Assembly (NCBI RefSeq): GCF_024519435.1
Contig: NZ_JALJRZ010000003.1
Location: 186,001-250,000 of the forward strand
Direction: 5' to 3'
Length of the DNA: 64,000 nt
From: Terrabacter sp. Ter38
Lineage (GTDB): Bacteria; Actinomycetota; Actinomycetes; Actinomycetales; Dermatophilaceae
How positions within the stretch are numbered: position 1 is the stretch's first letter; each line of letters begins with the position of its first letter. Both the position numbers and the translations under genes were made by a program. The notes beneath the pieces are model-generated. The model did not search any database. It worked only from the letters and a program-made list of their open reading frames with translations, and was not told the DNA's origin. Below, piece after piece: positions 1 through 64,000 of the stretch.

Positions 1-2
1 TC

Positions 3-872
3 GTCTTCGGCGTTCTCCTCATCGCCGTGCTGCTCATCCGCAAGGTCAAGGGCGCGATCCTCATCGGCATCGTCGCGGCGACCGTCCTCGCGATGGTGCT
101 CGAGGCGGTCTTCAGCATCGGACCGCGCGTCTTCGACGACAAGGGCGCGCTGACCAACCCGTCGGCGTGGTCCCTCACCGTGCCCAAGCTGCCCGACTCG
201 ATCACCAACACCCCGGACCTCGGGATCCTCGGCCAGTTCAGCCTGCTCGGCTCGTTCGAGAAGATCGGCGTCGTCACGGCCCTCATGTTCGTCTTCTCGC
301 TCCTGCTCGCCGACTTCTTCGACACGATGGGCACCGTCGTCGCGATCGGCACCGAGGCCAAGCTCCTCGACGAGGACGGCAACCCGCCGCACACCGACCG
401 CATCCTCGTCGTCGACTCGGTCGCCGCGATCGCGGGCGGCGCCGGTGGCGTCAGCAGCAACACGTCCTACATCGAGTCCGCGTCCGGGGTGGAGGAGGGT
501 GCCCGCACGGGGCTCGCGTCGATCGTGACGGGCGTGCTCTTCCTGCTCGCGACGTTCCTCGCCCCGCTCTTCGCCGTCGTCCCCTCGGAAGCCGCGGCCC
601 CGGCGCTCGTCATCGTCGGCTTCCTCATGATGACCCAGGTCAAGAACATCGACTGGGACGACATGGAGATCGCGCTGCCGGCCTTCCTCACCATCGTGCT
701 CATGCCGTTCACCTACAACATCTCCGTCGGCATCGGTGCCGGCTTCATCGCCTGGGTGCTCGTCAAGATGGCGCGCGGCAAGCGCCGCGAGATCCACCCG
801 CTGCTGTGGATCGTCGCCGCCTTCTTCGTCGTCTACTTCATCAAGGCGCCGCTGGAGTCGATGCTCACCTGA
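3..872 (+). CDS. NCS2-family purine permease, C-terminal part (5' end outside window)
   Basis: The reading frame is already open at the first bases and ends at the TGA at 870-872, so only the last ~289 codons are present. The visible part has several hydrophobic segments and the block LADFFDTMGTVVAIGTEAKL, followed by GGVSSNTSYIESASGVEEGART. Both blocks are typical of the AzgA/PbuG branch of nucleobase:cation symporters (guanine, hypoxanthine or adenine uptake). The protein sits in the cytoplasmic membrane and would salvage purines using the proton gradient. The exact substrate cannot be told. A hairpin terminator follows 55 bp downstream, so this is the last gene of its transcript. Confidence 0.9.
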   Translation, partial: VFGVLLIAVLLIRKVKGAILIGIVAATVLAMVLEAVFSIGPRVFDDKGALTNPSAWSLTVPKLPDSITNTPDLGILGQFSLLGSFEKIGVVTALMFVFSLLLADFFDTMGTVVAIGTEAKLLDEDGNPPHTDRILVVDSVAAIAGGAGGVSSNTSYIESASGVEEGARTGLASIVTGVLFLLATFLAPLFAVVPSEAAAPALVIVGFLMMTQVKNIDWDDMEIALPAFLTIVLMPFTYNISVGIGAGFIAWVLVKMARGKRREIHPLLWIVAAFFVVYFIKAPLESMLT

Positions 873-927
873 GTGACGCTGTCGGACGAGGCGGTTCGCT
901 CCCGCAACGCCAGAGCACGTGTGCCGT

Positions 928-959
928 GAAGGCCCCCTCCCGCTCGGGAAGGGGCCTTC
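928..959 (+). terminator. Rho-independent-type terminator after the permease
   Basis: GAAGGCCCC at 928-936 pairs perfectly with GGGGCCTTC at 951-959. The loop contains a further TCCC/GGGA pairing (938-941 with 946-949). No long T-run follows, which is common in high-G+C actinobacteria. Confidence 0.8.
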
Positions 960-1013
960 TCGTGTCCGGCGGGCCGCTCGGTGCGTGCCCGGTCTGTCCA
1001 GGGTTGGGAATGG

Positions 1014-1039
1014 TTAGCCGAGGTAATGAGTTAGGCTAA
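1014..1039 (+). promoter_or_regulatory. Operator-like palindrome upstream of the MarR gene, IdeR-box-like core
   Basis: TTAGCC (1014-1019) and GGCTAA (1034-1039) form an inverted repeat. The right half lies in the self-palindrome TTAGGCTAA (1031-1039). The core GTTAGGCTAA equals the centre of the DtxR/IdeR iron-box consensus (TTAGGTTAGGCTAACCTAA), although the flanks match poorly (about 11 of 19 by eye). It lies 34 bp before the MarR start, so it may be the MarR autoregulatory site, an iron box, or both. A DtxR-family regulator is encoded at 16270-16971. Confidence 0.45.
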
Positions 1040-1072
1040 GTATCACCAGACTGCACTTCCGAGGATCCGCCC

Positions 1073-1522
1073 TTGACTGCCAAGAACCCGACCATCCGGC
1101 TCTCCAGAGCCGAGCTCGTCTCGCTCTCCAACGACATCCGACTCGCCTGCATGCGCATCTCGCGGCGAGTCCGTTTCGAGTCCGACCGCGAGCTGCCCCC
1201 GCACCAGTTCTCCGTGCTGTGCCGCCTCGAGGCCACCGCTCGCACCAACAGCGAGCTCGCCGACATCGAGCGAGTGTCCGCCCCGAGCATGAAGCGCACG
1301 ACGACCATGCTCGTCGAGCGCGGCTACGTCGCCCGGGCCGACGACCCCACCGACGGCCGACAGGTGATCCTGTCGCTGACCCCCGAGGGCCGAAAGGCGC
1401 TCAAGCGGATCCGGAAGCACCGTGACGAGTGGATGCTCTCGCGCTTCGAACAGCTCACCGACGACGAGCGTGAGCTGCTCCAGCGGGCCGCCGCCGTGCT
1501 GGCCAAGGTGGCCAGCGAATGA
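1073..1522 (+). CDS. MarR-family transcriptional regulator
   Basis: A 149-aa winged-helix protein with the usual MarR layout. It has an N-terminal dimerisation helix, a helix-turn-helix around SELADIERVSAPSMKRTTTM, then the wing ADDPTDGRQVILSLTPEG with the family's D-x-R-wing sequence. The start is TTG, chosen because GAGG stands 8 nt upstream and no better in-frame start is near. The gene overlaps the next gene (MFS exporter) by ATGA, so the two are translated together. The likely role is a repressor of that exporter, released by a small ligand. The ligand is unknown. The palindrome at 1014-1039 is the obvious operator candidate. Confidence 0.9.
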   Translation: MTAKNPTIRLSRAELVSLSNDIRLACMRISRRVRFESDRELPPHQFSVLCRLEATARTNSELADIERVSAPSMKRTTTMLVERGYVARADDPTDGRQVILSLTPEGRKALKRIRKHRDEWMLSRFEQLTDDERELLQRAAAVLAKVASE

Positions 1523-2805
1523 GCCCCACCTTCCACTCCCTCTCGATCCCGAACTACCGCGTCTACGCCTCCGGCGCGATCGTCTCCAACGTCGGCACGT
1601 GGATGGGGCGAGTGGCCCAGGACTGGCTCGTCCTCACGGTCCTCACCGACCACTCGTCGACGGCGCTCGGCATCGTCACGGGACTGCAGTTCCTGCCCTT
1701 CCTCATCCTCGCGCCGTTCGCGGGGATGCTCGTCGACCGCTTCCCGAAGCGGCGCATCCTCTTCCTCACCCAGACGGCGCTGCTCGTCACGGCACTGCTG
1801 CTCGCCGTGCTCACCGCGGCCGGGGTCGTCGAGCTGTGGCACGTCTACGCGCTCGCCTTCCTCCAGGGAGTCGCGACGGCCGTCGACAACCCGGCCCGGC
1901 AGACCTTCGTCTCCGAGATGGTCGACACCGAGCACCTGCCCAACGCCGTCGCGCTCAACAGCGCCTCGTTCAACCTCGGCCGCCTCGTCGGGCCGGCCGT
2001 CGCCGGCCTCGTCATCGCCTGGTTCGGCATCGCGCCCGCGCTCTACGTCAACGCGGCGACGTTCGTGTTCGTGCTCGTGGCGCTCCTGCGGATGAACACC
2101 AGCCTGCTGACGCCGTCGCCCCGGGCCCGAGGCAAGGGACAGATCCGCGAGGGACTGCGCTACGTCAAAGGACGCCCCGACCTCGTGCTCATCATGGCGC
2201 TCGTCTTCGTCCTCGGGACCTTCGGGATGAACTTCCAGCTGACGATGGCGCTAATGGCCACGAAGGTCTTCGACAAGGGCCCGGGGGAGTACGGCCTGTT
2301 GGGCTCGATCATGGCCATCGGCTCGCTCACGGCGGCCCTGCTCTCGGCTCGCCGCGCCCGGCCCCGGATGCGGGTCCTCCTCGTCGCCCTCGCCGGCTTC
2401 ACGGTGTCGACGGCCTTCCTCTCGATGGCGCCGACCTACGTCATGTTCGCCCTCTTCCTCGTGCCGACCGGCCTCGCCGCCCTGACCGCGCTCACCACGG
2501 CCAACGCCATGGTCCAGGTGAGCGTCGACCCCGTGATGCGGGGCCGGGTCATGGCCCTCTACATGGCGATCTTCATGGGTGGCACGCCGATCGGCGCGCC
2601 CGTGATCGGATGGATCGGTGACGCCTGGGGACCCCGCTGGACGATCGCCATCGGCACGGTCGCGGTGGGTCTCAGCCTCGCAGCGGTTGGACTCTGGGTC
2701 GCACGTCGGCAGAATGTCGCGGTGACCATCCAGACCCAGCGGCGCCCCCGACTCCGGATCCAGCTCGCCTCGGTGGTGCCCTCGGCCCCCGAGGTGACCA
2801 AGTGA
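1519..2805 (+). CDS. MFS transporter, EntS/MFS_3-type exporter
   Basis: A 428-aa protein with about twelve hydrophobic segments. The N-terminal part NYRVYASGAIVSNVGTWMGR followed by QDWLVL, and the loop DRFPKRR, match the MFS_3 group, which includes the enterobactin exporter EntS and many drug or siderophore exporters. The start ATG overlaps the MarR stop (ATGA). The stop in turn overlaps the GTG of a 29-codon gene (GTGA). This gives a tight regulator-exporter-small-protein operon. The substrate is not predictable. The iron-box-like sequence upstream makes siderophore export possible, but that is inference. Confidence 0.88.
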   Translation: MSPTFHSLSIPNYRVYASGAIVSNVGTWMGRVAQDWLVLTVLTDHSSTALGIVTGLQFLPFLILAPFAGMLVDRFPKRRILFLTQTALLVTALLLAVLTAAGVVELWHVYALAFLQGVATAVDNPARQTFVSEMVDTEHLPNAVALNSASFNLGRLVGPAVAGLVIAWFGIAPALYVNAATFVFVLVALLRMNTSLLTPSPRARGKGQIREGLRYVKGRPDLVLIMALVFVLGTFGMNFQLTMALMATKVFDKGPGEYGLLGSIMAIGSLTAALLSARRARPRMRVLLVALAGFTVSTAFLSMAPTYVMFALFLVPTGLAALTALTTANAMVQVSVDPVMRGRVMALYMAIFMGGTPIGAPVIGWIGDAWGPRWTIAIGTVAVGLSLAAVGLWVARRQNVAVTIQTQRRPRLRIQLASVVPSAPEVTK

Positions 2806-2891
2806 ACTTCAAGTTCCGCCACCGCATCACGGTCGCGGCCCTCCTGCTCTTCATCGCCATCGCCGTCATCGCCGCGTTCGTCAAGCGCTGA
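2802..2891 (+). CDS. 29-aa single-TM small protein, coupled to the MFS exporter
   Basis: A GTG at 2802 overlaps the exporter's stop codon (GTGA) and opens a 29-codon frame ending at the TGA at 2889-2891. The peptide starts MNFKFRHR, has one hydrophobic stretch (about residues 9-26: ITVAALLLFIAIAVIAAF) and ends VKR. The basic residues on the N-terminal side and the single helix suit a membrane-embedded microprotein. Stop-start overlap suggests translation coupled to the transporter, like small partner proteins of efflux pumps (AcrZ in E. coli is the known precedent). No homologue is recognised. The call rests on position and composition. Confidence 0.6.
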   Translation: MNFKFRHRITVAALLLFIAIAVIAAFVKR

Positions 2892-2999
2892 GCCGTCCGC
2901 CGGAGTGGGCTCGGCTGCGGACGGGTCTGCGGGCGGGCAGGTGCCCGTCCCTAGGATGGGCGTCTGCCACCCGTCGAGACCAGCGCGGAGGAGCCAACC

Positions 3000-3530
3000 A
3001 TGGCCGCCCAGAGGTTCGTCGACCTGCTCAACGAGCAGATCGGCCACGAGTACGCCGCCCACCAGCAGTACGTCGCGATCGCGGTCTACTACGACACCCT
3101 GACGATGCCGCAGATGGCAGCGCTCTTCTACCGTCAGGCGGTCGAGGAGCGCGACCACGCGATGATGATGGTCCAGTACCTCCTCGACACCGACTCGACG
3201 GTGGCGATCCCGGGCGTGGCCGCGCCGACCAACGCCTTCGCCGACATCGTCGAGCCCGTCGAGCTGGCGCTGGCCCAGGAGAAGCGCGTCACCGACCAGA
3301 TCAACGCGCTGACCGCCGTCGCCCGCGAGGAGCACGACTTCGCGTCCGACCAGTTCATGCAGTGGTTCATCAAGGAGCAGGTCGAGGAGGTCAGCTCGAT
3401 GTCCGACCTGCTGACCGTCGTCCGGCGCAACCGGGCCGACGTCGAGAACATCGAGGAGTACCTCCGCCGCGAGGCCAGCAGCGAGCAGGCCGACGCCTCC
3501 GCCCCGCCCATCGCGGGTGCCCTCGCCTGA
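3000..3530 (+). CDS. Ferritin (iron storage, Ftn/BfrB type)
   Basis: A 176-aa four-helix ferritin. All ferroxidase-centre residues of classical bacterial ferritin stand at the standard positions: E17, E50, H53, E94, Q127 and E130. It would oxidise Fe2+ and store iron in a 24-mer cytoplasmic shell. There is no haem-binding Met in the bacterioferritin position, so non-haem ferritin is favoured. The ATG is preceded by GGAGGAG with 5-6 nt spacing, and TAGGAT (2952-2957) is a possible -10. It is monocistronic and ends before a strong shared terminator. Iron control by the DtxR-family protein at 16.3 kb is plausible, but I see no convincing iron box directly upstream. Confidence 0.95.
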   Translation: MAAQRFVDLLNEQIGHEYAAHQQYVAIAVYYDTLTMPQMAALFYRQAVEERDHAMMMVQYLLDTDSTVAIPGVAAPTNAFADIVEPVELALAQEKRVTDQINALTAVAREEHDFASDQFMQWFIKEQVEEVSSMSDLLTVVRRNRADVENIEEYLRREASSEQADASAPPIAGALA

Positions 3531-3573
3531 CGGTCGTGCCGTCACGCGAGGCTCGCGGGCGCCGCGGCCACGA

Positions 3574-3607
3574 CGAGAGCGGCCGCCCGGACGGGCGGCC
3601 GCTCTCG
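3574..3607. terminator. Bidirectional terminator between ferritin and transglycosylase genes
   Basis: A perfect 15-bp stem: CGAGAGCGGCCGCCC (3574-3588) pairs with GGGCGGCCGCTCTCG (3593-3607), with loop GGAC. It lies between two converging genes and probably ends both transcripts. Confidence 0.9.
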
Positions 3608-3642
3608 CGGTGAGGGGTGCTGCTCGGCCGACAGGGTCTCGT

Positions 3643-5004
3643 TCAGCCGAGCAGACCTCCGGTGGGACACGTCACGACCTTGGCGTCGAGGACGCAGACG
3701 ACCTTCGCGGTCAGCGGGTCGAGCACCCGGACGAGGTCCTTGGGGTCGCCGCTCAGCAGTGGCAGGTGAGGCAGGGCGAGCAGCCGCACGATCTCGGCCG
3801 GCAACGTCGGCACGGGCACCTTCGTCACGGGCACCTTCGTCACGGACGGCAGCGGCACCGTGACCGTCGGCAGCGGGACGCCGGGAACCGACGGCAGCGG
3901 GATCGGCAGGCCAGGTGCGCCGGGCTTCGGCTTCGGGGCCGGCTGGGGCGGGGCCGACGGCTTCGGTGACGCCGAGGGCTTCGAGGTGGCGGACGGTGCG
4001 GGTGACGGCTTCGCCGAGGAGCTCGGTGTGGGGCGTGCGCTCGGCGAAGCCGTCGAACGGGGAGCCGGCGAACCGGCATACGCGAAGCCCGAGCCCTCGG
4101 GGGTGGCGGAGCCACTCCCTGCGGCAGGGCGGGCAGCGGGGATCGCGCTCATCGGGACCACGGCCACGCCACGGCGGTAGGCGTCGGCGATGGACAGCAC
4201 CGTGCGCACGTAGGAGTCGGAGTGGTTGTAGCGCAGCACGGCGTCATGGGCCGCACCGGGCTGGCGCAGGTCGGTGCCGCCCGAGCACAGCAGCACGCCG
4301 GCACCGGTGACCGCGTCGGTCAGGCTCTGCGGGTTGGCGACGCCGTCGCCGTCACCGTCACGGCCCGCCACGGACCACGACGTCGGGATGAACTGCATCG
4401 GGCCGACGGCGCGGTCGAAGGTCGTGTCGCGGTCGAGGGCACCGCCGTCGGTGTCGGTGATGCGGGCCGTGCCGCGCGACCCGTCGAGCGGGATGCCGAT
4501 GATGCCGGGTCGGGCGATGCCGCTCGCGTCGAGGACGTTGCCGCCGAAGCGTGCGTGGTTGCTCTCGACGCGTCCGATGGCTCCGAGCAGGGCCCAGTCG
4601 ATGCCGCAGCCGGGCTTGATGCTGCCGAGGACGCCGGCTGCGCGCTGGTAGGCCGTGACGGCCGCCGCGGGTATGCCGTTCGCGTCCAGGCGGACCGGCG
4701 CGAGCGAGTCGATGGCCGAGATCGCGGCCTTTGCCGGCCCGGCCACGTTCACGCGGGCGTAGTCCTGGGTGAAGGTCTGGTAGATCGGCGGCAGCTGCAT
4801 CGGCGCGGGCGCCGGGCCGGCCTGCGGGTAGAGCGGGCTGCCCCCGGAGATGGCCTGGTCAGGCACGGTGATCGCCGACGTCGGGGCGACGGTGTCGCTG
4901 CCGCGGGTGGCGGCGAACGCGATGCCGGCGGTCACCAGGGCGATGACCGGCACGGCTGCAGCGACCCGGCGCGCGGTGGTGCCTGCGCGGACGATGCGGA
5001 CCAT
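3643..5004 (-). CDS. Secreted lytic murein transglycosylase (SLT_2/MltB-like) with Pro/Ser-rich tail
   Basis: 453 aa. The N-terminus is a signal peptide (basic start, hydrophobic core, ALVTAGIAFA). The catalytic domain contains WALLGAIGRVESNH, with the family's catalytic Glu in RVESNH, then DRAVGPMQFIPTSW and a YNHSDSYV motif near its end. It would cleave peptidoglycan between MurNAc and GlcNAc outside the membrane. The C-terminal third is low-complexity Pro/Ser/Lys/Ala, probably a wall-spanning linker, ending in a short Cys-containing segment. ATG start with GGAG 8-9 nt upstream. A small hairpin (CCGCC...GGCGG, 5026-5041) lies in its leader. No c-di-AMP riboswitch is visible here. Confidence 0.88.
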   Translation of the reverse strand: MVRIVRAGTTARRVAAAVPVIALVTAGIAFAATRGSDTVAPTSAITVPDQAISGGSPLYPQAGPAPAPMQLPPIYQTFTQDYARVNVAGPAKAAISAIDSLAPVRLDANGIPAAAVTAYQRAAGVLGSIKPGCGIDWALLGAIGRVESNHARFGGNVLDASGIARPGIIGIPLDGSRGTARITDTDGGALDRDTTFDRAVGPMQFIPTSWSVAGRDGDGDGVANPQSLTDAVTGAGVLLCSGGTDLRQPGAAHDAVLRYNHSDSYVRTVLSIADAYRRGVAVVPMSAIPAARPAAGSGSATPEGSGFAYAGSPAPRSTASPSARPTPSSSAKPSPAPSATSKPSASPKPSAPPQPAPKPKPGAPGLPIPLPSVPGVPLPTVTVPLPSVTKVPVTKVPVPTLPAEIVRLLALPHLPLLSGDPKDLVRVLDPLTAKVVCVLDAKVVTCPTGGLLG

Positions 5005-5102
5005 GGTGACTCCTCGAATGCGACAGCCGCCCTCTTTGGCGGTCTGCCGGGATCAACGAGGCACGTCGTCAAAGGTCACGCGGGGACGGCGGGGTTCGCG
5101 CG

Positions 5103-5137
5103 GAGGGCCAGCACCCGGCATACGGGGGCCGGCCCTC
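5103..5137 (-). terminator. Hairpin downstream of serC
   Basis: GAGGGCC (5103-5109) and GGCCCTC (5131-5137) form a 7-bp stem with a GC-rich inner loop, 20 bp past the serC stop. The loop holds one copy of GGCATAC. It probably terminates serC and separates it from the transglycosylase leader. Confidence 0.5.
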
Positions 5138-5156
5138 TCGGCGCGTGCTCGGCCGG

Positions 5157-6371
<1,215 letters not shown>

Positions 6372-6603
6372 TCACCGCTGACATTCAACCCCACGTGCCC
6401 ACCCCTTGGACATTGCTGCTCGATGTGTGGACGCCCACACGGCACGCGGTCGGGGTGCGGGGTGGTTCGGGAGATGCGCCCCCGCCCCACGAGTGCGCGT
6501 TGGAACGCGCATCTCTGGCACGAACGCGCACCGTCGGGGTGCCGCGTCACCACTATCCACAGGCCCGGAGCGCGCGAGGTGTCCGACGCCCCACGATGAA
6601 GCG

Positions 6604-7593
6604 ATGGATCTCGAGCAGCTCGCCCACCGCGACGTCGTCAGCGCTGCCCGACTCGGCGCTGCCGGCCACGGCCCGGCTGCCGTCGCGCGAGCCGTGCGCA
6701 CCGGCCTGCTGACCCCGCTGCTGCGCGGGTGGTATGCCGTCCGCCCGCCCCGCGACGCCCGTGACCTCCACTGGCTGCGCACCGTGGCGGCCTGGCACCG
6801 CTTCGAGGGGCGGTCCCTGATCAGCCACCAGTCCCTTCTCGTCGCCCAGGGCCTGCCCGACTACCGGCTCGACCTCGAGGCCGTGCACCTGACTCGCCTC
6901 GGCGTGGGCCCGACGCGCAACGGACGCGACGTGAAGATCCACCGCTCGCTCCCGGCACGCGGACTCGCGCACGGCACCTCGGACGACCGGGTGGCGACCG
7001 CGGTCGGTGTCGTGCAGGCCGGACTGGAGGGGGTGCCGCTCAGCGCCCTCGTGGCGGCCGACGCCGCGCTGCATCGAGAGCTGGTCACCACCGAGCAGCT
7101 CACGGCGGCCTGCGAGCTGCTCGCGGGGTGTCGCGGGATCGGGCCGGTCCGCGCGATCCTGCGAGAGGCGGACCGCCGCATCGAGTCGCCCGGGGAGAGC
7201 GTCATCGGCCACCGGCTGCGGGCCCTCGGCCACCGGATCGAGCCGCAGTTCGAGGTGGCCACGGATGTCGGGGACCGGTACGCGGACTTCCGGATCGAGG
7301 GCACGCGGGTCCTCGTCGAGTTCGACGGTGCCGAGAAGTACGCCGACAAGCGCGCCGCCTTCGCGGAGAAGCGGCGCGAGGACGCCATGCGGCGCAAGGG
7401 GTGGTTCTTCGCGCGCTACGTCTGGGCCGAGCTCGACGACGTCGCCCCTCATCAGGGCTCGCACCCAGGCAGCCATCGTCGACTCTCGACGTTGGGCCGC
7501 GTGAGCGCAGGTGTGCGCTCGTCCCGCAGGTGGCCCTTGGACCCAGCAGTGCGCGGTGCATCGCGCACTCCTGGGACCGGCGCGCACGCGTAG
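6604..7593 (+). CDS. AbiEi-type antitoxin domain + DUF559 nuclease-like protein, probable C-terminal frameshift
   Basis: As read, 329 aa. Residues ~1-60 are an AbiEi-like winged-helix region (RTGLLTPLLRGWYAVRP). The C-terminal part is DUF559/Vsr-like, with GESVIGHRLRALGHRIEPQ, YADFRIEG and VLVEFDGAEKY supplying the E/D/ExD pattern of PD-(D/E)XK nucleases. After AELDDVA the frame gives an unlikely tail. Skipping one C in GCCCCTC (7443-7449) gives DVALIRARTQAAIVD ending at the TGA at 7502-7504, which looks like the normal family end. Such proteins are frequent in actinobacteria, often orphaned and of unknown function. The 240 bp upstream hold no other gene. ATG chosen at 6604. Confidence 0.65.
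   Translation: MDLEQLAHRDVVSAARLGAAGHGPAAVARAVRTGLLTPLLRGWYAVRPPRDARDLHWLRTVAAWHRFEGRSLISHQSLLVAQGLPDYRLDLEAVHLTRLGVGPTRNGRDVKIHRSLPARGLAHGTSDDRVATAVGVVQAGLEGVPLSALVAADAALHRELVTTEQLTAACELLAGCRGIGPVRAILREADRRIESPGESVIGHRLRALGHRIEPQFEVATDVGDRYADFRIEGTRVLVEFDGAEKYADKRAAFAEKRREDAMRRKGWFFARYVWAELDDVAPHQGSHPGSHRRLSTLGRVSAGVRSSRRWPLDPAVRGASRTPGTGAHA
7548..7569. terminator. Palindrome between converging genes (inside the frameshifted tail)
   Basis: AGTGCGCG (7548-7555) and CGCGCACT (7562-7569) pair perfectly over loop GTGCAT. A second, weaker hairpin GGCGC...GCGCC lies at 7578-7599. If the upstream gene really ends at 7504, both are intergenic and suit a bidirectional terminator with the gene on the other strand. 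Confidence 0.6.
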
Positions 7594-7615
7594 GTGCGCC
7601 CCGGTCCGGTGAGCG

Positions 7616-9619
7616 TCAGCGGACGATGCCGCCGAGCGACGTGCTCGTGAAGGCGCCGGGGCGCCCGTCGTAGACCCGCAGCTCGCCACCCGAGCCACGG
7701 CCGAAGAGCAGGAAGGTGCCGTCGGCGCGCGTCACGACGTCGGGCGCGGACGTGAAGGCCTGGGCCGTCCCGATGAGGAGACTGCCGCGCTGGACGACCG
7801 CGCGACCGTCGACCCCGTTGCCGACGGCGACGAGGGCCCGCCCCGGCCAGATGTCGCCGAGGGCGCGGTCGGACCAGGCTGCGAGGTTGTCGCCGCGCTG
7901 GACCCAGCTGCTCGTCGCCGTCGTGGGGTAGAAGGTGCGCTCGTAGGTCGCGCCGTTGGTGCCGCGGCCCGTCACGAGGATGCCGCCGCTCGCCGGGTTG
8001 GCCGACGCGGACAGGCCCGACGTGAAGATCCCGCCCGCCGAGATCCAGCCGCTCCACCGTGTGCCGTCGAAGTGCTTGCGCCAGGCCGATCCGGTGGTCG
8101 CGACGGCGAAGACGTCCATCGTGCCGTTGCCGAGCGAGGCCCCGTGCTGGGCGACGACGGTGCCGCCGAGGTTGGCCGACCCCTTGCGTATGCCGTCCTG
8201 GTACCACGTGTGGACGAGCTGCCTCGCGCTGTTGCGGGTGAAGAGGTCGACGCGTCCGGAGCGTGAGCTCGTCGCGGACGGCGCATCGGTGGAGGTGACG
8301 CCGGCCGAGGTCCAGGACCCCCACGAGGCCCCGTCGTTGGTGCTGCGCTTGAACGAGACGGCGTTGTTGGTGCCGCGGATGAAGGTCGTGACCTGCGACC
8401 CGGTGCGGGCGCCGGTGACGCCGACGGGCGAGATGAGGCTGCCACCGGACCGTCTGGGGACGGTGACCTTCGGGGTGATCCGGACGATCTTGTCGTCGGT
8501 GCCGTTGGAGGTCGTGAACCACAGCGCCCCGTCTGGCCCGAGCTGCACGGCCCGGATGCGGCCGTAGCCCTGGGCGATGGCCATCCGGGTCACCGTCGCG
8601 GGACGGGTCGTCGTGGGGGACGGGTTGAAGCGCATGAGGTAGATGCCCTGCCCCTTGAGCAGGCCGACGGCGAGAGCACCTTGCCACTCACCCCAGGCCG
8701 AGCCGCGCAGGAAGGTGGCGCCGCTCGTCGCCACGGTCGGGTCGCCCGAGGACCACATGGCGACGCGAGCGCTCGGGAACTTGCCGAGGTCGGTCATCGG
8801 GGTCGTCTCGTCGTAGCCGGGCACGGGGTCCCAGCCGTAGTTGCCGCCGCGGACCGAGAGGTTGATCTCGTCGTCGCGGGTCGTGCCGTGCTCGGCGGAC
8901 CACAGCTCGGTCGTGCCCGGCCGCAGGGCGAGTCCCTGGATGTTGCGGTGCCCGTAGTTCCAGACGTAGCGGGCGTTGCCACCGCGGGAGTAGAAGGGGT
9001 TGTCGGTCGGGATCGTGCCGTTGGCATTGACCCGGAGCACCTTGCCGCCGAGCGAGCCGAGGTTCTGCGGATTGGTCCCCGTGGCCGCGTCGCCGGTGCC
9101 GACGTAGAGCTTGCCGTCGCCGCCGAAGCGCAGCCGACACCCGGAGTGGCGACCGCTCGTCACAGGCAGCCCCGTGACGACCGGCGACCCGTCGGAGACC
9201 GCGGTGGTGTCGCCGGTCAGCCGCCAGCGCAGGACACGCACGTCGAGCGGGTTGCCCGCCGGGGTGCGGACGGACTGGCACGTGTAGAAGCGCTTGTTCG
9301 TCGCTGCGGCGGGATCGGCGACCATGCCGAGCAGGCCACCCTCGCTGTTGACGTAGAGGGAGGGGAAGCCCGAGATGGCGACGCGGCGAGGGGCGTTGCT
9401 GCCTCGCTTGCTCCAGACCTGGCCGGGGCGCAGGTCGTAGAGCATGAGGTCGCCGACCCAGGTGATGTCCCACGGGTAGCTGAGCCCCGACACGACCGTC
9501 GTCACCTGGAGCGTCGGCGCCGCGTCGGCCGTGGGCATGGGCTGGACGGCGAGCGCACCCCCCGCGACCAGGGCGCCGACGAGGGCGATCGATCCTCGGA
9601 CTCGCAGTCGCTGCACCAT
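7616..9619 (-). CDS. Secreted glucose/sorbosone dehydrogenase-like protein with second propeller domain
   Basis: 667 aa. A signal peptide (residues ~1-33, ending TADAAP) precedes a PQQ-type sugar dehydrogenase (GSDH) beta-propeller. Typical blocks are GLSYPWDITWVGD, GRHSGCRLRFGGDGKLYVGTGD, YGHRNIQGLALRPG and WSAEHG, then NYGWDPVPGY. From about residue 395 the protein continues with a second repeat region (GSQVTTFIRGTNNAVSFKRS, repeated W-x-S/G patterns) resembling a lectin- or sialidase-like propeller. It is secreted and may oxidise or merely bind extracellular sugars. PQQ synthesis genes are not in the window, so enzyme activity is uncertain. It runs toward the previous gene and stands alone. 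Confidence 0.8.
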   Translation of the reverse strand: MVQRLRVRGSIALVGALVAGGALAVQPMPTADAAPTLQVTTVVSGLSYPWDITWVGDLMLYDLRPGQVWSKRGSNAPRRVAISGFPSLYVNSEGGLLGMVADPAAATNKRFYTCQSVRTPAGNPLDVRVLRWRLTGDTTAVSDGSPVVTGLPVTSGRHSGCRLRFGGDGKLYVGTGDAATGTNPQNLGSLGGKVLRVNANGTIPTDNPFYSRGGNARYVWNYGHRNIQGLALRPGTTELWSAEHGTTRDDEINLSVRGGNYGWDPVPGYDETTPMTDLGKFPSARVAMWSSGDPTVATSGATFLRGSAWGEWQGALAVGLLKGQGIYLMRFNPSPTTTRPATVTRMAIAQGYGRIRAVQLGPDGALWFTTSNGTDDKIVRITPKVTVPRRSGGSLISPVGVTGARTGSQVTTFIRGTNNAVSFKRSTNDGASWGSWTSAGVTSTDAPSATSSRSGRVDLFTRNSARQLVHTWYQDGIRKGSANLGGTVVAQHGASLGNGTMDVFAVATTGSAWRKHFDGTRWSGWISAGGIFTSGLSASANPASGGILVTGRGTNGATYERTFYPTTATSSWVQRGDNLAAWSDRALGDIWPGRALVAVGNGVDGRAVVQRGSLLIGTAQAFTSAPDVVTRADGTFLLFGRGSGGELRVYDGRPGAFTSTSLGGIVR

Positions 9620-9727
9620 GCTGACTCCCCGACTCGGTGACCTGCTGGCTCTGCTCGCGAGGCTACGCGCGAGCCGACAGGTCCGCGCGTCGAGAGCCCA
9701 GCGGGACGTCGGGTGGGCGACCGCCGC

Positions 9728-10849
9728 TCAGTGGGAGATGTCGGGCGTCCAGCCGGCGACGTCCTCGGGCGTGCGCGGCCCCTCGCCGATGTAACGCGAC
9801 GACGGCCGGATGAGCCGGCCGGTCCGCTTCTGCTCGAGGATGTGGGCGGACCAGCCGGCCGTGCGCGCACACGTGAACATCGGCGTGAACATCGACGGCG
9901 GGACGTCGGCGAAGTCGAGGATGACGGCGGCCCAGAACTCCACGTTCGTCGCGAGCACCCGGTCGGGTCGGCGGGCGTGCAGCTCGTCGAGCGCGGCCTT
10001 CTCGAGGGCGGCCGCTGCCTCGTAGCGCGGCGCACCGAGGCGCTCGCAGGCCGAGCGCAGCACCCGCGCGCGCGGGTCCTCGGCGCGGTAGACGCGGTGG
10101 CCGAAGCCCATGAGGCGTTCGCCCTTGTCGAGGACGCCCTTGACGTATGCCGTTGCATCGCCCTGCTGCTCGACCCCGTCGAGCATGTGGAGCACGCGCG
10201 AGGGCGCACCACCGTGGAGCGGACCGGACATCGCCCCGACGGCGCCCGAGAGCGCGGCGGCGACGTCGGCACCGGTCGAGGTGATGACGCGGGCGGTGAA
10301 CGTCGAGGCGTTCATGCCGTGCTCGGCGGCGGAGACCCAGTAGGCGTCGACGGCCTCGACGTGCTTCGGGTCGGGCTCGCCGCGCCAGCGGATCATGAAG
10401 CGCTCGGTGATCGTGCGGGCCTTGTCGACCTCGCTCTGCGGGACCATCGGCTTGTCGAGCCCACGGGCCGACTGCCCGACGAACGAGAGGGCCATGACCG
10501 CGGCGCGGGCGAGGTTGTCGCGCACCTCGTCGGCGTCGATGTCGAGCGTCGGCTTGAAACCCCATACCGGGGCGAGCATGGCGAGCGCGGACTGGACGTC
10601 GACGCGTACGTCCCCGGTGTGCACGGGCAGCGGATACGGCTCGGCCGGCGGCAGGCCCGGGTCGAACTCGTTGTCGACGAGCAGGCCCCAGACGTGGGCG
10701 AAGTCGACGTGCCCGACGAGGTCGTTGATGTCGACGCCGCGGTAGCGCAGCGCCCCGCCCTCCTTGTCCGGCTCTGCGATGGTCGACTCGAAGGCGACGA
10801 CGCCCTCGAGTCCTGGCTTGAAGTCGGGGTCGGGCGTGCTGTCTGCCAT
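9728..10849 (-). CDS. Citrate synthase, type 2 (CitA-like)
   Basis: 373 aa. The catalytic triad is visible as His in AEHGMNAST, His in LMGFGHRVYRAEDPRA and Asp in ILDFADVPPSMFTP. GPLHGGAPSRVL is the substrate loop. It condenses oxaloacetate and acetyl-CoA. The N-terminus (ALRYRGVDINDLVG) and short length resemble the actinobacterial second citrate synthase, often called CitA, rather than the hexameric GltA, so it may be an accessory TCA or methylcitrate-related enzyme. AAGGA precedes the ATG by 6-7 nt. The gene is divergent from the pentapeptide-repeat gene across a 95-bp gap. Confidence 0.92.
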   Translation of the reverse strand: MADSTPDPDFKPGLEGVVAFESTIAEPDKEGGALRYRGVDINDLVGHVDFAHVWGLLVDNEFDPGLPPAEPYPLPVHTGDVRVDVQSALAMLAPVWGFKPTLDIDADEVRDNLARAAVMALSFVGQSARGLDKPMVPQSEVDKARTITERFMIRWRGEPDPKHVEAVDAYWVSAAEHGMNASTFTARVITSTGADVAAALSGAVGAMSGPLHGGAPSRVLHMLDGVEQQGDATAYVKGVLDKGERLMGFGHRVYRAEDPRARVLRSACERLGAPRYEAAAALEKAALDELHARRPDRVLATNVEFWAAVILDFADVPPSMFTPMFTCARTAGWSAHILEQKRTGRLIRPSSRYIGEGPRTPEDVAGWTPDISH

Positions 10850-10944
10850 GTGCGTCCTTGCTGTGCAGGCGGTACCACCGCGGTGTGGAGGCCGCAGCCG
10901 GGAGGCGGACGGTGGGCGTCGGTCCCGGCTGACAGACTCACCGT

Positions 10945-11571
10945 ATGCCGTCAGCCGCCGACCAGACCGTGTTTCGTGACGCCGTGTTCGCCACCCGAGA
11001 CCAACATCACGACGCGGTCCGGTTCGAGGGCACCGACTTCACCAGAGCCCACGCCGAGGGCCACTCGTTCCTCGAGTGCTCGGTGCTCGGTGGCACGCTC
11101 GACGAGGCGCACCTCGAGGGCTCACGCTGGTCGGAGTGCGAGTGGGAGCGGGTGGGCGGCGTCGGCGTGACGCTGGCCGAGGCGAGCCTCGTCGAGATGA
11201 CCATCGAGGGGTGCCGACTGGCCGCCGTCTCCGCCTGGGGCTCGACGTGGCGCGATGTCACGGTGCGCGGCGGCAAGGTCGACTTCCTCAACCTGCGCGG
11301 CGCCCGCCTCAAGGACGTCGCCTTCGTCGACTGTGTCGTCGTCGAGCTCGACCTCCAGGAGGCGGCCGTCGACGGCCTGACCTTCGAGGGGTGCACGCTC
11401 GTGTCGCCCACCTTCGGTCGCGGGAGGTATGCCGCCCTCGACCTCTCGGGGGCCACGCTCCGTTCCCCGGTGGGTCTCGCCGGGCTCAAGGGCGCGACGA
11501 TGAGCCGCTCGCAGGTCATCGACCTCTCCGACGCGTTCGCGGCCGAGCTCGGGATCGTCGTCGCCGACTGA
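10945..11571 (+). CDS. Pentapeptide-repeat protein
   Basis: 208 aa composed of degenerate A(D/N)LXX-type pentapeptides, such as DFTRAHAEGHSFLECSVLGG and LDLSGATLRSP. This predicts a right-handed quadrilateral beta-helix. No membrane segment or signal peptide is seen. Some actinobacterial members (MfpA) mimic DNA and protect gyrase, but nothing here proves that role. The start ATG lies in a GTATGCC motif and lacks a ribosome site; CAGACT 6 nt upstream is a weak -10, so a leaderless message is possible. Confidence 0.8.
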   Translation: MPSAADQTVFRDAVFATRDQHHDAVRFEGTDFTRAHAEGHSFLECSVLGGTLDEAHLEGSRWSECEWERVGGVGVTLAEASLVEMTIEGCRLAAVSAWGSTWRDVTVRGGKVDFLNLRGARLKDVAFVDCVVVELDLQEAAVDGLTFEGCTLVSPTFGRGRYAALDLSGATLRSPVGLAGLKGATMSRSQVIDLSDAFAAELGIVVAD

Positions 11572-11610
11572 GCCCAGGGCGGCGTGGGCACCCTGAGCCG
11601 AGCGCGGGCG

Positions 11611-12015
11611 TCAGTTGATCTGGTTGGGCTTGGCCCGACGCAGGGCCGCGGTGGCGGCGTCCTTGGCGCGGTCGGTCGCCTTGACCTTGTCGTCGGGCCG
11701 GATGCGCTTGGTCAGGTCGGCCCGCTCGACGAGGGTCGACAGCAGCATGTCGGTCTCGGGGTGGACGCCGACCGCTTCGTCGCCGCTGAAGACGATCCAG
11801 TGGGCCACGTCGCCCTTGTAGACCTTGAGGATGCTGCCGTCGGCGAGCGACTTCGCGTGCGCCATCGCCTGCCGCCGGGCGCGCTCGCTCGAGATCGCCT
11901 TGTTGGCGGCCTCCTTGGCGGGCTCGCGCAGCGCCTGAGTGGCCACCCAGATCTGGGGGCCGTACTTGATGCCGAGCTTGACGGTCTGGGTGACGAGCTT
12001 GCCCTTGCCTGCCAT
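11611..12015 (-). CDS. Conserved hypothetical protein (134 aa)
   Basis: Basic, soluble, 134 aa. It begins MAGKGKLVTQTVKLGIKYGP, has a helix-rich Ala/Arg segment, a short strand region (GSILKVYKGDVAHWIVFSGD) and a basic Lys/Arg-rich end. I recognise no named family. I chose the ATG at 12015 because GAGGAG lies 8-13 nt upstream; a longer frame upstream has no ribosome site and overlaps the pdxH promoter region. It is transcribed divergently from pdxH. Confidence 0.6.
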   Translation of the reverse strand: MAGKGKLVTQTVKLGIKYGPQIWVATQALREPAKEAANKAISSERARRQAMAHAKSLADGSILKVYKGDVAHWIVFSGDEAVGVHPETDMLLSTLVERADLTKRIRPDDKVKATDRAKDAATAALRRAKPNQIN

Positions 12016-12114
12016 CGTTGGTGACTCCTCACAGCGCCCCGGACGGGCCGGGGCTGTCGCCGGGACCGCGCGCGCCGTGGCCTGACGTCCGCGCGGACCT
12101 TCTCGGGTCAACCC

Positions 12115-12120
12115 TAGTGT
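12115..12120 (+). promoter_or_regulatory. -10 box of a leaderless pdxH transcript
   Basis: TAGTGT stands 6 nt before the pdxH ATG and there is no Shine-Dalgarno sequence. This spacing puts the transcription start at or within 1 nt of the start codon. Confidence 0.6.
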
Positions 12121-12126
12121 GGGGTC

Positions 12127-12843
12127 ATGGACAGCTCATCTCACGAGCCGGCCCGGGAGGGCCTCGCTGCCGTACGCCGCGTCGACTACTCCGGCGACGG
12201 CCTCGTCGAGTCCGATGTGGCGGCGTCGCCCTATCTGCAGGCCAAGAGCTGGGTCGAGGCCGCGCTCACCGCGGCCGAGGACCGCGAGGACGTGCCCGAG
12301 CCGACCGCCATCTCGGTGGCCACCGTCGACGCGACGGGCACGCCCGACGTGCGCACCGTGCTCATGCGCTTCTTCGACGAGCGCGGTCCGGGCTTCGTGA
12401 CCAACCTCGGCTCGGCCAAGAGCGAACACCTGCGGGCCAACCCTCGTGTCGCGGCGGCCCTGACCTGGCCCGCCATCTACCGCGCGATCCGTTTCCGGGG
12501 CACGGCCGAGCTCGTCGACCGTGACGAGGTCGAGGCCTACTTCGACTCCCGGCCCTACGGCTCGCGGCTGTCGGCCTGGGCGTCGGACCAGTCGCGCCCG
12601 GCCGCAGATCGGGCCGAGCTCGAGCGCAAGTGGCAGGACGTGCTCGAGCGCTTCCCCGACACCGGCGGGGACCACGACGTGCCGGTGCCGGACTTCTGGG
12701 GCGGGTGGCGCATCGTCTGCGACGAGGTCGAGTTCTGGGCCGGGCGGCGCAACCGCCTCCACGACCGGATCGTCTTCCGCCGCACGGGCCCCGGCGGCCT
12801 CGCCGACGCCGACTCGTGGACGCGGCTGCGCCTCCAGCCCTGA
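12127..12843 (+). CDS. pdxH: Pyridoxamine 5'-phosphate oxidase
   Basis: 238 aa FMN-dependent split-barrel oxidase making PLP from PNP or PMP. Family blocks are VDATGTPDVRTVLMRFFDER, then FVTNLGSAKSEHLRANP for FMN binding. The PNPOx C-terminal signature runs PDFWGGWRI, EFWAGRRNRLHDR and a final WTRLRLQP. These make it a true PdxH, unlike the split-barrel protein at 20.7 kb. Length is normal. The message appears leaderless (TAGTGT 6 nt upstream). A hairpin follows 66 bp after the stop. Confidence 0.95.
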   Translation: MDSSSHEPAREGLAAVRRVDYSGDGLVESDVAASPYLQAKSWVEAALTAAEDREDVPEPTAISVATVDATGTPDVRTVLMRFFDERGPGFVTNLGSAKSEHLRANPRVAAALTWPAIYRAIRFRGTAELVDRDEVEAYFDSRPYGSRLSAWASDQSRPAADRAELERKWQDVLERFPDTGGDHDVPVPDFWGGWRIVCDEVEFWAGRRNRLHDRIVFRRTGPGGLADADSWTRLRLQP

Positions 12844-12908
12844 CGCCTCCCGCACTCGCCTGACACCTCGAACGCCGCGTTCGGTGGGGCAGGCCGGACA
12901 ACGGAACA

Positions 12909-12934
12909 GGGCAGCCCGACGAGTCGGACTGCCC
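12909..12934. terminator. Hairpin terminator, shared by pdxH and a possible tiny minus-strand transcript
   Basis: GGGCAGCCCGAC (12909-12920) pairs with GTCGGACTGCCC (12923-12934) with one mismatch. It can end pdxH on the plus strand and the 11-codon transcript on the minus strand. Confidence 0.7.
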
Positions 12935-12966
12935 TGCTTCATCCATGGGTGTGGATGGGGACGCGG

Positions 12967-13002
12967 CTAGCGCGTGGCCACCTCACACGCTCCGGAAGAC
13001 AT
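12967..13002 (-). CDS. Possible 11-aa micro-ORF with extended Shine-Dalgarno
   Basis: On the minus strand, GGAGGTGATCC (13021-13011) is an 11-nt exact complement of the 16S rRNA 3' end. It is followed by GTG (13005) and ATG (13002), in frame, giving the peptide MSSGACEVATR and a TAG stop at 12967. Upstream are TTGCCG, an 18-nt spacer and TACGGT (promoter entry), and downstream is the hairpin at 12909-12934. Together this makes a self-contained mini-transcript. The core-to-start distance (11-14 nt) is longer than usual. No homologue is recognised and the function is unknown. Confidence 0.4.
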   Translation of the reverse strand: MSSGACEVATR

Positions 13003-13040
13003 CACTTCTCGGATCACCTCCCTTCGGTTTCGATGTGACG

Positions 13041-13070
13041 ACCGTACGTCGGGGCCTGACTGGGCGGCAA
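13041..13070 (-). promoter_or_regulatory. Candidate promoter for the tiny minus-strand transcript
   Basis: Read on the minus strand: TTGCCG (13070-13065), 18-nt spacer, TACGGT (13046-13041). The predicted start is near 13034, about 12 nt before the extended Shine-Dalgarno. Confidence 0.4.
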
Positions 13071-13076
13071 GACTTT

Positions 13077-13400
13077 TTACGAGGGTTGCCCGGGGGAGCC
13101 GTCGGGGCCGTCTGAACCACCGGGCTGCCCTGGTCGGTGCTGGTGCGGGTCGGTCGGCAGCGGGTCGTCGGTCGTCGTGCCGCTCGTCGTGCTGCTCGTC
13201 GTGCCGGTCCCGGTGCCGCTGCGGGTCGGCTCGTCGTCGGTGTGTCGGCGCCGAGTGATCCGACCGACGGCGACGACGGCAGCGACGACGGCGATGACGA
13301 CCAGCGCCACGACGACCATCGGGCCCCAGGCCGCGTCCGGCGGCGCCGTGGCGTCCGTTGGCAGCGCCGCGACCAGGCCCGTCGGGGCGGGCAGCGTCAC
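13077..13400 (-). CDS. Small membrane protein with Thr/Ser/Gly-rich tail
   Basis: 107 aa. One hydrophobic segment (about residues 26-46, VVVALVVIAVVAAVVAVG) is followed by RITRRRH and a low-complexity Thr/Ser/Gly/Pro tail. By the positive-inside rule the tail is cytoplasmic. The GTG start overlaps the stop of the upstream gene (GTGA), so it is translated with the polytopic membrane protein before it. The product is unknown and may be an assembly or accessory subunit of that protein. Confidence 0.6.
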   Translation of the reverse strand: MTLPAPTGLVAALPTDATAPPDAAWGPMVVVALVVIAVVAAVVAVGRITRRRHTDDEPTRSGTGTGTTSSTTSGTTTDDPLPTDPHQHRPGQPGGSDGPDGSPGQPS

Positions 13401-14542
13401 GGCCCCACCTCGGCGTCCGGGGCGACCGCCGCGGTGGCCTCGGGCCTCAGCTCGGCACCACGTGACCCACCCCCGGTGGGAGGTAGCGGGGTCGGCGGTG
13501 CAGGGGTCGACCCGGTCTCCGAGCCGGAGGCGTCACGACGGTCGGCAGAGCGGGGTGACGCGGACAGGCTGCGGGCGCCCACGAGCAGAGCGAGCAGCAC
13601 CGGTAGCTCGAGGTAGGCGTGGTAGCTCGCCAGGGCGGCATACAACGCCTTGCCCTGGGCGAAGTCGAGACCGAAGAGGACGGCGAAGAGTGCGGCAGCG
13701 ACGAAGCCCACGGCCCACAGCCGCGGACCGGTCACCCACGGCACGCGGGCCTCGAAGGCAGCCGAGGCATCCGGCGCGACGCGGGGGAGCAGGGCCACCC
13801 ACACGACGTAGTGCATCGTCTGCATGAACGCGAAGACGGTGAGGAAGCGCATCCCGAGCACCGTCGCGGCCGCGCTCGGCGGGGCGCTCGCGGCGAGGAC
13901 CGTCTGGCCGTCACCGACGACGCTGCGCACGATGCCGGGGTCGGCGCTGAGGGACCCGTCGAGGAAGCCGAGCAGGACCACCGCCGGGATGGCGATGACC
14001 CACAGCACCTGCACGGCCCGGAAGGCCTGCCGCCCGCGATGTGAGGTGATCCGGCGCGACCACTCCCAGAGGAAGAAGAGCGGCACGACGTTGTGCAGGT
14101 GGGTCAGCACGACGAAGTGGTACGTCGGGAAGGTCAGCGAGACGGCGGCCGCGCCACCGATGAGCACCCAGGCAGCGACACGACGCCGGCCGTCGAGCCC
14201 GTGCCGGGCGGCGGCCGCGAGGATGACGTAGCCGAGCACGATCTCGGCCAGGCGCGCGGGCCGCCCGACCACCCCGGCGAGGAGCCGGCAGACGACGATG
14301 CCGGTGACGAGTGCCACGAGCAGCTCGAGGAAGGGGCGCCCGAGCAGGCCGCCGAAGCGCCCCGCGACGTAGCGGATCTCGAGGAGGTTGTGCAGGATGC
14401 CGAAGAGGATGAGGCCGATGACGGCGGTCGCGATCGGCGCCCCGAGCGCGATCGCGAGCGAGAGACAGACTGCCGCCAGCACGAGGAGGGTGATGGTGCT
14501 CGAACGATGTACGGCGACGGCCGGGTCGGGCGCGTCGGTCAC
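13397..14542 (-). CDS. Polytopic membrane protein with conserved-looking intramembrane histidines
   Basis: 381 aa from the GTG at 14542, chosen because GGGAGG lies 4 nt upstream. About nine hydrophobic segments are visible. Histidines cluster near membrane segments in ILHNLLEIRYVAGRF, YHFVVLTHLHNVV, FMQTMHYVVWVALLPRV and ASYHAYLELPVLLAL. That pattern resembles metal-binding membrane oxygenases or desaturases, but I do not recognise the family. The C-terminus is a polar Ser/Pro tail. It overlaps the next small membrane protein. A divergent 112-aa membrane protein starts only 33 bp away, so the three genes probably work together. Confidence 0.65.
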   Translation of the reverse strand: MTDAPDPAVAVHRSSTITLLVLAAVCLSLAIALGAPIATAVIGLILFGILHNLLEIRYVAGRFGGLLGRPFLELLVALVTGIVVCRLLAGVVGRPARLAEIVLGYVILAAAARHGLDGRRRVAAWVLIGGAAAVSLTFPTYHFVVLTHLHNVVPLFFLWEWSRRITSHRGRQAFRAVQVLWVIAIPAVVLLGFLDGSLSADPGIVRSVVGDGQTVLAASAPPSAAATVLGMRFLTVFAFMQTMHYVVWVALLPRVAPDASAAFEARVPWVTGPRLWAVGFVAAALFAVLFGLDFAQGKALYAALASYHAYLELPVLLALLVGARSLSASPRSADRRDASGSETGSTPAPPTPLPPTGGGSRGAELRPEATAAVAPDAEVGP

Positions 14543-14575
14543 GGAGCCTCCCGGTCGGGGCTGCGCGGTCACGGG

Positions 14576-14914
14576 GTGAGCCCCGCCGCGCTGCAGGCCC
14601 TCGCGCTGACCCTGGTCGTCGAGGTGCCCGTGCTCGTGGCTTTCGCGCGTGCCGCGGGCTGGGCCGGGTGGGGCCGCGCACTCGTCGGCGCGGTCGGCGT
14701 CAACGTCGTCACCCACCCCGTGCTGTATGCCGTGTCGACGGGCTTCAGGTCACCGTGGCAGCTCGTGGGGGCGGAGGTCGCCGTCGCCGCGGTGGAGACG
14801 GCGCTCCTCGTCGCGGGGTGGCGGGTCAGGGCGCGCGAGGACGCGGTGACGGTGGCGCTGGCGGTCGTCGCCGCCAACGCCGCCTCCACCGCCCTCGGTC
14901 TGCTCGTCCTCTGA
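14576..14914 (+). CDS. Small four-TM membrane protein
   Basis: 112 aa with about four hydrophobic segments. It starts MSPAALQALALTLVVEVPVL and contains VNVVTHPVLYAV and VVAANAASTALGLLVL. The E-V-P and T-H-P residues inside membrane segments recall a widespread small-membrane-protein family of unknown function. The GTG at 14576 is the chosen start. The frame is open further upstream, but that would overlap the divergent gene's start. There is no clear ribosome site. With 33 bp between the divergent starts there is little room for two ordinary promoters. Confidence 0.55.
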   Translation: MSPAALQALALTLVVEVPVLVAFARAAGWAGWGRALVGAVGVNVVTHPVLYAVSTGFRSPWQLVGAEVAVAAVETALLVAGWRVRAREDAVTVALAVVAANAASTALGLLVL

Positions 14915-14992
14915 GTCCTGGCCACGGGCCAATGCTTTCGTCGGGCGGTCGGCCCGGCCACCCGAGTAACCCGATCGTTAGGGTCCTGTGGC

Positions 14993-16246
14993 GTGACCGA
15001 GATTCAGGGGGACGGCGCGGACGGACGCAGCGGGCGCCTGCGCGCCATCGCGCTGTCGGCCTACGGGCCCACCCTCCTGGGCTCGACGGGCGCGGGCGCG
15101 GTGTCCCCGATCATCGCCGTGTCGGCGCGCGAGCTCGGCGCCTCGGTCGGCGTCGCCGCGCTGCTCGTGGCGATGTTGGGCGTCGGCCAGCTGCTCGGGG
15201 ACCTGCCCTCCGGGGCCCTCGCGGCCCGTATCGGTGAGCGCCGCGCGCTGCTCGTCGCGGCCGTGATCGAGGCCGTCGGCATGCTCGTCGCGGCCCTGGC
15301 CGGCGGTCTCGTCATGTTGTTCGTCGGGGTGCTCGTCATCGGGCTCGCCGGCTCGCTCTTCGGCCTGGCCCGACAGGCCTACCTCACCGAGGCCGTACCG
15401 GTGGCGATGCGGGCGCGGGCCCTGTCGACGTTGGGTGGCGTGCACCGGATCGGCTACTTCGTCGGCCCGTTCATCGGATCGCTCGTCATCGTCAGGTGGG
15501 GCACCGGGGCGGCGTATGCCGTCGGCGGCGTCGCGAGCCTTGCCGCGTTCGTCCTCGTCCTGCTCGCGCCGGACATCACCGGCTCGGCGCACCGGCTCGC
15601 GGGCGGCGGACCGCCGCGCAGCGTGGCGTCCGTGCTGCTGCAGCACCGGCACGTCCTGCTGACGCTCGGCACCGGGGCCATGTGCGTGGCCGGGGCGCGC
15701 GCCATCCGCGAGGCCCTCGTGCCGCTGTGGGCCGAGTCGGTCGGATTCACACCGGCGCAGACGTCGCTCGTCTTCGGTGTGGCCGGGGCGCTCGACATGG
15801 CGCTCTTCTACCCCTCGGGTTGGCTCATGGACCGCTACGGCCGGGTCGCAGCCGCGGTGCCCAGCATGCTCGTGCTCGGCCTGGGCATGATGCTGCTCCC
15901 GCTCGCCACCAGCCTCGTCGCCGTCACGGCCGTGGCGACCGTCCTCGGTCTCGGCAACGGGCTCGGGGCGGGGCTCATCATGACCCTGGGGGCCGACGCG
16001 TCGCCCGCGGAAGGACGTGCGCAGTTCCTCGGCGGCTGGCGGCTCTGCGCGGACGTGGGAAGGGCGGCGGGCCCGCTGGCGTTGTCAGGGCTGAGCGCCA
16101 TCATGTCGCTCGGCGCCTCCGCGGTCGTGCTCGGCCTGGGGGCCGTGGCCGGGGCGGGCTGGCTGCGCGTCTGGGTGCCACGGCACGACCCGACCCGACG
16201 CGCGAGGGTCGACCCGAGGCCGGGGCCACTGACGGGCGGTCCTTGA
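14993..16246 (+). CDS. MFS transporter (MFS_1)
   Basis: 417 aa with about twelve hydrophobic segments. Loop 2-3 carries DLPSGALAARIGERRALL, the usual MFS motif A variant, and there is a long central loop around TGSAHRLAGGG. The start is GTG, preceded by TAGGGT 8 nt upstream and no strong ribosome site. It is followed after 23 bp by the DtxR-family regulator, so the two may form an operon, which hints at metal or siderophore transport. The substrate is not predictable from sequence. Confidence 0.85.
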   Translation: MTEIQGDGADGRSGRLRAIALSAYGPTLLGSTGAGAVSPIIAVSARELGASVGVAALLVAMLGVGQLLGDLPSGALAARIGERRALLVAAVIEAVGMLVAALAGGLVMLFVGVLVIGLAGSLFGLARQAYLTEAVPVAMRARALSTLGGVHRIGYFVGPFIGSLVIVRWGTGAAYAVGGVASLAAFVLVLLAPDITGSAHRLAGGGPPRSVASVLLQHRHVLLTLGTGAMCVAGARAIREALVPLWAESVGFTPAQTSLVFGVAGALDMALFYPSGWLMDRYGRVAAAVPSMLVLGLGMMLLPLATSLVAVTAVATVLGLGNGLGAGLIMTLGADASPAEGRAQFLGGWRLCADVGRAAGPLALSGLSAIMSLGASAVVLGLGAVAGAGWLRVWVPRHDPTRRARVDPRPGPLTGGP

Positions 16247-16269
16247 CCGCTCTCCGATTCTGAGAAGGT

Positions 16270-16971
16270 ATGACCGTGACGGACCTGATCGACACCACCG
16301 AGATGTACTTGCGCACGATCTTCGAGCTCGAGGAGGAGGGGATCGTGGCCCTCCGCGCGCGCATCGCCGAGCGTCTCGGCCACTCGGGTCCCACCGTGTC
16401 GCAGACCGTCGCCCGCATGGAGCGCGACGGGCTGGTCGCCGTCTCGGGCGACCGTCACCTCGAGCTGTCCGACCACGGCCGGCTGCTCGCGACCCGCGTC
16501 ATGCGCAAGCACCGCCTCGCCGAGCGGCTGCTCGTCGACGTCATCGGCCTCGAGTGGGAGTACGCCCACGACGAGGCCTGCCGCTGGGAGCACGTCATGT
16601 CCGAGAAGGTCGAGCGCAAGATCCTCGGCCTCATCGGCGAGGGGCTCGAGTCGCCCTACGGCAACCCCATTCCCGGTCTCGAGGAGCTCGGGGTGCGCCA
16701 GGACGAGGACTTCCTCACCGGTCTCAGCACCCTGACGGCCGCCGTGGGGTCCGCGCCGACGGTCGTGACGATCCGTCGCATCGGCGAGCCCGTCCAGGTC
16801 GACCCGGAGGCGCTCGCGCTGCTGACGAGTGCCGGCGTCGTGCCCGGCGCCCGTGTCGAGGTCGTCCGTGACGGCGGTCGGGTCCTGGCCGTCCGCGAGG
16901 GCAGCGAGCCGTCCACCGGCGTCTCCCTGCCCGACGACGTGGCGGTCCACGTCTTCTGCCAGGCCGTCTGA
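16270..16971 (+). CDS. DtxR/IdeR-family metal-dependent repressor
   Basis: 233 aa. The metal-site residues of DtxR are all present with a +2 shift: M12, H81, E85, H100, C104, E107 and H108. The HTH is ARIAERLGHSGPTVSQTVARM. The C-terminal SH3-like domain (TVVTIRRIGEPVQVD onward) is present, so it is the full-length type. Cys104 and His at the ancillary site favour iron (IdeR/DtxR) over manganese (MntR). It would bind Fe2+ and repress iron uptake genes; candidate targets here are the MarR/MFS operon (palindrome at 1014-1039) and perhaps ferritin. ATG start; GAGAAGG lies 4 nt upstream. Confidence 0.92.
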   Translation: MTVTDLIDTTEMYLRTIFELEEEGIVALRARIAERLGHSGPTVSQTVARMERDGLVAVSGDRHLELSDHGRLLATRVMRKHRLAERLLVDVIGLEWEYAHDEACRWEHVMSEKVERKILGLIGEGLESPYGNPIPGLEELGVRQDEDFLTGLSTLTAAVGSAPTVVTIRRIGEPVQVDPEALALLTSAGVVPGARVEVVRDGGRVLAVREGSEPSTGVSLPDDVAVHVFCQAV

Positions 16972-17090
16972 CACGCCGCATCCGTCAGGGTTTGCCCCGT
17001 TCTGCCGGGTCGTTCTGGCATGCCTTGCCACACCTCGTCCGGCCCCGTCGGGGGGTCGCTGAAAATTCTTTGACTTCCGGGAACTCGAAG

Positions 17091-17119
17091 GTGACAAGGC
17101 ACCCCTACTTGGGTACGGT
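17091..17119 (+). promoter_or_regulatory. Promoter of the riboswitch-NlpC/P60 transcript
   Basis: GTGACA (17091-17096), 17-nt spacer, TACGGT (17114-17119). The expected start is near 17126, just before the riboswitch. Confidence 0.65.
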
Positions 17120-17131
17120 GGGCGAACTTGC

Positions 17132-17346
17132 TCTCCCCGTCGAGTGAGTGCCCCGGGTCGGACCGCCTAGTCCTGCCATCGACCTGAGGCTCAGTACGAA
17201 CCGCATGGCAGGAGCGGGGGAACCACTTTCTCCGGACGTCGAGAGACGCCCTCGGGGTGAAGCCCTCCGTGGACCGAGACCGGTCCGAGCGAAGGCCGGG
17301 CAGTACCTCCAGCCCGAACCCGACAGCTCACCTCGTAGGCGTCGAG
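17132..17346 (+). ncRNA. Cyclic di-AMP riboswitch (ydaO-yuaA class)
   Basis: The leader has the hallmarks of actinobacterial ydaO riboswitches. CCTGCCAT (17172-17179) pairs with ATGGCAGG (17205-17212), which runs into GGAGCGGGGGAACCA (17211-17225). Next comes CTCGGGGTGAAGCCC (17252-17266), and the 3' box AACCCGACAGCTCACC then TCGTAGGCG follows at ~17317-17341. The class binds c-di-AMP, usually switching expression off, and in actinobacteria it often precedes cell-wall hydrolase genes, as here. The exact ends are estimates. The gene's ribosome site (GAGAGGT) begins right after the last conserved box, so translation control is possible. Confidence 0.88.
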
Positions 17347-17355
17347 AGGTCAAAC

Positions 17356-18150
17356 GTGGCTCAGAACGTTCCCGGGCGCCACCGCGCCCCCGGTCGCTTC
17401 AACGCGATCTCGGAGCTCAAGACGATCGCCAAGGAGTCGGCCCAGCCCGCCGTGAAGGGTGCCGCCATCGTCGCGGCCTCTGGTGGTCTCGTCGCTTCGT
17501 TCGCCGGCACCGCGAACGCCGCTGACGGCTCCGCGAACACGGTCGCCGGTCCCGCGGCCGTCGGCCCCGCCGTCGGCACGCTCAAGGCCGGCAACGCCCT
17601 GTCGGCGATCGGCTTCGCCAAGCCCGCCCTCAAGCAGGCGTCGGTCAAGCCGGTCGTCATCGAGGACGTCCAGGTCAAGTCCGAGCGCGCCGCGAAGAAG
17701 GCCGCCGAGAAGGCCGCCGAGAAGGCCGCCGAGCAGGCCGCCGCCGAGCGCCAGGTCACCCCGCAGCGCGCGTCGCGCTCCGCGAGCCGCGCCGCCCTCA
17801 ACGTTGCGCCCAACCCGAGCGCCACCGGCATCATCGGCATCGCCCAGTCGTTCTTCGGCGTTCCCTACGTCTACGGCGGCACCACGCCCTCCGGCTTCGA
17901 CTGCTCGGGCTTCACGTCCTACGTCTACCGCCAGGCCGGCATCTCGATCCCACGCACCGCGTCCGCGCAGGCCGCGGCCTCGACCCCGGTCAGCAACCCG
18001 CGCCCCGGCGACCTCGTCTTCTTCGGATCGCCGATCTACCACGTGGGCATCTACGTCAGCCCGGGCCGCATGATCGACGCCCAGCGCCCCGGCACCGTCA
18101 TCGGCAACCACTCCATCTGGACGACGCCGTCGATGTACGGCCGCATCTGA
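17356..18150 (+). CDS. Secreted NlpC/P60 peptidoglycan endopeptidase
   Basis: 264 aa from the GTG at 17356 (GAGAGGT 5-6 nt upstream). A signal-like segment runs from AAIVAASGGL to ANAAD at about residues 36-55. A Lys/Ala/Glu repeat (AAKKAAEKAAEKAAEQ) forms a coiled-coil-like linker. The NlpC/P60 domain fills the last ~110 residues: FGVPYVYGGTTPSGFDCSGF with catalytic C183, then H229 in IYHVGIYVS. It would cut stem peptides during growth or resuscitation. Expression is under the c-di-AMP riboswitch, linking wall turnover to c-di-AMP, and a strong terminator follows. Confidence 0.93.
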   Translation: MAQNVPGRHRAPGRFNAISELKTIAKESAQPAVKGAAIVAASGGLVASFAGTANAADGSANTVAGPAAVGPAVGTLKAGNALSAIGFAKPALKQASVKPVVIEDVQVKSERAAKKAAEKAAEKAAEQAAAERQVTPQRASRSASRAALNVAPNPSATGIIGIAQSFFGVPYVYGGTTPSGFDCSGFTSYVYRQAGISIPRTASAQAAASTPVSNPRPGDLVFFGSPIYHVGIYVSPGRMIDAQRPGTVIGNHSIWTTPSMYGRI

Positions 18151-18173
18151 GCGGTCACCTCTCACGCCACACG

Positions 18174-18205
18174 CTGCGCCCCCACCGGATCCGGTGGGGG
18201 CGCAG
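18174..18205. terminator. Strong terminator after the NlpC/P60 gene
   Basis: A 32-bp perfect palindrome, starting CTGCGCCCCCACCGG and centred on GGATCC. It is followed by TGCTTT, giving the usual stem plus short T-rich end. Confidence 0.9.
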
Positions 18206-18245
18206 TGCTTTCCGGCCCTGGCCGCCTCCGTGGTTGACTGAGTCG

Positions 18246-18929
18246 ATGACCGATCAGCCTGCTGCCGAGTCCACGACCATCATCGAGCTCGACCTCTGGA
18301 GCGACCTCGTCTGCCCCTACTCGTGGGTCGCCAAGCGTCGTGTCGAGGCTGCCGTCGCCGCTTTCGAGCGGCCGCACGACGTCACCGTGCGCCTGCGCTC
18401 CTTCGAGCTCTTCCCGGACGTCCCCGTGGGCGGTTCCGTGCCCGTCAGCGACCACCTCTCGGTACGCCACGGCGGCGACGCGGGGGCCGGCCGGCTCATG
18501 AACGCCAAGGCCAGCGAGGTCGCCGAGGCCGACGACCTCGTCTTCGACTGGGACCGCGCCGTCCGCGCCAACACCTTCGACGCCCACCGGCTCTGCGCCC
18601 TCGCCGGAGAGATGGGTGGCCCCGCCCTGCGCTCCGCGGCAGTCGAGCGCTTCCACACCGCCCACTTCGGCCAGGGCCTTCCCATCGACGACCACGAGGT
18701 CCTCCAGCGTCTCGCCGCCGAGTGCGGCCTCGACGAGCGTCGGGTGTCGGCGGTGCTCGCGTCCGACGAGTACGCCGAGCAGGTGCGGGAGGACGAGCAG
18801 CAGGCGCGGTCGATGGGTGTCACGTCGACGCCGTTCGTCGTCGCCAACGGGTACGCCGCCGTGACGGGAGCGCACCCGGTCGAGGACTACCTCGCGCTGC
18901 TGCGCGGGGTCGCCACGCAGCGCGTCTGA
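18246..18929 (+). CDS. DsbA-like (FrnE-type) thioredoxin-fold oxidoreductase
   Basis: 227 aa. A thioredoxin-like strand and the redox motif in DLVCPYSWVAKRRVE (CPYS, single active Cys) open the protein. An all-helical insertion follows, then the cis-Pro loop MGVTSTPFVVANGYAAVTGA. This is the FrnE / 2-hydroxychromene-2-carboxylate isomerase-like branch of DsbA. There is no signal peptide, so it is cytosolic. Without the second Cys of CXXC it is more likely an isomerase or glutathione/mycothiol-type enzyme than a disulfide oxidase. The ATG at 18246 is preferred; a TTG four codons earlier is possible. Confidence 0.85.
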   Translation: MTDQPAAESTTIIELDLWSDLVCPYSWVAKRRVEAAVAAFERPHDVTVRLRSFELFPDVPVGGSVPVSDHLSVRHGGDAGAGRLMNAKASEVAEADDLVFDWDRAVRANTFDAHRLCALAGEMGGPALRSAAVERFHTAHFGQGLPIDDHEVLQRLAAECGLDERRVSAVLASDEYAEQVREDEQQARSMGVTSTPFVVANGYAAVTGAHPVEDYLALLRGVATQRV

Positions 18930-18988
18930 GCGCGGGCGCACGAGAAGGGGCCCGGCCGGTGAGCCGGGCGGACGACATACGCCCTCGG

Positions 18989-19600
18989 TCAGGAGGGTTG
19001 GTCCGCAGCCGGGCGGCCGAAGGAGACGGCGTCGTCCACGGCCGGTGGGGCGTCGGCGCGCAGCTGGTGGTCGGGGAGCGGGCCGAGGGCGTCGTTGACG
19101 GTCGAGAAGGCTCGGCGCAGCGCGACGAAGACGGTGATCGCGAAGATCTGGCGGTCGTCGAAGCCGGCCGCGCGCAACGGCTCGAGGTCGGCGGGCGTGG
19201 TGGTGTTCGGGGTGCTCGCCACGGTGCGGGCCCACGTCGCCAGAGCGGCGTCGACGGGGTCGAGAGGCTCGTCGTCGCCGCGGAGCACGGCGCCCGCGAC
19301 CTCCTCGCCCGCCGCGGTGGCGAGGCGGCCACCCCACGCGAGCGCGCAGTAGGAGTCGCCGATGGTCGAGGCGGTTGCGGCGATGAGGATGCCCCGTTGC
19401 CGGAAGCTCAGGCCGGCGACGGAGACCATGTCGGCGAGGAGCCGGAAGAGCGTGTCGTGGGCAGCGGGTGACTGGGCCCAGACGCGGCTGAGGTTCATGA
19501 CGTAGCCGTGGTCGGTGACGTCGCTCGCGAAGTAGGCCTCGAGCTCCGGGGTCAGAGCCGGTTCGGTGAGGAAACCGTGGCTCGGGTCGGTCGCCGTCAT
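18989..19600 (-). CDS. Carboxymuconolactone decarboxylase/AhpD-like protein lacking the CxxC motif
   Basis: 203 aa, all-helical. The segment LSFRQRGILIAATASTIGDS then YCALAWGGRLA aligns with the AhpD/peroxidase-related core, where the usual pattern is E...C-x-x-C...H. Here only one Cys (YCALAW) remains and the following His is replaced by Gly. So it may not act as a peroxidase reductant. Start ATG with AGGAG 6-7 nt upstream, which fixes it against a much longer open frame. It stands alone, convergent with the DsbA-like gene. Confidence 0.75.
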   Translation of the reverse strand: MTATDPSHGFLTEPALTPELEAYFASDVTDHGYVMNLSRVWAQSPAAHDTLFRLLADMVSVAGLSFRQRGILIAATASTIGDSYCALAWGGRLATAAGEEVAGAVLRGDDEPLDPVDAALATWARTVASTPNTTTPADLEPLRAAGFDDRQIFAITVFVALRRAFSTVNDALGPLPDHQLRADAPPAVDDAVSFGRPAADQPS

Positions 19601-19654
19601 GAGGTGCTCCTGGGGTGACGGGTCGTGGAGTCTCCATCGTCCCACGTTCGTCCC

Positions 19655-19684
19655 GGCCGGATCAGGCCCTTGGGCGATCCGGCC
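19655..19684. repeat. Inverted repeat in the 340-bp gap before the IS remnant
   Basis: GGCCGGATC (19655-19663) and GATCCGGCC (19676-19684) form a perfect 9-bp stem. A second pair, TGCTCCCG/CGGGAGCA, lies at about 19699-19723. They sit 55-125 bp upstream of the AhpD-like gene start, within a gap (19601-19939) that otherwise holds no gene. They could be an operator, a leader hairpin or old element ends. Confidence 0.4.
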
Positions 19685-19939
19685 CGGGGCCCTGGTCCTG
19701 CTCCCGTCCTCTCGTCGGGAGCACCAGCCATCCCGCGTACGAGGCCCGCCAACGGGCCGGGACTCGTCGGCCCCTACCGTGGACGGGACGGATCCGCCCA
19801 CCCGGCCGAGACGACGAGATCCCGGCTCTCGGGGGACCTCGGGGCCCTCTTCACCGACCGCTCCCGAGCGGGGGACTGCTGACGGTCTGCTCACACCCGA
19901 CCGGTGACGACGGAGGTCGCCGATGGAAGGCTGTTCACC

Positions 19940-20700
19940 ATGCCTGCAGCCCACCCCATGAGTTCCGCGACGACGTCGAGCACCGGATCCGGGCCGGCCC
20001 GACACGCGAGGAGCCCGAGGAGCTTCGCGAGCTGAAGAAGCGAAGCCGGTTGCTCGAGCAGGAGAACGAGGTTCTGCGCCGCGCCGCCGCGTACCTGTCC
20101 CAGACGAACCTGAAACTGGGCCAGTCCCCAAAATGAGCTACCCGCTGGGCCGTGACCTGGCCCGTTGATGACCGGGACGGGCGGGCCCGCAAACGCGGCA
20201 CGTCCCGCCGGCCCGGGCCGCCCGGGCACGATGACCTCGTCGAGCGCGACTTCACCTCGGACCGACCGAAACCAGGTGTGGCTGACAGACATCACCGAGC
20301 ACCACAGCGCCGAGGGGAAGCTCTACCTGTGCGCGGTCAAGGACGTCTGGTTGCCCCGAATCATCGGATGCGCCATCGATGACCGGATGCCCTCCCACCT
20401 CGCGGTCGACGCGCTCCGGATAGCAGTCACCCGCCGCGGCGGCGCCCCTGTCGTGGCCGGCTGCGTGGTCCACATCGACCCAGGTGCCCAGTTCCGCTGT
20501 CGGCGCTACGTCCACGAGCTGGAACGGCACGAGCTGCGCGGGTCGTGGGCCGGGCCGCCTCCAGCGCCGACAACTCCGCCATGGAGGGCTTTTCGCCCTG
20601 CTGCAGAACGTCGTCGTCGACACCCGCCGCTGGCGCACGCCACGAAATGCGCCCAGCCATCGTCACCTGGATCCAGCGACCAGTCACTGAATCGAACTAG
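19940..20700 (+). pseudogene. IS3-family transposase remnant (orfA and orfB, several frameshifts and deletions)
   Basis: OrfA pieces: EFRDDV (start of typical IS3 OrfA), then after a ~40-residue deletion the leucine-zipper end REEPEELRELKKRSRLLEQ and ENEVLRRAAAYLSQTNLK, stop at 20134. OrfB begins MSYPLGRDLAR then stops. After a large deletion it resumes out of frame with RPGPPGHDDLVERDFTSD, shifts to WLTDITEHHSAEGKLYLC (first catalytic D), VVHIDPGAQFR (second D, normally HSDRGSQF), and shifts again near 20590 to reach AMEGF (E), LLQNVVVDTRRWRT and IVTWIQRPV. No intact frame remains, so it cannot transpose. It borders the glycosyltransferase cluster. Confidence 0.88.
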
Positions 20701-21646
20701 GCCCAGGATCGTCGAACTCCACGATCTCGTGTTCCAGCCAGGTGTCCACTTTGGCTGACTGCAAAGTCACCTCGTAGACCAGTTCGCGTTGTTGTTCGTC
20801 CTGGGTCAGGCGATCGACGTAGCCAGGCACCTGGGCGCGATACAAGTGAGCGACCTGAGGGAAAGGGACTTCTGCCCGCCTGACCTGGACCCGGTTGCTC
20901 CCGATCGTCGCGCCCGACTCCGTCGGTGGCGTCACCAGTGCGATCCGACCCGTGTCGAATGCATGGGCCTTATTTCCGTGTGGTGCCGTCGTTATGTACC
21001 ACACGCCGGGGCGGTCCGACCTGACGAAGCGCATCAGGCGACTCGATGGCGTACCCGCTTCGTCGGCACTCGAGACGACCACGAGGTTGGTCTGCGCCGC
21101 GACCTTGTTGAACATGGCCAGCACCCGCGAGGGGGACGTGGTGCCGCGGTGCGGGTGCTCCTTGGCGAAGGCAAGCGCAGCGTGCACGGAGTCGAAGCGT
21201 TGCTCCCCTTCGATGAAGTACAGAATCTGCGGGACGTACGGGGAGATGTCCTCATCCTGGTAGTAGAAGGGCCGCCAGCGGCGACCTGCGTGCAGCTCGC
21301 TGGCGTACTCCGAACGCAGCCTGCCCTCCTTCCTGGCAAGCAGTCTGTGGCCCCACTTCATGCGCAGGAGGCTTCGACCCAGTTGCACACCGAGGATCGC
21401 ACCGAGGATGACGTTCAGGAGCATCAGCCGCCACGAACCGGGCCGTTCTGGCAGCGTGCTGTTCACAGCGAGGAAGAGTCCGGCCCCGGCGGCGGCGCCC
21501 ACCACGCCCACCAAGGCCACACACACCTTCCGATACCGCCGCAGCCCGAAGAGGATCGCGTCGGCGGCGCGCTGCCTGCTCTTGAGGTGCAGCTCTCGCT
21601 GCTTCATGTCTCCGATGAGCGCTTGGTCGACGTGCGAGAGCGGCAT
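20684..21646 (-). CDS. Membrane-anchored FMN-split-barrel (PNPOx-like) protein of the polysaccharide cluster
   Basis: 320 aa. Two hydrophobic segments (about residues 38-60 and 72-92) are followed by basic loops. From ~residue 140 there is a domain resembling the pyridoxamine-phosphate-oxidase fold: FDSVHAALAFAKEHPHRG, then TNLVVVSSADEAGTPSSRLM and HAFDTGRIALVTPPTESGAT. True PdxH signatures are missing, so flavin or haem binding is only possible. The start overlaps the stop of the previous gene (TGATG). The last codons run into the IS3 remnant, so the C-terminus may be altered. It may be a regulator or sensor of the synthase. Confidence 0.65.
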   Translation of the reverse strand: MPLSHVDQALIGDMKQRELHLKSRQRAADAILFGLRRYRKVCVALVGVVGAAAGAGLFLAVNSTLPERPGSWRLMLLNVILGAILGVQLGRSLLRMKWGHRLLARKEGRLRSEYASELHAGRRWRPFYYQDEDISPYVPQILYFIEGEQRFDSVHAALAFAKEHPHRGTTSPSRVLAMFNKVAAQTNLVVVSSADEAGTPSSRLMRFVRSDRPGVWYITTAPHGNKAHAFDTGRIALVTPPTESGATIGSNRVQVRRAEVPFPQVAHLYRAQVPGYVDRLTQDEQQRELVYEVTLQSAKVDTWLEHEIVEFDDPGPSSIQ

Positions 21647-22152
21647 CAGTTGACCCCATTGGCGCGATAGAGGCCGCGCAGCTCGTGGGTCTCGATATCG
21701 ACGTAAGGCTCGATCTGGGCCTTCCGCTGCTGCAGGCGAAGTGCTTCCGGACCGAACTTGTCGGCGTACCAGGCGTCGGCGATCTCCATCCGACGGGCGA
21801 GACGCTGCTCGTCGTAGGTCTTCCGCTGGTTGCGTTCCTTGAGGGTGGCACGATGGATGAGGTGCAACGCCAGGAACCCGACGACGAAGATGACCACCAG
21901 GATCCCGAGTAGGCGCACGGTCCGATCCCACATGTCGAAGCCCTCCTGGTAGCTCCACCAGCCCCCGTCGTTGTCCCGGTTCAGGAGGGACGAGGCAGTG
22001 ATCACCACCGGCAGTACGACGAAGAACCAGCTGACCACCAGTAGGACCAACTGCCTCAGCTTCGTGCCGCGGAGCCTGGACCCGAAGAACCAGTCGACGG
22101 TGACGTCCTTCTCGTCCACGTGGTGGGTGACGTACGAAGGCTTGGGCGTCAT
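21646..22152 (-). CDS. Two-TM protein, PgaD-like partner of the glycosyltransferase
   Basis: 168 aa. After a soluble start (MTPKPSYVTHHVDEKDVTVD) there are two hydrophobic helices, LVLLVVSWFFVVLPVVITA and LLGILVVIFVVGFLALHLI. A charged region with KERNQRKTYDEQRLARRME follows. Size, two-helix topology, position directly after a PgaC-like synthase and the charged C-terminal part match PgaD/IcaD, the obligatory small subunit of poly-GlcNAc synthase. Sequence identity to PgaD is not obvious. Both ends overlap its neighbours (ATGA, TGATG), so the three genes form one translational unit. Confidence 0.6.
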   Translation of the reverse strand: MTPKPSYVTHHVDEKDVTVDWFFGSRLRGTKLRQLVLLVVSWFFVVLPVVITASSLLNRDNDGGWWSYQEGFDMWDRTVRLLGILVVIFVVGFLALHLIHRATLKERNQRKTYDEQRLARRMEIADAWYADKFGPEALRLQQRKAQIEPYVDIETHELRGLYRANGVN

Positions 22153-23477
22153 GTCGGCCCCTGTCCCTGATACCCCTCGCGGATGCCCTGCAGGCTGTCG
22201 GAGCGCTCCGGGGACTTCCACGAACCGCCATCTCGACGCGCCCAGACCTTGCCGATCGTCGGGATGAACTCGAGGACGACGGTCCAGGTGTTGACCATCC
22301 AGTAGACGAGCATGTACCACGGCGCGAACACCATGTACTTCAGAGTGCGGCCGCCGTCGTTGTAGTACGACGCGACGCTCAACTGGGCCAGACCTACGAC
22401 CATCTGGATGGCGACAAAGATGCCGACCATGTACCAGTCGTGCCAGAACCGCTCCCAGTTCTGCGTTGCCGCGAAGTAGACCTGGGTCACGACGAACAAG
22501 AACATGCTGACCCAGTAGAGGAGGCTCCAGACGATGCTGAGGCTGTAGTCGAGGACCACCGGCATCATCCTGAAGTTCCGGATCGGGTGCCGCACCAGGT
22601 TCGGGCCCTTGCTCACCAGAACGAAGATGCCGCCCGACGACCAGCGCCGTCGCTGCTTGACCAAGGCACGTAGTTGCTCGGGAACGTCCAGGAAGAACCG
22701 GATATGAGGCGCGAACAGAGCACGCCAACCCGCCGCCTGCATGTCCCAGGCGATCGCGATGTCCTCGGTCGGCTGCTCGGCATGCCAGCCGCCGACGTCG
22801 AGCACGGCTTGCTTGCGGTACAAGGTGTTGGCACCGGAGAACGCGAACAAGGCCCCGTAGGACATCTGTGAGCGCTTGATGAGCCCGATGATCGAGTTGA
22901 GTTCGTTCTGTTGAGCCTCTGCGGTCAACGTCGTGCGGTTGGCCGCAAGCATGTTGCCGGTCACAGCGCCGACGTTGTGCCCACCTTCACGCTCGAAGTA
23001 GCTCAGGTACTGCCACAGCGCGTCGGGATTGGGCTTGGTGTCGGCGTCGTTGGACAGGATGAAGTCGCCCTTGGCATACGCGAGCGCCACGTTGAAGCCA
23101 TGCGCCTTTCCACGATTCTGGACGATGGTGATGACGCGCAGGTGCGGGTATTCATCCTGCAGCCCTACCAGGATCTCCGCAGTTCGGTCGGTGGATGCGT
23201 CGTCGATGACGATGATCTCGTACCTGTCCGCCGGATAGTTGAGCTGGCGCTCCAGGTAGAGCACCGTGCTCTCGATTGAGTCTTCCTCATTGTGCGCAGG
23301 GACGAAGATGGTCACGAAGGGCTCACCCTGCTGCAGATATCGTGGGAGATCGGCCCGCTCCGAGAACACGTGGTAGTAGAAGCTGGACACGAGGAACGCC
23401 AAGCCACCGACGATCGGGTAGGCGACGAGGACGAAGATGAGTAGCTGCACGAACCAGTCAGTGTCCGTGGTCGGCAT
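22149..23477 (-). CDS. Membrane glycosyltransferase family 2, PgaC/IcaA-like polysaccharide synthase
   Basis: 442 aa. An N-terminal TM segment is followed by a GT-A domain with all processive GT2 motifs: DD at 92-93 (VIDDASTDR), DxD at 144-146 (SNDADTKP), TED at 237-239 (QPTEDIAIAWD) and QRRRW at 275-279. Three or four C-terminal TM helices follow. This predicts a processive beta-glycan synthase that extrudes its product, most like poly-beta-1,6-GlcNAc synthase, although cellulose- or hyaluronan-type products cannot be excluded. No PilZ domain is seen. I use the ATG at 23477 (GGAG 6 nt upstream); GTG one codon earlier is possible. G+C looks lower than its surroundings. Confidence 0.82.
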   Translation of the reverse strand: MPTTDTDWFVQLLIFVLVAYPIVGGLAFLVSSFYYHVFSERADLPRYLQQGEPFVTIFVPAHNEEDSIESTVLYLERQLNYPADRYEIIVIDDASTDRTAEILVGLQDEYPHLRVITIVQNRGKAHGFNVALAYAKGDFILSNDADTKPNPDALWQYLSYFEREGGHNVGAVTGNMLAANRTTLTAEAQQNELNSIIGLIKRSQMSYGALFAFSGANTLYRKQAVLDVGGWHAEQPTEDIAIAWDMQAAGWRALFAPHIRFFLDVPEQLRALVKQRRRWSSGGIFVLVSKGPNLVRHPIRNFRMMPVVLDYSLSIVWSLLYWVSMFLFVVTQVYFAATQNWERFWHDWYMVGIFVAIQMVVGLAQLSVASYYNDGGRTLKYMVFAPWYMLVYWMVNTWTVVLEFIPTIGKVWARRDGGSWKSPERSDSLQGIREGYQGQGPT

Positions 23478-23617
23478 CACGGTCTCCTCGGTGCATGGTC
23501 AACTCGCCTGGGCCTGGTCCGACCGGACGAAACCATCCCGACGGATTCAGCGACACTCGTCAAGCTCAGCGATGACGGCGGTAGCCGCAGGCGCTTGGCA
23601 GCGCCGCCTCTCATGTC

Positions 23618-23810
23618 GTGATCCTGCCACGTTTTGCGCCGGTTCGGTCCATCTCGACCCAAGCGGCGTGGACAGCCAGCAGTCCCGGTGTCGACATCAA
23701 GACCATGTCCTCGTGGCTCGGGCACTCGACCGCGAAACTGACCCTGGACACGTACGGCCACCTCATGGGACCGACGCCGACAAGGCGGCACTCGCTCGGG
23801 TAACAAGGCT
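23618..23810 (+). pseudogene. Tyrosine recombinase (integrase) C-terminal remnant
   Basis: The frame reads GVDIKTMSSWLGHSTAKLTL then DTYGHLMG, the end of an actinophage/ICE-type integrase with the catalytic His (WLGHS) and tyrosine nucleophile (DTYGHL). After LMG the expected DADKAALARV continues only in the next frame, so there is a one-base frameshift near 23772. Everything before residue ~GVDIK is missing. It points into tRNA-Arg 160 bp away, the usual arrangement for an element integrated at a tRNA 3' end. It is not functional. Confidence 0.82.
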
Positions 23811-23813
23811 CTC

Positions 23814-23901
23814 GGGCACCCCACGGGCACCCCACGGGCACCCCACGGGCACCCCACGGGCACCCCACGTGCACCCCACGGGCACCCCACGTGCACCCCA
23901 C
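23814..23901 (+). repeat. 11-bp tandem repeat, 8 copies
   Basis: Eight contiguous copies of GGGCACCCCAC, with GTGCACCCCAC in copies 6 and 8. They start just after the integrase remnant and end 70 bp before the tRNA. In one frame they encode a Gly-Thr-Pro-Arg-Ala-Pro-His-type repeat. Copy number is likely to vary between strains. Confidence 0.9.
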
Positions 23902-23970
23902 GTGGATGGGTGCTCCCGTTGCCGACGGAAGGCATCGCCGAGAACGCACCCTGACCTGCACGACGTGTGG

Positions 23971-24043
23971 TGCCCCCGGCAAGATTCGAACTTGCGACAC
24001 CCGCTTTAGGAGAGCGGTGCTCTATCCCCTGAGCTACGAGGGC
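23971..24043 (-). tRNA. tRNA-Arg, anticodon CCU
   Basis: Read on the minus strand, 73 nt. The acceptor GCCCTCG/CGGGGGC has one G-U pair, the D-arm reads GTAGCTCAGGGGATAGAGC, the anticodon stem CCGCT/AGCGG has loop CUCCUAA (anticodon at 24008-24010), and the T-arm loop is GTTCGAATC. The CCA end is encoded (23968-23970). It decodes AGG. This tRNA gene is a frequent integration site, and an integrase remnant lies beside its 3' end. Confidence 0.97.
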
Positions 24044-24460
24044 GGGGCATGGCTGAGACCTGCGCTGGAAACCTCGCCGCGACGAGGCCCCGCCGGGCCG
24101 ACCAACGGGGACAGGCTACTGGACCGCACACGGCCGTCCGCGCGCGGTAGTCCGCGCGGCCGCCGCTGGCATCCCGGTGTGCCCATGAGCGATACACATT
24201 GCACTGCGCACGAGTCCTCCCAGGAGACGTGGGCTCCATGCACCCGAGGCTACTGATCGTCGGCCCAGGTCGAAGGTTCCAGACCCCGGAGCCGATGAGG
24301 AGGGTCATCGCAGCGACGGCGATGGTGGTGGCGGTGGGTTGACCGTTCCTGCCTGGGCGGTCCTGCACGACGGACGTCGCCGCCGTCGTCAGGTCCTGGG
24401 GCGACGAGCCAGCGAGGCTAGGTGGCGCAGCTGGCAGTGGGGGGCTGTGACGGCTGGACG
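24044..24460. other. Gene-free stretch upstream of tRNA-Arg
   Basis: No credible gene is seen on either strand. Short open frames here lack ribosome sites and recognisable content. The part nearest the tRNA must hold its promoter; I could not pick out a convincing -35/-10 pair. Confidence 0.5.
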
Positions 24461-24658
24461 TCAGGCGGCGCGAATGTCGGGCTGGATGCGCTCGATCAGG
24501 TCCTCGGGCGGTCTGCAGCTGCGAGAGCAGATGACCACCGGGACGTCGTCGAACCAGAGGATCTGCCAGGCCGTGCCGTCTGCGTTGCGCTCTCGGGCAG
24601 CGTAGATCTCGCCGTGGCAGCCCTGGGTCGGCCATGGGGTCGTGATCGTGTCCAACAT
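24461..24658 (-). CDS. Small hypothetical protein (65 aa)
   Basis: 65 aa, starts MLDTITTPWPTQGCHGEIYA and ends PEDLIERIQPDIRAA, with a central DGTAWQILWFDDVPVVICS. It has three Cys (GCHGE, ICSRSC). The mix of strands and a terminal helix looks like a real small domain rather than a random frame, and codon use fits the host. The upstream ribosome site is weak (GGTGG close to the ATG). I do not recognise the family. The cysteines could bind metal. Confidence 0.45.
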   Translation of the reverse strand: MLDTITTPWPTQGCHGEIYAARERNADGTAWQILWFDDVPVVICSRSCRPPEDLIERIQPDIRAA

Positions 24659-24911
24659 GTACCACCGGGTTCTGTGCGGGATGGTCGTGGTGCCAGTGGA
24701 AGGTCGCAGGACGGCAGTCGCTCGGGGTAGGTGAGACCGCCGTCCCGCTACTCACTCAACGCACCGGACCGCCGGAAGTTACGGCACGGCTCCCAGGGGC
24801 GGCCCAGACCAGCCCGGGCACGTTCCCTGCCCACATGGCGCCAACCGACAGGACGCCAGTGTCGCCCGGACACGGGGGTCATCTGTGGAGGAGCGCCGAG
24901 CCGCCGGCAGG

Positions 24912-25421
24912 TCAGAGGCCGAGCCGCACCGGCGTGGTCGGGATGTCACCGGCGATCAACGCCGCCAGCGGTGAGGCGATGTCGCGAGGCGAGAACAGGT
25001 CAGGTCCGTCGTATCCGGCGATCTCTGAGTGCCGCCACCAACGCAAGCCGCTGATGTGCTCGGCGGCGAGCTCGGCGTCGGACAGTGCGCCTCTGGGGTC
25101 GAAGAGCGGCGTCCGGACGAGGAAGTAGTCGTTGACGACACCGTCGTAGCCGTCCGCGTGGCCGGCAGCCACGACCTCCTGGTGCCAGACGTGAGGCGGG
25201 TCGCCGTCGACGACGAGTCCCGTCTCCTCGTGCAGCTCCCGGCGCAGTGCCGCCAGCGGGGACTCACCGGGCTCGACCCCGCCGCCGGGGGCCGCCCACA
25301 CGACCGTCGCCCCCGTGGGGACGGCTGGATGCGGCGCGCTGAAGCGGCACAGGAGGACCCCCTCGTCGTCGGCCAGGATGACCGCCCGGACCGCTTGTCG
25401 CAGCTTCACGATTGCAGGCAT
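24912..25421 (-). CDS. NUDIX hydrolase
   Basis: 169 aa. The NUDIX box is complete from G47 to L69 (GX5EX7RELXEEXGL, with E53, R61, E62, E65 and E66). It hydrolyses nucleoside diphosphates linked to some group X in the cytosol; the substrate is unknown. The N-terminus (LRQAVRAVILADDEGVLLCR) and the C-terminal WWRHSEIAGY are usual for small house-cleaning members. It is divergent from the aldo/keto reductase gene 78 bp away and lies in the accessory stretch next to tRNA-Arg. Confidence 0.9.
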   Translation of the reverse strand: MPAIVKLRQAVRAVILADDEGVLLCRFSAPHPAVPTGATVVWAAPGGGVEPGESPLAALRRELHEETGLVVDGDPPHVWHQEVVAAGHADGYDGVVNDYFLVRTPLFDPRGALSDAELAAEHISGLRWWRHSEIAGYDGPDLFSPRDIASPLAALIAGDIPTTPVRLGL

Positions 25422-25439
25422 TCGCTCATCGACAGATGA

Positions 25440-26489
<1,050 letters not shown>

Positions 26490-26559
26490 GCCCCCAACGG
26501 CCACCGGACGGCCTGCGGCTAGTGCGGTCTCGTCGACAGCGGCCGCGGGGTCGACGCGG

Positions 26560-26797
26560 AGCCGGAGCTGGCGTTCGAGCTGCTCCAGTGCGTCTGGGGT
26601 CAGGGCTACGGGACGAGGCTTCGGTCGCCGTCCCCGACTGGGCGAGATCGCTTGGCCACGAGCGTATCCGGGCCACGGTCTGGGACTGGAACGCCGCCTC
26701 ACGGCGGGTGCCGGCGAAGGTCGGTTTCGTCGAGACCGACCGCCGGCAGGTGCACCTGGTCCACGCCACCACGCTGTTCACCGTGAGAGAGCTCTGA
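26560..26797 (+). pseudogene. GNAT acetyltransferase remnant
   Basis: PELAFELLQCVWGQGYGT (frame of 26562) is the acetyl-CoA-binding beta4/alpha3 region of a RimJ/L-type GNAT. The rest, WARSLGHERIRATVWDWNAA then SRRVPAKVGFVETDR, continues in another frame from about 26610 to the stop at 26797. The N-terminal half is absent. So the gene is 5'-deleted and frameshifted and not functional. Confidence 0.75.
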
Positions 26798-26821
26798 GCC
26801 GAGCGCCGGCGAACCGCAGCC

Positions 26822-27649
26822 TCAGAGCTGGGCCCTGAGCACGTCGATCTCGCACCCGGGCGCGGCTGGGTCGAAGCCGTGCTCGACGAGCCAGCGGATC
26901 GCCGTCAGGCTCCGCAGCGACCACCAGGCGCGCACCACGTCGACGTCGACGGCAGCCGCGCCGTAGCCGGCGACGACGTCGTCGAGGTGCTCCGGATGCC
27001 CCAGCGTCAGGCTGGCGAGGTCGTACATCGCTGACCCGCGACCCGCCTCGGACCAGTCGAGGATCCCCGTCACCTCATCACCGTCGACGAAGACGTGCGC
27101 CACCTGCAGGTCGCCGTGCATGAACACCGGCGTCCACGGACGCAGCGCAGCCTCGGCACACTCACGGTTGCGCAACACGAGGTCAGCCGGCAGGACGTCG
27201 TTCGCCAGGAGCCACGTGCACTCGGCCTCGAGGCTCGCCGCCTTCTCGTCCAAGGTCTTCCCGGACCACGCGGGCAAGGGCGCGTCGTGCAGGACTCGGA
27301 GCGTGGCACCAGCCGCGGCCCAAGCCGCCGCCGAGGCGGTCGACGGGCGACCCAGGCGACCCAGCGCCACTCCTGGCAGCGCCGCGAGCGCGAGCACGGG
27401 CGGCCTGCGCCACAGGATCTCCGGGGTCGGGACCGGCGCCAGCGTCATCGCCTCGATCTCGACGTCGGTGTACGTCTGGTCCCCGTCGACCTTGAGGAAC
27501 ACGTCGCCGACGCGGAGCGTCGCGCGCGCCTGGTGAGCGACCACGACCTCGACCTCGTCCACATCGGTCAGTGTCGCGCACGAGCTGCGCAGCGCCCACC
27601 CCTTTGTCGCCCGAGGCAGGAGGCAGCACGTGCCAGCTCGCCACCGCAC
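26822..27649 (-). CDS. Aminoglycoside phosphotransferase (APH)-family kinase
   Basis: 275 aa if the first GTG (27649) is used. The kinase motifs are VFMHGDLQVAHVFVDGDEVT (catalytic Asp in HGDL) and ILDWSEAGRGSAMYDLA (metal-binding Asp). The N-lobe has RATLRVGDVFLKVDGDQ with its Lys. HGDLQVAH lacks the usual Asn four residues after Asp, which may affect catalysis. Family members phosphorylate aminoglycosides, macrolides, choline or other small molecules; resistance cannot be assumed. The first ~28 residues look poor, so the real start may be further in. Confidence 0.78.
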   Translation of the reverse strand: MRWRAGTCCLLPRATKGWALRSSCATLTDVDEVEVVVAHQARATLRVGDVFLKVDGDQTYTDVEIEAMTLAPVPTPEILWRRPPVLALAALPGVALGRLGRPSTASAAAWAAAGATLRVLHDAPLPAWSGKTLDEKAASLEAECTWLLANDVLPADLVLRNRECAEAALRPWTPVFMHGDLQVAHVFVDGDEVTGILDWSEAGRGSAMYDLASLTLGHPEHLDDVVAGYGAAAVDVDVVRAWWSLRSLTAIRWLVEHGFDPAAPGCEIDVLRAQL

Positions 27650-27680
27650 GGGCCATCACCGGTCGTCGAGGTTGATCTGT

Positions 27681-27953
27681 CTACCCGGCGGGGTGGGCGC
27701 GCGCCCAGGCCACGATCTCGTCCGGGGTGTTGATGGCCGTGCCGTCGTCGAGCACCAGCACGGGGACGAAGAACGAACCGGTCAGGGCGTGCACCTCGCG
27801 ACGCACCTTGCGCTGCAAGAACTTCGGCAGATGTTCCTGACCTCTGGCCTTGACGATCTCAGGGCTGTGGCCGGCGTCGACCAGGGCCTGGTGCGCCGTG
27901 TGGCAGTCGTGGTGGGCGCTTCCGCCGGTGCCCCAGCAGATGTACAGCCTCAT
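27681..27953 (-). CDS. Glutaredoxin/GST-N-like small protein
   Basis: 90 aa. It starts MRLYICWGTGGSAHHDCHTA then HQALVDAGHSPEIVKARG, which fits a beta-alpha-beta thioredoxin-like fold with Cys at the strand end. FVPVLVLDDGTAINTPDEIV gives the cis-Pro loop (VPVLVLDDG). It resembles actinobacterial GST N-terminal-domain proteins used as glutaredoxin-like factors. A GGGAGGGG stretch is 3-10 nt before the ATG. It follows a terminator, so it is probably transcribed on its own. Confidence 0.75.
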   Translation of the reverse strand: MRLYICWGTGGSAHHDCHTAHQALVDAGHSPEIVKARGQEHLPKFLQRKVRREVHALTGSFFVPVLVLDDGTAINTPDEIVAWARAHPAG

Positions 27954-27970
27954 GAGCCCCTCCCTCTGCC

Positions 27971-27991
27971 GGTGCCGGCCGGGCCGGCACC
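27971..27991 (-). terminator. Terminator after the DUF1501 gene
   Basis: GGTGCCGGC (27971-27979) and GCCGGCACC (27983-27991) form a perfect 9-bp stem with a 3-nt loop, 35 bp beyond the DUF1501 stop on the minus strand. Confidence 0.75.
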
Positions 27992-28026
27992 GTTCCTAGA
28001 CCGTACGCCGGGTCAGCGGCCGGGAG

Positions 28027-29355
28027 TCAGGCCTTCGCCGCGAACATCCCGAGGCGGTGGGTGCCGAGCAGCGGGAAGACCGTCGACGAGGAGAGCTGCG
28101 CACGCTTCTCGAGCGCCTCGGCGAGGATCGTCCGGTAGTCGGTCGTGCCGGCGAGGTCCCCGTTGTCGAGGTTGGCCGCCGCGAGGCCGGGCCAGCGACC
28201 GTAGACCTGGCCGCCGCGTACGCCGCCGCCCAGGACGAGCGAGACGTTGCCGTGCCCGTGGTCGAGTCCACCGGAGCCGTTCTGCGCGACGCGGCGGCCG
28301 AACTCGCTGAGCGTCACGAGGGTCACGTCGCTCATCTGCGCGCCGAGGTCCTGGTTGAAGGCGGCGAGGGCCTGGCCGAGCTCGGTGAGCTGGCGGAACA
28401 TCCAGCCCGAGTCGCTGGACCCGAGGCCCGAGTGCATGTCCCAGTTGCCGACGTCGACCGTGGCAGCCCGCAGGCCGAGGCGGGCCTTGATGAGGCGGGC
28501 GAGGTCGCGGAGGGCGTCGCCGACGGCGCCCTTGGGGTATGCCGCCCCGTTGGCCGGGGTGTAGCCGGCGGCCTTGAGCGGTGACATCGTCGAGAGAGCC
28601 CCCAGCGTCGCCCTGGCGGGTGCCCCGAGCGCGGCGGGCGCTCCGGCATACAAGGCGTTGAGGGCGGTCGTCCAGCGGGTCTGCTCCTCCGGGGTACTCG
28701 CGCCGCTGAGGCTGAAGCTGTCGACGGTGCGGATCGCGACCTCAGGGTTCGGCCCCATCATCGACTGCGGAGTCGTCGCCGAGCCGACCGACGCGGACGC
28801 GAACGTCGAGACCGGGCCGCTGAGTCCGATCATGCGGTCGAGCCAGCCGGTGCGGATGCTCGAGCCGGGGGCGGCGTTCTCCATCGTGGCCATCGCCTCG
28901 AAGTGCGACCGCGTCGGGTTGACCTGACCGACGGCGTGGACGGCTGCGAGACCGCCGGCGTCCCAGATCGGCTTGAGCGGGGCGAGGGCCGGGTGCAGCC
29001 CGAACATGCTGTCGAGCTTGATCGCCCGCGACGCGGGGATGGCGATCGTGGGGCGAGCCGTGACGTACGCGGGGTCCCCGACGGGGGCCACCGCGGACAG
29101 GCCGTCGAAGCCGCCGCGCAGGCTGAGGATGACGATCGTGTCGCCGGTGTAGGCCGTCCCGGCGAAAGCGAGCTGCGTGGCGGCGCTAGGGCCGGCGGTG
29201 CCGACGACGGCGCCGAGCGCTCCCAGCGCGGATGCGCCCGCGAGCAGCGTGCGGCGGGAGACCTGTGAGGTCAGGGCCTGGCCCTGCGGGCAACCGCAGC
29301 CCTCCGCGGGGACGCCTGTTCGGGCCGAGGACGTGGTCGCGGGGTGGGTCGTCAT
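28027..29355 (-). CDS. DUF1501 family protein, Tat-exported
   Basis: 442 aa. A twin-arginine signal (SRRTLLAGASALGALGAVVG, about residues 33-52) predicts folded export. The body matches DUF1501, a sulfatase/alkaline-phosphatase-like fold: VILSLRGGFDGLSAV, NPTRSHFEAMATME, GNWDMHSGL and TLSEFGRRVAQNGSGG then LDHGHGN, which carry possible metal ligands. Enzyme activity of this family is unknown. The start (ATG, 8 bp after the DUF1800 stop) shows an operon with that gene, a pairing seen in many bacteria. Confidence 0.9.
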   Translation of the reverse strand: MTTHPATTSSARTGVPAEGCGCPQGQALTSQVSRRTLLAGASALGALGAVVGTAGPSAATQLAFAGTAYTGDTIVILSLRGGFDGLSAVAPVGDPAYVTARPTIAIPASRAIKLDSMFGLHPALAPLKPIWDAGGLAAVHAVGQVNPTRSHFEAMATMENAAPGSSIRTGWLDRMIGLSGPVSTFASASVGSATTPQSMMGPNPEVAIRTVDSFSLSGASTPEEQTRWTTALNALYAGAPAALGAPARATLGALSTMSPLKAAGYTPANGAAYPKGAVGDALRDLARLIKARLGLRAATVDVGNWDMHSGLGSSDSGWMFRQLTELGQALAAFNQDLGAQMSDVTLVTLSEFGRRVAQNGSGGLDHGHGNVSLVLGGGVRGGQVYGRWPGLAAANLDNGDLAGTTDYRTILAEALEKRAQLSSSTVFPLLGTHRLGMFAAKA

Positions 29356-29363
29356 GGTCGTCC

Positions 29364-31019
29364 TCAGCGGGTCGCGAAGTTGGGGGAGTCGAGCAGGAGC
29401 GCGACGATCGACGGGAGCCGCCACGTCAGGGCCGCGGCACCCGCCTTCAGGGCGTCGCCCGGGGCGTGGTCGACGAACCGGCAGATCGCGTCGCGCTGGA
29501 CGGTCGTCAGCGTGATGAGCAGCTTCGCGGCGAGCGCGTCGACGAGGGCGGCATACGTCGTCGGCAGCGGGGACGGCACGAGCGCCGTGACGTCGGGACG
29601 CTTCATCGCCTTGAGCGTCCAGTTGCCCGCGAGGCCGAGGTGGAAGTTCCAGCGGTTCAGGGTGCTCGACGCGCCGTTCCAGGCGGCGGCGACGTCGGGA
29701 TAGCCGTTCGGAGCGGGCCACCCCATCGGCGCCTGCCCGAAGGTGCCCATCTGCCAGAAGAGGCTGCGCAGGTCGCTCGTCACCCCGGCGGCCGGGACCG
29801 GCTCCGGGGTCAGGCCGAGGATGCGGCACGACGCGAGGGCGTCCTCGTAGGGCGTGCGGATCTTCTGGCCCGCCGACGCGGCGAACTCGGGGGAGAGGAA
29901 GAGGGCTCGCAGCACCGGTGCGATGGCCGTGCCGTTCGCGAGGTAGACCTGGGCGAGCTTGGTGACGAGGGTGGCCGGGGGCGTGTCGGAGACGTAGCGC
30001 GTGGCGAGCTTCGTCGCGATGCGGGTCGCCGTCGCCGGGTGGTTCGCCAGGTAGGTGAGGTAGAGCGTCGCGACCGCGCTGCCGTTCTCGGGCGTCGCGT
30101 TGGGGTCGCTCCAGCCGAGCACCTTGACGGTCCCGACGTGACGACGGTTGGGCCGGTAGTAGTAGAGACCCGACTCGGGGTCGACGCTGAGGCCGGTCAG
30201 GGCCAGCGCGGACATCTTGACGTCGGCCTCGGTGAACGTCCCGACGCCGACGGTGTGCAGCTCGAGCAGCTCGCGGCCGTAGTTCTCGTTCGGCGCCTTC
30301 TTCGTGCTGTCGGCGTTGTCGAGGACCTTGAGCATCGACGGGTGTCGAGCGGCCGCGTTGAGCATGTCGGAGTACTTGCCCAGCGCGTGCTTGCGGATGA
30401 CGTCGCGCTGGAAGAGGTGCGAGCTGTCCCAGACCTCGCTGCTCGGGACCGGGACGACGAGGTGGTTGGTCCAGAAGTCGACGACGGTCTCGAGGAGCTG
30501 CCGGCGGGAGAAGAGGGCCCGGGCCAGGTGCGCCTCGACGAGGTCCATCATGACGGTCCACGTGTCGCCGCCCTCGAGGCGCTCGCGCACCTCCCACGCC
30601 TTCCAGCCCAGCCGTGGCCAGCGCTTGAGGATCGTGTCCATGGCCGTGTCGGGCACCTTGGTCAGCGGCGCGAGCTGGGCGTCGAGCCAGGCCGTCGTCC
30701 CCGTCGCGCGCACCTCGGCGACCAGGGCCGGCGTCGGTCCGAACGTCGCGCGCCGGAGCAGGTGCAGTACGGGGTCGGTCGTGACGGCTGCGGCCATGAC
30801 CGCGGGGGTGGCCGTCCCGGGCGCCGCTGCGGCTGAGGCGGATGCCGCGGACGCGGTCGTCGCGGTGGCCATGGCGAGGGCCGCGCCGCCCCCGAGCCCG
30901 GAGAGCACGCGTCGGCGCGCGGGCGCTGCCGACGGCCCGGCGAACGACGGTCCGGCCAACGACGGTCCGGCCAAGGACGGTCCGCCGGACGTCGGCGACT
31001 CGGGGGAGTGAGCGGTCAT
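29364..31019 (-). CDS. DUF1800 family protein, exported
   Basis: 551 aa. The N-terminus has a 5-residue repeat (GPSLAGPSLAGPSFAGPS; DNA period 15 bp) and then an R-rich, Ala-rich export signal (RRRVLSGLGGGAALAMA) that looks like a Tat signal. DUF1800 blocks follow: LLRRATFGPTPALVAEV, FWTNHLVVP, NENYGRELLELHTVGVGTF and a C-terminal FLSPEFA and GWPAPNGYPD. Function is unknown. Its constant partner is DUF1501, encoded next. It is divergent from the nucleotidyltransferase gene across 120 bp. Confidence 0.9.
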   Translation of the reverse strand: MTAHSPESPTSGGPSLAGPSLAGPSFAGPSAAPARRRVLSGLGGGAALAMATATTASAASASAAAAPGTATPAVMAAAVTTDPVLHLLRRATFGPTPALVAEVRATGTTAWLDAQLAPLTKVPDTAMDTILKRWPRLGWKAWEVRERLEGGDTWTVMMDLVEAHLARALFSRRQLLETVVDFWTNHLVVPVPSSEVWDSSHLFQRDVIRKHALGKYSDMLNAAARHPSMLKVLDNADSTKKAPNENYGRELLELHTVGVGTFTEADVKMSALALTGLSVDPESGLYYYRPNRRHVGTVKVLGWSDPNATPENGSAVATLYLTYLANHPATATRIATKLATRYVSDTPPATLVTKLAQVYLANGTAIAPVLRALFLSPEFAASAGQKIRTPYEDALASCRILGLTPEPVPAAGVTSDLRSLFWQMGTFGQAPMGWPAPNGYPDVAAAWNGASSTLNRWNFHLGLAGNWTLKAMKRPDVTALVPSPLPTTYAALVDALAAKLLITLTTVQRDAICRFVDHAPGDALKAGAAALTWRLPSIVALLLDSPNFATR

Positions 31020-31110
31020 GCGTGGGACGGTACATACCAGATCGGGCGCTGACGTCGTTATCGGACATTTAGGTCACTCTCGCCGACTCGGCGTCGGGAC
31101 GGCGCTCCGG

Positions 31111-31116
31111 TAGCGT
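31111..31116 (+). promoter_or_regulatory. -10 box for a leaderless micro-ORF
   Basis: TAGCGT stands 7 nt before the ATG at 31124, the spacing of leaderless starts seen elsewhere in the window. Confidence 0.5.
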
Positions 31117-31123
31117 CCGGCCC

Positions 31124-31144
31124 ATGCCCAGGGCTGCCCGATGA
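31124..31144 (+). CDS. Leaderless micro-ORF (MPRAAR) coupled to the nucleotidyltransferase
   Basis: ATG at 31124, six codons, TGA at 31142-31144. The stop overlaps the ATG (31141) of the next gene (ATGA). A -10 box 7 nt upstream suggests ribosomes load directly on this ATG and reinitiate at 31141, which has only a weak AGGG upstream. The peptide itself need not have a function. Confidence 0.4.
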   Translation: MPRAAR

Positions 31145-31965
31145 TCGCCGACGAGACGCTGGCCCGGATGGCCGGCGAACTGACCGCAGTGCGCGGGGTC
31201 GTCGGCGTCGTGCTCGGCGGCAGCCGCGCTCGTGGCGACGCGCTGCCCACGTCTGACGTCGACCTCGGCATCTACTACGAAGGTGTGCCCGACACCGCCG
31301 TGCTCGGTCGGCTCGCGAGCCGCTGGTCCGGACGTGACGTCGCGGTGGGGGTGCCCGGCTCCTGGGGCCCCTGGGTCGACGCGGGTGGCTGGCTCGACGT
31401 CGAGGGCACCGCCGTCGACTGGATCCTGCGCGACGTCGATCGGGTTGCAGCACAAGCGGATCGAGCCAACCGTGGTGAGTTCGCCTTCCACCCGCAAGCA
31501 GGTCACCCACTTGGCTTCCTCGACGTGTCGTATGCCGCCGAGCTGGCCACCGGGGTCGTCCTGGCCGACCCGGCCGGTCGGCTCGCGTCCCTGCGCGCGG
31601 CCGTGACGGCATACCCCCTCGCACTGCGCGACGCCATGGTCGGCGCCCTCTGGGAGGCCGACTTCCTCGTCGGCGCGGCCACGAAGGGCGCCCGTCGCGC
31701 CGACACGACCTACGTGTCGCTGGCGCTGGCCCGAGCGGTCCTGCTGTGTGCCCACGCCCTGCACGCGCAGGCCGGACGCTGGGTGACGAACGAGAAGGGG
31801 CTCGCGCCCGCAGTGGCGACCCTGCCCGACGCTCCCGCGGGCTTCTCGCGGGACGCTGCCCTCGCGCTCGGTGCGCTGGGTGCCACCGAGGAGTCCCTCA
31901 GGGCTGCCGTCGCCGCCGTGGCCCGGCTCGTCGGCGAGACCCGCGCCGCCCTCGGCGAGCGCTGA
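31141..31965 (+). CDS. Nucleotidyltransferase-fold protein (Pol beta superfamily, DUF4037-like)
   Basis: 274 aa. The NTase motif GGS...DxD is intact: G26-G27-S28 (VVLGGSRARGD) and D39/D41 (TSDVDLGIYY). The C-terminal two thirds are helical (LALARAVLLCAHALHAQAGR then WVTNEKGLAPAVATLP), like the aminoglycoside-nucleotidyltransferase and DUF4037 helical domains. It would transfer a nucleotide to a small molecule or protein. Resistance is possible but unproven. The start probably depends on the micro-ORF just upstream. Confidence 0.8.
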   Translation: MIADETLARMAGELTAVRGVVGVVLGGSRARGDALPTSDVDLGIYYEGVPDTAVLGRLASRWSGRDVAVGVPGSWGPWVDAGGWLDVEGTAVDWILRDVDRVAAQADRANRGEFAFHPQAGHPLGFLDVSYAAELATGVVLADPAGRLASLRAAVTAYPLALRDAMVGALWEADFLVGAATKGARRADTTYVSLALARAVLLCAHALHAQAGRWVTNEKGLAPAVATLPDAPAGFSRDAALALGALGATEESLRAAVAAVARLVGETRAALGER

Positions 31966-32049
31966 CAAGAGCGCACGGCACGGGCCGTCTCAGCACGGAT
32001 TCCTCTGCCCGGTGGTCTGTCGGTGGCGGGTACGCGGAGGTTCGTTCGT

Positions 32050-32055
32050 TAGCCT
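32050..32055 (+). promoter_or_regulatory. -10 box of the leaderless helicase gene
   Basis: TAGCCT, 6 nt before the ATG at 32062; no Shine-Dalgarno is present. Confidence 0.5.
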
Positions 32056-32061
32056 GCTGGA

Positions 32062-35000
32062 ATGACCGACGCCCTCAGGACCGACCCTGCCCCCAAGGCC
32101 GAGTCGCCCTCGGGCGATCCGCGCGCCGACCGCGTCGGGGCGGCCGTCAGGACCTGGCAGCGCACGCTCGTCGACCTCGGCGGGCGCAACACGCTCCTCT
32201 GGTACCGCGACCTCCCCTCCGGCACCCTCGACCTGACGACCGCGCACCCCGGCGGGGTCTCGATGCTGCTCGCCGGCCGTCGCACGCGACTGTCCGACCT
32301 CGTGCGCGAGCCCGCGGCCTTCGAGGAGGCCCGTCGCCGCGCGCGCGCCATCCGGTCCAAGGCCCTCGAGCTGCACGAGGAGCGCGGCATCGCGGCCGGC
32401 TTCATCGCAATCGGCATGGCGACGTGGTCCGTGCCGCGCGCCGCACGCCCGCCGGCCTCGCCGGTGCTGCTGCGCTCGTGCGTGCTGCGTCCGACGGGCG
32501 CCGCCCAGGAGGACTTCGAGATCGACCTCGGCCCCGAGGCCGAGCTCAACCCCGTCCTGCGCGAGTACCTCCGCTCCGAGCAGGGCATCGAGATCGACGC
32601 GGACGCGCTCGCGGACCTCGCCACGGCCGGCAACGGCTTCGACCCCTACCCGGTGTATGCCGCCCTCGGCCACGCGTGCGAGCGCGTGGCCGAGTTCGAG
32701 ATCACCCCCCGGCTCGTGCTGGGCACCTTCTCCTACGCCAAGCTGCCGATGGTCGCCGACCTCGCCCTCCAGGGCGACACCCTCGCCGACCACGATGTCG
32801 TCGCCGCGCTCGCGGGCGACGAGTCGGCGCTCGCGGCGGTGCGGCTGCGCCTGCCCGAGAGCGACCCTGACCCCGACCCGGAGCACGAGTACCTCGTCCT
32901 CGACGCGGACTCCTCCCAGCACGCAGCCATCGACGCCGTACGCGCGGGCGCCCACCTCGTCGTCAAGGGACCTCCCGGCACCGGCAAGTCGCAGACGATC
33001 GTCAACCTCATCGCCTCGCTCGCAGCCGAGGGCAAGTCGACCCTCTTCGTCGCCGAGAAGCGCGCCGCCATCGACGCCGTCCTCAGCCGTCTCGACCGTC
33101 TCGGGCTCGGCGACCTCGTGCTCGACGCCTACGACGGGCCGACGAACAAGCGCGCGACCGCCCAGCAGTTCGCCAAGAGCCTGGACGCCGCGGTCGAGAA
33201 CGACACCCTCGAGAGCGACCGCACGACCGCGACGCTGCGCGACCGCCGGGCGCGCCTGCAGAAGCACGTCGAGGCGCTCCACGCCGTGCGCGACCCGTGG
33301 GGTGTGTCCGCGCACGAGGCCCAGCAGGCACTCGTCGAGCTCGGCACGCGCACGCCTGCGCCGACGTGTCACGTCCGTCTCGGCAGCCGCGACCTCGCCC
33401 GACTGAGCCGTGCGAGGGCCGTCGAGCTCGGCCGGCGGCTGCGCGACGCCGCCGGGCTCGGGGCGTGGACGCGGGACGGCGACGACCCGTGGTTCGGCGC
33501 CCGCATCCTCACCGCCGACGACGCGGCCCGCGCCCTCGACGTCACGACCCGACACAGCACGAGCGGGCTCGACGACGCCGCCCGCCAGCTCAACCGCATA
33601 CTGTCGGAATCCCACGTGCCCGAGGCGAACTCGCTGGAGGACTGGAAGTCGGCCTTCGCCACGATGTCGAGCGTCCGTGAGACCCTCGAGGTCTTCCGGC
33701 CCGAGGTCTTCGACATCCCGCTCAAGGAGCACATCGCCGCCACCGCCACGCGCGACTGGCGTGAGGCCCGCGACGTCGACATGGGCTGGGTGGACCGCTG
33801 GAAGATCCGGCAGCAGACCAAGCGCCTCCTGCGCCCCGGTCGACCGCCGGCCAACCTCCACGAGGAGCTCGTGTCGGCCAGCGAGCAGCGTGAGCACTGG
33901 TTCGAGCTCGTCGGCGGAGGCGGTCGTCCGGAGATCTCGCCGCGCCTCGACGAGGGGCTGTCGCTGCTGGCCGAGCTCACCACCGACCTCGAGTGGCTCG
34001 ACGACCGCCTCCAGGTCGGGCCCGACGGGCGCACGCTGACGTCCCTGCCGCTGCGCGACCTGCGGGACCGGCTGGCCCGGCTCGCGAGCCGGCCCGACCG
34101 GATCGCGGTGCTGCCCCAGGTCACCTCGGCCCTCGACGAGCTGCGCTCGACCGGGCTCGGCCCGGTCGTCGACGACCTCGCGGCCCGCGGGATCCCCACC
34201 GACCAGGTCACGGCCGAGGTCGAGCACGTGTGGTGGGCCTCCGTCGCGCAGGAGATCACCGTCCGCGACCCGGCGTACGGCGCCCACGACGGCGCGGGAC
34301 TGCGCCGCGACGTCGCGGAGTTCGCCGAGGCCGACCGCGCCCACCAGTCGGCGACCGTCGACCGGGTGCGCGCCGCGGTCGCCCGCAACATCCGTGAGGT
34401 CCTCGCCGACCACCCGGCCCACGAGGCCCTCGTGCGTGCCGAGGCCGGTAAGGCTCGCCGCCACAAGCCGCTGCGCGACCTCATGCCGCAGGCGTCGTCC
34501 ACGCTGACGGCGATCAAGCCGTGCTGGGCGATGAGCCCGCTCGTCGTCGCATCCACGCTGCCTCCGGGGCGCTGGTTCGACGTCGTCATCTTCGACGAGG
34601 CCTCGCAGGTGCAGCCCGCCCAGGCGATCTCGGCCATCTCCCGCGCCCGACAGGTCGTCGTCGCGGGGGACGAGCGCCAGCTCCCGCCGACGAACTTCTT
34701 CACCGTCGTCTCCGACGACGAGTCCGATGCCGCGGCTCCTGCCGACGAGACCCTGACCGAGGGCTTCGAGTCGGTGCTCGACGTGCTCGCTGCAGCTCTG
34801 CCGACCCGCAACCTCACGTGGCACTACCGCAGCCGCGACGAGCGCCTCATCGCCTTCGCCAACGACGCGATGTACGACGGCCGCCTCACGACCTTCCCCG
34901 GCACGTCGCTCGAGTCGGCGGTCACCTTCGAGCCGGTCGACGGTCAGGCTGTCGTCCAGCCGGGCGTCGACACCATCGAGACGACCGACGGCGAGGTGGC

Positions 35001-36201
35001 CCGCGTCGTCGAGCTCGTCCTGGAGCACGCCCGCACCCGTCCCAGCGAGTCGCTCGGCGTCATCGCCCTCGGCATCAAGCACGCCGACCGCCTCGAGGAG
35101 GCGATCACCGAGGCGCTGCGCACCGCGCCGGACGTCGCCCCCTACTTCGACGACTCCCGCGACAAGCGCTTCTTCGTCAAGAACCTCGAGCGCGTCCAGG
35201 GCGACGAGCGCGACGCCATCATCCTGTCGATCGGCTACGGCAAGACGCCGCACGGACGGGTCCTGCACCGCTTCGGTCCGCTCAACATCGAGGGCGGCGA
35301 GCGACGTCTCAACGTGGCCATCACCCGAGCCCGCGCCCGGATGACCGTCGTGTCGGCGCTGCGGGCGATCGACCTCGACCCCGAGCGGCTCAAGGCCCGC
35401 GGCGCGATCATGCTCCGCGACTTCCTCGCGTACGCCGAGAGGCGCGGTGTCGTCGGCGCCGACGACACCCTCTTCGCCTCCGCCCCGACAACCGTCGACC
35501 CGCTGCGGCACGACCTCGCCGAGCGCCTGCGCCGCCAGGGCCTCACCGTCCACGAGGACTACGGCACGGCCACCCACCGCATCGACATCGCCGTCGAGGA
35601 TCCCTACCACCGGGGCCGGGCCCTCATCGCCGTCGAGACCGACGGGAGCAGGTATGCCGCCCTGCGCAGCACGCGCGACCGTGACCGCCTGCGCCCCGAG
35701 CAGCTCGCCCGCCTCGGCTGGCTGCACGAGCGGGTGTGGAGCACCGACGTGTTCCGCGATCCCGCGCGGGAGATCGCCCGCATCGTGACGCTCGCCCGCA
35801 CGTCGTCGCCGCCCCGCGAGGCCGAGCGGACCGACGGGGCGGCACCGACGCCAGACGACGGCGCTGGTCCGACGAGCGCGTCAGACGGCGACGGGCCGTC
35901 GGAGGGTGCCAGTGCGCCCTCCGGAGAGGGCCGCCCGGCGACGGGCCGGGCGGCCTCCGACGGAGCCGGTCCATCGACGACGGAGTCTGCTCCGCGCCCC
36001 AAGCGCAAGCGGCGCAGGGTGTTCCGCAAGGGCACCGGAGCGGCGGACAGCACGCCCGACGTCGACGCCGATGCGAGCGAGCCGGGTGCGGCGCTCGGCC
36101 GCAGCAGTGACGAGCTCGACCTCGGCTGGGGCGAGCGCCCCTCGGGCTCAGGTCTGGGTGACCGCTGGCTCGAGGAGCAGCGGCCCCCGCACTACGAGTG
36201 A
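32062..36201 (+). CDS. DUF4011 helicase-nuclease (SF1 helicase with C-terminal Vsr/REase-like domain), Hhe-like
   Basis: 1379 aa. Residues ~25-290 are DUF4011-like (RTWQRTLVDLGGRNTLLWYR). SF1 helicase motifs follow: Walker A GPPGTGKSQ at 303-311, Walker B IFDEASQ with D845/E846, GDERQLPPT, WHYRSRDERLI and LNVAITRAR. The C-terminus holds a nuclease domain with D1175 (THRIDIAVED) and E1192-x-D1194 (AVETDGSRYA). A low-complexity tail of ~170 residues with a basic KRKRRRVFRK patch ends the protein. The order DUF4011-helicase-Vsr equals the reported Hhe anti-phage gene, but close relatives are widespread in actinobacteria, so a DNA-repair role is also possible. The message is leaderless. Confidence 0.85.
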   Translation: MTDALRTDPAPKAESPSGDPRADRVGAAVRTWQRTLVDLGGRNTLLWYRDLPSGTLDLTTAHPGGVSMLLAGRRTRLSDLVREPAAFEEARRRARAIRSKALELHEERGIAAGFIAIGMATWSVPRAARPPASPVLLRSCVLRPTGAAQEDFEIDLGPEAELNPVLREYLRSEQGIEIDADALADLATAGNGFDPYPVYAALGHACERVAEFEITPRLVLGTFSYAKLPMVADLALQGDTLADHDVVAALAGDESALAAVRLRLPESDPDPDPEHEYLVLDADSSQHAAIDAVRAGAHLVVKGPPGTGKSQTIVNLIASLAAEGKSTLFVAEKRAAIDAVLSRLDRLGLGDLVLDAYDGPTNKRATAQQFAKSLDAAVENDTLESDRTTATLRDRRARLQKHVEALHAVRDPWGVSAHEAQQALVELGTRTPAPTCHVRLGSRDLARLSRARAVELGRRLRDAAGLGAWTRDGDDPWFGARILTADDAARALDVTTRHSTSGLDDAARQLNRILSESHVPEANSLEDWKSAFATMSSVRETLEVFRPEVFDIPLKEHIAATATRDWREARDVDMGWVDRWKIRQQTKRLLRPGRPPANLHEELVSASEQREHWFELVGGGGRPEISPRLDEGLSLLAELTTDLEWLDDRLQVGPDGRTLTSLPLRDLRDRLARLASRPDRIAVLPQVTSALDELRSTGLGPVVDDLAARGIPTDQVTAEVEHVWWASVAQEITVRDPAYGAHDGAGLRRDVAEFAEADRAHQSATVDRVRAAVARNIREVLADHPAHEALVRAEAGKARRHKPLRDLMPQASSTLTAIKPCWAMSPLVVASTLPPGRWFDVVIFDEASQVQPAQAISAISRARQVVVAGDERQLPPTNFFTVVSDDESDAAAPADETLTEGFESVLDVLAAALPTRNLTWHYRSRDERLIAFANDAMYDGRLTTFPGTSLESAVTFEPVDGQAVVQPGVDTIETTDGEVARVVELVLEHARTRPSESLGVIALGIKHADRLEEAITEALRTAPDVAPYFDDSRDKRFFVKNLERVQGDERDAIILSIGYGKTPHGRVLHRFGPLNIEGGERRLNVAITRARARMTVVSALRAIDLDPERLKARGAIMLRDFLAYAERRGVVGADDTLFASAPTTVDPLRHDLAERLRRQGLTVHEDYGTATHRIDIAVEDPYHRGRALIAVETDGSRYAALRSTRDRDRLRPEQLARLGWLHERVWSTDVFRDPAREIARIVTLARTSSPPREAERTDGAAPTPDDGAGPTSASDGDGPSEGASAPSGEGRPATGRAASDGAGPSTTESAPRPKRKRRRVFRKGTGAADSTPDVDADASEPGAALGRSSDELDLGWGERPSGSGLGDRWLEEQRPPHYE

Positions 36202-36267
36202 CCTGACGCGGACCACGGCGGTGCTACCTGCCGGAATGCCGTGGGCTCGTGTGGCGTTGTGGGCCAC

Positions 36268-36702
36268 ATGAACACGACGACACCGTTCTCGCTGCGCCTC
36301 TCCTGGGCTCAGGGTCTCTTCGAGCGAGGTGACCACGTGGCCGCCGCGACCGCCCTGGCCGATCTCGTCGACGAGGTCGAGTCGTCGCGCACGGCCGAGG
36401 CCGCGGACGAGGGTGTGCTCCACTCCGTCACCGACCTCAGGCTCATGCTGGCCCGCGCCTACTTCCAGTCGGCGCAGCTCGGTCGGGCAGAGGCGACCCT
36501 CAACGAGGTCATCGAGCAGTCGCCGACGGACTCCTACGCGCACCTGCTGCTCGGTCGCACGCTCCAGCGCGCCGGCCGGCACGCCGAGGCCGCCCGCCCG
36601 CTCGCCCTCGCCGAGATCCTCGGCGACTACGAGCGCCCTGAGGCCTACGGCACCACCGCCACCGGTCCCACCGCCCTCGCCGACACCGCTGAGCCCGTCT
36701 GA
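36268..36702 (+). CDS. Tetratricopeptide-repeat protein
   Basis: 144 aa, soluble and helical. TPR units are visible in LRLSWAQGLFERGDHVAAATA, LMLARAYFQSAQLGRAEATL then NEVIEQSPTDS, and YAHLLLGRTLQRAGRHAEAA. It probably acts as a protein-interaction adaptor; partners are unknown. I use the ATG at 36268; a GTG at 36241 is in frame but poorer. It is convergent with mscL across a strong terminator. Confidence 0.82.
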   Translation: MNTTTPFSLRLSWAQGLFERGDHVAAATALADLVDEVESSRTAEAADEGVLHSVTDLRLMLARAYFQSAQLGRAEATLNEVIEQSPTDSYAHLLLGRTLQRAGRHAEAARPLALAEILGDYERPEAYGTTATGPTALADTAEPV

Positions 36703-36756
36703 CCGGGCGTCCGTCGAGTGTCCCCGTCGTGACACGGGATGGCTGGGACTGACGAA

Positions 36757-36783
36757 GGGGCGGGAGCCATCGGCTCCCGCCCC
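36757..36783. terminator. Bidirectional terminator between TPR gene and mscL
   Basis: GGGGCGGGAGCC (36757-36768) pairs perfectly with GGCTCCCGCCCC (36772-36783), loop ATC. Confidence 0.9.
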
Positions 36784-36809
36784 ATCGACGTGCGTTCGTG
36801 TGGTCCGAC

Positions 36810-37175
36810 TCAGCGGGCGCGGAGGCTGTCGCGGATCTCGGTGAGCAGGATGACCTCCTCCGACGGGGCCTCGGGCTCGGGCTCGATCCCGGCCTTGCGC
36901 CGCTCGGCGAGGTGGTTCATCGGGACGACGACGATGAAGTAGACCGCGGCAGCCACGATGACGAAGCCGACGAGCTGGGTCAGGAAGGCGCCGAAGTGGA
37001 CGCCGCCCGGGTTGAACTGCGAGAAGTTCGGCTTGCCGCCGATCTTGCCGATGAGGTCCATGATGACGGTGACGAACGAGTCGACCACCTTGGCGAACGC
37101 CGTGCCGATGACGACGGCGACCGCGAGGTCGACGACGTTGCCTCGCATCAGGAAGTCCTTGAAACCCTTGATCAT
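36810..37175 (-). CDS. mscL: Large-conductance mechanosensitive channel
   Basis: 121 aa. MscL layout: N-terminal amphipathic MIKGFKDFLMRGNVVDLAV, pore helix TM1 with AVVIGTAFAKVVDSFV, periplasmic loop, TM2 (LVGFVIVAAAVYFIVVV), and an acidic C-terminal bundle ending EEVILLTEIRDSLRAR. The pentameric pore opens under membrane tension to release solutes on hypo-osmotic shock. AAAGGGA lies about 6 nt before the ATG. The neighbours upstream (SAF, MTAP, FmdB) are on the same strand. Confidence 0.96.
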   Translation of the reverse strand: MIKGFKDFLMRGNVVDLAVAVVIGTAFAKVVDSFVTVIMDLIGKIGGKPNFSQFNPGGVHFGAFLTQLVGFVIVAAAVYFIVVVPMNHLAERRKAGIEPEPEAPSEEVILLTEIRDSLRAR

Positions 37176-37333
37176 GCGCGTCCCTTTCTGTGCCCTGGAC
37201 TGGGTGATCTCGATGCCGCGGGGGCTGGTTGCGACTCGCCCCGGTGGGGCCTGCCTGTCCGTGTTGAGCCTGCGACCCGTGTGCGACGCTGCGACGAGAG
37301 TGACGCGTGAGGCGCGCCCCGGGCACCCCGAGC

Positions 37334-38032
37334 CTACTGTGCAGGTCCCGGCCCGTGCCGGACGGCGACCACCAGACCCTGGCCGGCCTCGAGAGCGCTG
37401 AGGCCGCGGGCCACCTCGGCGGCCTGCGTCGGGTCAAGGGCCAGGGTCACTCGCGCCGGCGCGCCGGAGCCGAGGCCGGTCGACTCCTCGGCCGCGCGGA
37501 CGGCGAGGACGACGACGTCGGTCGCGGCCCGGCTGCCGGAGCCGGTGGCGTAGAGGTCGATGTGGTCGCCCGGCCGCACCCCGACCGACGCCGCATCGAG
37601 GACGGGGACGCTGAGGGCCACGTGATCGCCGGGCTGGCCGGCGAGCAGGTCGCCGCCCACGAGGCGCTCCGGCGTCACGACCTCGTGCACGGACAGGGGA
37701 GCCGCGGCCACGCGACCGACCGCCGTCTGTGCCGTCGACAGGGCTGCCACGGGTCGCTGGCCCCCGGGTCGGGCCGCGACGGTGACGTCGTCGGCGCCGA
37801 TCGTCTGTCCGGCCGCGACGTCACGGGCCATGACGACCGTCGGCGCTCCCGCGCCTCCTGCCGGCGCCGGGCGCAGGGCCGCGACCGTGACGAGCACGGC
37901 CAGGGCGGCCAGGCTCGCCGCCGCCCATCGCCGCCAGCGCGCGCGTCGGGCCCGACGCCGCCGCGGACCGTCAGGCCAGCCCGCCCGGCCGGTCTCGCGG
38001 CGCCACCGGGACCCCGATCGGCTGCCGCTCAT
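37334..38032 (-). CDS. SAF-domain (CpaB/RcpC-like) membrane-anchored protein
   Basis: 232 aa. A very basic cytoplasmic start (RRRRARRARWRRW) is followed by one TM helix (AAASLAALAVLVTVAAL) and a SAF domain: TVVMARDVAAGQTIGADDVT, VGRVAAAPLSVHEVVTPERL and LLAGQPGDHVALSVPV then VRPGDHIDLYATG. Such proteins resemble the pilus-assembly factor CpaB and exported antifreeze-like domains. No pilus genes are nearby. It starts 2 nt after the MTA phosphorylase stop, so the two are co-transcribed. Function in this context is unknown. Confidence 0.78.
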   Translation of the reverse strand: MSGSRSGSRWRRETGRAGWPDGPRRRRARRARWRRWAAASLAALAVLVTVAALRPAPAGGAGAPTVVMARDVAAGQTIGADDVTVAARPGGQRPVAALSTAQTAVGRVAAAPLSVHEVVTPERLVGGDLLAGQPGDHVALSVPVLDAASVGVRPGDHIDLYATGSGSRAATDVVVLAVRAAEESTGLGSGAPARVTLALDPTQAAEVARGLSALEAGQGLVVAVRHGPGPAQ

Positions 38033-38034
38033 GG

Positions 38035-38940
38035 TCAGGGGAGCGGGAAGGGCAGCTCGAGACCGTCGAGGCTGCGTCGGCAGGGGCAGGTGGCCGTCTC
38101 GTCGGGCTCGTGCGCCGGCATCTGGCCGATGGCATCGCGCAGGATCGAGGTGAGGTGCTCGACGTTGGTCGCGAAGACGCGCAGGACCTCGTCGTGCGTG
38201 ACGGCGTCGCCGCCCTCCACGCCGGCGTCGTGGTCGGTGACCATGGCGATCGTCGTGAAGCACATGGCGAGCTCGCGGGCCAGGGCCGCCTCGGGCATCG
38301 TCGTCATGCCCACGATGCCGAAGCCGGCCTGCTGGTGCATGAGCGACTCGGCGCGGGAGGAGAACCGTGGCCCGTTGACGACGACGAGGGTGCCCTCCGT
38401 GACGACCTCGAGCTGCGAGAGCCGGGTTGCGGCGACGGCGACCTGACGGCCGTTGGGGCAGTAGGGATCGGCGAACCCGACGTGGACGACCGGGCCCTCC
38501 GTCTCGTAGATGGTGTGGGGCCGCCCCCACGTGCGGTCGACGACCTGGTCGGGCACGACGATGGTGCCGGGCCCGTGCTCGGGCTTGAGCGAGCCGACCG
38601 CGCAGGGGGAGAGGATCTGGCGGACGCCGACGGCCCGCAGCGCCCAGAGGTTCGCGCGGTAGTTGACCCCGTGCGGCGCGAAGCGGTGGCCCTTGCCGTG
38701 CCGCGCGACGAAGGCGACGCCGCGGCCCTCGACCTCACCGATGACGAGCGGGTCGCTCGGTCGTCCGAACGGGGTCTCGACGTCGACGGTCTCGTAGTCG
38801 TCGAGGAACTCGTAGAGGCCCGATCCGCCGATGACGCCGATCTCGGCGCGCAGACCCGGAGCGGGCGCTCCGGGGACGGCGGGGTCGGACAGGGCGCCGG
38901 GGACGGCGGGGTCGGACTGGGTCGTCTGCTCGGTCGTCAT
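38035..38940 (-). CDS. S-methyl-5'-thioadenosine phosphorylase
   Basis: 301 aa PNP/MTAP family. Family blocks: IGVIGGSGLYEFLDDYETVD, PFGRPSDPLVIGEVEGRGV, RHGKGHRFAPHGVNYRANLW, VNGPRFSSRAES and VGMTTMPEAALARELAMCF then VTDHDAG. It splits MTA (from polyamine or other SAM-using reactions) into adenine and MTR-1-P, or purine nucleosides in related enzymes. An N-terminal extension contains a DNA-level direct repeat coding for SDPAVPGA twice, unlike most homologues. The message looks leaderless (TAGGCT, 6 nt upstream). The SAF gene follows after 2 nt. Confidence 0.9.
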   Translation of the reverse strand: MTTEQTTQSDPAVPGALSDPAVPGAPAPGLRAEIGVIGGSGLYEFLDDYETVDVETPFGRPSDPLVIGEVEGRGVAFVARHGKGHRFAPHGVNYRANLWALRAVGVRQILSPCAVGSLKPEHGPGTIVVPDQVVDRTWGRPHTIYETEGPVVHVGFADPYCPNGRQVAVAATRLSQLEVVTEGTLVVVNGPRFSSRAESLMHQQAGFGIVGMTTMPEAALARELAMCFTTIAMVTDHDAGVEGGDAVTHDEVLRVFATNVEHLTSILRDAIGQMPAHEPDETATCPCRRSLDGLELPFPLP

Positions 38941-38946
38941 GCGAGG

Positions 38947-38952
38947 AGCCTA
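38947..38952 (-). promoter_or_regulatory. -10 box of the leaderless MTA phosphorylase gene
   Basis: TAGGCT on the minus strand, 6 nt before the ATG at 38940. Confidence 0.5.
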
Positions 38953-39013
38953 AGGCGGGCACCCGGCCGGTCGAGCGGCATATGCCCTCGGGTGGGGACA
39001 ACGTCCCCCGAGC

Positions 39014-39409
39014 TCAGGTGGCTGTGGACGACGACCCGGACGACGTCGACGCGGTCTTCGACGGCGTCGAGGTGCTCGAGCTGCCTGACGAGCCGCCCGA
39101 CGAGCCGCCCGACGAGTCGGAGGACGAGGTCGACGAGGAGGTCGAGGTGGACGAACCGCCGTCGTTCTTCTTCGTGTCGCCCGAGCCCGCGCCGTCGGAG
39201 GCCGCCGGCGTCGACGCGCTCTTGGACGCGGCGCGCGAGTCGGTCTTGTAGAAGCCCGAGCCCTTGAACGCGATGCCGACCGGGTGGATCACCTTGCGCA
39301 GGCGGGGCTCGCCGCACTCCGGGCACACCGTCAGGGAGTCGTCGGTGAACGACTGGCGGATGTCGAAGGCGTGGCCGCACTCTTGGCACGCATAGGAGTA
39401 GGTGGGCAC
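39014..39409 (-). CDS. FmdB-type zinc-ribbon protein with Ser/Thr-rich tail
   Basis: 131 aa. Residues 1-~60 are the FmdB/CxxC-CxxC domain: MPTYSYACQECGHAFDIRQS, then VCPECGEPRLRKVIHPVGIAF followed by GSGFYKTD. Four Cys should bind Zn. The rest is low complexity (runs of Ser, Thr, Gly, encoded by TCG/GGC-type repeats). Function of the family is unresolved (regulatory or ribosome-related proposals). GTG start with GAGG 8 nt upstream. This gene next to mscL and a SAF protein is a familiar actinobacterial arrangement. Confidence 0.88.
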   Translation of the reverse strand: MPTYSYACQECGHAFDIRQSFTDDSLTVCPECGEPRLRKVIHPVGIAFKGSGFYKTDSRAASKSASTPAASDGAGSGDTKKNDGGSSTSTSSSTSSSDSSGGSSGGSSGSSSTSTPSKTASTSSGSSSTAT

Positions 39410-39454
39410 AGGTGAACCTCGGACGTCGGGGGCGGAAGATGACCGAGGGTCAGT

Positions 39455-40975
39455 CTACGGCCAGCCGGCGAGACGCCCGCCACGGCTGATCTCGCGGATG
39501 CGTCGCTCGGTGCGCTGCTTGACCTTGGAGGTCGTGACGACGAGCAGCCGGTCGCCGTGACGGATCGTCGTGTGATGCTCGGGCACGAAGCCCTCGCCGG
39601 CGCGCACGACGAGGGTGACGTTGGCGCCCTTGGGCAGCCTCAGCTCGAAGACGGCCACCCCGTGCAGCCTCGACTCGGCACCCACCGTCACCTGGATGAC
39701 GTCCGCGCCGATCTCCATCAGGGTGGTCGACTCGAGGTCGACGTCGACCGAGTGGACGTGCTCGGTGAGACCGAGCCGCCGCGCCACCCACGGCAGGGGC
39801 GGGGCCTGCACGATCGTGAAGATGACGACGAGCATGAAGACGAGATCGAAGATCCACTCCGTGTCCGGCGTGCCCACGACGAGCGGCACCGTGGCGAGCA
39901 CGACCGGTACGGCGCCGCGCAGTCCGGCCCACGACAGGAAGACCTGGTCGCGCCAGGGCACCTTGAACCACGAGACCGACGCGAAGACCGAGAGCGGCCG
40001 GGCGACGAGCAGCAGCACGAGGCCGATGACGACGGCCGGGACGATCTGCTCGTCGAGGCGCCTCGGGTCGGCGAGCAGGCCGAGCAGCACGAAGAGGCCG
40101 ATCTGGGCGATCCAGCCGAGCGCGTTGGCGAAGCTCTGGAACGCCACCCGGTTGGGCAGTCCCATGTTGCCGAGCACGAGGGCCGCGAGGTAGGTCGCCA
40201 GGAAACCGGAGACGTGGATCGCGGCGCCGATCGCATACGCCAGGACGGTGAGCGCGACGACTCCGATCGAGAAGAGGGCGGACGACGCGCCGGCGACGCG
40301 GTGCAGCAGCTGCCCACCGACCCAGCCCACGGCACCCCCGACGAGGGCGCCCCCGGCGAGCTCGACCGCGGCGTGCAGCACGAGCACCCACCAGGGGTCG
40401 GCCGTGCCGCCAGGCACCCCCTGGGCGGCGAAGGCGACGACGAGGATGACGACCGGCGCGTCGTTGAAGCCCGACTCCGCCTCGAGCATCCCGGACAGGC
40501 GCTTGGGGATCGGCACGTTGCGCAGCACGGCGAAGACGGCGGCGGCATCCGTCGAGGAGACGATCGCGCCCATGAGGAGCGAGATCGTCCACGACAGCGG
40601 GAGGAAGGCGTGCGCGGCCACCGCGACGACGAGCACCGACACGACGACCCCGACCGTCGAGAGCACCGCGGCGGGGGCCACCGAGTCCTTGATGTTGGAC
40701 CACGACGTCGTCAGGCCACCCTCGGCCAGGATGAGCACGAGGGCGGCGTAGCCGAGCACGCGCGTGATGGATGCGTCGTCGAACTGGATGCCGGCGCCGG
40801 CGTTGCCGAGGGCCAGGCCGATCCCGAGGTAGATGAGCAGCGACGGCAGTCCCGAGCGGACCGACAGGCGCACGGCCGCGACGGCCACGAGCAGCACGAG
40901 CGACCCGATGAGGAGCACGCGCGTCAGGTCGTCGAGGTCCATGGTCGACGACGTGATGCTCGCGAGTGCGGTCAA
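39455..40975 (-). CDS. K+/H+ (CPA1, CvrA/NhaP2-type) antiporter with TrkA-C domain
   Basis: 506 aa from the TTG at 40975, chosen because GGAGGAG lies 6 nt upstream; an internal ATG at 40942 is the alternative. About twelve TM segments with the CPA blocks LLMGAIVSSTDAAAVFAVLR and EAESGFNDAPVVI, where S-S-T-D and N-D are ion-site residues. The C-terminal ~90 residues are a TrkA-C regulatory domain (VHSVDVDLESTTLMEIGAD onward, ending in a basic tail). It exchanges K+ (or Na+) for H+ and adjusts cytoplasmic ion balance. It is divergent from the acylase gene. Confidence 0.92.
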   Translation of the reverse strand: MTALASITSSTMDLDDLTRVLLIGSLVLLVAVAAVRLSVRSGLPSLLIYLGIGLALGNAGAGIQFDDASITRVLGYAALVLILAEGGLTTSWSNIKDSVAPAAVLSTVGVVVSVLVVAVAAHAFLPLSWTISLLMGAIVSSTDAAAVFAVLRNVPIPKRLSGMLEAESGFNDAPVVILVVAFAAQGVPGGTADPWWVLVLHAAVELAGGALVGGAVGWVGGQLLHRVAGASSALFSIGVVALTVLAYAIGAAIHVSGFLATYLAALVLGNMGLPNRVAFQSFANALGWIAQIGLFVLLGLLADPRRLDEQIVPAVVIGLVLLLVARPLSVFASVSWFKVPWRDQVFLSWAGLRGAVPVVLATVPLVVGTPDTEWIFDLVFMLVVIFTIVQAPPLPWVARRLGLTEHVHSVDVDLESTTLMEIGADVIQVTVGAESRLHGVAVFELRLPKGANVTLVVRAGEGFVPEHHTTIRHGDRLLVVTTSKVKQRTERRIREISRGGRLAGWP

Positions 40976-41135
40976 CGGCAGCTCCTCCGGTGTGGGGCAA
41001 TCCAACCATCCCGGTGCCGGCGCCCGTGGGGCGGTCCGCGGGGCGTCGCGGTCGGGTCGGCAGCGTCGGTCGTCGGTTCGGCAACGATGTCGCGCAGCGC
41101 CCGACGGGCTGCGAGCTGCACCGTCCGCGGTGGCC

Positions 41136-41141
41136 TAGGCT
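41136..41141 (+). promoter_or_regulatory. -10 box of the leaderless acylase gene
   Basis: TAGGCT, 6 nt before the GTG at 41148; no Shine-Dalgarno is present. Confidence 0.5.
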
Positions 41142-41147
41142 CGTCGC

Positions 41148-43736
41148 GTGTCACGGTTGAAGCGCGCCCGTCGGATCGTCCTTCTCGTCACCGTCCTCGT
41201 CGTCATGGCGGTGGTCGGTGTCGGGATCCTGGCGATCGGGGTGGTGCGGCAGTCGTTCCCGGAGACCTCGGGACAGCTCGAGATCGAGGGCCTGACGAGC
41301 TCGGTGTCGGTGCACCGCGACGCCCAGGGCGTCCCCACCATCTACGCCGACAACGCGAGCGACCTCTTCCGGGCGCAGGGCTTCGTCAGCGCCCAGGACC
41401 GCTTCTTCGAGATGGACCTGCGCCGCCACGTCACGGCCGGTCGGCTCTCCGAGCTCGTCGGCAGCGCCGGCATCGACAAGGACAAGGTCATCCGCACGAT
41501 GGGCTGGCGCCGCATCGCGGAGCAGGAGCTGCCGAAGCTCGCACCCGAGACGCGGCAGTACCTCCAGGCGTACGCCGACGGCGTCAACGCGTACATCAAG
41601 AAGGCCGAGGCGCCCGAGAAGATGTCGCTCGAGTACACCGTGCTCGCCCGCCGCAGCCCCGGTTACCGCGTCGAGCCGTGGACACCCGTCGACTCGCTCT
41701 CGTGGCTCAAGGCGATGGCGTGGGACCTGCGCGGCAACTACGACGACGAGCTCGCCCGCGCCCGCCTGTCGCGCACGACGCGCTCCCTCAAGCAGATCAA
41801 CCTGCTCTACCCTCCCTACCCCGTCGACCGCAACCAGCCGATCCTCTCGGAGCAGGACTGGCAGCCCGCGTCCGCGAGCGACCAGGCGGCGAGCCCGGCC
41901 CCCGCGGCCCTGACGGCCATGCGCTCCGAGGACGGCAACGCCGCCATCGACTCGGCGCTCGCGTCGGTCAACGCGGTGCCGTCGAGCCTCGGCCGGGGCG
42001 ACGGCATCGGCTCGAACTCGTGGGTCGTCTCGGGCTCGCGCACGACGACGGGCAAGCCCCTGCTCGCCAACGACCCGCACCTCGCGCTGTCGATCCCCGG
42101 CATCTGGGGCCAGGTCAACCTCCAGTGCCGCACCCTGAGCGCGGCGTGCCCCTTCCAGGTCTCGGGCTTCACCTTCTCGGGGCTGCCGGGCGTCGTCATC
42201 GGCCACAACGACAAGGTCGCGTGGGGCATGACGAACCTCGGCCCCGACGTCACCGACTTCTACCTCGAGCAGGTCTCGGGAGACGGCTACCTCCGTGACG
42301 GGCTGACCAAGCCGCTCGAGACGCGCCAGGAGGTCATCAAGGTCGCCGGTGGCGCCGACGTGCCGCTGACCGTGCGCTCGACGGTGCACGGGCCGATCAT
42401 GTCCGACATCGTCCCGGCGATCGACACGGCGGGTGACCGCAGCGTCGTGCGCGGCGCTCCCCAGTCCAACCGGTATGCCGTGTCGCTCGCGTGGACGGCG
42501 CTGACGCCGGGCACGACGGCCGACGCGATCTTCGCCCTCAACCGGGCCACCAACTGGTCGGACTTCCGCAAGGCCGCGGCCCTCTTCTCCGTGCCGTCGC
42601 AGAACCTCGTCTACGCCGACACGGCCGGCCACATCGGCTACCAGTCTCCGGGCAAGATCCCCGTGCGACGGTCGGCGACGCCCGGCTCGCCCCCCGGCTT
42701 CTGGCCGTCGCCCGGCTGGGACTCGCAATGGGACTGGAAGGGCTACGTGCCCTTCGACGACCTGCCCCACACCTTCGACCCCGCCGAGGGCTTCATCGTC
42801 ACGGCCAACCAGGCCGTCACCGCGAGCCCGACGCCGTTCCTGACCTCGGAGTGGGACTACGGGTTCCGGGCGCAGCGGATCCGCACCCTGCTCGCCGCGA
42901 CGCCGAAGGTCTCGCCCGAGACGATGTCGCAGATCCAGGGCGACACCCTCAACACGTACGCGCCGGGCCTCGTCGAGCGCCTCCTCGCCGTGCAGGTCGA
43001 CGACTTCACGGCGCAGGCCCAGCGCCTCCTGCGTGACTGGGACGGCAACCAGCCCAACGACAAGACGCGTGATGCGGCCTCGGCGGCGTACTACAACGCC
43101 GTGTGGAAGCACCTGCTGGAGTTCACCTTCGACGAGCTCCCGCCCGACATCGCGCCTGACGGCGGCAGCCGGTGGATGGTCGTCATTGAGCAGCTGCTCA
43201 AGGACCCGAAGAACGACTGGTGGGACGACAAGACGACGCCCGGCGTCACCGAGGGCTCCGGCGAGATCCTCAAGCGCGCGCTCGTCGAGGCGCGTCTCGA
43301 CCTCGCCCGCGAGCTCGGCAAGGTGCCCGCGACGTGGCGTTGGGGTCGCCTGCACTCGCTCGACCTGACGCACCAGGTCATGGGCGCCGACGGCGTTCCC
43401 GAGTTCATCCAGAACCTCTTCAACCGCGACGACATCGAGCTCGGCGGCGGCAACTCCATCGTCAACGCCAACGCGTGGAACGCCTCGAAGCCCGGCTACG
43501 ACGTCACGAGCGGCCCGTCGATGCGCATGGTCGTCGACCTCGGCAACCTCGACGCGTCGCGCTGGGTCAACTCGACCGGCCAGTCGGGGCACGCCTACGA
43601 CGACCACTACTCCGACCAGATCGACGCGTGGGCGGCCAACGAGACCTTCGTGTGGCCGTTCAGCCCGACCGCGGTGCGCGAGGCGACCGACGACGAGCTG
43701 ACGCTCGTGCCGCCGTCGCCGACGTCGAACCCGTAG
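41148..43736 (+). CDS. Penicillin acylase family protein (peptidase S45), membrane-anchored
   Basis: 862 aa. An N-terminal TM helix (RIVLLVTVLVVMAVVGVGIL) anchors it outside the cell. The alpha-chain region has VHRDAQGVPTIYADNASDLF and QGFVSAQDRFFEMDLRRH. Autocleavage should occur before S291 in GIGSNSWVVSG, making S291 the N-terminal nucleophile; then RTTTGKPLLANDPHLAL and NDKVAWGMTN follow, typical of the family. It hydrolyses amide bonds (beta-lactam side chains, acyl-homoserine lactones or lipid amides in various homologues); the natural substrate is unknown. Leaderless GTG start, and a hairpin at its stop codon. Confidence 0.92.
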   Translation: MSRLKRARRIVLLVTVLVVMAVVGVGILAIGVVRQSFPETSGQLEIEGLTSSVSVHRDAQGVPTIYADNASDLFRAQGFVSAQDRFFEMDLRRHVTAGRLSELVGSAGIDKDKVIRTMGWRRIAEQELPKLAPETRQYLQAYADGVNAYIKKAEAPEKMSLEYTVLARRSPGYRVEPWTPVDSLSWLKAMAWDLRGNYDDELARARLSRTTRSLKQINLLYPPYPVDRNQPILSEQDWQPASASDQAASPAPAALTAMRSEDGNAAIDSALASVNAVPSSLGRGDGIGSNSWVVSGSRTTTGKPLLANDPHLALSIPGIWGQVNLQCRTLSAACPFQVSGFTFSGLPGVVIGHNDKVAWGMTNLGPDVTDFYLEQVSGDGYLRDGLTKPLETRQEVIKVAGGADVPLTVRSTVHGPIMSDIVPAIDTAGDRSVVRGAPQSNRYAVSLAWTALTPGTTADAIFALNRATNWSDFRKAAALFSVPSQNLVYADTAGHIGYQSPGKIPVRRSATPGSPPGFWPSPGWDSQWDWKGYVPFDDLPHTFDPAEGFIVTANQAVTASPTPFLTSEWDYGFRAQRIRTLLAATPKVSPETMSQIQGDTLNTYAPGLVERLLAVQVDDFTAQAQRLLRDWDGNQPNDKTRDAASAAYYNAVWKHLLEFTFDELPPDIAPDGGSRWMVVIEQLLKDPKNDWWDDKTTPGVTEGSGEILKRALVEARLDLARELGKVPATWRWGRLHSLDLTHQVMGADGVPEFIQNLFNRDDIELGGGNSIVNANAWNASKPGYDVTSGPSMRMVVDLGNLDASRWVNSTGQSGHAYDDHYSDQIDAWAANETFVWPFSPTAVREATDDELTLVPPSPTSNP

Positions 43737-43759
43737 CCCGCCCGGGTCCCGGGGCGGGC
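43736..43759. terminator. Hairpin at the end of the acylase gene
   Basis: GCCCGCCC (43736-43743) pairs with GGGCGGGC (43752-43759). It begins in the stop codon and lies between converging genes. Confidence 0.6.
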
Positions 43760-43846
43760 CGGGCCTGAGGGAGTCACCGGCGTCGTCCGCCACCGATGGC
43801 GTATGCCGGGTGGTCGGGGCCGGCGGTCGGCTCGACGAGGTGCGCG

Positions 43847-44461
43847 TCAGCGCAGCCGCACGACGCGTCCGGTCGTCGTGACGTAGCCGTCGACCGGGAG
43901 GTCGTGGGCGTCGGCCGGCAGGTCCGTCTCGCTCTGCTCGCCCTCGTGGAGCAGCGTCACGACGGGGGTGGCCGGGTCCCGGTGGAGCAGGGCCCGGTCG
44001 TAGCAGCCGCCGCCCTGGCCGAGGCGCGTCCCGTGTCCGTCGACGGAGAGCCCGGGCGTGACGACGAGGTCGCACGTGGCGAGGGCGTCGGTGCCGAGCC
44101 AGCCGTGTCGCTCCTCGTTGTCCGGTGCGTGGCCGCCGTGGCCGGGGCGGCGCACGGTCGCGTCGTCGCCCGAGGTGCCCGGGACGGCATACCTCCACTC
44201 GAGCGAGAAGTCGTCCTGCACGACGGGCACGATGACCTCGTGCCCGGCCGCGAGGAGCGCCTCGACGAGGCGGCCCGTCGGCGGCTCGTCCGGGAGGGAC
44301 TCGTAGACCGCCACCCGGGACGGGTCGGGCACGAACCGGAGCACGGCCCCGGCGATCGCCGCCGCGGCGGCGTCACGCTCGGCCGGGGTGAGGCGCGAGG
44401 CGATCTGGCGCCGCCTGGCCCGCGCGGCGTGACGCAGGTCACGCTTGCCCAGGCCGCTCAC
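43847..44461 (-). CDS. 5-formyltetrahydrofolate cyclo-ligase
   Basis: 204 aa from the GTG at 44461. Typical blocks: GLGKRDLRHAARARRRQI, VAVYESLPDEPPTGRLVEAL, then the ATP/folate region DLVVTPGLSVDGHGTRLGQG followed by GGCYDRAL. It converts 5-formyl-THF to methenyl-THF with ATP. There is no ribosome site before this GTG; its first bases overlap the stop of a 12-codon leaderless micro-ORF (GTGA), so initiation probably relies on that. In-frame GTGs upstream (44470 and beyond) are alternatives. It is divergent from the galU-glp fusion gene. Confidence 0.85.
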   Translation of the reverse strand: MSGLGKRDLRHAARARRRQIASRLTPAERDAAAAAIAGAVLRFVPDPSRVAVYESLPDEPPTGRLVEALLAAGHEVIVPVVQDDFSLEWRYAVPGTSGDDATVRRPGHGGHAPDNEERHGWLGTDALATCDLVVTPGLSVDGHGTRLGQGGGCYDRALLHRDPATPVVTLLHEGEQSETDLPADAHDLPVDGYVTTTGRVVRLR

Positions 44462-44496
44462 GGTGAGCACATTTCGCGCACTCGGGTGACGCACAT
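44458..44496 (-). CDS. Leaderless micro-ORF (MCVTRVREMCSP) upstream of the cyclo-ligase
   Basis: ATG at 44496 lies exactly 7 nt after a minus-strand TACGAT (-10). Twelve codons follow, with Cys at positions 2 and 10, and the TGA (44460-44458) overlaps the GTG start of the cyclo-ligase. This is the architecture of leaderless regulatory uORFs in mycobacteria, where Cys-rich versions respond to cysteine supply. With only two Cys a sensing role is speculative; coupling alone would explain it. Confidence 0.4.
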   Translation of the reverse strand: MCVTRVREMCSP

Positions 44497-44503
44497 GCGG
44501 CCC

Positions 44504-44513
44504 ATCGTAAGGT
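44504..44513. promoter_or_regulatory. Overlapping divergent -10 boxes for the cyclo-ligase and galU-glp genes
   Basis: Within ATCGTAAGGT, the minus strand reads TACGAT (44509-44504) and the plus strand TAAGGT (44508-44513). Each is 7 nt from an ATG (44496 on minus, 44521 on plus). The two polymerases cannot bind at once, so the promoters should compete. Confidence 0.55.
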
Positions 44514-44520
44514 GATGCCC

Positions 44521-47163
44521 ATGAGTGACCAGGGGCTCCACGCGTCCGTCGCACTGATGCGCGACCGGGGCCTCGGTCCTGAGGCGATCAGGGTGTTCGA
44601 GCACTACTACGAGCAGCTGCAGGCCGGGGCCCTCGGCACGATCCCCGAGGAGTCGATCGAGCCCCTCGGCGAGGTGCAGACCCTCCGCGGGGTCCAGGTG
44701 TCCGACGAGGAGGCACGCGAGGCGCTGTCCCGCACCGCCATCATCAAGCTCAACGGCGGCCTCGGCACCGGGATGGGCATGACGGGCGCCAAGTCCGCGC
44801 TCGAGGTCAAGGACGGCCTGACCTTCCTCGACATCATCGCCCTGCAGGTGCTGGCCCTGCGTGAGCGCTGGGGCGTCGAGCTCCCGCTCGTGCTCATGAA
44901 CTCCTTCCGCACCTCGGAGGAGTCGCTCAAGATCCTCGCGAAGTACCCCGACCTGCCGGTCGAGGGGCTGCCGCTCGACTTCATCCAGAACGCCGAGCCC
45001 AAGCTGCGCCCCGACGACCTCATGCCGGTGCACTGGCCCGACGACCCCGAGCTCGAGTGGTGCCCGCCGGGCCACGGCGACATCTACGTCTCGCTCGTCA
45101 CGTCCGGTGTGCTCGACTCCCTGCTGGAGAAGGGGATCCGCTACGCGTTCCTCTCCAACTCCGACAACCTCGGCGCGACGTGCGACCCCGATGTCGCGGC
45201 GTGGATGGTCGAGCACGGCCTGCCCTACGTCGCCGAGGTGTGCAAGCGCACCAAGAGCGACCGCAAGGGCGGCCACCTCGCGGTGCGCAAGTCCGACGGC
45301 CGGATCGTGCTGCGCGACACGGCGATGGTGGCCGAGGGGGAGGAACGCTACTTCCGCGACATCAAGCGGCACAGCACCTTCAACGCCAACAACGTGTGGA
45401 TCAACCTCGAGGTCCTGCGCGAGCGGATGACCGCCAAGCAGGGCGTCCTCGGCCTGCCGATCATCGTCAACCACAAGAACGTCGACCCCGCCGACCCGAG
45501 CTCGCCGGAGGTCATCCAGATGGAGTCGGCGATGGGCACGGCGATCGAGGTGTTCGAGGGGTCCGAGGCGATCCTCGTGCCGCGCACCCGCTTCCGTCCG
45601 GTCAAGACGACGAACGACCTGCTCGTCATCCGGTCCGACTTCTTCACCCTCGACAAGGGCTACCACGTCGTCGCGACCGTCGACGCGCCCGAGCCCTACG
45701 TCGACCTCGACTCGGCCTACCGCTTCGTGTCGGGCTTCGAGCAGCGCTTCCCCAAGGGAGTGCCCTCGATGCGCGACTGCACGAGCCTGCGCGTCATCGG
45801 TGACCCCGTCTTCGGCCGCAACGTCCGCTGCGTCGGCGAGGTGCTCATCGACGGTTACCGCCGCGTCCTCGACGACGCCGTGCTCGGCGAGCTGCCGACG
45901 CCGACGCCGGCGCCCGTCACGACACCGGGTGACGTGCGCACGGTCGACGAGCACCTCAAGGCCATCCTCTCGACGCTCGAGCCGTCGCCGACCGAGTGGA
46001 CTCCGCTCACCGAGGCCCTCGGCCTCGTCGTGGCCCGCGACGTCCGTGCCAAGGTCAACCTGCCGCACTTCGACAACTCGTCGATGGACGGGTATGCCGT
46101 CCGCTCCGAGTCGCTCGCGTCTGCCGGAGGCTCCCCGGTGCGGTTGCGCATCGTCGGCGAGGTCGCCGCGGGTGCCAACCCGACCTTCTCCGTGGGCGTC
46201 GGAGAGGCGGCCAGGATCATGACCGGCGCCCCGATGCCCGAGGGTGCCGACGCCGTCATCGCCGTCGAGGACACCGACGCGGCCGCGACGGGCGACGTGG
46301 AGTGTCGCGTGGCGGTCACCCCGGGTCGCTTCATCCGTCGGCAGGGCGAGGACGTGTCGTCGGGCGAGATCATCGTCTCCGCGGGCGAGGTCGTCGGCGC
46401 CCGCACCATTGCGCTGCTCGCCGCGTGCGGTCATGCCCAGGTCGAGGTCCACCGCCGGCCGCACGTCGTCGTGCTGTCGACGGGTGCCGAGCTCGTCGAG
46501 CCCGGAAAGCCCTTGCAGCCCGGTCAGATCCACGACTCCAACTCCTCCATGCTCTGGGCAGCCGCCGTCGGCGCCGGAGCCTCGGCCGAGATCCGGGCGG
46601 CGGTCGGCGACTCCGACGAGGAGCTGCTCGCCGTGCTCGACGAGGTCGTCGCCGAGGCCGATGTCGTCATCACGAGCGGCGGTGTCTCGATGGGGGCCTA
46701 CGACGTCGTCAAGAGCGCTCTGCGTGGTGAGGGCATCGACTTCGTCAAGGTGGCGATGCAGCCCGGCAAGCCGCAGGGCTACGGGCTGCTGACCGGACCG
46801 GGTGGCAGGCAGGTGCCGCTCTTCGCCCTGCCCGGCAACCCGGTGTCGTCGTTCGTGTCGTTCGAGGTCTTCGTGCGACCGGCGCTGCGCCGGCTGATGC
46901 GCCTGACTCCCGAGAAGCGACGACTGCGGCCGGCCACGCTCATCTCCGGCGTCGAGTCCTTCGGCGGGCGGCGCCAGTTCGGTCGTGCCGTCGTGTCACG
47001 GTCGGCCGAGGGCACCCTCGTCGCCGTCCCCGTCGCGGGCCAGGGCTCGCACTTCGTCGCCGACCTCTCCCGGGCCAACGCGCTCTTCGTCGTTCCCGAG
47101 GACGTGACCGAGCTCGTCGCCGGCGAGGTCGTCGACGTCCTCGTCCTCGACAAGGAGGCCTGA
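44521..47163 (+). CDS. UDP-glucose pyrophosphorylase fused to MoeA/Glp (gephyrin-like) domain
   Basis: 880 aa. Residues 1-~455 are a eukaryotic-type UTP-glucose-1-P uridylyltransferase: IIKLNGGLGTGMGMTGAKSA (K76), FLSNSDNLGATCDPDVAAWM, NNVWINLE. A Pro/Thr linker (LPTPTPAPVTTPGD, ~456-471) leads to a full MoeA-type domain from ~472: FDNSSMDGYAVRSE, IMTGAPMPEGADAVI, VVLSTGAELVEPG, TSGGVSMGAYDVVKSAL, FALPGNPVSSFVSFEVF. No stop or frameshift separates them. In related actinobacteria galU and glp are adjacent separate genes with rimJ and glpR, the same neighbours as here. The second half could act as molybdotransferase, as divisome Glp, or both. Leaderless start (TAAGGT, 7 nt). Confidence 0.88.
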   Translation: MSDQGLHASVALMRDRGLGPEAIRVFEHYYEQLQAGALGTIPEESIEPLGEVQTLRGVQVSDEEAREALSRTAIIKLNGGLGTGMGMTGAKSALEVKDGLTFLDIIALQVLALRERWGVELPLVLMNSFRTSEESLKILAKYPDLPVEGLPLDFIQNAEPKLRPDDLMPVHWPDDPELEWCPPGHGDIYVSLVTSGVLDSLLEKGIRYAFLSNSDNLGATCDPDVAAWMVEHGLPYVAEVCKRTKSDRKGGHLAVRKSDGRIVLRDTAMVAEGEERYFRDIKRHSTFNANNVWINLEVLRERMTAKQGVLGLPIIVNHKNVDPADPSSPEVIQMESAMGTAIEVFEGSEAILVPRTRFRPVKTTNDLLVIRSDFFTLDKGYHVVATVDAPEPYVDLDSAYRFVSGFEQRFPKGVPSMRDCTSLRVIGDPVFGRNVRCVGEVLIDGYRRVLDDAVLGELPTPTPAPVTTPGDVRTVDEHLKAILSTLEPSPTEWTPLTEALGLVVARDVRAKVNLPHFDNSSMDGYAVRSESLASAGGSPVRLRIVGEVAAGANPTFSVGVGEAARIMTGAPMPEGADAVIAVEDTDAAATGDVECRVAVTPGRFIRRQGEDVSSGEIIVSAGEVVGARTIALLAACGHAQVEVHRRPHVVVLSTGAELVEPGKPLQPGQIHDSNSSMLWAAAVGAGASAEIRAAVGDSDEELLAVLDEVVAEADVVITSGGVSMGAYDVVKSALRGEGIDFVKVAMQPGKPQGYGLLTGPGGRQVPLFALPGNPVSSFVSFEVFVRPALRRLMRLTPEKRRLRPATLISGVESFGGRRQFGRAVVSRSAEGTLVAVPVAGQGSHFVADLSRANALFVVPEDVTELVAGEVVDVLVLDKEA

Positions 47164-47666
47164 TGAGCGACGTCACCGAGGAGCCCGGAGCTCGCGAGGC
47201 GCCCGGCCTGACCCACGTGCGCGCCGACGGCAGCGCCCACATGGTCGACGTCTCGGCCAAGGCCGTGACCGCCCGCCAGGCCAGCGCGGCGGGGCGCGTC
47301 CTGCTCAGCGCCGACGCCGTCGCGGCGTTGCGCTCGGGGAGGGTCCCCAAGGGCGACGCCCTGGCGGTCGCCCGCATCGCCGGCATCCAGGCCGTCAAGC
47401 GCACGCCCGAGCTCATCCCGCTCGCGCACCCGATCGCCGTGCACGGTGTCGAGGTCGACGTGACGGTGGCCGACGACGGCGCCGACATCACGGCGACGGT
47501 GCGCACCGCCGACCGCACGGGCATCGAGATGGAGGCGCTGACCGCGGTGTCGGTCGCCGCGCTCGCTCTCATCGACATGATCAAGGCCGTCGACAAGCAC
47601 GGCCGGATCACCGACGTCCGCGTCACGGCGAAGTCCGGTGGCCGGTCGGGGGACTGGCGTGAGTGA
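47163..47666 (+). CDS. moaC: Cyclic pyranopterin monophosphate synthase
   Basis: 167 aa. MoaC blocks: GSAHMVDVSAKAVTARQASA, VPKGDALAVARIAGIQAVKR, LIPLAHPIAVHGVEVDVTV and GIEMEALTAVSVAALALIDM then IKAVDK. It carries out the second half of the MoaA/MoaC step that makes cPMP, the first molybdopterin intermediate. The ATG overlaps the preceding stop (TGATG), so it is translated with the fusion gene. The molybdenum cofactor made could serve the sulfite-oxidase-like enzyme at 57.3 kb. MoaA, MoaD and MoaE are not in the window. Confidence 0.95.
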   Translation: MSDVTEEPGAREAPGLTHVRADGSAHMVDVSAKAVTARQASAAGRVLLSADAVAALRSGRVPKGDALAVARIAGIQAVKRTPELIPLAHPIAVHGVEVDVTVADDGADITATVRTADRTGIEMEALTAVSVAALALIDMIKAVDKHGRITDVRVTAKSGGRSGDWRE

Positions 47667-48153
47667 GGGTCCGGGCGTGGGGCGCCGGGCCGTCGTCGTC
47701 ACGTCCTCGACCCGGGCCGCCGCCGGCGTCTACGCCGACCGGTCCGGCCCGGTCATCGTCGAGCGGCTCCGCGCCTGGGGCTTCGAGGTGGGCGAGCCCG
47801 TCGTCGTGCCCGACGGGGACGAGTTCGGCCTGGCGCTGCGCGAGGTCCTCGCGAGCGAGCCGGAGCTCGTCATCACGACCGGGGGGACCGGCCTCACCCC
47901 GACCGACGTGGCACCCGAGCAGACCGCGCCGCTGCTCGACCGGCTCGTCCCCGGCGTCGCCGAGGCGATCCGCGCGGCCGGCGTCGGCAAGGGGGTGCCG
48001 ACGGCCATGCTCTCGCGGGGTCTCGTCGGCGTCGCCGGGCGCACCTTCGTCGCCAACCTCCCGGGGTCGCGCGGCGGCGTGACCGACGCCCTCGACGTGC
48101 TCGAGCCGGTCGTGGGCCACGCCCTCGACCAGATCCCCGGCAGTGACCACTGA
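47659..48153 (+). CDS. Molybdopterin adenylyltransferase (MogA/MoaB family)
   Basis: 164 aa from the GTG at 47659, which overlaps moaC by 8 nt (GGGGG 6 nt upstream). Family blocks: RAVVVTSSTRAAAGVYADRS, ELVITTGGTGLTPTDVAPEQ and MLSRGLVGVAGRTFVANLPG then SRGGVTDALDVL. It adenylates molybdopterin before molybdate insertion by MoeA. With moaC and the MoeA-type domain it forms a partial cofactor operon, which is an argument that the fusion's C-terminal half still works in cofactor synthesis. Confidence 0.9.
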   Translation: MSEGPGVGRRAVVVTSSTRAAAGVYADRSGPVIVERLRAWGFEVGEPVVVPDGDEFGLALREVLASEPELVITTGGTGLTPTDVAPEQTAPLLDRLVPGVAEAIRAAGVGKGVPTAMLSRGLVGVAGRTFVANLPGSRGGVTDALDVLEPVVGHALDQIPGSDH

Positions 48154-48222
48154 CGTGAGGACCCGGACCCGCTTGCGCCACGTGGTGATCCGGCGTCGAC
48201 CGATGACCATGGGGTCGGTCGG

Positions 48223-48861
48223 ATGAGGATGCCGTGGCGCCCCCACCGGGACGGTCAGGCCCGCTGGCCGGTCGTCCTGCGTGATGCCTCGTCCGAGCCC
48301 ACGATCGTGCTGCGGCCCCTGCGTCTGGACGACGAGCGCGACTGGCAGCGCGTGCGGCGCGACAACGCGGCATACGTCCAGCCGTGGGAGCCCACCCTCC
48401 CGCCGGGTTCGCCGGCGCGGGCTCCGGTCCCGTTCCGGCAGTTCGTGCGCGACCTCGACACCGAGGCGCGCGCCGATCGCGCCATGCCGTGGTGCATCGA
48501 GGTCGGCGGTCGCATCGTGGGTCAGGTCCACCTCTTCGGGATCGTCCGCGCCGCGCAGCAGTCGGGTGCTGCCGGCTACTGGCTCGACGAGTCCGTCACG
48601 GGGCAGGGCATCGCGACCCGCGCCCTGGCGCTGGCGGTCGACCACGCTCTCGGCGCGGGTGGGCTGCACCGCGTCGAGGTCAACATCCGACTCGACAACG
48701 TTCCCTCGCTGCGCGTGGTCGAGCGGCTCGGCCTGCGTGACGAGGGAGTGCGCGAGCGTTTCCTCCACATCGACGGCGCGTGGCGCGACCACCGCTCCTT
48801 CGCCGTCACGATCGAGGACCTGGGCGGCTCGACTCTCACGGCTCGCCTGTCACAGGTGTAA
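48223..48861 (+). CDS. RimJ-like GNAT N-acetyltransferase
   Basis: 212 aa. RimJ/L layout: TIVLRPLRLDDERDWQRVRR, a central IVGQVHLFGIV, the acetyl-CoA loop VTGQGIATRALALAVDHAL and NVPSLRVVERLGLRDEG then FLHIDGAWRDHRSFAV. The family acetylates N-termini of ribosomal or other proteins. In actinobacteria a gene of this type stands between glp and glpR, as it does here. ATG at 48223; the ribosome site is weak (GGTCGG). The gene ends 70 bp before glpR. Confidence 0.88.
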   Translation: MRMPWRPHRDGQARWPVVLRDASSEPTIVLRPLRLDDERDWQRVRRDNAAYVQPWEPTLPPGSPARAPVPFRQFVRDLDTEARADRAMPWCIEVGGRIVGQVHLFGIVRAAQQSGAAGYWLDESVTGQGIATRALALAVDHALGAGGLHRVEVNIRLDNVPSLRVVERLGLRDEGVRERFLHIDGAWRDHRSFAVTIEDLGGSTLTARLSQV

Positions 48862-48918
48862 CACCAGCCTCTTGCGCGACACGCCTCGAATGTGCGGGGC
48901 CGTTACCGAACCGCGTCC

Positions 48919-48924
48919 TACCGT
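48919..48924 (+). promoter_or_regulatory. -10 box of the leaderless sepX/glpR-like gene
   Basis: TACCGT, 7 nt before the GTG at 48932, with no ribosome site. Confidence 0.5.
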
Positions 48925-48931
48925 GGGTCAC

Positions 48932-50047
48932 GTGCCCGTCAGCAGCCTCATCTTCGTCGTCATCGTGGCGATCTGGGCTGCCTATCTCGTGCAGCACTGG
49001 GCCCGCCGCCGCGAGGACGCCGCCGCGACCCGGTCGGTCGACGGCTTCTCCGAGGCCATGCGCGTCCTCGAGAAGCGACCGGCCCTGCCGACCGCGGCGC
49101 TGAGCACCCCGCGCCCGCACTCGTATGCCGTCAAGCCCGCGAGCACCGGCCGTCCCACCGTCGATGTGAAGCGGGCCGTCCCCGCGGGCACGTCGCGCCG
49201 GCACTCTCCGCTCGTCGCCCGTCGCTCCGACGAGCGCGTGCTCGCGAGCTCGCTCGTCGCGTCGGGCCCCTCGTCAGACCAGAGCCAGACCGACCACGAC
49301 ATCGCCCCCTACTCCGCCGAGGTGGACCGCATGCCCGAGTCAGCGCGATCGACGAGCCACGCGGACCGGAGGCCGGCTCGACCCACGGCCCCCCCTCGGG
49401 TTCCGCTGGCACAGCGCCGCCTTCGCGCGGCGCTGCTCCTCGTCGCGGTCGCATGGCTGCCGGTGTCCGTCGTGCTGACGGTCACCGACGTGCTCATGTG
49501 GATCTCCATCCCGTTCGCCGTGCTCACCGTCGCCGCCGTCCTCGTGTGGCTGCGGGCCGAGGCCCAGGCCGACCGCCTGCGCGCCAGCTCGGATGCGGGG
49601 GAGAGCCGCGGTCAGCGTGGTCGGCGGGGTCGCCGCCGCGCCAGGTCCTACGACGCGCACGATGCTGCGCACCACGTGCCGCTCCTCTCGAGTGACGACA
49701 CCCAGGTCATCCGCAGCGCCGCCGCGGCGGCGCCGTCGGAGGTCGTGGCGGTCTCGCAGGCGTCGCAGGCCGTCGAGGCCCAGCACGTCGAGCCCGGCGT
49801 CTTCGACGTCCAGGCCCCGATCACCGGTGAGGTGCCCGTCGCCGTGGCCGCCGTCGAGCAGCCCGCCGAGGGCAGCTGGAGCCCGGTCCCGGTGCCGCGC
49901 CCGACCTACTCGCTCAAGGCCAAGGCCGAGCCGCGCTACACCGAGTCCGGCATCCCGGCCGACGTCTTCGACACGCCTGAGTTCGCCGAAGAGGCCGAAG
50001 AGCTCGACGACCGGGCCCTCTTCGCCCGCCGCGCCGTCTCCCAGTAG
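48932..50047 (+). CDS. SepX/GlpR-like divisome membrane protein
   Basis: 371 aa. An N-terminal TM helix (SSLIFVVIVAIWAAYLV) is followed by RRREDAAA and a long disordered cytoplasmic stretch. A TM hairpin lies around residues 160-205 (AALLLVAVAWLPVSVVLTV, MWISIPFAVLTVAAVLVWL) and a second disordered tail ends with VPRPTYSLKAKAEPRYTESG. This topology, the P-x-PTY-x-LK tail motif and the galU-glp-rimJ context match SepX (Streptomyces) and GlpR (Corynebacterium). These help place FtsZ and bind Glp. The protein has its own leaderless promoter. The function is inferred from family and context. Confidence 0.78.
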   Translation: MPVSSLIFVVIVAIWAAYLVQHWARRREDAAATRSVDGFSEAMRVLEKRPALPTAALSTPRPHSYAVKPASTGRPTVDVKRAVPAGTSRRHSPLVARRSDERVLASSLVASGPSSDQSQTDHDIAPYSAEVDRMPESARSTSHADRRPARPTAPPRVPLAQRRLRAALLLVAVAWLPVSVVLTVTDVLMWISIPFAVLTVAAVLVWLRAEAQADRLRASSDAGESRGQRGRRGRRRARSYDAHDAAHHVPLLSSDDTQVIRSAAAAAPSEVVAVSQASQAVEAQHVEPGVFDVQAPITGEVPVAVAAVEQPAEGSWSPVPVPRPTYSLKAKAEPRYTESGIPADVFDTPEFAEEAEELDDRALFARRAVSQ

Positions 50048-50078
50048 GCCCGCCCCGCTCACGGTTGCCCTGAGCCGA

Positions 50079-50152
50079 CGGTTCGGGGGCCGCGGCGCGC
50101 GAATGGCTGGCGGCTCGGGTCTCGCGCCGTCGGTTCGGGGGCCGCGGCGCGC
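50079..50152 (+). repeat. 22-bp direct repeat pair after the sepX/glpR-like gene
   Basis: CGGTTCGGGGGCCGCGGCGC(GC) occurs at 50079-50100 and again at 50131-50152, identical over 22 bp and 52 bp apart. It lies in the short gap before the shared terminator. Possibly a small duplication; function unknown. Confidence 0.85.
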
Positions 50153-50177
50153 CACGGGCGGCCGGGGCTGGGTACGC

Positions 50178-50219
50178 GTCCGGCTGGGTCCCTGCTCATG
50201 AGCGGGGACCCAGCCGGAC
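50178..50219. terminator. Long bidirectional terminator
   Basis: GTCCGGCTGGGTCCC (50178-50192) pairs perfectly with GGGACCCAGCCGGAC (50205-50219). The loop contains the palindrome GCTCATGAGC. It lies between converging genes. Confidence 0.9.
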
Positions 50220-50234
50220 GGCATTCGACCTCGG

Positions 50235-51455
50235 TCAGGCGTTGGCCGGGGCTCCGCCCTCGTCGGCCGACGCCGCCATCTCCCGGTCGAGCTCGCCCTC
50301 GGTCTCGTCGCTGAAGAGGTGCTTGCCCACGGCGTTGAGCACCGCAGCGAAGGGAACGGCGACGAGGGCTCCGACGATGCCGGCGATGATCGAGCCGGTC
50401 GCGATCGCGAGGATGACCGCGAGCGGGTGGACGCTGACGGCCTTGCCGAGCAGGAACGGCTGGAGCACGTGCGACTCGAGCTGCTGAACGCCGATGACGA
50501 CCGCGAGCATGATGAGCGCGACGCCCGGACCGTGCGCGACGAGCGCGAGCAGGACGGCGACGGCCCCCGAGAGCAGGGCGCCGACGATGGGGATGAACGC
50601 CAGGATGAAGACGAGGATGCCGATCGCGAAGGCGAAGGGGACCTTGAGGATCGCGGCGCCGACCGAGATGCCGACCGCGTCGACGAAGGCCACGATCATC
50701 GTCGCGCGGACGAACGCCGACAGCTGGTGCCAGGCGATGACGCCCGAGGAGTTGACCCGCGGGCGGGTGGCGCGCGGGAAGAGCCGCACGACCCAGGTCC
50801 AGATGCGCGGTCCCTCGTAGAGGAAGAAGAAGAGCGAGAAGAGCGCGATGAACAGGCCGGCGATGAAGTGCGTCGCCGTGAGGCCGACCGAGGTCGCGGT
50901 GTCGCCGAGGTTGCCCGATTGGCTCACCTTGTCGCGGATCGTGTTGAAGTACTGGTCGAACTGCGCGTCGGTGATGTTGAACGACGTCCGCACCCAGTCC
51001 CGGATGCGCTCGAGGCCGGTGGCGACCTGGTTCGTCAGGTCGGAGAAGCCGCTGCTGAACTGCGTGCCGACGAGGGTGAAGAGCGCCCCGATGATCAGGA
51101 TCGTGCCGAGCAGGGTGATGCCGGCGGCGGCGCCCGGCTTCATCCGGCGGTGCAGCCACGTCGCGACGGGTCGCAGCAGTGCCGTCAGGAGGATGGCGAT
51201 CGCGACGGGCACGACGATCTCGGAGACCGAGCGCACCGCCAGCGAGAGCAGGTAGATGGCCGCGCCGATGAGCAGCAGGCGCCACGCCCAATCACTCGCG
51301 ACCCGGATGCCGGGCGGGACGGCCGCAGCCTCGATGCCGGGCAGTTCCGGGGCCAAGGGGGGATCGGCCCGCAGGGTGTCGCTGCCGTCGTGGGTGGGGA
51401 CGGGCGCACTCACGTCGAGGGGCGCACCAGAGGGGTCGGCATGGTTGTCGGTCAC
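50235..51455 (-). CDS. AI-2E/PerM family membrane transporter
   Basis: 406 aa from the GTG at 51455. About eight TM segments; the family core is SEIVVPVAIAILLTALLRPV, ATWLHRR, FLYEGPRIW and the C-terminal VGVQQLESHVLQPFLLGKAV followed by VHPLAVIL and FAAVLNAV. The family was named for AI-2 export (TqsA), but most actinobacterial members have unknown substrates; some are Na+/H+ antiporters. The start is set by a -10 (TACGGT) only 6 nt upstream, so the message is leaderless; longer in-frame starts would precede the promoter. Confidence 0.85.
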   Translation of the reverse strand: MTDNHADPSGAPLDVSAPVPTHDGSDTLRADPPLAPELPGIEAAAVPPGIRVASDWAWRLLLIGAAIYLLSLAVRSVSEIVVPVAIAILLTALLRPVATWLHRRMKPGAAAGITLLGTILIIGALFTLVGTQFSSGFSDLTNQVATGLERIRDWVRTSFNITDAQFDQYFNTIRDKVSQSGNLGDTATSVGLTATHFIAGLFIALFSLFFFLYEGPRIWTWVVRLFPRATRPRVNSSGVIAWHQLSAFVRATMIVAFVDAVGISVGAAILKVPFAFAIGILVFILAFIPIVGALLSGAVAVLLALVAHGPGVALIMLAVVIGVQQLESHVLQPFLLGKAVSVHPLAVILAIATGSIIAGIVGALVAVPFAAVLNAVGKHLFSDETEGELDREMAASADEGGAPANA

Positions 51456-51461
51456 GACCAC

Positions 51462-51467
51462 ACCGTA
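51462..51467 (-). promoter_or_regulatory. -10 box of the AI-2E-type transporter gene
   Basis: TACGGT on the minus strand, 6 nt before GTG at 51455. Confidence 0.5.
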
Positions 51468-51599
51468 TGCTGCCTCGCTGGGGTTCCGGGGGATCGCCCC
51501 TGCTCGCTGGCCGTCACGAGGGTGAGCGCAGCGGCTCGGTCCTCGCGTCCTCACAGCGACGACCTGAGCGCAACCTGCCGGCGCGGCGCCACGGCTGCG

Positions 51600-51605
51600 T
51601 ACGCT
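51600..51605 (+). promoter_or_regulatory. -10 box of the NmrA-like gene
   Basis: TACGCT, 7 nt before the ATG at 51613; no Shine-Dalgarno is present. Confidence 0.5.
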
Positions 51606-51612
51606 CGGGGGT

Positions 51613-52485
51613 ATGGAATCCGACGCCCGTGCCGACCGTCCCGTCCTCGCCGTCACCGGCTCGACCGGGTGGCTCGGTGGTCTCGTTGCGCGCGACCTCG
51701 CCGACCGAGGCGTCACCCAGAGGCTGCTGGTGCGCGACGCGTCACGGGCGCCCGAGCTGCCGGGCTCCGTTGCGGCCCCGTGCAGCTACCGCGACGCCGA
51801 CGCCGCCCGAGCGGCTCTCGAGGGTGTCGAGACCCTCTTCATGGTCTCGGCCGCCGAGAACGAGGACCGGCTCGCCGAGCACCGAGCCTTCGTCGACGCC
51901 GCCGCGGCTGCCGGGGTCGGGCACGTCGTCTACGTGTCGTTCTTCGGAGCCGCACCGGACGCGACGTTCACCTTGGCTCGTGACCACGCGGCCACGGAGC
52001 AGCACCTGCGTGACTCGGGCATGGCGTGGACCTTCCTGCGCGACAACCTCTACCTCGAGTTCATGGACCACATGGTCGGCGAGGACGGCGTCGTCCGGGG
52101 CCCCGCGGGCGACGGCCGGGCCGCCGTCGTCTCGCACGACGACATCGCACGCGTCGCGGTCACCGTCCTGCTCGACCCGGCAGCGCACGAGGGAGCGACC
52201 TACGACCTGACCGGGCCCGAGGCGCTGACGTTCACCGAGATGGCGCAGGTCATCACCGAGGTCACGGGCCGCGAGGTGCGCTTCCACGACGAGACGGTCG
52301 AGGAGGCGTATGCGTCCCGCGCGGTCTACGGGGCACCGGACTGGCAGGTGGACGCCTGGGTGTCGACGTACACCGCCGTCGCCGCGGGTGAGCTCGACGG
52401 CGTGAGCGGCGACGTCGAGCGGCTGACGGGTCGCCGCCCCACGTCCCTTCGCGAGTACCTCGAGGCCCAGCGCCCGTCGAGGTGA
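51613..52485 (+). CDS. NmrA/QOR2-like NAD(P)-binding oxidoreductase (atypical SDR)
   Basis: 290 aa. Rossmann motif VLAVTGSTGWLGGLVARDLA (TGxTGxLG type), RLLVRDASRAPELPG for NADP choice, and GVGHVVYVSFFGAAPD then WTFLRDNLYLEFMDH. The closing ALTFTEMAQVITEVTGREV resembles QOR2 (YtfG), an NADPH:quinone oxidoreductase, and related redox sensors. The usual YxxxK catalytic pair is absent, as in this subgroup. Leaderless ATG start. It is a single gene between divergent and convergent neighbours. Confidence 0.85.
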   Translation: MESDARADRPVLAVTGSTGWLGGLVARDLADRGVTQRLLVRDASRAPELPGSVAAPCSYRDADAARAALEGVETLFMVSAAENEDRLAEHRAFVDAAAAAGVGHVVYVSFFGAAPDATFTLARDHAATEQHLRDSGMAWTFLRDNLYLEFMDHMVGEDGVVRGPAGDGRAAVVSHDDIARVAVTVLLDPAAHEGATYDLTGPEALTFTEMAQVITEVTGREVRFHDETVEEAYASRAVYGAPDWQVDAWVSTYTAVAAGELDGVSGDVERLTGRRPTSLREYLEAQRPSR

Positions 52486-52547
52486 TCGCGGCACCCGCGT
52501 GGGTGGCGACATCGCCTCGAACGAGTGGGAGGTGGCGCGGTCGGGCG

Positions 52548-53705
52548 TCAGCCGACGAGATCGGCCGTCTGCCGGGCGATGGCGAGCTCCTCGTTGGTCG
52601 GCACGACCGCGACGACGACGCGTGACCCGTCAGGAGAGATGACGCGTGCCTGACTCGAGCCCGACGCGTTGAGGTGCGCGTCGACCGTGATGCCCAGCTC
52701 GCCGAGTCCGTCGGCGACCGCTGCCCGGACCGGGGCGCTGTGCTGCCCGATGCCCGCCGTGAAGACGAGCACGTCGGCCCCGCCGAGGATCGCGAGATAG
52801 GCGCCGACGTAGTGCTTGAGCCGGTGGACGAAGACGTCGAACGCGAGACTCGCGTCCTGCTCGCCGGCATCGACGCGCTGCACGAGCTCGCGGAAGTCGT
52901 TGACGCCGCTCAGCCCGAGGACCCCGGACCTCTTGTTGAGGAGGGTGTCGATCTCGTCGAGCGTCATCCCCGCCTCTCGGGCGAGGTATGCGTGCAACCC
53001 GGGATCGACGTCGCCCGAGCGGGTGCCCATGACGAGTCCCTGCAGCGGGGTCAGGCCCATCGACGTCTCGACGGCCCGACCACCCCGCACGGCTGAGGCC
53101 GAGCAGCCGTTGCCGAGGTGGAGGATCACCTGACGCAGCTCGGCGAGAGGGCGTCCCAGCAGGTCGGCGGTCGCCTGCGCGACGAACTGGTGCGAGGTGC
53201 CGTGGAAGCCGTAACGGCGGATGGAGTGCTTCGCGGCGAGGTCGCGGGGCACGGCATACGTCGACGCCGCGTCCGGCAGGGTCGAGAAGAAGGCGGTGTC
53301 GAAGACGGCGACGTGGGGCACGTCGTAGTGCTGCCGAGCGGCTTCGATGCCGATGACGGCAGCCGGGTTGTGCAGTGGCGCAAGGGCGCTCAGCGCCCTG
53401 ATGCGTTCGAGCACGGCGTCGTCGATGATGACCGGCTCTGAGAAGTCAGGACCGCCGTGGACGACACGGTGACCGACGGCGCGCAGCGGCACCTCGTCGA
53501 GGTCGACACCGTCTGCGTGCAGCCGGGTCGTCATGGCCTGGAGTGCGGCCGAGTGGTCGGCGACGTCGCTGCCGGCCTCGCCGATGCGCTCGACGATCCC
53601 ACCCGCGCGGACCTCGCCCGACTCCGGCACGACGAGCTGGTACTTCAGCGATGACGAACCGGCGTTGAGGACGAGAACGGGCTGGTCGCGGGTGGGCTCC
53701 GTCAC
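52548..53705 (-). CDS. ackA: Acetate kinase
   Basis: 385 aa. ASKHA-family motifs: VLVLNAGSSSLKYQLV, VGHRVVHGGPDFSEPVIID, FDTAFFSTLP, RRYGFHGTSHQFVAQ and LHLGNGCSASAVRGGRAVET, plus VFTAGIGQHSAPVR. It interconverts acetyl-P/ADP and acetate/ATP. The start overlaps the pta stop (ATGA), so the enzymes are made together for acetate overflow or reuse. Confidence 0.97.
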   Translation of the reverse strand: MTEPTRDQPVLVLNAGSSSLKYQLVVPESGEVRAGGIVERIGEAGSDVADHSAALQAMTTRLHADGVDLDEVPLRAVGHRVVHGGPDFSEPVIIDDAVLERIRALSALAPLHNPAAVIGIEAARQHYDVPHVAVFDTAFFSTLPDAASTYAVPRDLAAKHSIRRYGFHGTSHQFVAQATADLLGRPLAELRQVILHLGNGCSASAVRGGRAVETSMGLTPLQGLVMGTRSGDVDPGLHAYLAREAGMTLDEIDTLLNKRSGVLGLSGVNDFRELVQRVDAGEQDASLAFDVFVHRLKHYVGAYLAILGGADVLVFTAGIGQHSAPVRAAVADGLGELGITVDAHLNASGSSQARVISPDGSRVVVAVVPTNEELAIARQTADLVG

Positions 53706-55804
53706 TGCCCTGCTCCCTGCTGCTCGGTCGAGACGCCCTGCGCCTGGACGGCGGTGATGGCGACGGTGTTGACGATGTCGTCGACGAGCGCGCCGCGCGA
53801 GAGGTCGTTGACCGGCTTGCGCAGACCCTGGAGCACCGGACCGACGGCGACGGCGTGAGCGCTGCGCTGCACCGCCTTGTAGGTGTTGTTGCCGGTGTTG
53901 AGGTCGGGGAAGACGAAGACCGTGGCGTGGCCGGCGACGTCGGAGTCAGGCATCTTGGCCCGGCCCACGACGGGGTCGATGGCGGCGTCGTACTGGATCG
54001 GCCCGGCCAGCGCGAGGTCCGGCGCCCGCTGGGCGATGAGCTCCGTTGCGGCACGGACCTTCTCGACCTCGGCGCCGGACCCGCTCGTGCCCGTCGAGTA
54101 GGAGAGCATCGCGACCCGCGGCTCGATCCCGAACTGCTGCGCGGTCTGGGCCGAGGAGATCGCGATGTCGGCGAGCTGCTCGGCCGTCGGGTCGGGGATC
54201 ACCGCGCAGTCGCCGTAGACGAGCACCCGGTCCGCGAGGCACATGAGGAAGACGCTCGAGACCGTCTTGACCCCGTCGGCCGTCTTGACGAACTCGAGCG
54301 CCGGACGGATCGTGTGCGCGGTCGTGTTGACGGCGCCGGACACCATGCCGTCGGCGAGGCCGAGGTGGACCATCATCGTGCCGAAGAACGAGATGTCGGT
54401 GACGACCTCCCGGGCGCGCTCGAGGGTCATGCCCTTGTGGGCCCGCGCGGCGGCATACTCCTGCGCGAATCGCTCGACGAGGTCGGCGTCGGTGGGGGAG
54501 ACGACGGTCGCGGCGTCGAGGTCGAGCCCGAGCGCCGACCCGCGGGCGCGGACCTTCGTCTCGTCGCCGAGCAGCGTGAGGTCGGCGACACCACGTCGCA
54601 GCAGCACGTCGGCGGCCTCGAGGATGCGGTCGTCCTGGCTCTCGGGGAGCACGATGTGCTTGCGGTCCGAGCGAGCCCGCTCCATGAGCTGGAACTCGAA
54701 CATCAGCGGTGTGCGCACCTCGGAGGCCGAGACGTCGATGGCGGTCAGCAGGGCGGACTGGTCGACGCTCTCGGAGAAGAGCCGGCGTGCCGTCTCGATC
54801 TTGTTGCGCGACCCCTTCGTCATCGGTCCGCGCACCCGCATGAGCCGCTCGGCCGTGCGGAAGGTGCCGTCGTCGGTGAGGGCGATCGGCAGGTCGTGCT
54901 GCACACCGGCCGACAGGCGCGAGATCGTCTCGGGGATCGGGTAGCCGCCGGTGAGGATGATGCCCGCCAGGGTCGGGAAGGTGCCGGACTGGTGGGCGAG
55001 CAGGAGACCCGGGATGAGGTCGGTGCGGTCGCTCGGCGCGATGACGGTGACGTCCGGGCCGAGCCGGGCGAGCACGTTGGGCAGGCTCATCGCCGCGACG
55101 ACGAGCCCGAGGCTGTCGCGGTCCATCCACGACTCGCTGCCGAGGACGAGCCGCGCGCCGATCGCGTCGGCGAGAGCCCGGAAGCTCGGCGCGGAGAGGA
55201 GTGGGTTCTCGGGGATCGAGGCGGTGACCGGGAAGGGCAACGTGCCGAGCACGGCCCGCACCGCGTCGAGGTCGGCCGGGTCGACGCGGTTGGCCACGAC
55301 GGCGACGGTCTGGGCGTGGTTGGCACGCAGCTCGGTGATGGCACTGTCGGCGGCAACGCGGATCTGGTCGGGCGTGCGGTCGCGGCCGTGGACGACGAGC
55401 ACGACGGCCGAGCCGAGGTTGGCGGCCACCCGCGCGTTGAAGGACAGCTCGGTGCCGGTCGAGATGTCGGTGTAGTCGGAGCCGAGCACGATGACGACCT
55501 CGAAGCGCGCGCTCAGCGCGCCGAACCGCTCGACGATGACGTGGAGCGCCTCGTCGGGGTCGTCATGCGCCTGGGCGTAGGTGACTCCGAGTGCCTCCTC
55601 GTAGGTCTGCTCGACGCCGGGCTGGCTGACGAGCATCTCGACGATGTGGTCGACCTCGTCGGGACCGGTGCCCCCGAGCGTCGTCAGGGGGCGGTAGACA
55701 CCGACCGAGCCGACTTCGCGCAGCAGGGCGTCGAGCAGGCCGAGGGCCACGGCGGACTTGCCCGTCAGGCCCTCGGGAGAGGCGACATAGACGCTGCGGC
55801 TCAC
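53702..55804 (-). CDS. pta: Phosphate acetyltransferase (long form)
   Basis: 700 aa. The N-terminal half is the DRTGG/BioD-like regulatory region (VYVASPEGLTGKSAVALGLL, VLGSDYTDISTGTELSF; DRTGG-type middle with DGTFRTAERLMRVRGPM). The C-terminal ~330 residues are the PTA_PTB catalytic domain (HIVLPESQDDRILEAADVLL, MVHLGLADGMVSGAVNTTAH, AMLSYSTGTSGSG). It transfers acetyl from CoA to phosphate. This long allosteric form is like the enterobacterial enzyme. Leaderless GTG start 9 bp after the OsmC gene's stop; ackA follows by ATGA overlap. Confidence 0.96.
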   Translation of the reverse strand: MSRSVYVASPEGLTGKSAVALGLLDALLREVGSVGVYRPLTTLGGTGPDEVDHIVEMLVSQPGVEQTYEEALGVTYAQAHDDPDEALHVIVERFGALSARFEVVIVLGSDYTDISTGTELSFNARVAANLGSAVVLVVHGRDRTPDQIRVAADSAITELRANHAQTVAVVANRVDPADLDAVRAVLGTLPFPVTASIPENPLLSAPSFRALADAIGARLVLGSESWMDRDSLGLVVAAMSLPNVLARLGPDVTVIAPSDRTDLIPGLLLAHQSGTFPTLAGIILTGGYPIPETISRLSAGVQHDLPIALTDDGTFRTAERLMRVRGPMTKGSRNKIETARRLFSESVDQSALLTAIDVSASEVRTPLMFEFQLMERARSDRKHIVLPESQDDRILEAADVLLRRGVADLTLLGDETKVRARGSALGLDLDAATVVSPTDADLVERFAQEYAAARAHKGMTLERAREVVTDISFFGTMMVHLGLADGMVSGAVNTTAHTIRPALEFVKTADGVKTVSSVFLMCLADRVLVYGDCAVIPDPTAEQLADIAISSAQTAQQFGIEPRVAMLSYSTGTSGSGAEVEKVRAATELIAQRAPDLALAGPIQYDAAIDPVVGRAKMPDSDVAGHATVFVFPDLNTGNNTYKAVQRSAHAVAVGPVLQGLRKPVNDLSRGALVDDIVNTVAITAVQAQGVSTEQQGAGQ

Positions 55805-55810
55805 GTCCTG

Positions 55811-55816
55811 AACCTA
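55811..55816 (-). promoter_or_regulatory. -10 box of the leaderless pta gene
   Basis: TAGGTT on the minus strand, 6 nt before the GTG at 55804. It overlaps the last bases of the OsmC gene, so pta-ackA probably has its own promoter there. Confidence 0.5.
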
Positions 55817-56329
55817 TCGGTCACGGGGCTCGCGGCGCCGCACCTCGATCGACGGTGGCTCGCGGAGCGACTGGCCGACGACGCAGTAGCGCTCCGTGGC
55901 CGTGGCCAGCCGTTGCAGGGTGGTGTCGTCGGCGTCCGTCGTGACCTCGGCGACGACCCTCGGGCCGAGGATGCCGACCGGTGCCGTCCGGTCGACACCG
56001 AGCGTGCCGCGCGCGTCGAACGTGGCCTCCGCCCGGACCTCCACCTCGCGCAGGTCGACGCCGAACGCGACCGACACGGCGTGGAGCGTCACCCCGGCGC
56101 ACGCGACGAGCGCCTCCATGAGCATGTCGCCCGAGCACGCGTCGGATCCGTCGCCACCCGCCGCCGGGTGCAGCCCGGCGCGGACCGCCCCGGCGGCGGT
56201 GCGCACCTCGACCGCGACCGGCACGCCGAAGACGGCGCTCGCCGACACCGGGTGCAGGGCCGAGGCCGGGTCCTCGCGGTAGCGGGCCTTGAGGGGCTCC
56301 TGCACGGCCCGGAGCTCGTCGCGGTTCAC
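55814..56329 (-). CDS. OsmC/Ohr-family protein
   Basis: 171 aa. OsmC fold with the two redox cysteines in SGDMLMEALVACAGVTLHAV (C at ALVACAG) and ERYCVVGQSLREPPSIEV (C at RYCVVG). These act in peroxide reduction in characterised relatives. Residues ~46-65 contain GLHPAAGGDGSDACSGDM. It would protect against organic hydroperoxides in the cytosol. The regulator is not visible. It lies just upstream of pta on the same strand. Confidence 0.88.
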   Translation of the reverse strand: MNRDELRAVQEPLKARYREDPASALHPVSASAVFGVPVAVEVRTAAGAVRAGLHPAAGGDGSDACSGDMLMEALVACAGVTLHAVSVAFGVDLREVEVRAEATFDARGTLGVDRTAPVGILGPRVVAEVTTDADDTTLQRLATATERYCVVGQSLREPPSIEVRRREPRDR

Positions 56330-56448
56330 GGCGCCTCACCCGGGTGCTGCTCGGTCATGACTGTCTCCCGTCGTCCGAGGACTCTCGTGACGACACCGTA
56401 TGCCGCGTGGCCGGGTGCCGGGCGAACGCCTCGACCCGCCTCCACGGT

Positions 56449-57279
56449 TCAGGCGGTCGTGGACAGCCCGAGCCGCCGGACGAGACGCACGGCGTCGTGC
56501 GGCGCGTGCCCCTTGGCGTCGTTGTCGAAGTAGACGTGGACGTCGTGCCCCTGCTCCATCCAGTGGTGGCAGGTTCGCGCCCACCGGTCCAGGGACTCGT
56601 CCGTGTAGCCGCTGGCGTAGAGCTCGGTCTCGCCGTGCAGCCGCACGTAGCGGAAGTCGCTCGTCGCGTCGTCCATGACCGGCCACGTGCCTGCGCTGTC
56701 GGCGATCACCATGGCGACGCCGTACTCAGCGCAGAGCGCCCGTGCCTCCTCGGTGTCGAAGCTGTCGTGACGCGGCTCGAGGGCGTGCCGCATCGGGGTG
56801 TCGACCTCGCAGGTCGTCAGGATGCGGTCCTCCTTGAGCTTGTCGTCGTGCTTCTCGGCCAGCCGCGAGGCCTCGCCCGTCGAGCGTGGCAGCAGCTGGA
56901 GGAAGCTCCGGACACGGTTCGGGTCGAACTCGATGCGGGCCGGCAGCTGCCACAGCACCGGGCCGAGCTGGGGGCCGAGGGCGAGGACCCCGCTCGCGAA
57001 GAAGTTGGCCAGCGGGGTCTCGACGTCGCGCAGCGCCTTCATGTGGGTGATGAAGCGCCCACCCTTGACCGCGAAGTTGACGTCGGCGGGCACGGCTGCC
57101 CGCCACGCGGCATACGAGCTCGGACGCTGGAGGGAGTAGAAGGAGCCGTTCACCTCGACCGACGTCATCCGCTCGGCCGCGTACGTCAGCTCGAGCCGTT
57201 GGGGAAGACCCTTCGGGTAGAAGTCGCCGCGCCACGACGGGTAGCGCCAGCCGGAGACGCCGATCCTCGCGTGGGGCAT
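56449..57279 (-). CDS. DUF72 family protein
   Basis: 276 aa TIM-barrel-like protein. Family blocks: IGVSGWRYPSWRGDFYPKGL, LTYAAERMTSVEVNGSFYSL, FAVKGGRFITHMKAL and a C-terminal VRLHGETELYASGYTDESLD then HVYFDNDAKGHAPHDAVRLV. DUF72 (YecE) has no settled activity; the fold resembles nucleases/isomerases. TAAGAG lies 6 nt before the ATG, so a leaderless start is possible. The operon of redox enzymes upstream ends 40 bp before it. Confidence 0.9.
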   Translation of the reverse strand: MPHARIGVSGWRYPSWRGDFYPKGLPQRLELTYAAERMTSVEVNGSFYSLQRPSSYAAWRAAVPADVNFAVKGGRFITHMKALRDVETPLANFFASGVLALGPQLGPVLWQLPARIEFDPNRVRSFLQLLPRSTGEASRLAEKHDDKLKEDRILTTCEVDTPMRHALEPRHDSFDTEEARALCAEYGVAMVIADSAGTWPVMDDATSDFRYVRLHGETELYASGYTDESLDRWARTCHHWMEQGHDVHVYFDNDAKGHAPHDAVRLVRRLGLSTTA

Positions 57280-57319
57280 GCCTGGCTCTTACCCACGAGG
57301 CGCCCGGGAGCGGCGGGGG

Positions 57320-58399
57320 TCACCGGACGTCGACGTAGGACACCTCGACGGCGTTGTTCCCGTATCCGAGCCGGTTCCACGGTGGGACGTCCGGCTGCTC
57401 GTTGCCCGCTGCGTCGGTCGCCTTGGCACGGATGCTGTATCGCCCCGGCAGGGCGACCTCCCACTCGTAGGCCCAGCTCTGCCACTGGTGCGGACCCTGG
57501 GGAGGCTCGACCACGGCAGGGCTCCAGGCGCCCTCGCCGGTGAAGCTGAGGTCGACGTTCGTGACCGGCCCGGTGCCCGACCAGGCCTTCCCGCGGATGA
57601 CGTGGGTCCCGGGCGTGAGGACGGCCCCCGGCGCCGGGTCGGTGATCCGGGCCCTCACGCGCATCGTCGTCACCCGCTCGTGAGGACGATCGGGCCACTC
57701 GTAGACGTAGTGCCCGGTCTGGAACTCGCCCTCGAAGGGCTCCGTGAGGACGTCGATCCGCTTCAGCCACTTGACCGAGGCCACGGCGAACCAGCCCGGC
57801 ACGACGATCCGGAAGGGCGCCCCGTGGTCGAGGCCGAGCGGACGTCCGTTCATCTCGTAGGCGATGAGGATCTCCGCCGCCGGGTCGAGAGCGTGCTCGA
57901 GGGTCAGCGAACGGACGAACGTCAGGTCGGACTTCACGGTCTGGGCGAGCACCGGGTTGAGCAGGTAGGAGCCGCTGTCGGCGCCCTCGAACCGGACCTC
58001 GACCCCGTCAGACGCAGGCTGCGCCTGCTCGAGCACGTCACGCAACCACGTGCCCGTCCACACGGCGGTGGAGACGGCATACGCCCCCCATGGCTCTCCC
58101 GCGGGCAGCGGCCGCGTCTCGAGTCGGCCGTTTCCTGCGCACTCGAGCGTGACGGCCCGCTCGACGGACGGCAGGGCGCGCAGGTCGTCCAGCGTGAGCG
58201 TCGTCGGCGAGCCCACGGCCCCACCGATCTGGAGGGTGCCGTCGTGCTCGGGCACGTCGAAGTTGCTCCGCACGTAGTGCTGCTCGGTGGGGGTGATGTC
58301 ACCCTCCAGGGCGGCCGGTGGAGCCTCGGCGTTGAACGGCTCGTGGTGGATCATGGTCAGGGCGGAACGGGCTTGTCGGAGGCTGTCTTCAGTCAGCAC
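57320..58399 (-). CDS. Sulfite-oxidase-like molybdenum enzyme
   Basis: 359 aa from the GTG at 58399 (GAGGAG 5 nt upstream). The molybdopterin domain has the Mo-ligand C87 in VTLECAGNGRLETRPL, then GAYAVSTAVWTGTWLRDVLE and NGRPLGLDHGAPFRIVVPGW. The C-terminal Mo-co dimerisation domain (RITDPAPGAVLTPGTHVIRG, SWAYEWEVALPGRYSIRAKA) is present. No haem domain and no Tat signal are seen, so it is probably cytosolic with an unknown electron acceptor. It is the last gene of a five-gene operon and needs the cofactor made by genes like moaC and mog at 47 kb. Confidence 0.88.
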   Translation of the reverse strand: MLTEDSLRQARSALTMIHHEPFNAEAPPAALEGDITPTEQHYVRSNFDVPEHDGTLQIGGAVGSPTTLTLDDLRALPSVERAVTLECAGNGRLETRPLPAGEPWGAYAVSTAVWTGTWLRDVLEQAQPASDGVEVRFEGADSGSYLLNPVLAQTVKSDLTFVRSLTLEHALDPAAEILIAYEMNGRPLGLDHGAPFRIVVPGWFAVASVKWLKRIDVLTEPFEGEFQTGHYVYEWPDRPHERVTTMRVRARITDPAPGAVLTPGTHVIRGKAWSGTGPVTNVDLSFTGEGAWSPAVVEPPQGPHQWQSWAYEWEVALPGRYSIRAKATDAAGNEQPDVPPWNRLGYGNNAVEVSYVDVR

Positions 58400-58411
58400 G
58401 GGGGCTCCTCG

Positions 58412-58450
58412 TCGATCACGGTTGTCGATCACGGTTGTCGATCAGGGTTG
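58412..58450. repeat. Three 13-bp tandem repeats upstream of the sulfite-oxidase-like gene
   Basis: TCGATCACGGTTG occurs three times in a row (58412-58424, 58425-58437, 58438-58450; the last with one change). The array fills the short gap between the hydratase stop and the ribosome site of the molybdoenzyme gene. Perhaps a protein-binding site or a slippage product. Confidence 0.85.
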
Positions 58451-58467
58451 TCGCGCAGGCACGTCCG

Positions 58468-59331
58468 TCAGTAGTCGGGGTCCTGGAAGTGCGGGTCCCG
58501 GTTGTCGTTGAAGGCGCCGATGCCCTCAACCCGGTCGGGATGGACGGCGGATCGCCAGTGGGCCTCCATCATGATCGCGACCGCCTGCTCGATCGGCTGC
58601 CCTTCGCCCATGTGCACGGCGCGCTTGACCGCCTGGACCGCCGTGGGCGAGTTGCTCGCGATCTTCTCCGCGATGGCAAGGGCCGCCGGCATCAGCTCGG
58701 CGGGTGGATGCACCTCGTTGACCATCCCGACCCGGTGCGCCTCGGCGGCCGTGATGGGATCTCCGGTCATCAGCATCTGCAGGGCTCGTCCCCGTGGCAG
58801 GAGGCGGGGGAGGAGCGCCGGGGAGCCGCCACCGGCCGACAGCCCGATCATGGCCTCGGGCTGTCCGAAGGTCGCGTTGTCCGACGCGATGATGAAGTCC
58901 GTGCTCTGGGCGATCTCGGACCCGCCGCCGTACGCGATCCCGTTGACGACGGCGAAGATCGGCTTGCGCACCTGCCGCAGCGTGTAGAGCGTGCGGTCGA
59001 AGTCCTGGCGTTGTCCCAGCCACTGCTCCTTGGTCATGCTCTTGCGTTGCCTGAGGTCGCTGCCGACCGAGAACGCCCGGTCACCCGCCCCGGTGATGAG
59101 CGCGACGCGGACGGCGGGTCGAACGGCGATCGTCTCGAGAACCTCGGTCAGGCGCGCACCCATCTCCGTCGTGATGGCGTTGTCGGCGAGCGGCCGGTTC
59201 AGGGTGATCACGGCGATGCTGTCGCCGGACCGGTACTCGAGCAGGACGGACGGCTCCGACCCGTCCTCGTCGGGCGGAGGGGGCGCGAAGTCGAGCGCCT
59301 TCCAGCGGTCGGTGCCGGTCGTGTCGGACAT
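58468..59331 (-). CDS. Enoyl-CoA hydratase/isomerase family protein
   Basis: 287 aa crotonase fold. Blocks: IAVITLNRPLADNAITTEMG, ALITGAGDRAFSVGSDLRQR (first oxyanion-hole strand), IFAVVNGIAYGGGSEIAQST (second oxyanion loop with Gly-Gly-Gly) and ATFGQPEAMIGLSAGGGSPA, where the catalytic Glu of true hydratases would be in QPEAMIGL. A ~27-residue N-terminal extension rich in Pro/Asp/Glu is unusual. GAGGAG lies 6 nt before the ATG. The CoA substrate is unknown. It stands between DyP and the molybdoenzyme in one operon. Confidence 0.87.
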   Translation of the reverse strand: MSDTTGTDRWKALDFAPPPPDEDGSEPSVLLEYRSGDSIAVITLNRPLADNAITTEMGARLTEVLETIAVRPAVRVALITGAGDRAFSVGSDLRQRKSMTKEQWLGQRQDFDRTLYTLRQVRKPIFAVVNGIAYGGGSEIAQSTDFIIASDNATFGQPEAMIGLSAGGGSPALLPRLLPRGRALQMLMTGDPITAAEAHRVGMVNEVHPPAELMPAALAIAEKIASNSPTAVQAVKRAVHMGEGQPIEQAVAIMMEAHWRSAVHPDRVEGIGAFNDNRDPHFQDPDY

Positions 59332-59359
59332 GCGCTCTCCTCGGGTGGGGTGCTGGCCG

Positions 59360-60748
59360 TCAGGTGGTGAGGTCCGCCAGCCACCGCAGCGCGCGGAGCC
59401 CGGGGGCGAAGCAGTACTCCCCGCCGCGGGTGACCACGAAGGGCGGCACGTCGGGCAACCTGCGGCGGATGGGGTGCTGGGGAATGGTGAAGGGGCTGGA
59501 TCCGTCCGTGGCCCCGACGAGCGGGTCCTTCTCGTCGGGGGCCCCGATGAAGATGCCGTCGTTGAGCCACTGGGTCTTCACGAACTCGAACTGGCGCTTG
59601 AGGTGTGCCCCTGCGAAGACGAAGATGATCCCTCGGTCTTCCCCGTCGTCCTCGAGGACGCCGTCCGGCAGCGGCGGACCGTAGCTCGTGCCCCGCCGGA
59701 TCATGCGGTGCAGGCGGACGTCGACGCTGTTCTCGTGGTCGAGCGAGTCCCGCGGGTTCGCCCGGCGCGCATGCGACCCGGCTGGGCACGTGAAGCCGCG
59801 GAGGTCGGTGGCATACCCGAAGTCGTTGTTGCGGGCGGGGTCGGCGCCGAGGGCCGGGTCGTCCTCGTCCGGAGCCAGCGCGAGGGGAGCGCCGCTCTGC
59901 CACCGACCCACCATCTTGGCGCCCAGCAAGGCCTCCTCCTCCCGCGTCCTGGCCTTGTCGTGCAGGTACTGGCGGTAGGCCGCGACGCGGGTGTGGAGCT
60001 TGCGGAAGACGATGTACGTGCCGTTTCGGCCCAGGACGTCCGGGGTCGGCACCGGTGCCATGCCGCCGGTCTCGTCGGGATATCCGAGGATGAACTCGCC
60101 GGCCTTGATGGGCAGCTCGCCGCGGTTCGTGGGCGGCGTCCCAGCGCCTTCGACCGTCGGCTGCCCGATCCCGTCCTTGAAGCCGAACGACGTGCGGCCG
60201 GTGGGCAGCTGGTAGCAGTCCTGACGCCAGACCACCTCGACCCCCGGCATCTGTTCCTGGGCGCGGCGGGCCCGGTCGACGACCGCATCGAGGTGTGCCG
60301 CGTCGGGGGACAGGGCCGCCAGGGCGATGTGCACGTCAGAGGTGCCGAGCGGCTTCTCCCAGTGCTCGGGGCTGTTGGCGCCGACGTCCCCGATCTCGGC
60401 AGCACGTGCAGCCATGCCCTGCTGGAACTCCGGTGCGAAGCTGTCCAGCGAGTCCTGCGGGACACCGAGCACCTTGAGACCCTCGTAGGTGAAGGCGACG
60501 GTCAACCAGGCCCCGAGCCCGGGTTCGGTGAGCTCACGGCCCGGTTGCAGCAGGGGGATGAGCCGCCGGATGAGCTCCCTGCCGTCGGCAGGCTCGTGGA
60601 CCTTGAGCAGCAGGTACGTGCCGACGTACGGGGAAGGTCGCTCGTGGAGCGCGCCGCTCTGGATGTCGTCGATCTCGAGAGCGGGCGACATGCCGGTCGC
60701 GGTCGTGTCGACGGGACCATGGACCGACCCGGGAGGGAGAGTGCTCAT
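59360..60748 (-). CDS. DyP-type haem peroxidase
   Basis: 462 aa from the ATG at 60748. The DyP hallmark GxxDG is in TSFGFKDGIGQPTVEG, the proximal haem His in CPAGSHARRANPRDSL, and the distal Arg in HRMIRRGTSYGPPLPDG. The C-terminal DRGIIFVFAGAHLKRQFEFV is typical of the longer C/D-type peroxidases. There is no signal peptide or Tat motif, so it works in the cytosol or as encapsulin cargo, though no encapsulin gene is visible. It oxidises bulky substrates with H2O2. It starts 8 nt after the DUF4331 stop. Confidence 0.92.
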   Translation of the reverse strand: MSTLPPGSVHGPVDTTATGMSPALEIDDIQSGALHERPSPYVGTYLLLKVHEPADGRELIRRLIPLLQPGRELTEPGLGAWLTVAFTYEGLKVLGVPQDSLDSFAPEFQQGMAARAAEIGDVGANSPEHWEKPLGTSDVHIALAALSPDAAHLDAVVDRARRAQEQMPGVEVVWRQDCYQLPTGRTSFGFKDGIGQPTVEGAGTPPTNRGELPIKAGEFILGYPDETGGMAPVPTPDVLGRNGTYIVFRKLHTRVAAYRQYLHDKARTREEEALLGAKMVGRWQSGAPLALAPDEDDPALGADPARNNDFGYATDLRGFTCPAGSHARRANPRDSLDHENSVDVRLHRMIRRGTSYGPPLPDGVLEDDGEDRGIIFVFAGAHLKRQFEFVKTQWLNDGIFIGAPDEKDPLVGATDGSSPFTIPQHPIRRRLPDVPPFVVTRGGEYCFAPGLRALRWLADLTT

Positions 60749-60756
60749 GGATCCGC

Positions 60757-61914
60757 CTAGACGTGGGCCGGCGGCACGGGCGGCTCGGGGTTGGGAGCGG
60801 CCAGGTACGGGAAGGAGCCCGATGCCGGCCTGGTGGCACCCTCCACCCCGTCGCTGATGGTGGGTCCCAGGCCGGCGTTCACCAGGAGGGTGAAGATCGT
60901 GTCCATGACGTCGTCGTTGAGCGTGCGTCCACCGCACGTGCGGTGTGGCTCCCCGTTCATCAGGGCGCGCTCGATCTCGAAGAACGAGCCCGTCTCCGCA
61001 TACGGCTTGGTGACGTCGACGACGAGGAAGTCATCGAGCATGACGCCCCGGAGCGCGTGCGCGCCGCTCTCGTCGACCGGCCAGTCCGCCTTGCCGTCCA
61101 GGCTGTCCCAGAAGGCGAGGTTCGCGTCCAGCCGGGCCCGGTAGGCCCCCTTGTACCCCTCGGCGAGGTGGAACCCGTCCTCCATGTTGTAGAGGTCGCG
61201 GATCTCGAGGTCACGGTTGACCTGGTCGAACTGCTTCGGTGCGAGCATGAGGTTCTTGACCTCGGGCCGGCCCACCCGCTCGATCCGGACGTTCAGCCGT
61301 CCGCGGGTCAGCGTCTCGGCGACCACGCCCACCAGGCCCGTCTGCTCGTCGTCCGGTCCGAGGAGCGCCGCGACATCGAGCTCCACGACGATGCTGAGGA
61401 CGTTCTTGCCGTCCATGAAGATGCTCCCGGGCTGCGCGAAGCTCAGCTGCCCGGTGGCAATGGTCTTCAGGGCGGCCGGTGCGTCCATGAAGAACGGGTC
61501 CCACCTCGCGCCGGCGAAGGCCCGCAGGGGGCCCGTGGCACCGCCACTCCCGCCACTCCCGCTGTTGTCGTCGCCGACGTGGAACGCCTGGGTCGCGCCC
61601 TCGGAGGTACGGACCACGCCGCGCTGACCCTGGTGGTCGTCGGCGTCCGGTTCGTCGAAGAGGACGTCGACCGTGACCTCCGGCTCGGCGACGTGGAACA
61701 GCCGCGGCCCCGGCTCGCCGCGGGAGGACAGTCGACGGAGCCGGAAACGGTAGACGAGCCCGTCGGAGAAGTGGTCGTCCGGCTGGGCGAACGGAAGGGT
61801 GTTCATGACGAGCACCAACCGCCCGGGCTGCTCGGGACTCGGAAAGGCGTACACGTCGGTGATGTCCGCGATGGGCTCGGCCAGCGCGCGCGGGCCGGAG
61901 ATGTGATCGGACAT
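60757..61914 (-). CDS. DUF4331 family protein
   Basis: 385 aa. Family features: SDHISGPRALAEPIADITDV and YAFPSPEQPGRLVLVMNTLP at the start, DDHFSDGLVYRFRLRR, then TGQLSFAQPGSIFMDGKNVL and a C-terminal GGRTLNDDVMDTIFTLLVNA. DUF4331 proteins are of unknown function, often secreted; no signal peptide is visible here. A Gly/Ser loop (GSGGSGGATG) sits mid-protein. GGGAG lies 5 nt before the ATG. It is tightly linked to DyP, which suggests a common process. Confidence 0.88.
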   Translation of the reverse strand: MSDHISGPRALAEPIADITDVYAFPSPEQPGRLVLVMNTLPFAQPDDHFSDGLVYRFRLRRLSSRGEPGPRLFHVAEPEVTVDVLFDEPDADDHQGQRGVVRTSEGATQAFHVGDDNSGSGGSGGATGPLRAFAGARWDPFFMDAPAALKTIATGQLSFAQPGSIFMDGKNVLSIVVELDVAALLGPDDEQTGLVGVVAETLTRGRLNVRIERVGRPEVKNLMLAPKQFDQVNRDLEIRDLYNMEDGFHLAEGYKGAYRARLDANLAFWDSLDGKADWPVDESGAHALRGVMLDDFLVVDVTKPYAETGSFFEIERALMNGEPHRTCGGRTLNDDVMDTIFTLLVNAGLGPTISDGVEGATRPASGSFPYLAAPNPEPPVPPAHV

Positions 61915-61940
61915 TCAGGCTCCCTGGGCGGGCATGCCGA

Positions 61941-62477
61941 CTAGTCCGCAGCCACGTCGAGAAGGGGGCGCAGGGCGGGATGCTCCAGCGCCTCGGCCGC
62001 ATCGGGGTCGTCGAGAACCTGCTGGAACGCCTCGTTGACCTTCGCGGCCTTGCGGATCTCCTTCACGGTGCCCCCGTAGTTGCGGGCGTAGCCTCCCGCG
62101 CTCTGCTGGGCACTGAGGATGAAGTCCTTCACCGATTCGAGGGTCGGCAGGCCCTCGTAGCCCACGACGTGCTGGAAGATCGCGTCGAAGAGCCTGAGCG
62201 GCTTCGAGGCGAAGTCCTCCATGTAGGCGTCCCAGGGGCCGTCGAAGCTCGTCGCGAAGAGCAGCCGCGTGTCGTCGTCGAAGGGGACGAACCGGGCCTC
62301 GTGGATCGAGGCGATCGGCATCTCGTAGTCGCCGGGACGGTAGCCCGGTGCGGCCTGCAGGTCCCGGAGCGCCTGGTGAAGGGCTTCCCCGTGTCCCGGC
62401 TTGACGTGGAAGAACAGGCTGAACTCACTCGTGGGCCCGACCCTGATGCCCGGTCTGGAACTCGTGTCGGAACCCAT
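61941..62477 (-). CDS. Hypothetical protein, ferredoxin-like fold, first gene of the DyP operon
   Basis: 178 aa from the ATG at 62477. The segment TSEFSLFFHVKPGHGEALHQ then IHEARFVPFDDDTRLLFATS and DGPWDAYMEDF suggests a duplicated or single antibiotic-biosynthesis-monooxygenase-like (dimeric alpha/beta) domain, in which such H-x-x-R-F patterns recur. The C-terminal part is helical. I do not recognise a named family. Similar folds occur fused to or next to DyP peroxidases, so it may shape or feed that enzyme. 27 bp separate it from DUF4331. Confidence 0.6.
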   Translation of the reverse strand: MGSDTSSRPGIRVGPTSEFSLFFHVKPGHGEALHQALRDLQAAPGYRPGDYEMPIASIHEARFVPFDDDTRLLFATSFDGPWDAYMEDFASKPLRLFDAIFQHVVGYEGLPTLESVKDFILSAQQSAGGYARNYGGTVKEIRKAAKVNEAFQQVLDDPDAAEALEHPALRPLLDVAAD

Positions 62478-62612
62478 CACTGACGCCCTGTCTCTCGGTG
62501 GCTTCTGGTGGGAGGGCCCGCTGCCCCGAGCGGAGGCTGTCATTCGGTCCAGTCGTTGCTCGGGGCCCCGCGAGACCCCCTCCCACCGATCCCACCGTCA
62601 CGGCTGCGCCGG

Positions 62613-62635
62613 GGGTGAACATCACCCGCACAGTA
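62613..62635 (-). promoter_or_regulatory. Candidate promoter and operator of the DyP operon
   Basis: On the minus strand TACTGT (62635-62630) is a -10 candidate. Immediately after it lies the palindrome GGGTGA-TGT-TCACCC (62627-62613), which would straddle the transcription start, the usual place for a repressor site. The resulting leader would be about 145 nt. The rest of the 368-bp gap (62478-62845) shows no gene I can support. Confidence 0.45.
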
Positions 62636-62845
62636 TGAAAGGGGACCCGAGACGGCCGCTCCGAGCGCCTCCTCGGCGGCGGCGTGAGGTCGTGCAGGCA
62701 GACCGAAGCCGGCTGCTCCGGCCGAATTTCGTCCGAAGGGTTCACCCTCCGGGGTTGAGGCATCAGGTGGGGCGGGTGGGCAGGCTGTGGTCATCGGCGC
62801 ACGTCAGCGCCCGGATCATCGCCACACCGCACCGAGGGGACTGAC

Positions 62846-63247
62846 ATGGACAACATCACCACCAACTTCTGGGACGTCCTGCTGTGGAGCTTCTGGTTCT
62901 TCATCTGGATCGCCGCGATCACCGTGTGGTTCCGGTGCATCTTCGACCTGTTCCGTGACCGCGAGCTCAGCGGATGGGGCAAGGCGGGCTGGGCCGTGCT
63001 GCTCATCCTCGTGCCCTGGTTGGGCGCGCTGATCTACCTCATCGCCCGCGGTCGGAGCATGACCGAGCGGCAGATGACGGAGATGGCGCAGATGAGGGCC
63101 CAGCAGGACGAGTACATCCGTCAGGCGGCTGGCTCGCAGACAGCGGAGAGCCCGGCTGCGCAGATCGCCAGCGCGAAGGGCCTGCTCGACTCCGGGACCA
63201 TCAACCAGGACGAGTTCGATGCCCTCAAGGCGAGGGCGCTGGCCTGA
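62846..63247 (+). CDS. PLDc_N/SHOCT-domain membrane protein
   Basis: 133 aa. Two TM helices (LLWSFWFFIWIAAITVWF and AGWAVLLILVPWLGALIYLIA) joined by RCIFDLFRDRELSGWGK form the phospholipase-D-nuclease N-terminal (PLDc_N) unit. A coiled linker with SMTERQMTEMAQMRAQQDEY follows, then a SHOCT domain (AKGLLDSGTINQDEFDALKA) at the C-terminus. Such proteins are common in actinobacteria and of unknown function, possibly membrane-stress related. GAGGGGA lies 5-6 nt before the ATG. Confidence 0.88.
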   Translation: MDNITTNFWDVLLWSFWFFIWIAAITVWFRCIFDLFRDRELSGWGKAGWAVLLILVPWLGALIYLIARGRSMTERQMTEMAQMRAQQDEYIRQAAGSQTAESPAAQIASAKGLLDSGTINQDEFDALKARALA

Positions 63248-63262
63248 CGAGGGTCAGCGACC

Positions 63263-64000
63263 GTGCTGCCCCTGAGGGGTCTGTCCGACACCTCCGACCG
63301 CACTGAGGTCGACGGGCGTCCATCCGGTGCGGGTCGCCGGAGTCGACTCCACCTCGGGTGCTGCACGCTGGCGCTGGTGCTGGCCCTCGGGGCCTGCACC
63401 AGCGCCGGGACGGCAGTGCCCGACGCCCGGGTGTCCGTCAAGGAGAAGGACCTCGCGCAGGCGCAGACGACCGCCGCGGCCGCCGAGGCGCACTTCTGCA
63501 CGACGGCTGCCGACTACGTCACGGCGGTCGACCGCTACGGGGACGTGCTGACGGCGACGGCTCCGACCGTCGGGGACGTCCAGACGGCAGGCGCCGACCT
63601 CGAGCAGCCGCGCGCGGACGTCACCGCAGCCGCGACCGCTGCGGTCGACGCCCGGGCGGCGATGGTGACGGCAGAGCAGGAGCTCGCGGCCGCACGGGAG
63701 GCCGCGGCCTCCGCGAACACCACGGGCGGGTCCTCGTCGAGCTCCACGACCCCGGCGGCGAGCCAGAGCCCGGCGCCGACCCTGCCGCCGGCGACGGTGA
63801 ACCGGGTCAAGCAGGCCGAGACCGAGTTCACGGCCGCTCAGCAGGGCATCGGCGCCCAGACGCCGTTGCACCAGGCGGCCCAACAGTTCAACGCCGCGGC
63901 CGTGGCCCTCGAGATGTCGTGGCTGGCCCTCTTCGCCGAGGCCGGATGTCTGACGGACGAGGCCCAGAAGTCCGCCCAGGCCGCGGTGCACGACTACACG
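63263..64000 (+). CDS. Putative lipoprotein, 3' end outside window
   Basis: The frame from the GTG at 63263 runs open to the last base (246 codons seen). A basic stretch (GRRSRLHLG) precedes a hydrophobic core and lipobox LALGAC, so Cys would be lipid-modified. The mature part is Ala/Glu/Gln-rich with coiled-coil character (VSVKEKDLAQAQTTAAAAEA), a Ser/Thr/Pro linker (GGSSSSSTTPAASQSPAP) and two further Cys (HFCTTA, AGCLTD) that could form a disulfide. No family recognised. GAGGG is 9 nt upstream. It starts 15 bp after the SHOCT gene. Confidence 0.7.
   Translation, partial: MLPLRGLSDTSDRTEVDGRPSGAGRRSRLHLGCCTLALVLALGACTSAGTAVPDARVSVKEKDLAQAQTTAAAAEAHFCTTAADYVTAVDRYGDVLTATAPTVGDVQTAGADLEQPRADVTAAATAAVDARAAMVTAEQELAAAREAAASANTTGGSSSSSTTPAASQSPAPTLPPATVNRVKQAETEFTAAQQGIGAQTPLHQAAQQFNAAAVALEMSWLALFAEAGCLTDEAQKSAQAAVHDYT

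Follow-up and report, generated by a model that had tools for sequence, protein, structure and literature searches.

Results

Gene organization of the locus

The window, a stretch of 64,000 nucleotides of Terrabacter sp. Ter38, carried one frame of 880 codons which ran from an ATG at 44521 to a TGA at 47161-47163 without any internal stop and encoded a eukaryotic-type UDP-glucose pyrophosphorylase (UGP), a linker and a MoeA-type domain in a single protein (Table 1). The initial annotation, which had described both domains as complete, moaC and mog directly behind them and a SepX/GlpR-like gene in the same locus, was borne out on these points. The best NCBIfam match of the mog product was the MoaB part of PRK03604, below the cut-off of that model. 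The cyclo-ligase frame at the left border overlapped the start of the fused gene, and its Pfam match spanned residues 38-226. A rimJ-like GNAT gene, absent from the initial annotation, was located between mog and the SepX/GlpR-like gene.

Table 1. Coordinates of the features at the locus, in positions of the window
Feature	Position	Strand	Evidence
5-formyltetrahydrofolate cyclo-ligase ORF, divergent, left border of the locus	43847..44554	-	PF01812; synteny
Fused gene, 880 aa, UGP - linker - MoeA	44521..47163	+	ORF reading and profile matches
UGP domain, aa 1-445, eukaryotic-type UDP-glucose pyrophosphorylase	44521..45855	+	Pfam PF01704, motifs
Linker region, aa 446-471, variable part 455-471	45856..45933	+	alignment of fused proteins, pLDDT
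GTG at the former start codon of separate moeA/glp	45934..45936	+	matches moeA start in split relatives
MoeA/Glp-locus domain, aa 472-880, domains I-IV	45934..47160	+	Pfam, NCBIfam, site residues, AlphaFold2, Foldseek
moaC	47163..47666	+	PF01967, TIGR00581 above cut-off
mog/moaB-type molybdopterin adenylyltransferase	47659..48153	+	PF00994; TIGR00177 above cut-off
rimJ-like GNAT acetyltransferase	48223..48861	+	PF13302; syntenic in relatives
SepX/GlpR-like membrane protein, 371 aa	48932..50047	+	NF050099 match, hydropathy, pI

Domain structure of the fused protein

The UDPGP domain was matched at residues 25-436 with 412.4 bits (cut-off 22), covering profile positions 3-411 of 413, and the Pfam domains MoeA_N (474-637), MoCF_biosynth (651-790) and MoeA_C (809-876) were all matched above cut-off and at nearly full length. 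Six UGP motifs, picked by us from an alignment with solved UGPs (LNGGLGTGMG, PPGHGD, SNSDNLGA, KGGH, NANNVW and RFRPVKT), were all present in each of the 16 fused proteins. The nearest solved chains to the UGP domain were 3gue and 2oef, both trypanosomatid UGPs. The AlphaFold2 model of the whole fusion (pTM 0.55) consisted of two confident domains, and its sole run with pLDDT below 50 fell at residues 458-470. The MoeA domain was modelled with a pLDDT of 91.9, and its best Foldseek matches were Cnx1E, gephyrin E and C. glutamicum Glp.

Among the 16 fused proteins, the linker corresponding to residues 455-471 varied in length from 14 to 26 aa and had no invariant column. In ten pairwise comparisons with the genome of the window (G000), dN/dS ranged from 0.04 to 0.34 for the UGP half, from 0.11 to 0.32 for the MoeA half and from 0.07 to 1.76 for the linker, where it exceeded 1 in five pairs. 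Both halves are under purifying selection, and the linker is much less constrained. Only one copy of UGP and no match to GalU were found in G000; besides the UGP domain, these searches thus revealed no UDP-glucose pyrophosphorylase of either type.

Distribution and origin of the fusion

The tabulation of fused and split genes that the initial annotation had suggested gave the fusion in 17 of 186 genomes of the family, belonging to six genera, and the hosts were soil bacteria including Terrabacter and Humibacillus. In this count, G075 and G095 were uncallable, as their UGP match ended near a contig edge, and the fusion of G002 was partial (residues 407-880 from a contig end). In the tree, from which G002, the duplicate G029x and G048 were left out, the 16 full-length fusions formed one clade (95/99) with the split genes of G029 as its sister. 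The fusion was restricted to this clade among the relatives searched, and it has a single origin.

Thirteen split loci were read at the junction. In the three nearest split relatives, the UGP stop codon began 4 nt upstream of the moeA start, and the remaining loci ranged from 9 nt upstream to an overlap; G015 and G184 gave no junction match, and the split loci G020, G030, G176 and G178 were left out. The inner start codon had become CTG, GTC, CTC or ATC in 8 of the 16 fused loci. An out-of-frame TGA at 45930-45932, before the old GTG, resembles the arrangement of the split genes; it was considered as a fossil stop and rejected, because the two nearest sisters, G008 and G003, have CGA there.

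In addition to the window, 13 fused loci were mapped; in all of them moaC and mog lay 3' of the fusion and the GlpR-like gene was the second gene after mog. UGP sat in the galU slot of a conserved locus, and the two were found together in none of 53 genomes; a UDP-glucose pyrophosphorylase has stayed beside this moeA despite the swap of enzyme family from galU to UGP. No GalU-MoeA fusion was found in 12 loci or among the matches listed for 345 genomes of the class.

Active site and Glp features of the MoeA half

Thirteen site positions of E. coli MoeA were compared, of which nine were obtained from titles of mutant PDB entries and four (D259, K275, P298 and P301) were added as known site residues. 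In the window, 12 of the 13 were kept and K279 was the sole change, to Q. Fifteen of the 17 fused rows likewise retained 12, while G023 and G089 kept 11 and also had K275 changed to R; G021 and G015, for which no ORF was obtained, were left out of this alignment. According to the title of entry 2nro, K279Q has been engineered into E. coli MoeA, and Q was the commonest residue at position 279 in the actinobacterial rows. A degenerate Mo site of the kind described for Glp was not seen in the fused rows, where the site was conserved.

Of the nine FtsZ contacts of Glp (V338, L343, L360, M361, R362, A364, Y369, L370 and F414), only R362 and A364 were kept, in a loop whose alignment is uncertain. 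Both are also found in E. coli MoeA, which itself has three of the nine. Five changes remained hydrophobic (L343I, L360V, Y369L, L370V and F414V), and V338R and M361S were the others. Hinge 1 read EPSPTEWTP, and hinge 2 read HRRPH with one proline, compared with YPRPR in C. glutamicum. By eye, at least two prolines were present in hinge 1 of all 17 fused rows, but E. coli MoeA has two as well. The initial annotation had regarded a fully conserved MoeA site together with the loss of every FtsZ/GlpR contact as decisive against its reading; the residues came close to this pattern, but one site residue was changed and two of the FtsZ contacts were kept.

The best NCBIfam match of the MoeA half was Glp_gephyrin (NF045515) with 465.7 bits, which missed the cut-off of 475, as did two other fusions (458.2 and 470.7) and the split protein of G029 (470.0). 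The NCBI models for MoeA were also missed (PRK10680, 340.8 of 440; MoeA_actino, 453 of 560), and the domain is not assigned to these named families. Foldseek was dropped as a test of the open (Glp) against the closed (MoeA) form, since the monomer model was nearest to Cnx1E (about 0.90) and the scores of C. glutamicum Glp chains (0.75-0.82) and listed E. coli MoeA chains (0.70-0.84) overlapped. A MoeA/Glp tree without five near-duplicate fused rows placed C. glutamicum Glp outside the fused copies, but on a long branch. It was dropped as an orthology test, as E. coli MoeA and the Glp of C. glutamicum form long branches of odd composition and such branches tend to attract each other, so that the comparison with Glp rests on synteny. 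The Corynebacteriales MoeA proteins L063, L066, L068 and L092 were rejected as Glp, since their flanks had none of the other seven locus query genes, and were kept only as outside rows; L063 and L092, the two scored, passed the MoeA_actino cut-off.

The SepX/GlpR-like protein and FtsZ

The SepX/GlpR-like protein matched NF050099 with 87.0 bits, below the cut-off of 150. This cut-off was missed in all 27 genomes and even by the C. glutamicum control, and the model is therefore narrow. An N-terminal hydrophobic stretch and a second one of double length fitted three transmembrane segments, and hydropathy and pI gave an N-terminal segment, a basic loop, two segments and an acidic tail.

A GlpR-model match was found in 26 of 27 genomes of the family and order. 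Strict co-occurrence of Glp and GlpR in the order was rejected, as it failed both ways: 21 of 26 genomes without a MoeA match had a GlpR-model match, many of them weak, and 5 of 7 MoeA-bearing f3 genomes had none. All three genomes without a MoeA match that were inspected closely (G056, G045 and G434) had a multi-transmembrane gene directly after rimJ. The C-terminal peptide of FtsZ was DLDVPDFLK or ELDVPDFLK in 15 of 16 genomes and ELDVPEWLK in G019.

Molybdenum cofactor context

Sixteen relatives with one moeA copy were tested, and 14 of them encoded a strong match to PF00384 (molybdopterin oxidoreductase), the exceptions being G011 and G016. Because this family also covers NuoG, matches were counted as likely molybdoenzymes only when stronger than 1e-45. 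Since a single GlpR-linked moeA and molybdopterin-oxidoreductase genes coexist in many genomes of the family, the locus product there is probably an active Mo-insertase. Two copies of moeA were counted in 7 of 7 fused genomes and in the sister G029, and the second copy of G000, at C43:73231-74394, lay near a MobA-like frame. Molybdenum cofactor (Moco) synthesis therefore need not depend on the fusion. The available text of PMC11733289 states that two or more moeA copies occur in bacteria expressing Glp and that Glp lost its enzymatic role.

Discussion

As far as sequence comparison goes, the fusion is likely a bifunctional enzyme, a UDP-glucose pyrophosphorylase and Mo-insertase formed by one joining of neighbouring operon genes. 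A UDP-glucose pyrophosphorylase gene would have preceded a moeA/glp gene in an ancient operon of actinobacteria, with its stop codon a few nucleotides from the start codon of its neighbour, and a single event would have brought the two into one frame. The product would be one bifunctional polypeptide, in which we infer that both activities are retained; its C-terminal MoeA domain, whose site is conserved, would act as a Mo-insertase supplied by the moaC and mog products of the operon. The MoeA half presumably dimerises, by homology, so that two UGP domains would hang by flexible linkers from one dimer. This dimer could possibly dock on GlpR, in which case UDP-glucose would be made at the membrane or septum. 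It is rather unlikely that the dimer both keeps its Mo-insertase site and docks on GlpR, perhaps also on FtsZ, with Moco and UDP-glucose made at the septal membrane.

Of the two readings offered by the initial annotation, the bifunctional enzyme was better supported, by the site residues, by moaC and mog in 13 of 13 loci and by PF00384 in 14 of 16 relatives, although the second moeA of the fused genomes and of G029, the Q at position 279 and the missed PRK10680 and MoeA_actino cut-offs count against it. The other, in which the C-terminal half is a repurposed, non-enzymatic Glp scaffold, bound to FtsZ and GlpR, and holds the sole UDP-glucose pyrophosphorylase at the septum, came out weaker and is improbable. 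It gains from Glp_gephyrin as the top match, the widespread linkage to GlpR, the intact FtsZ peptide, the retention of a pyrophosphorylase beside moeA even when galU gave way to UGP, and the prolines of hinge 1, of which E. coli MoeA has two as well. However, all three fused proteins scored missed the Glp cut-off, and only two of nine contacts were left, both shared with E. coli MoeA, with V338, M361 and Y369 replaced by R, S and L. The active site was conserved, in contrast to the degenerate Glp site described in the available text of PMC11733289; C. glutamicum Glp did not group with the fused copies, although it sits on a long branch; and GlpR-model matches, many of them weak, occurred in 21 of 26 genomes without MoeA.

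A neutral fusion, whose domains act as when separate with at most a fixed 1:1 stoichiometry, would agree with the variable linker, its dN/dS above 1 in half of the pairs, the confinement to one clade and the lack of any GalU-MoeA fusion in the loci and listed matches. The maintenance in 17 genomes of six genera and the loss of the inner start codon from 8 of 16 loci speak against it, though compatible with neutrality all the same, and we consider this explanation quite unlikely. That the frame near 45850-45960 is an artefact of sequencing or read-through has next to no probability: the nearest split relative is indeed one frame off, but a stop or frameshift there is refuted by the relatives, among which 16 further assemblies have an open junction and differing linkers, so that the frame is believable without re-sequencing.

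The bifunctional-enzyme reading can be set against known systems. C. glutamicum Glp (Cgl0883; 8bve, 8bvf; PMC10522489) shares the MoeA fold and the linkage to glpR; the further neighbours (galU/UGP, rimJ and cyclo-ligase) are known here from maps of relatives rather than of C. glutamicum. It has lost D228 and D259 and carries the FtsZ loop M361...Y369, whereas the fused domain keeps the site, lacks the loop residues and is joined to UGP. In the GlpR-like protein here the first loop is basic and the second acidic, the reverse of published GlpR. MoeA, Cnx1E and gephyrin E have the same fold (TM-score about 0.90 for Cnx1E, up to 0.87 for gephyrin) and the E. coli site is shared at 12 of 13 residues; the fused domain differs by its sugar nucleotidyltransferase partner and by Q at K279. 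A full-length match and the motifs are shared with eukaryotic-type UGP (PF01704; 2oef, 3gue), to which a C-terminal MoeA is added here. The available text of PMC11733289 lists gephyrin and Cnx1 (with MogA) and archaeal MoeA1 (with a PBP-like domain), and MobB-MoeA is represented by NF011060. These fusions likewise join a Moco enzyme to another domain; compared with those described in that text, the partner here is neither a Moco nor a metal-binding protein.

UgtP and OpgH use UDP-glucose and bind FtsZ. In the available texts of PMC3723540 and PMC5889556, UgtP of B. subtilis and OpgH of E. coli are glucosyltransferases that tie nutrient state to division; the fused protein, unlike them, is predicted to make UDP-glucose.

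The fusion is a clean one-event case with living split relatives, in which two enzymes without a common metabolic step were joined, and it raises the question of why Actinobacteria keep UDP-glucose synthesis and MoeA/Glp together. The single-moeA genomes of the family bear on the view of Glp as non-enzymatic given in the available part of PMC11733289. If septal docking were true, a metabolic enzyme would be hard-wired into the divisome, which could make division responsive to sugar-nucleotide supply and respiration, and the swap from galU to UGP beside moeA would mean that selection keeps the partnership and not the gene. Terrabacter and Intrasporangium are natural systems in which the tethering of a metabolic enzyme to the divisome can be probed.

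Results

The initial annotation described a eukaryotic-type UDP-glucose pyrophosphorylase (UGP) joined to a MoeA domain in one 880-codon frame, which was borne out by the open reading frame in the window and by Pfam domains in both halves. UDPGP covered residues 25-436 of the fused protein and three MoeA domains covered residues 474-876, each above cut-off. The AlphaFold2 model displayed two confident domains, and a run of pLDDT <50 was found at residues 458-470 only; the pTM of 0.55 would be expected for two bodies on a loose tether. In the alignment of fused proteins, 63% of the UGP columns and 55% of the MoeA columns were invariant, and the linker (14 to 26 residues) contained zero invariant columns. 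The dN/dS against the window's own genome (G000, ten pairs) was 0.04-0.34 for UGP, 0.11-0.32 for MoeA and 0.07-1.76 for the linker.

Coordinates of the fused gene, its neighbours and related loci (L numbers, extracted loci; G numbers, genomes)
Feature	Sequence	Position	Strand	Remarks
Fused UGP-MoeA gene	window	44521-47163	+	single frame, 880 codons, ATG to TGA
moaC, mog, rimJ-like GNAT gene, SepX/GlpR-like gene	window	downstream of fused gene	+	in that order
5-formyltetrahydrofolate cyclo-ligase	window	upstream of fused gene		divergent
Short GC-rich phrase, repeated, and palindrome	window	50070-50225		just beyond glpR; phrase ggttcgggggccgcggcgcgc; palindrome gtccggctgggtcc...ggacccagccggac, possibly a terminator; both read by eye
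Diverged second moeA copy in the fused clade	L124 (G000, contig C43)	4027-5433		D259, K275, R350 and S371 positions altered
MobA-like NTP transferase ORF	L124 (G000, contig C43)	7172-9247		near second moeA
GlpR/SepX-like multi-TM gene beside rimJ	L231 (G056)	about 355-3741		no MoeA match
GlpR/SepX-like multi-TM gene beside rimJ	L232 (G045)	3453 onward		no MoeA match
GlpR/SepX-like multi-TM gene beside rimJ	L233 (G434)	about 1700-3910		no MoeA match

The UGP half aligned over its full length with UGPs of solved structure, and each of the six motifs tested was present. It was the sole UDP-glucose pyrophosphorylase found in G000, where no second one was detected and the GalU search at E 1e-25 gave no match. 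For the MoeA half, the residue comparison suggested in the initial annotation covered 13 positions of the E. coli MoeA site: K279 (Q) was the only deviation in 15 of the 17 fused rows, and the remaining two deviated at K275 (R) as well. In contrast, D228, D259, K275 and K279 are lost in C. glutamicum Glp. In the second MoeA copies of the fused clade and split G029, D259, K275, K279 and R350 were altered in 8/8 and S371 in 7/8.

A single MoeA was present in 28 of 40 genomes. Among the 16 of these tested, a PF00384 (molybdopterin-oxidoreductase) match stronger than 1e-45 was found in 14, and in 15 a GlpR match was located at most a few kilobases from MoeA on its contig. The exception, family member G016, had moeA without a GlpR or PF00384 match, and its galU was apart from moeA.

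Fusion carriers amounted to 17 of 186 family genomes in six genera (counted from search rows), and no further uninterrupted match across both domains was found in this family set. G002, one of the 17, starts at a contig end with the junction still spanned; in G075 and G095 the match stops near a contig edge, and neither was scored as fused or split. In even draws from the order (297 genomes) and the phylum (396 genomes), the fusion occurred only in G000 and G023, and only in G000, respectively. Carriers by name included Terrabacter, Terracoccus, Humibacillus and Intrasporangium flavum, and the fused proteins closest to that of G000 (98% identity) belonged to Terrabacter sp. Root85 and Terracoccus sp. 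273MFTsu3.1. In the UGP plus MoeA tree, which comprised 35 genomes, the 16 with a full-length fusion formed one clade (support 95/99) with split G029 as sister. The survey of fused and split relatives proposed in the initial annotation thus returned a monophyletic group, and the fusion is real and of one origin.

The neighbourhood agreed with the initial annotation, which had placed moaC and mog directly after the fusion and a SepX/GlpR-like gene in the same locus. The order divergent cyclo-ligase, then UGP, moeA, moaC, mog, rimJ and glpR, was shared by 13 mapped fused loci (11 named, G023 and G034) and split G029; split G009, with sequence available from the UGP end onward, kept the order from UGP to glpR. 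In relatives lacking UGP, galU was in its position (G035, G012, G031, G017, Rhizohabitans and Nanopelagicales loci), with no cyclo-ligase match within the G017 stretch, no GlpR match in Rhizohabitans and no Mog match in Nanopelagicales. Among 53 genomes, 28 had UGP, 22 galU, none both and three neither; judged by coordinates, moeA immediately followed galU in 16 of the 22. Since galU takes the same place in UGP-less loci and the two never co-occur, UGP occupies the place of galU. This is an in-place replacement of bacterial galU by a eukaryotic-type UGP in a conserved locus (L213, L221, L224, L225 and L079 versus the window). No galU-moeA fusion was seen in 12 loci examined; across 345 class genomes, among the matches listed (best first), 25/25 same-frame spans across both proteins carried at least one stop.

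In the 13 split loci read, UGP and moeA were a few nucleotides apart or overlapping. In the three nearest loci (G029, G096, G070) the UGP stop began 4 nt ahead of the GTG start codon, and in the other ten it began 2 to 9 nt ahead of the start, except for an overlap in G025. In fused loci the frame was continuous across the former boundary. Of 16 fused loci, 8 retained GTG at the former moeA start, and the others had CTG (4), GTC (2), CTC (1) or ATC (1) there; no Shine-Dalgarno-like word preceded this codon in 13 of 16. The MoeA half can hardly start independently at the old codon, at least where this is now GTC, CTC or ATC. The bifunctional enzyme would be the product of joining neighbours in an old operon.

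Discussion

The fusion might additionally be tethered to the membrane or septum through a divisome link, which can be tested. The linked GlpR gene, whose product shows the expected hydropathy layout, is consistent with this, as are the FtsZ tail, which in 15 of 16 genomes reads DLDVPDFLK or ELDVPDFLK, and a Glp model score of the MoeA half slightly below cut-off. However, when the half was aligned with nine FtsZ contact residues of C. glutamicum Glp taken from PMC10522489, as the initial annotation had also suggested, two were kept and seven differed; both kept residues occur in E. coli MoeA, which itself matches three of nine. GlpR is also not always accompanied by Glp: of 33 genomes selected in families f3, f4, f11 and f20, 26 gave no MoeA match, and 21 of these 26 had a GlpR-model match, many of them weak. 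In the three examined closely (G056, G045 and G434), a multi-TM gene directly followed rimJ, and in G056, where moeA, moaC and mog are lacking, the order ran galU, rimJ, three-TM gene. The GlpR loops were basic then acidic in the window and in all 13 fused loci measured (L046-L052, L054-L056, L059, L137 and L223), the reverse of the published C. glutamicum GlpR. The first loop of GlpR in split G029 was near-neutral.

No paper recording a UDP-glucose pyrophosphorylase-MoeA fusion or a galU-Glp-divisome link was found in a search that left most subscription journals and bioRxiv outside, and words beginning galU or UDP were absent from the main texts of PMC11733289 and PMC10522489. Of the two readings in the initial annotation, the bifunctional enzyme is adopted here and the divisome tether is kept only as a testable extra. 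The fused protein is probably a bifunctional enzyme with two predicted activities, derived from joined neighbours of an old operon.
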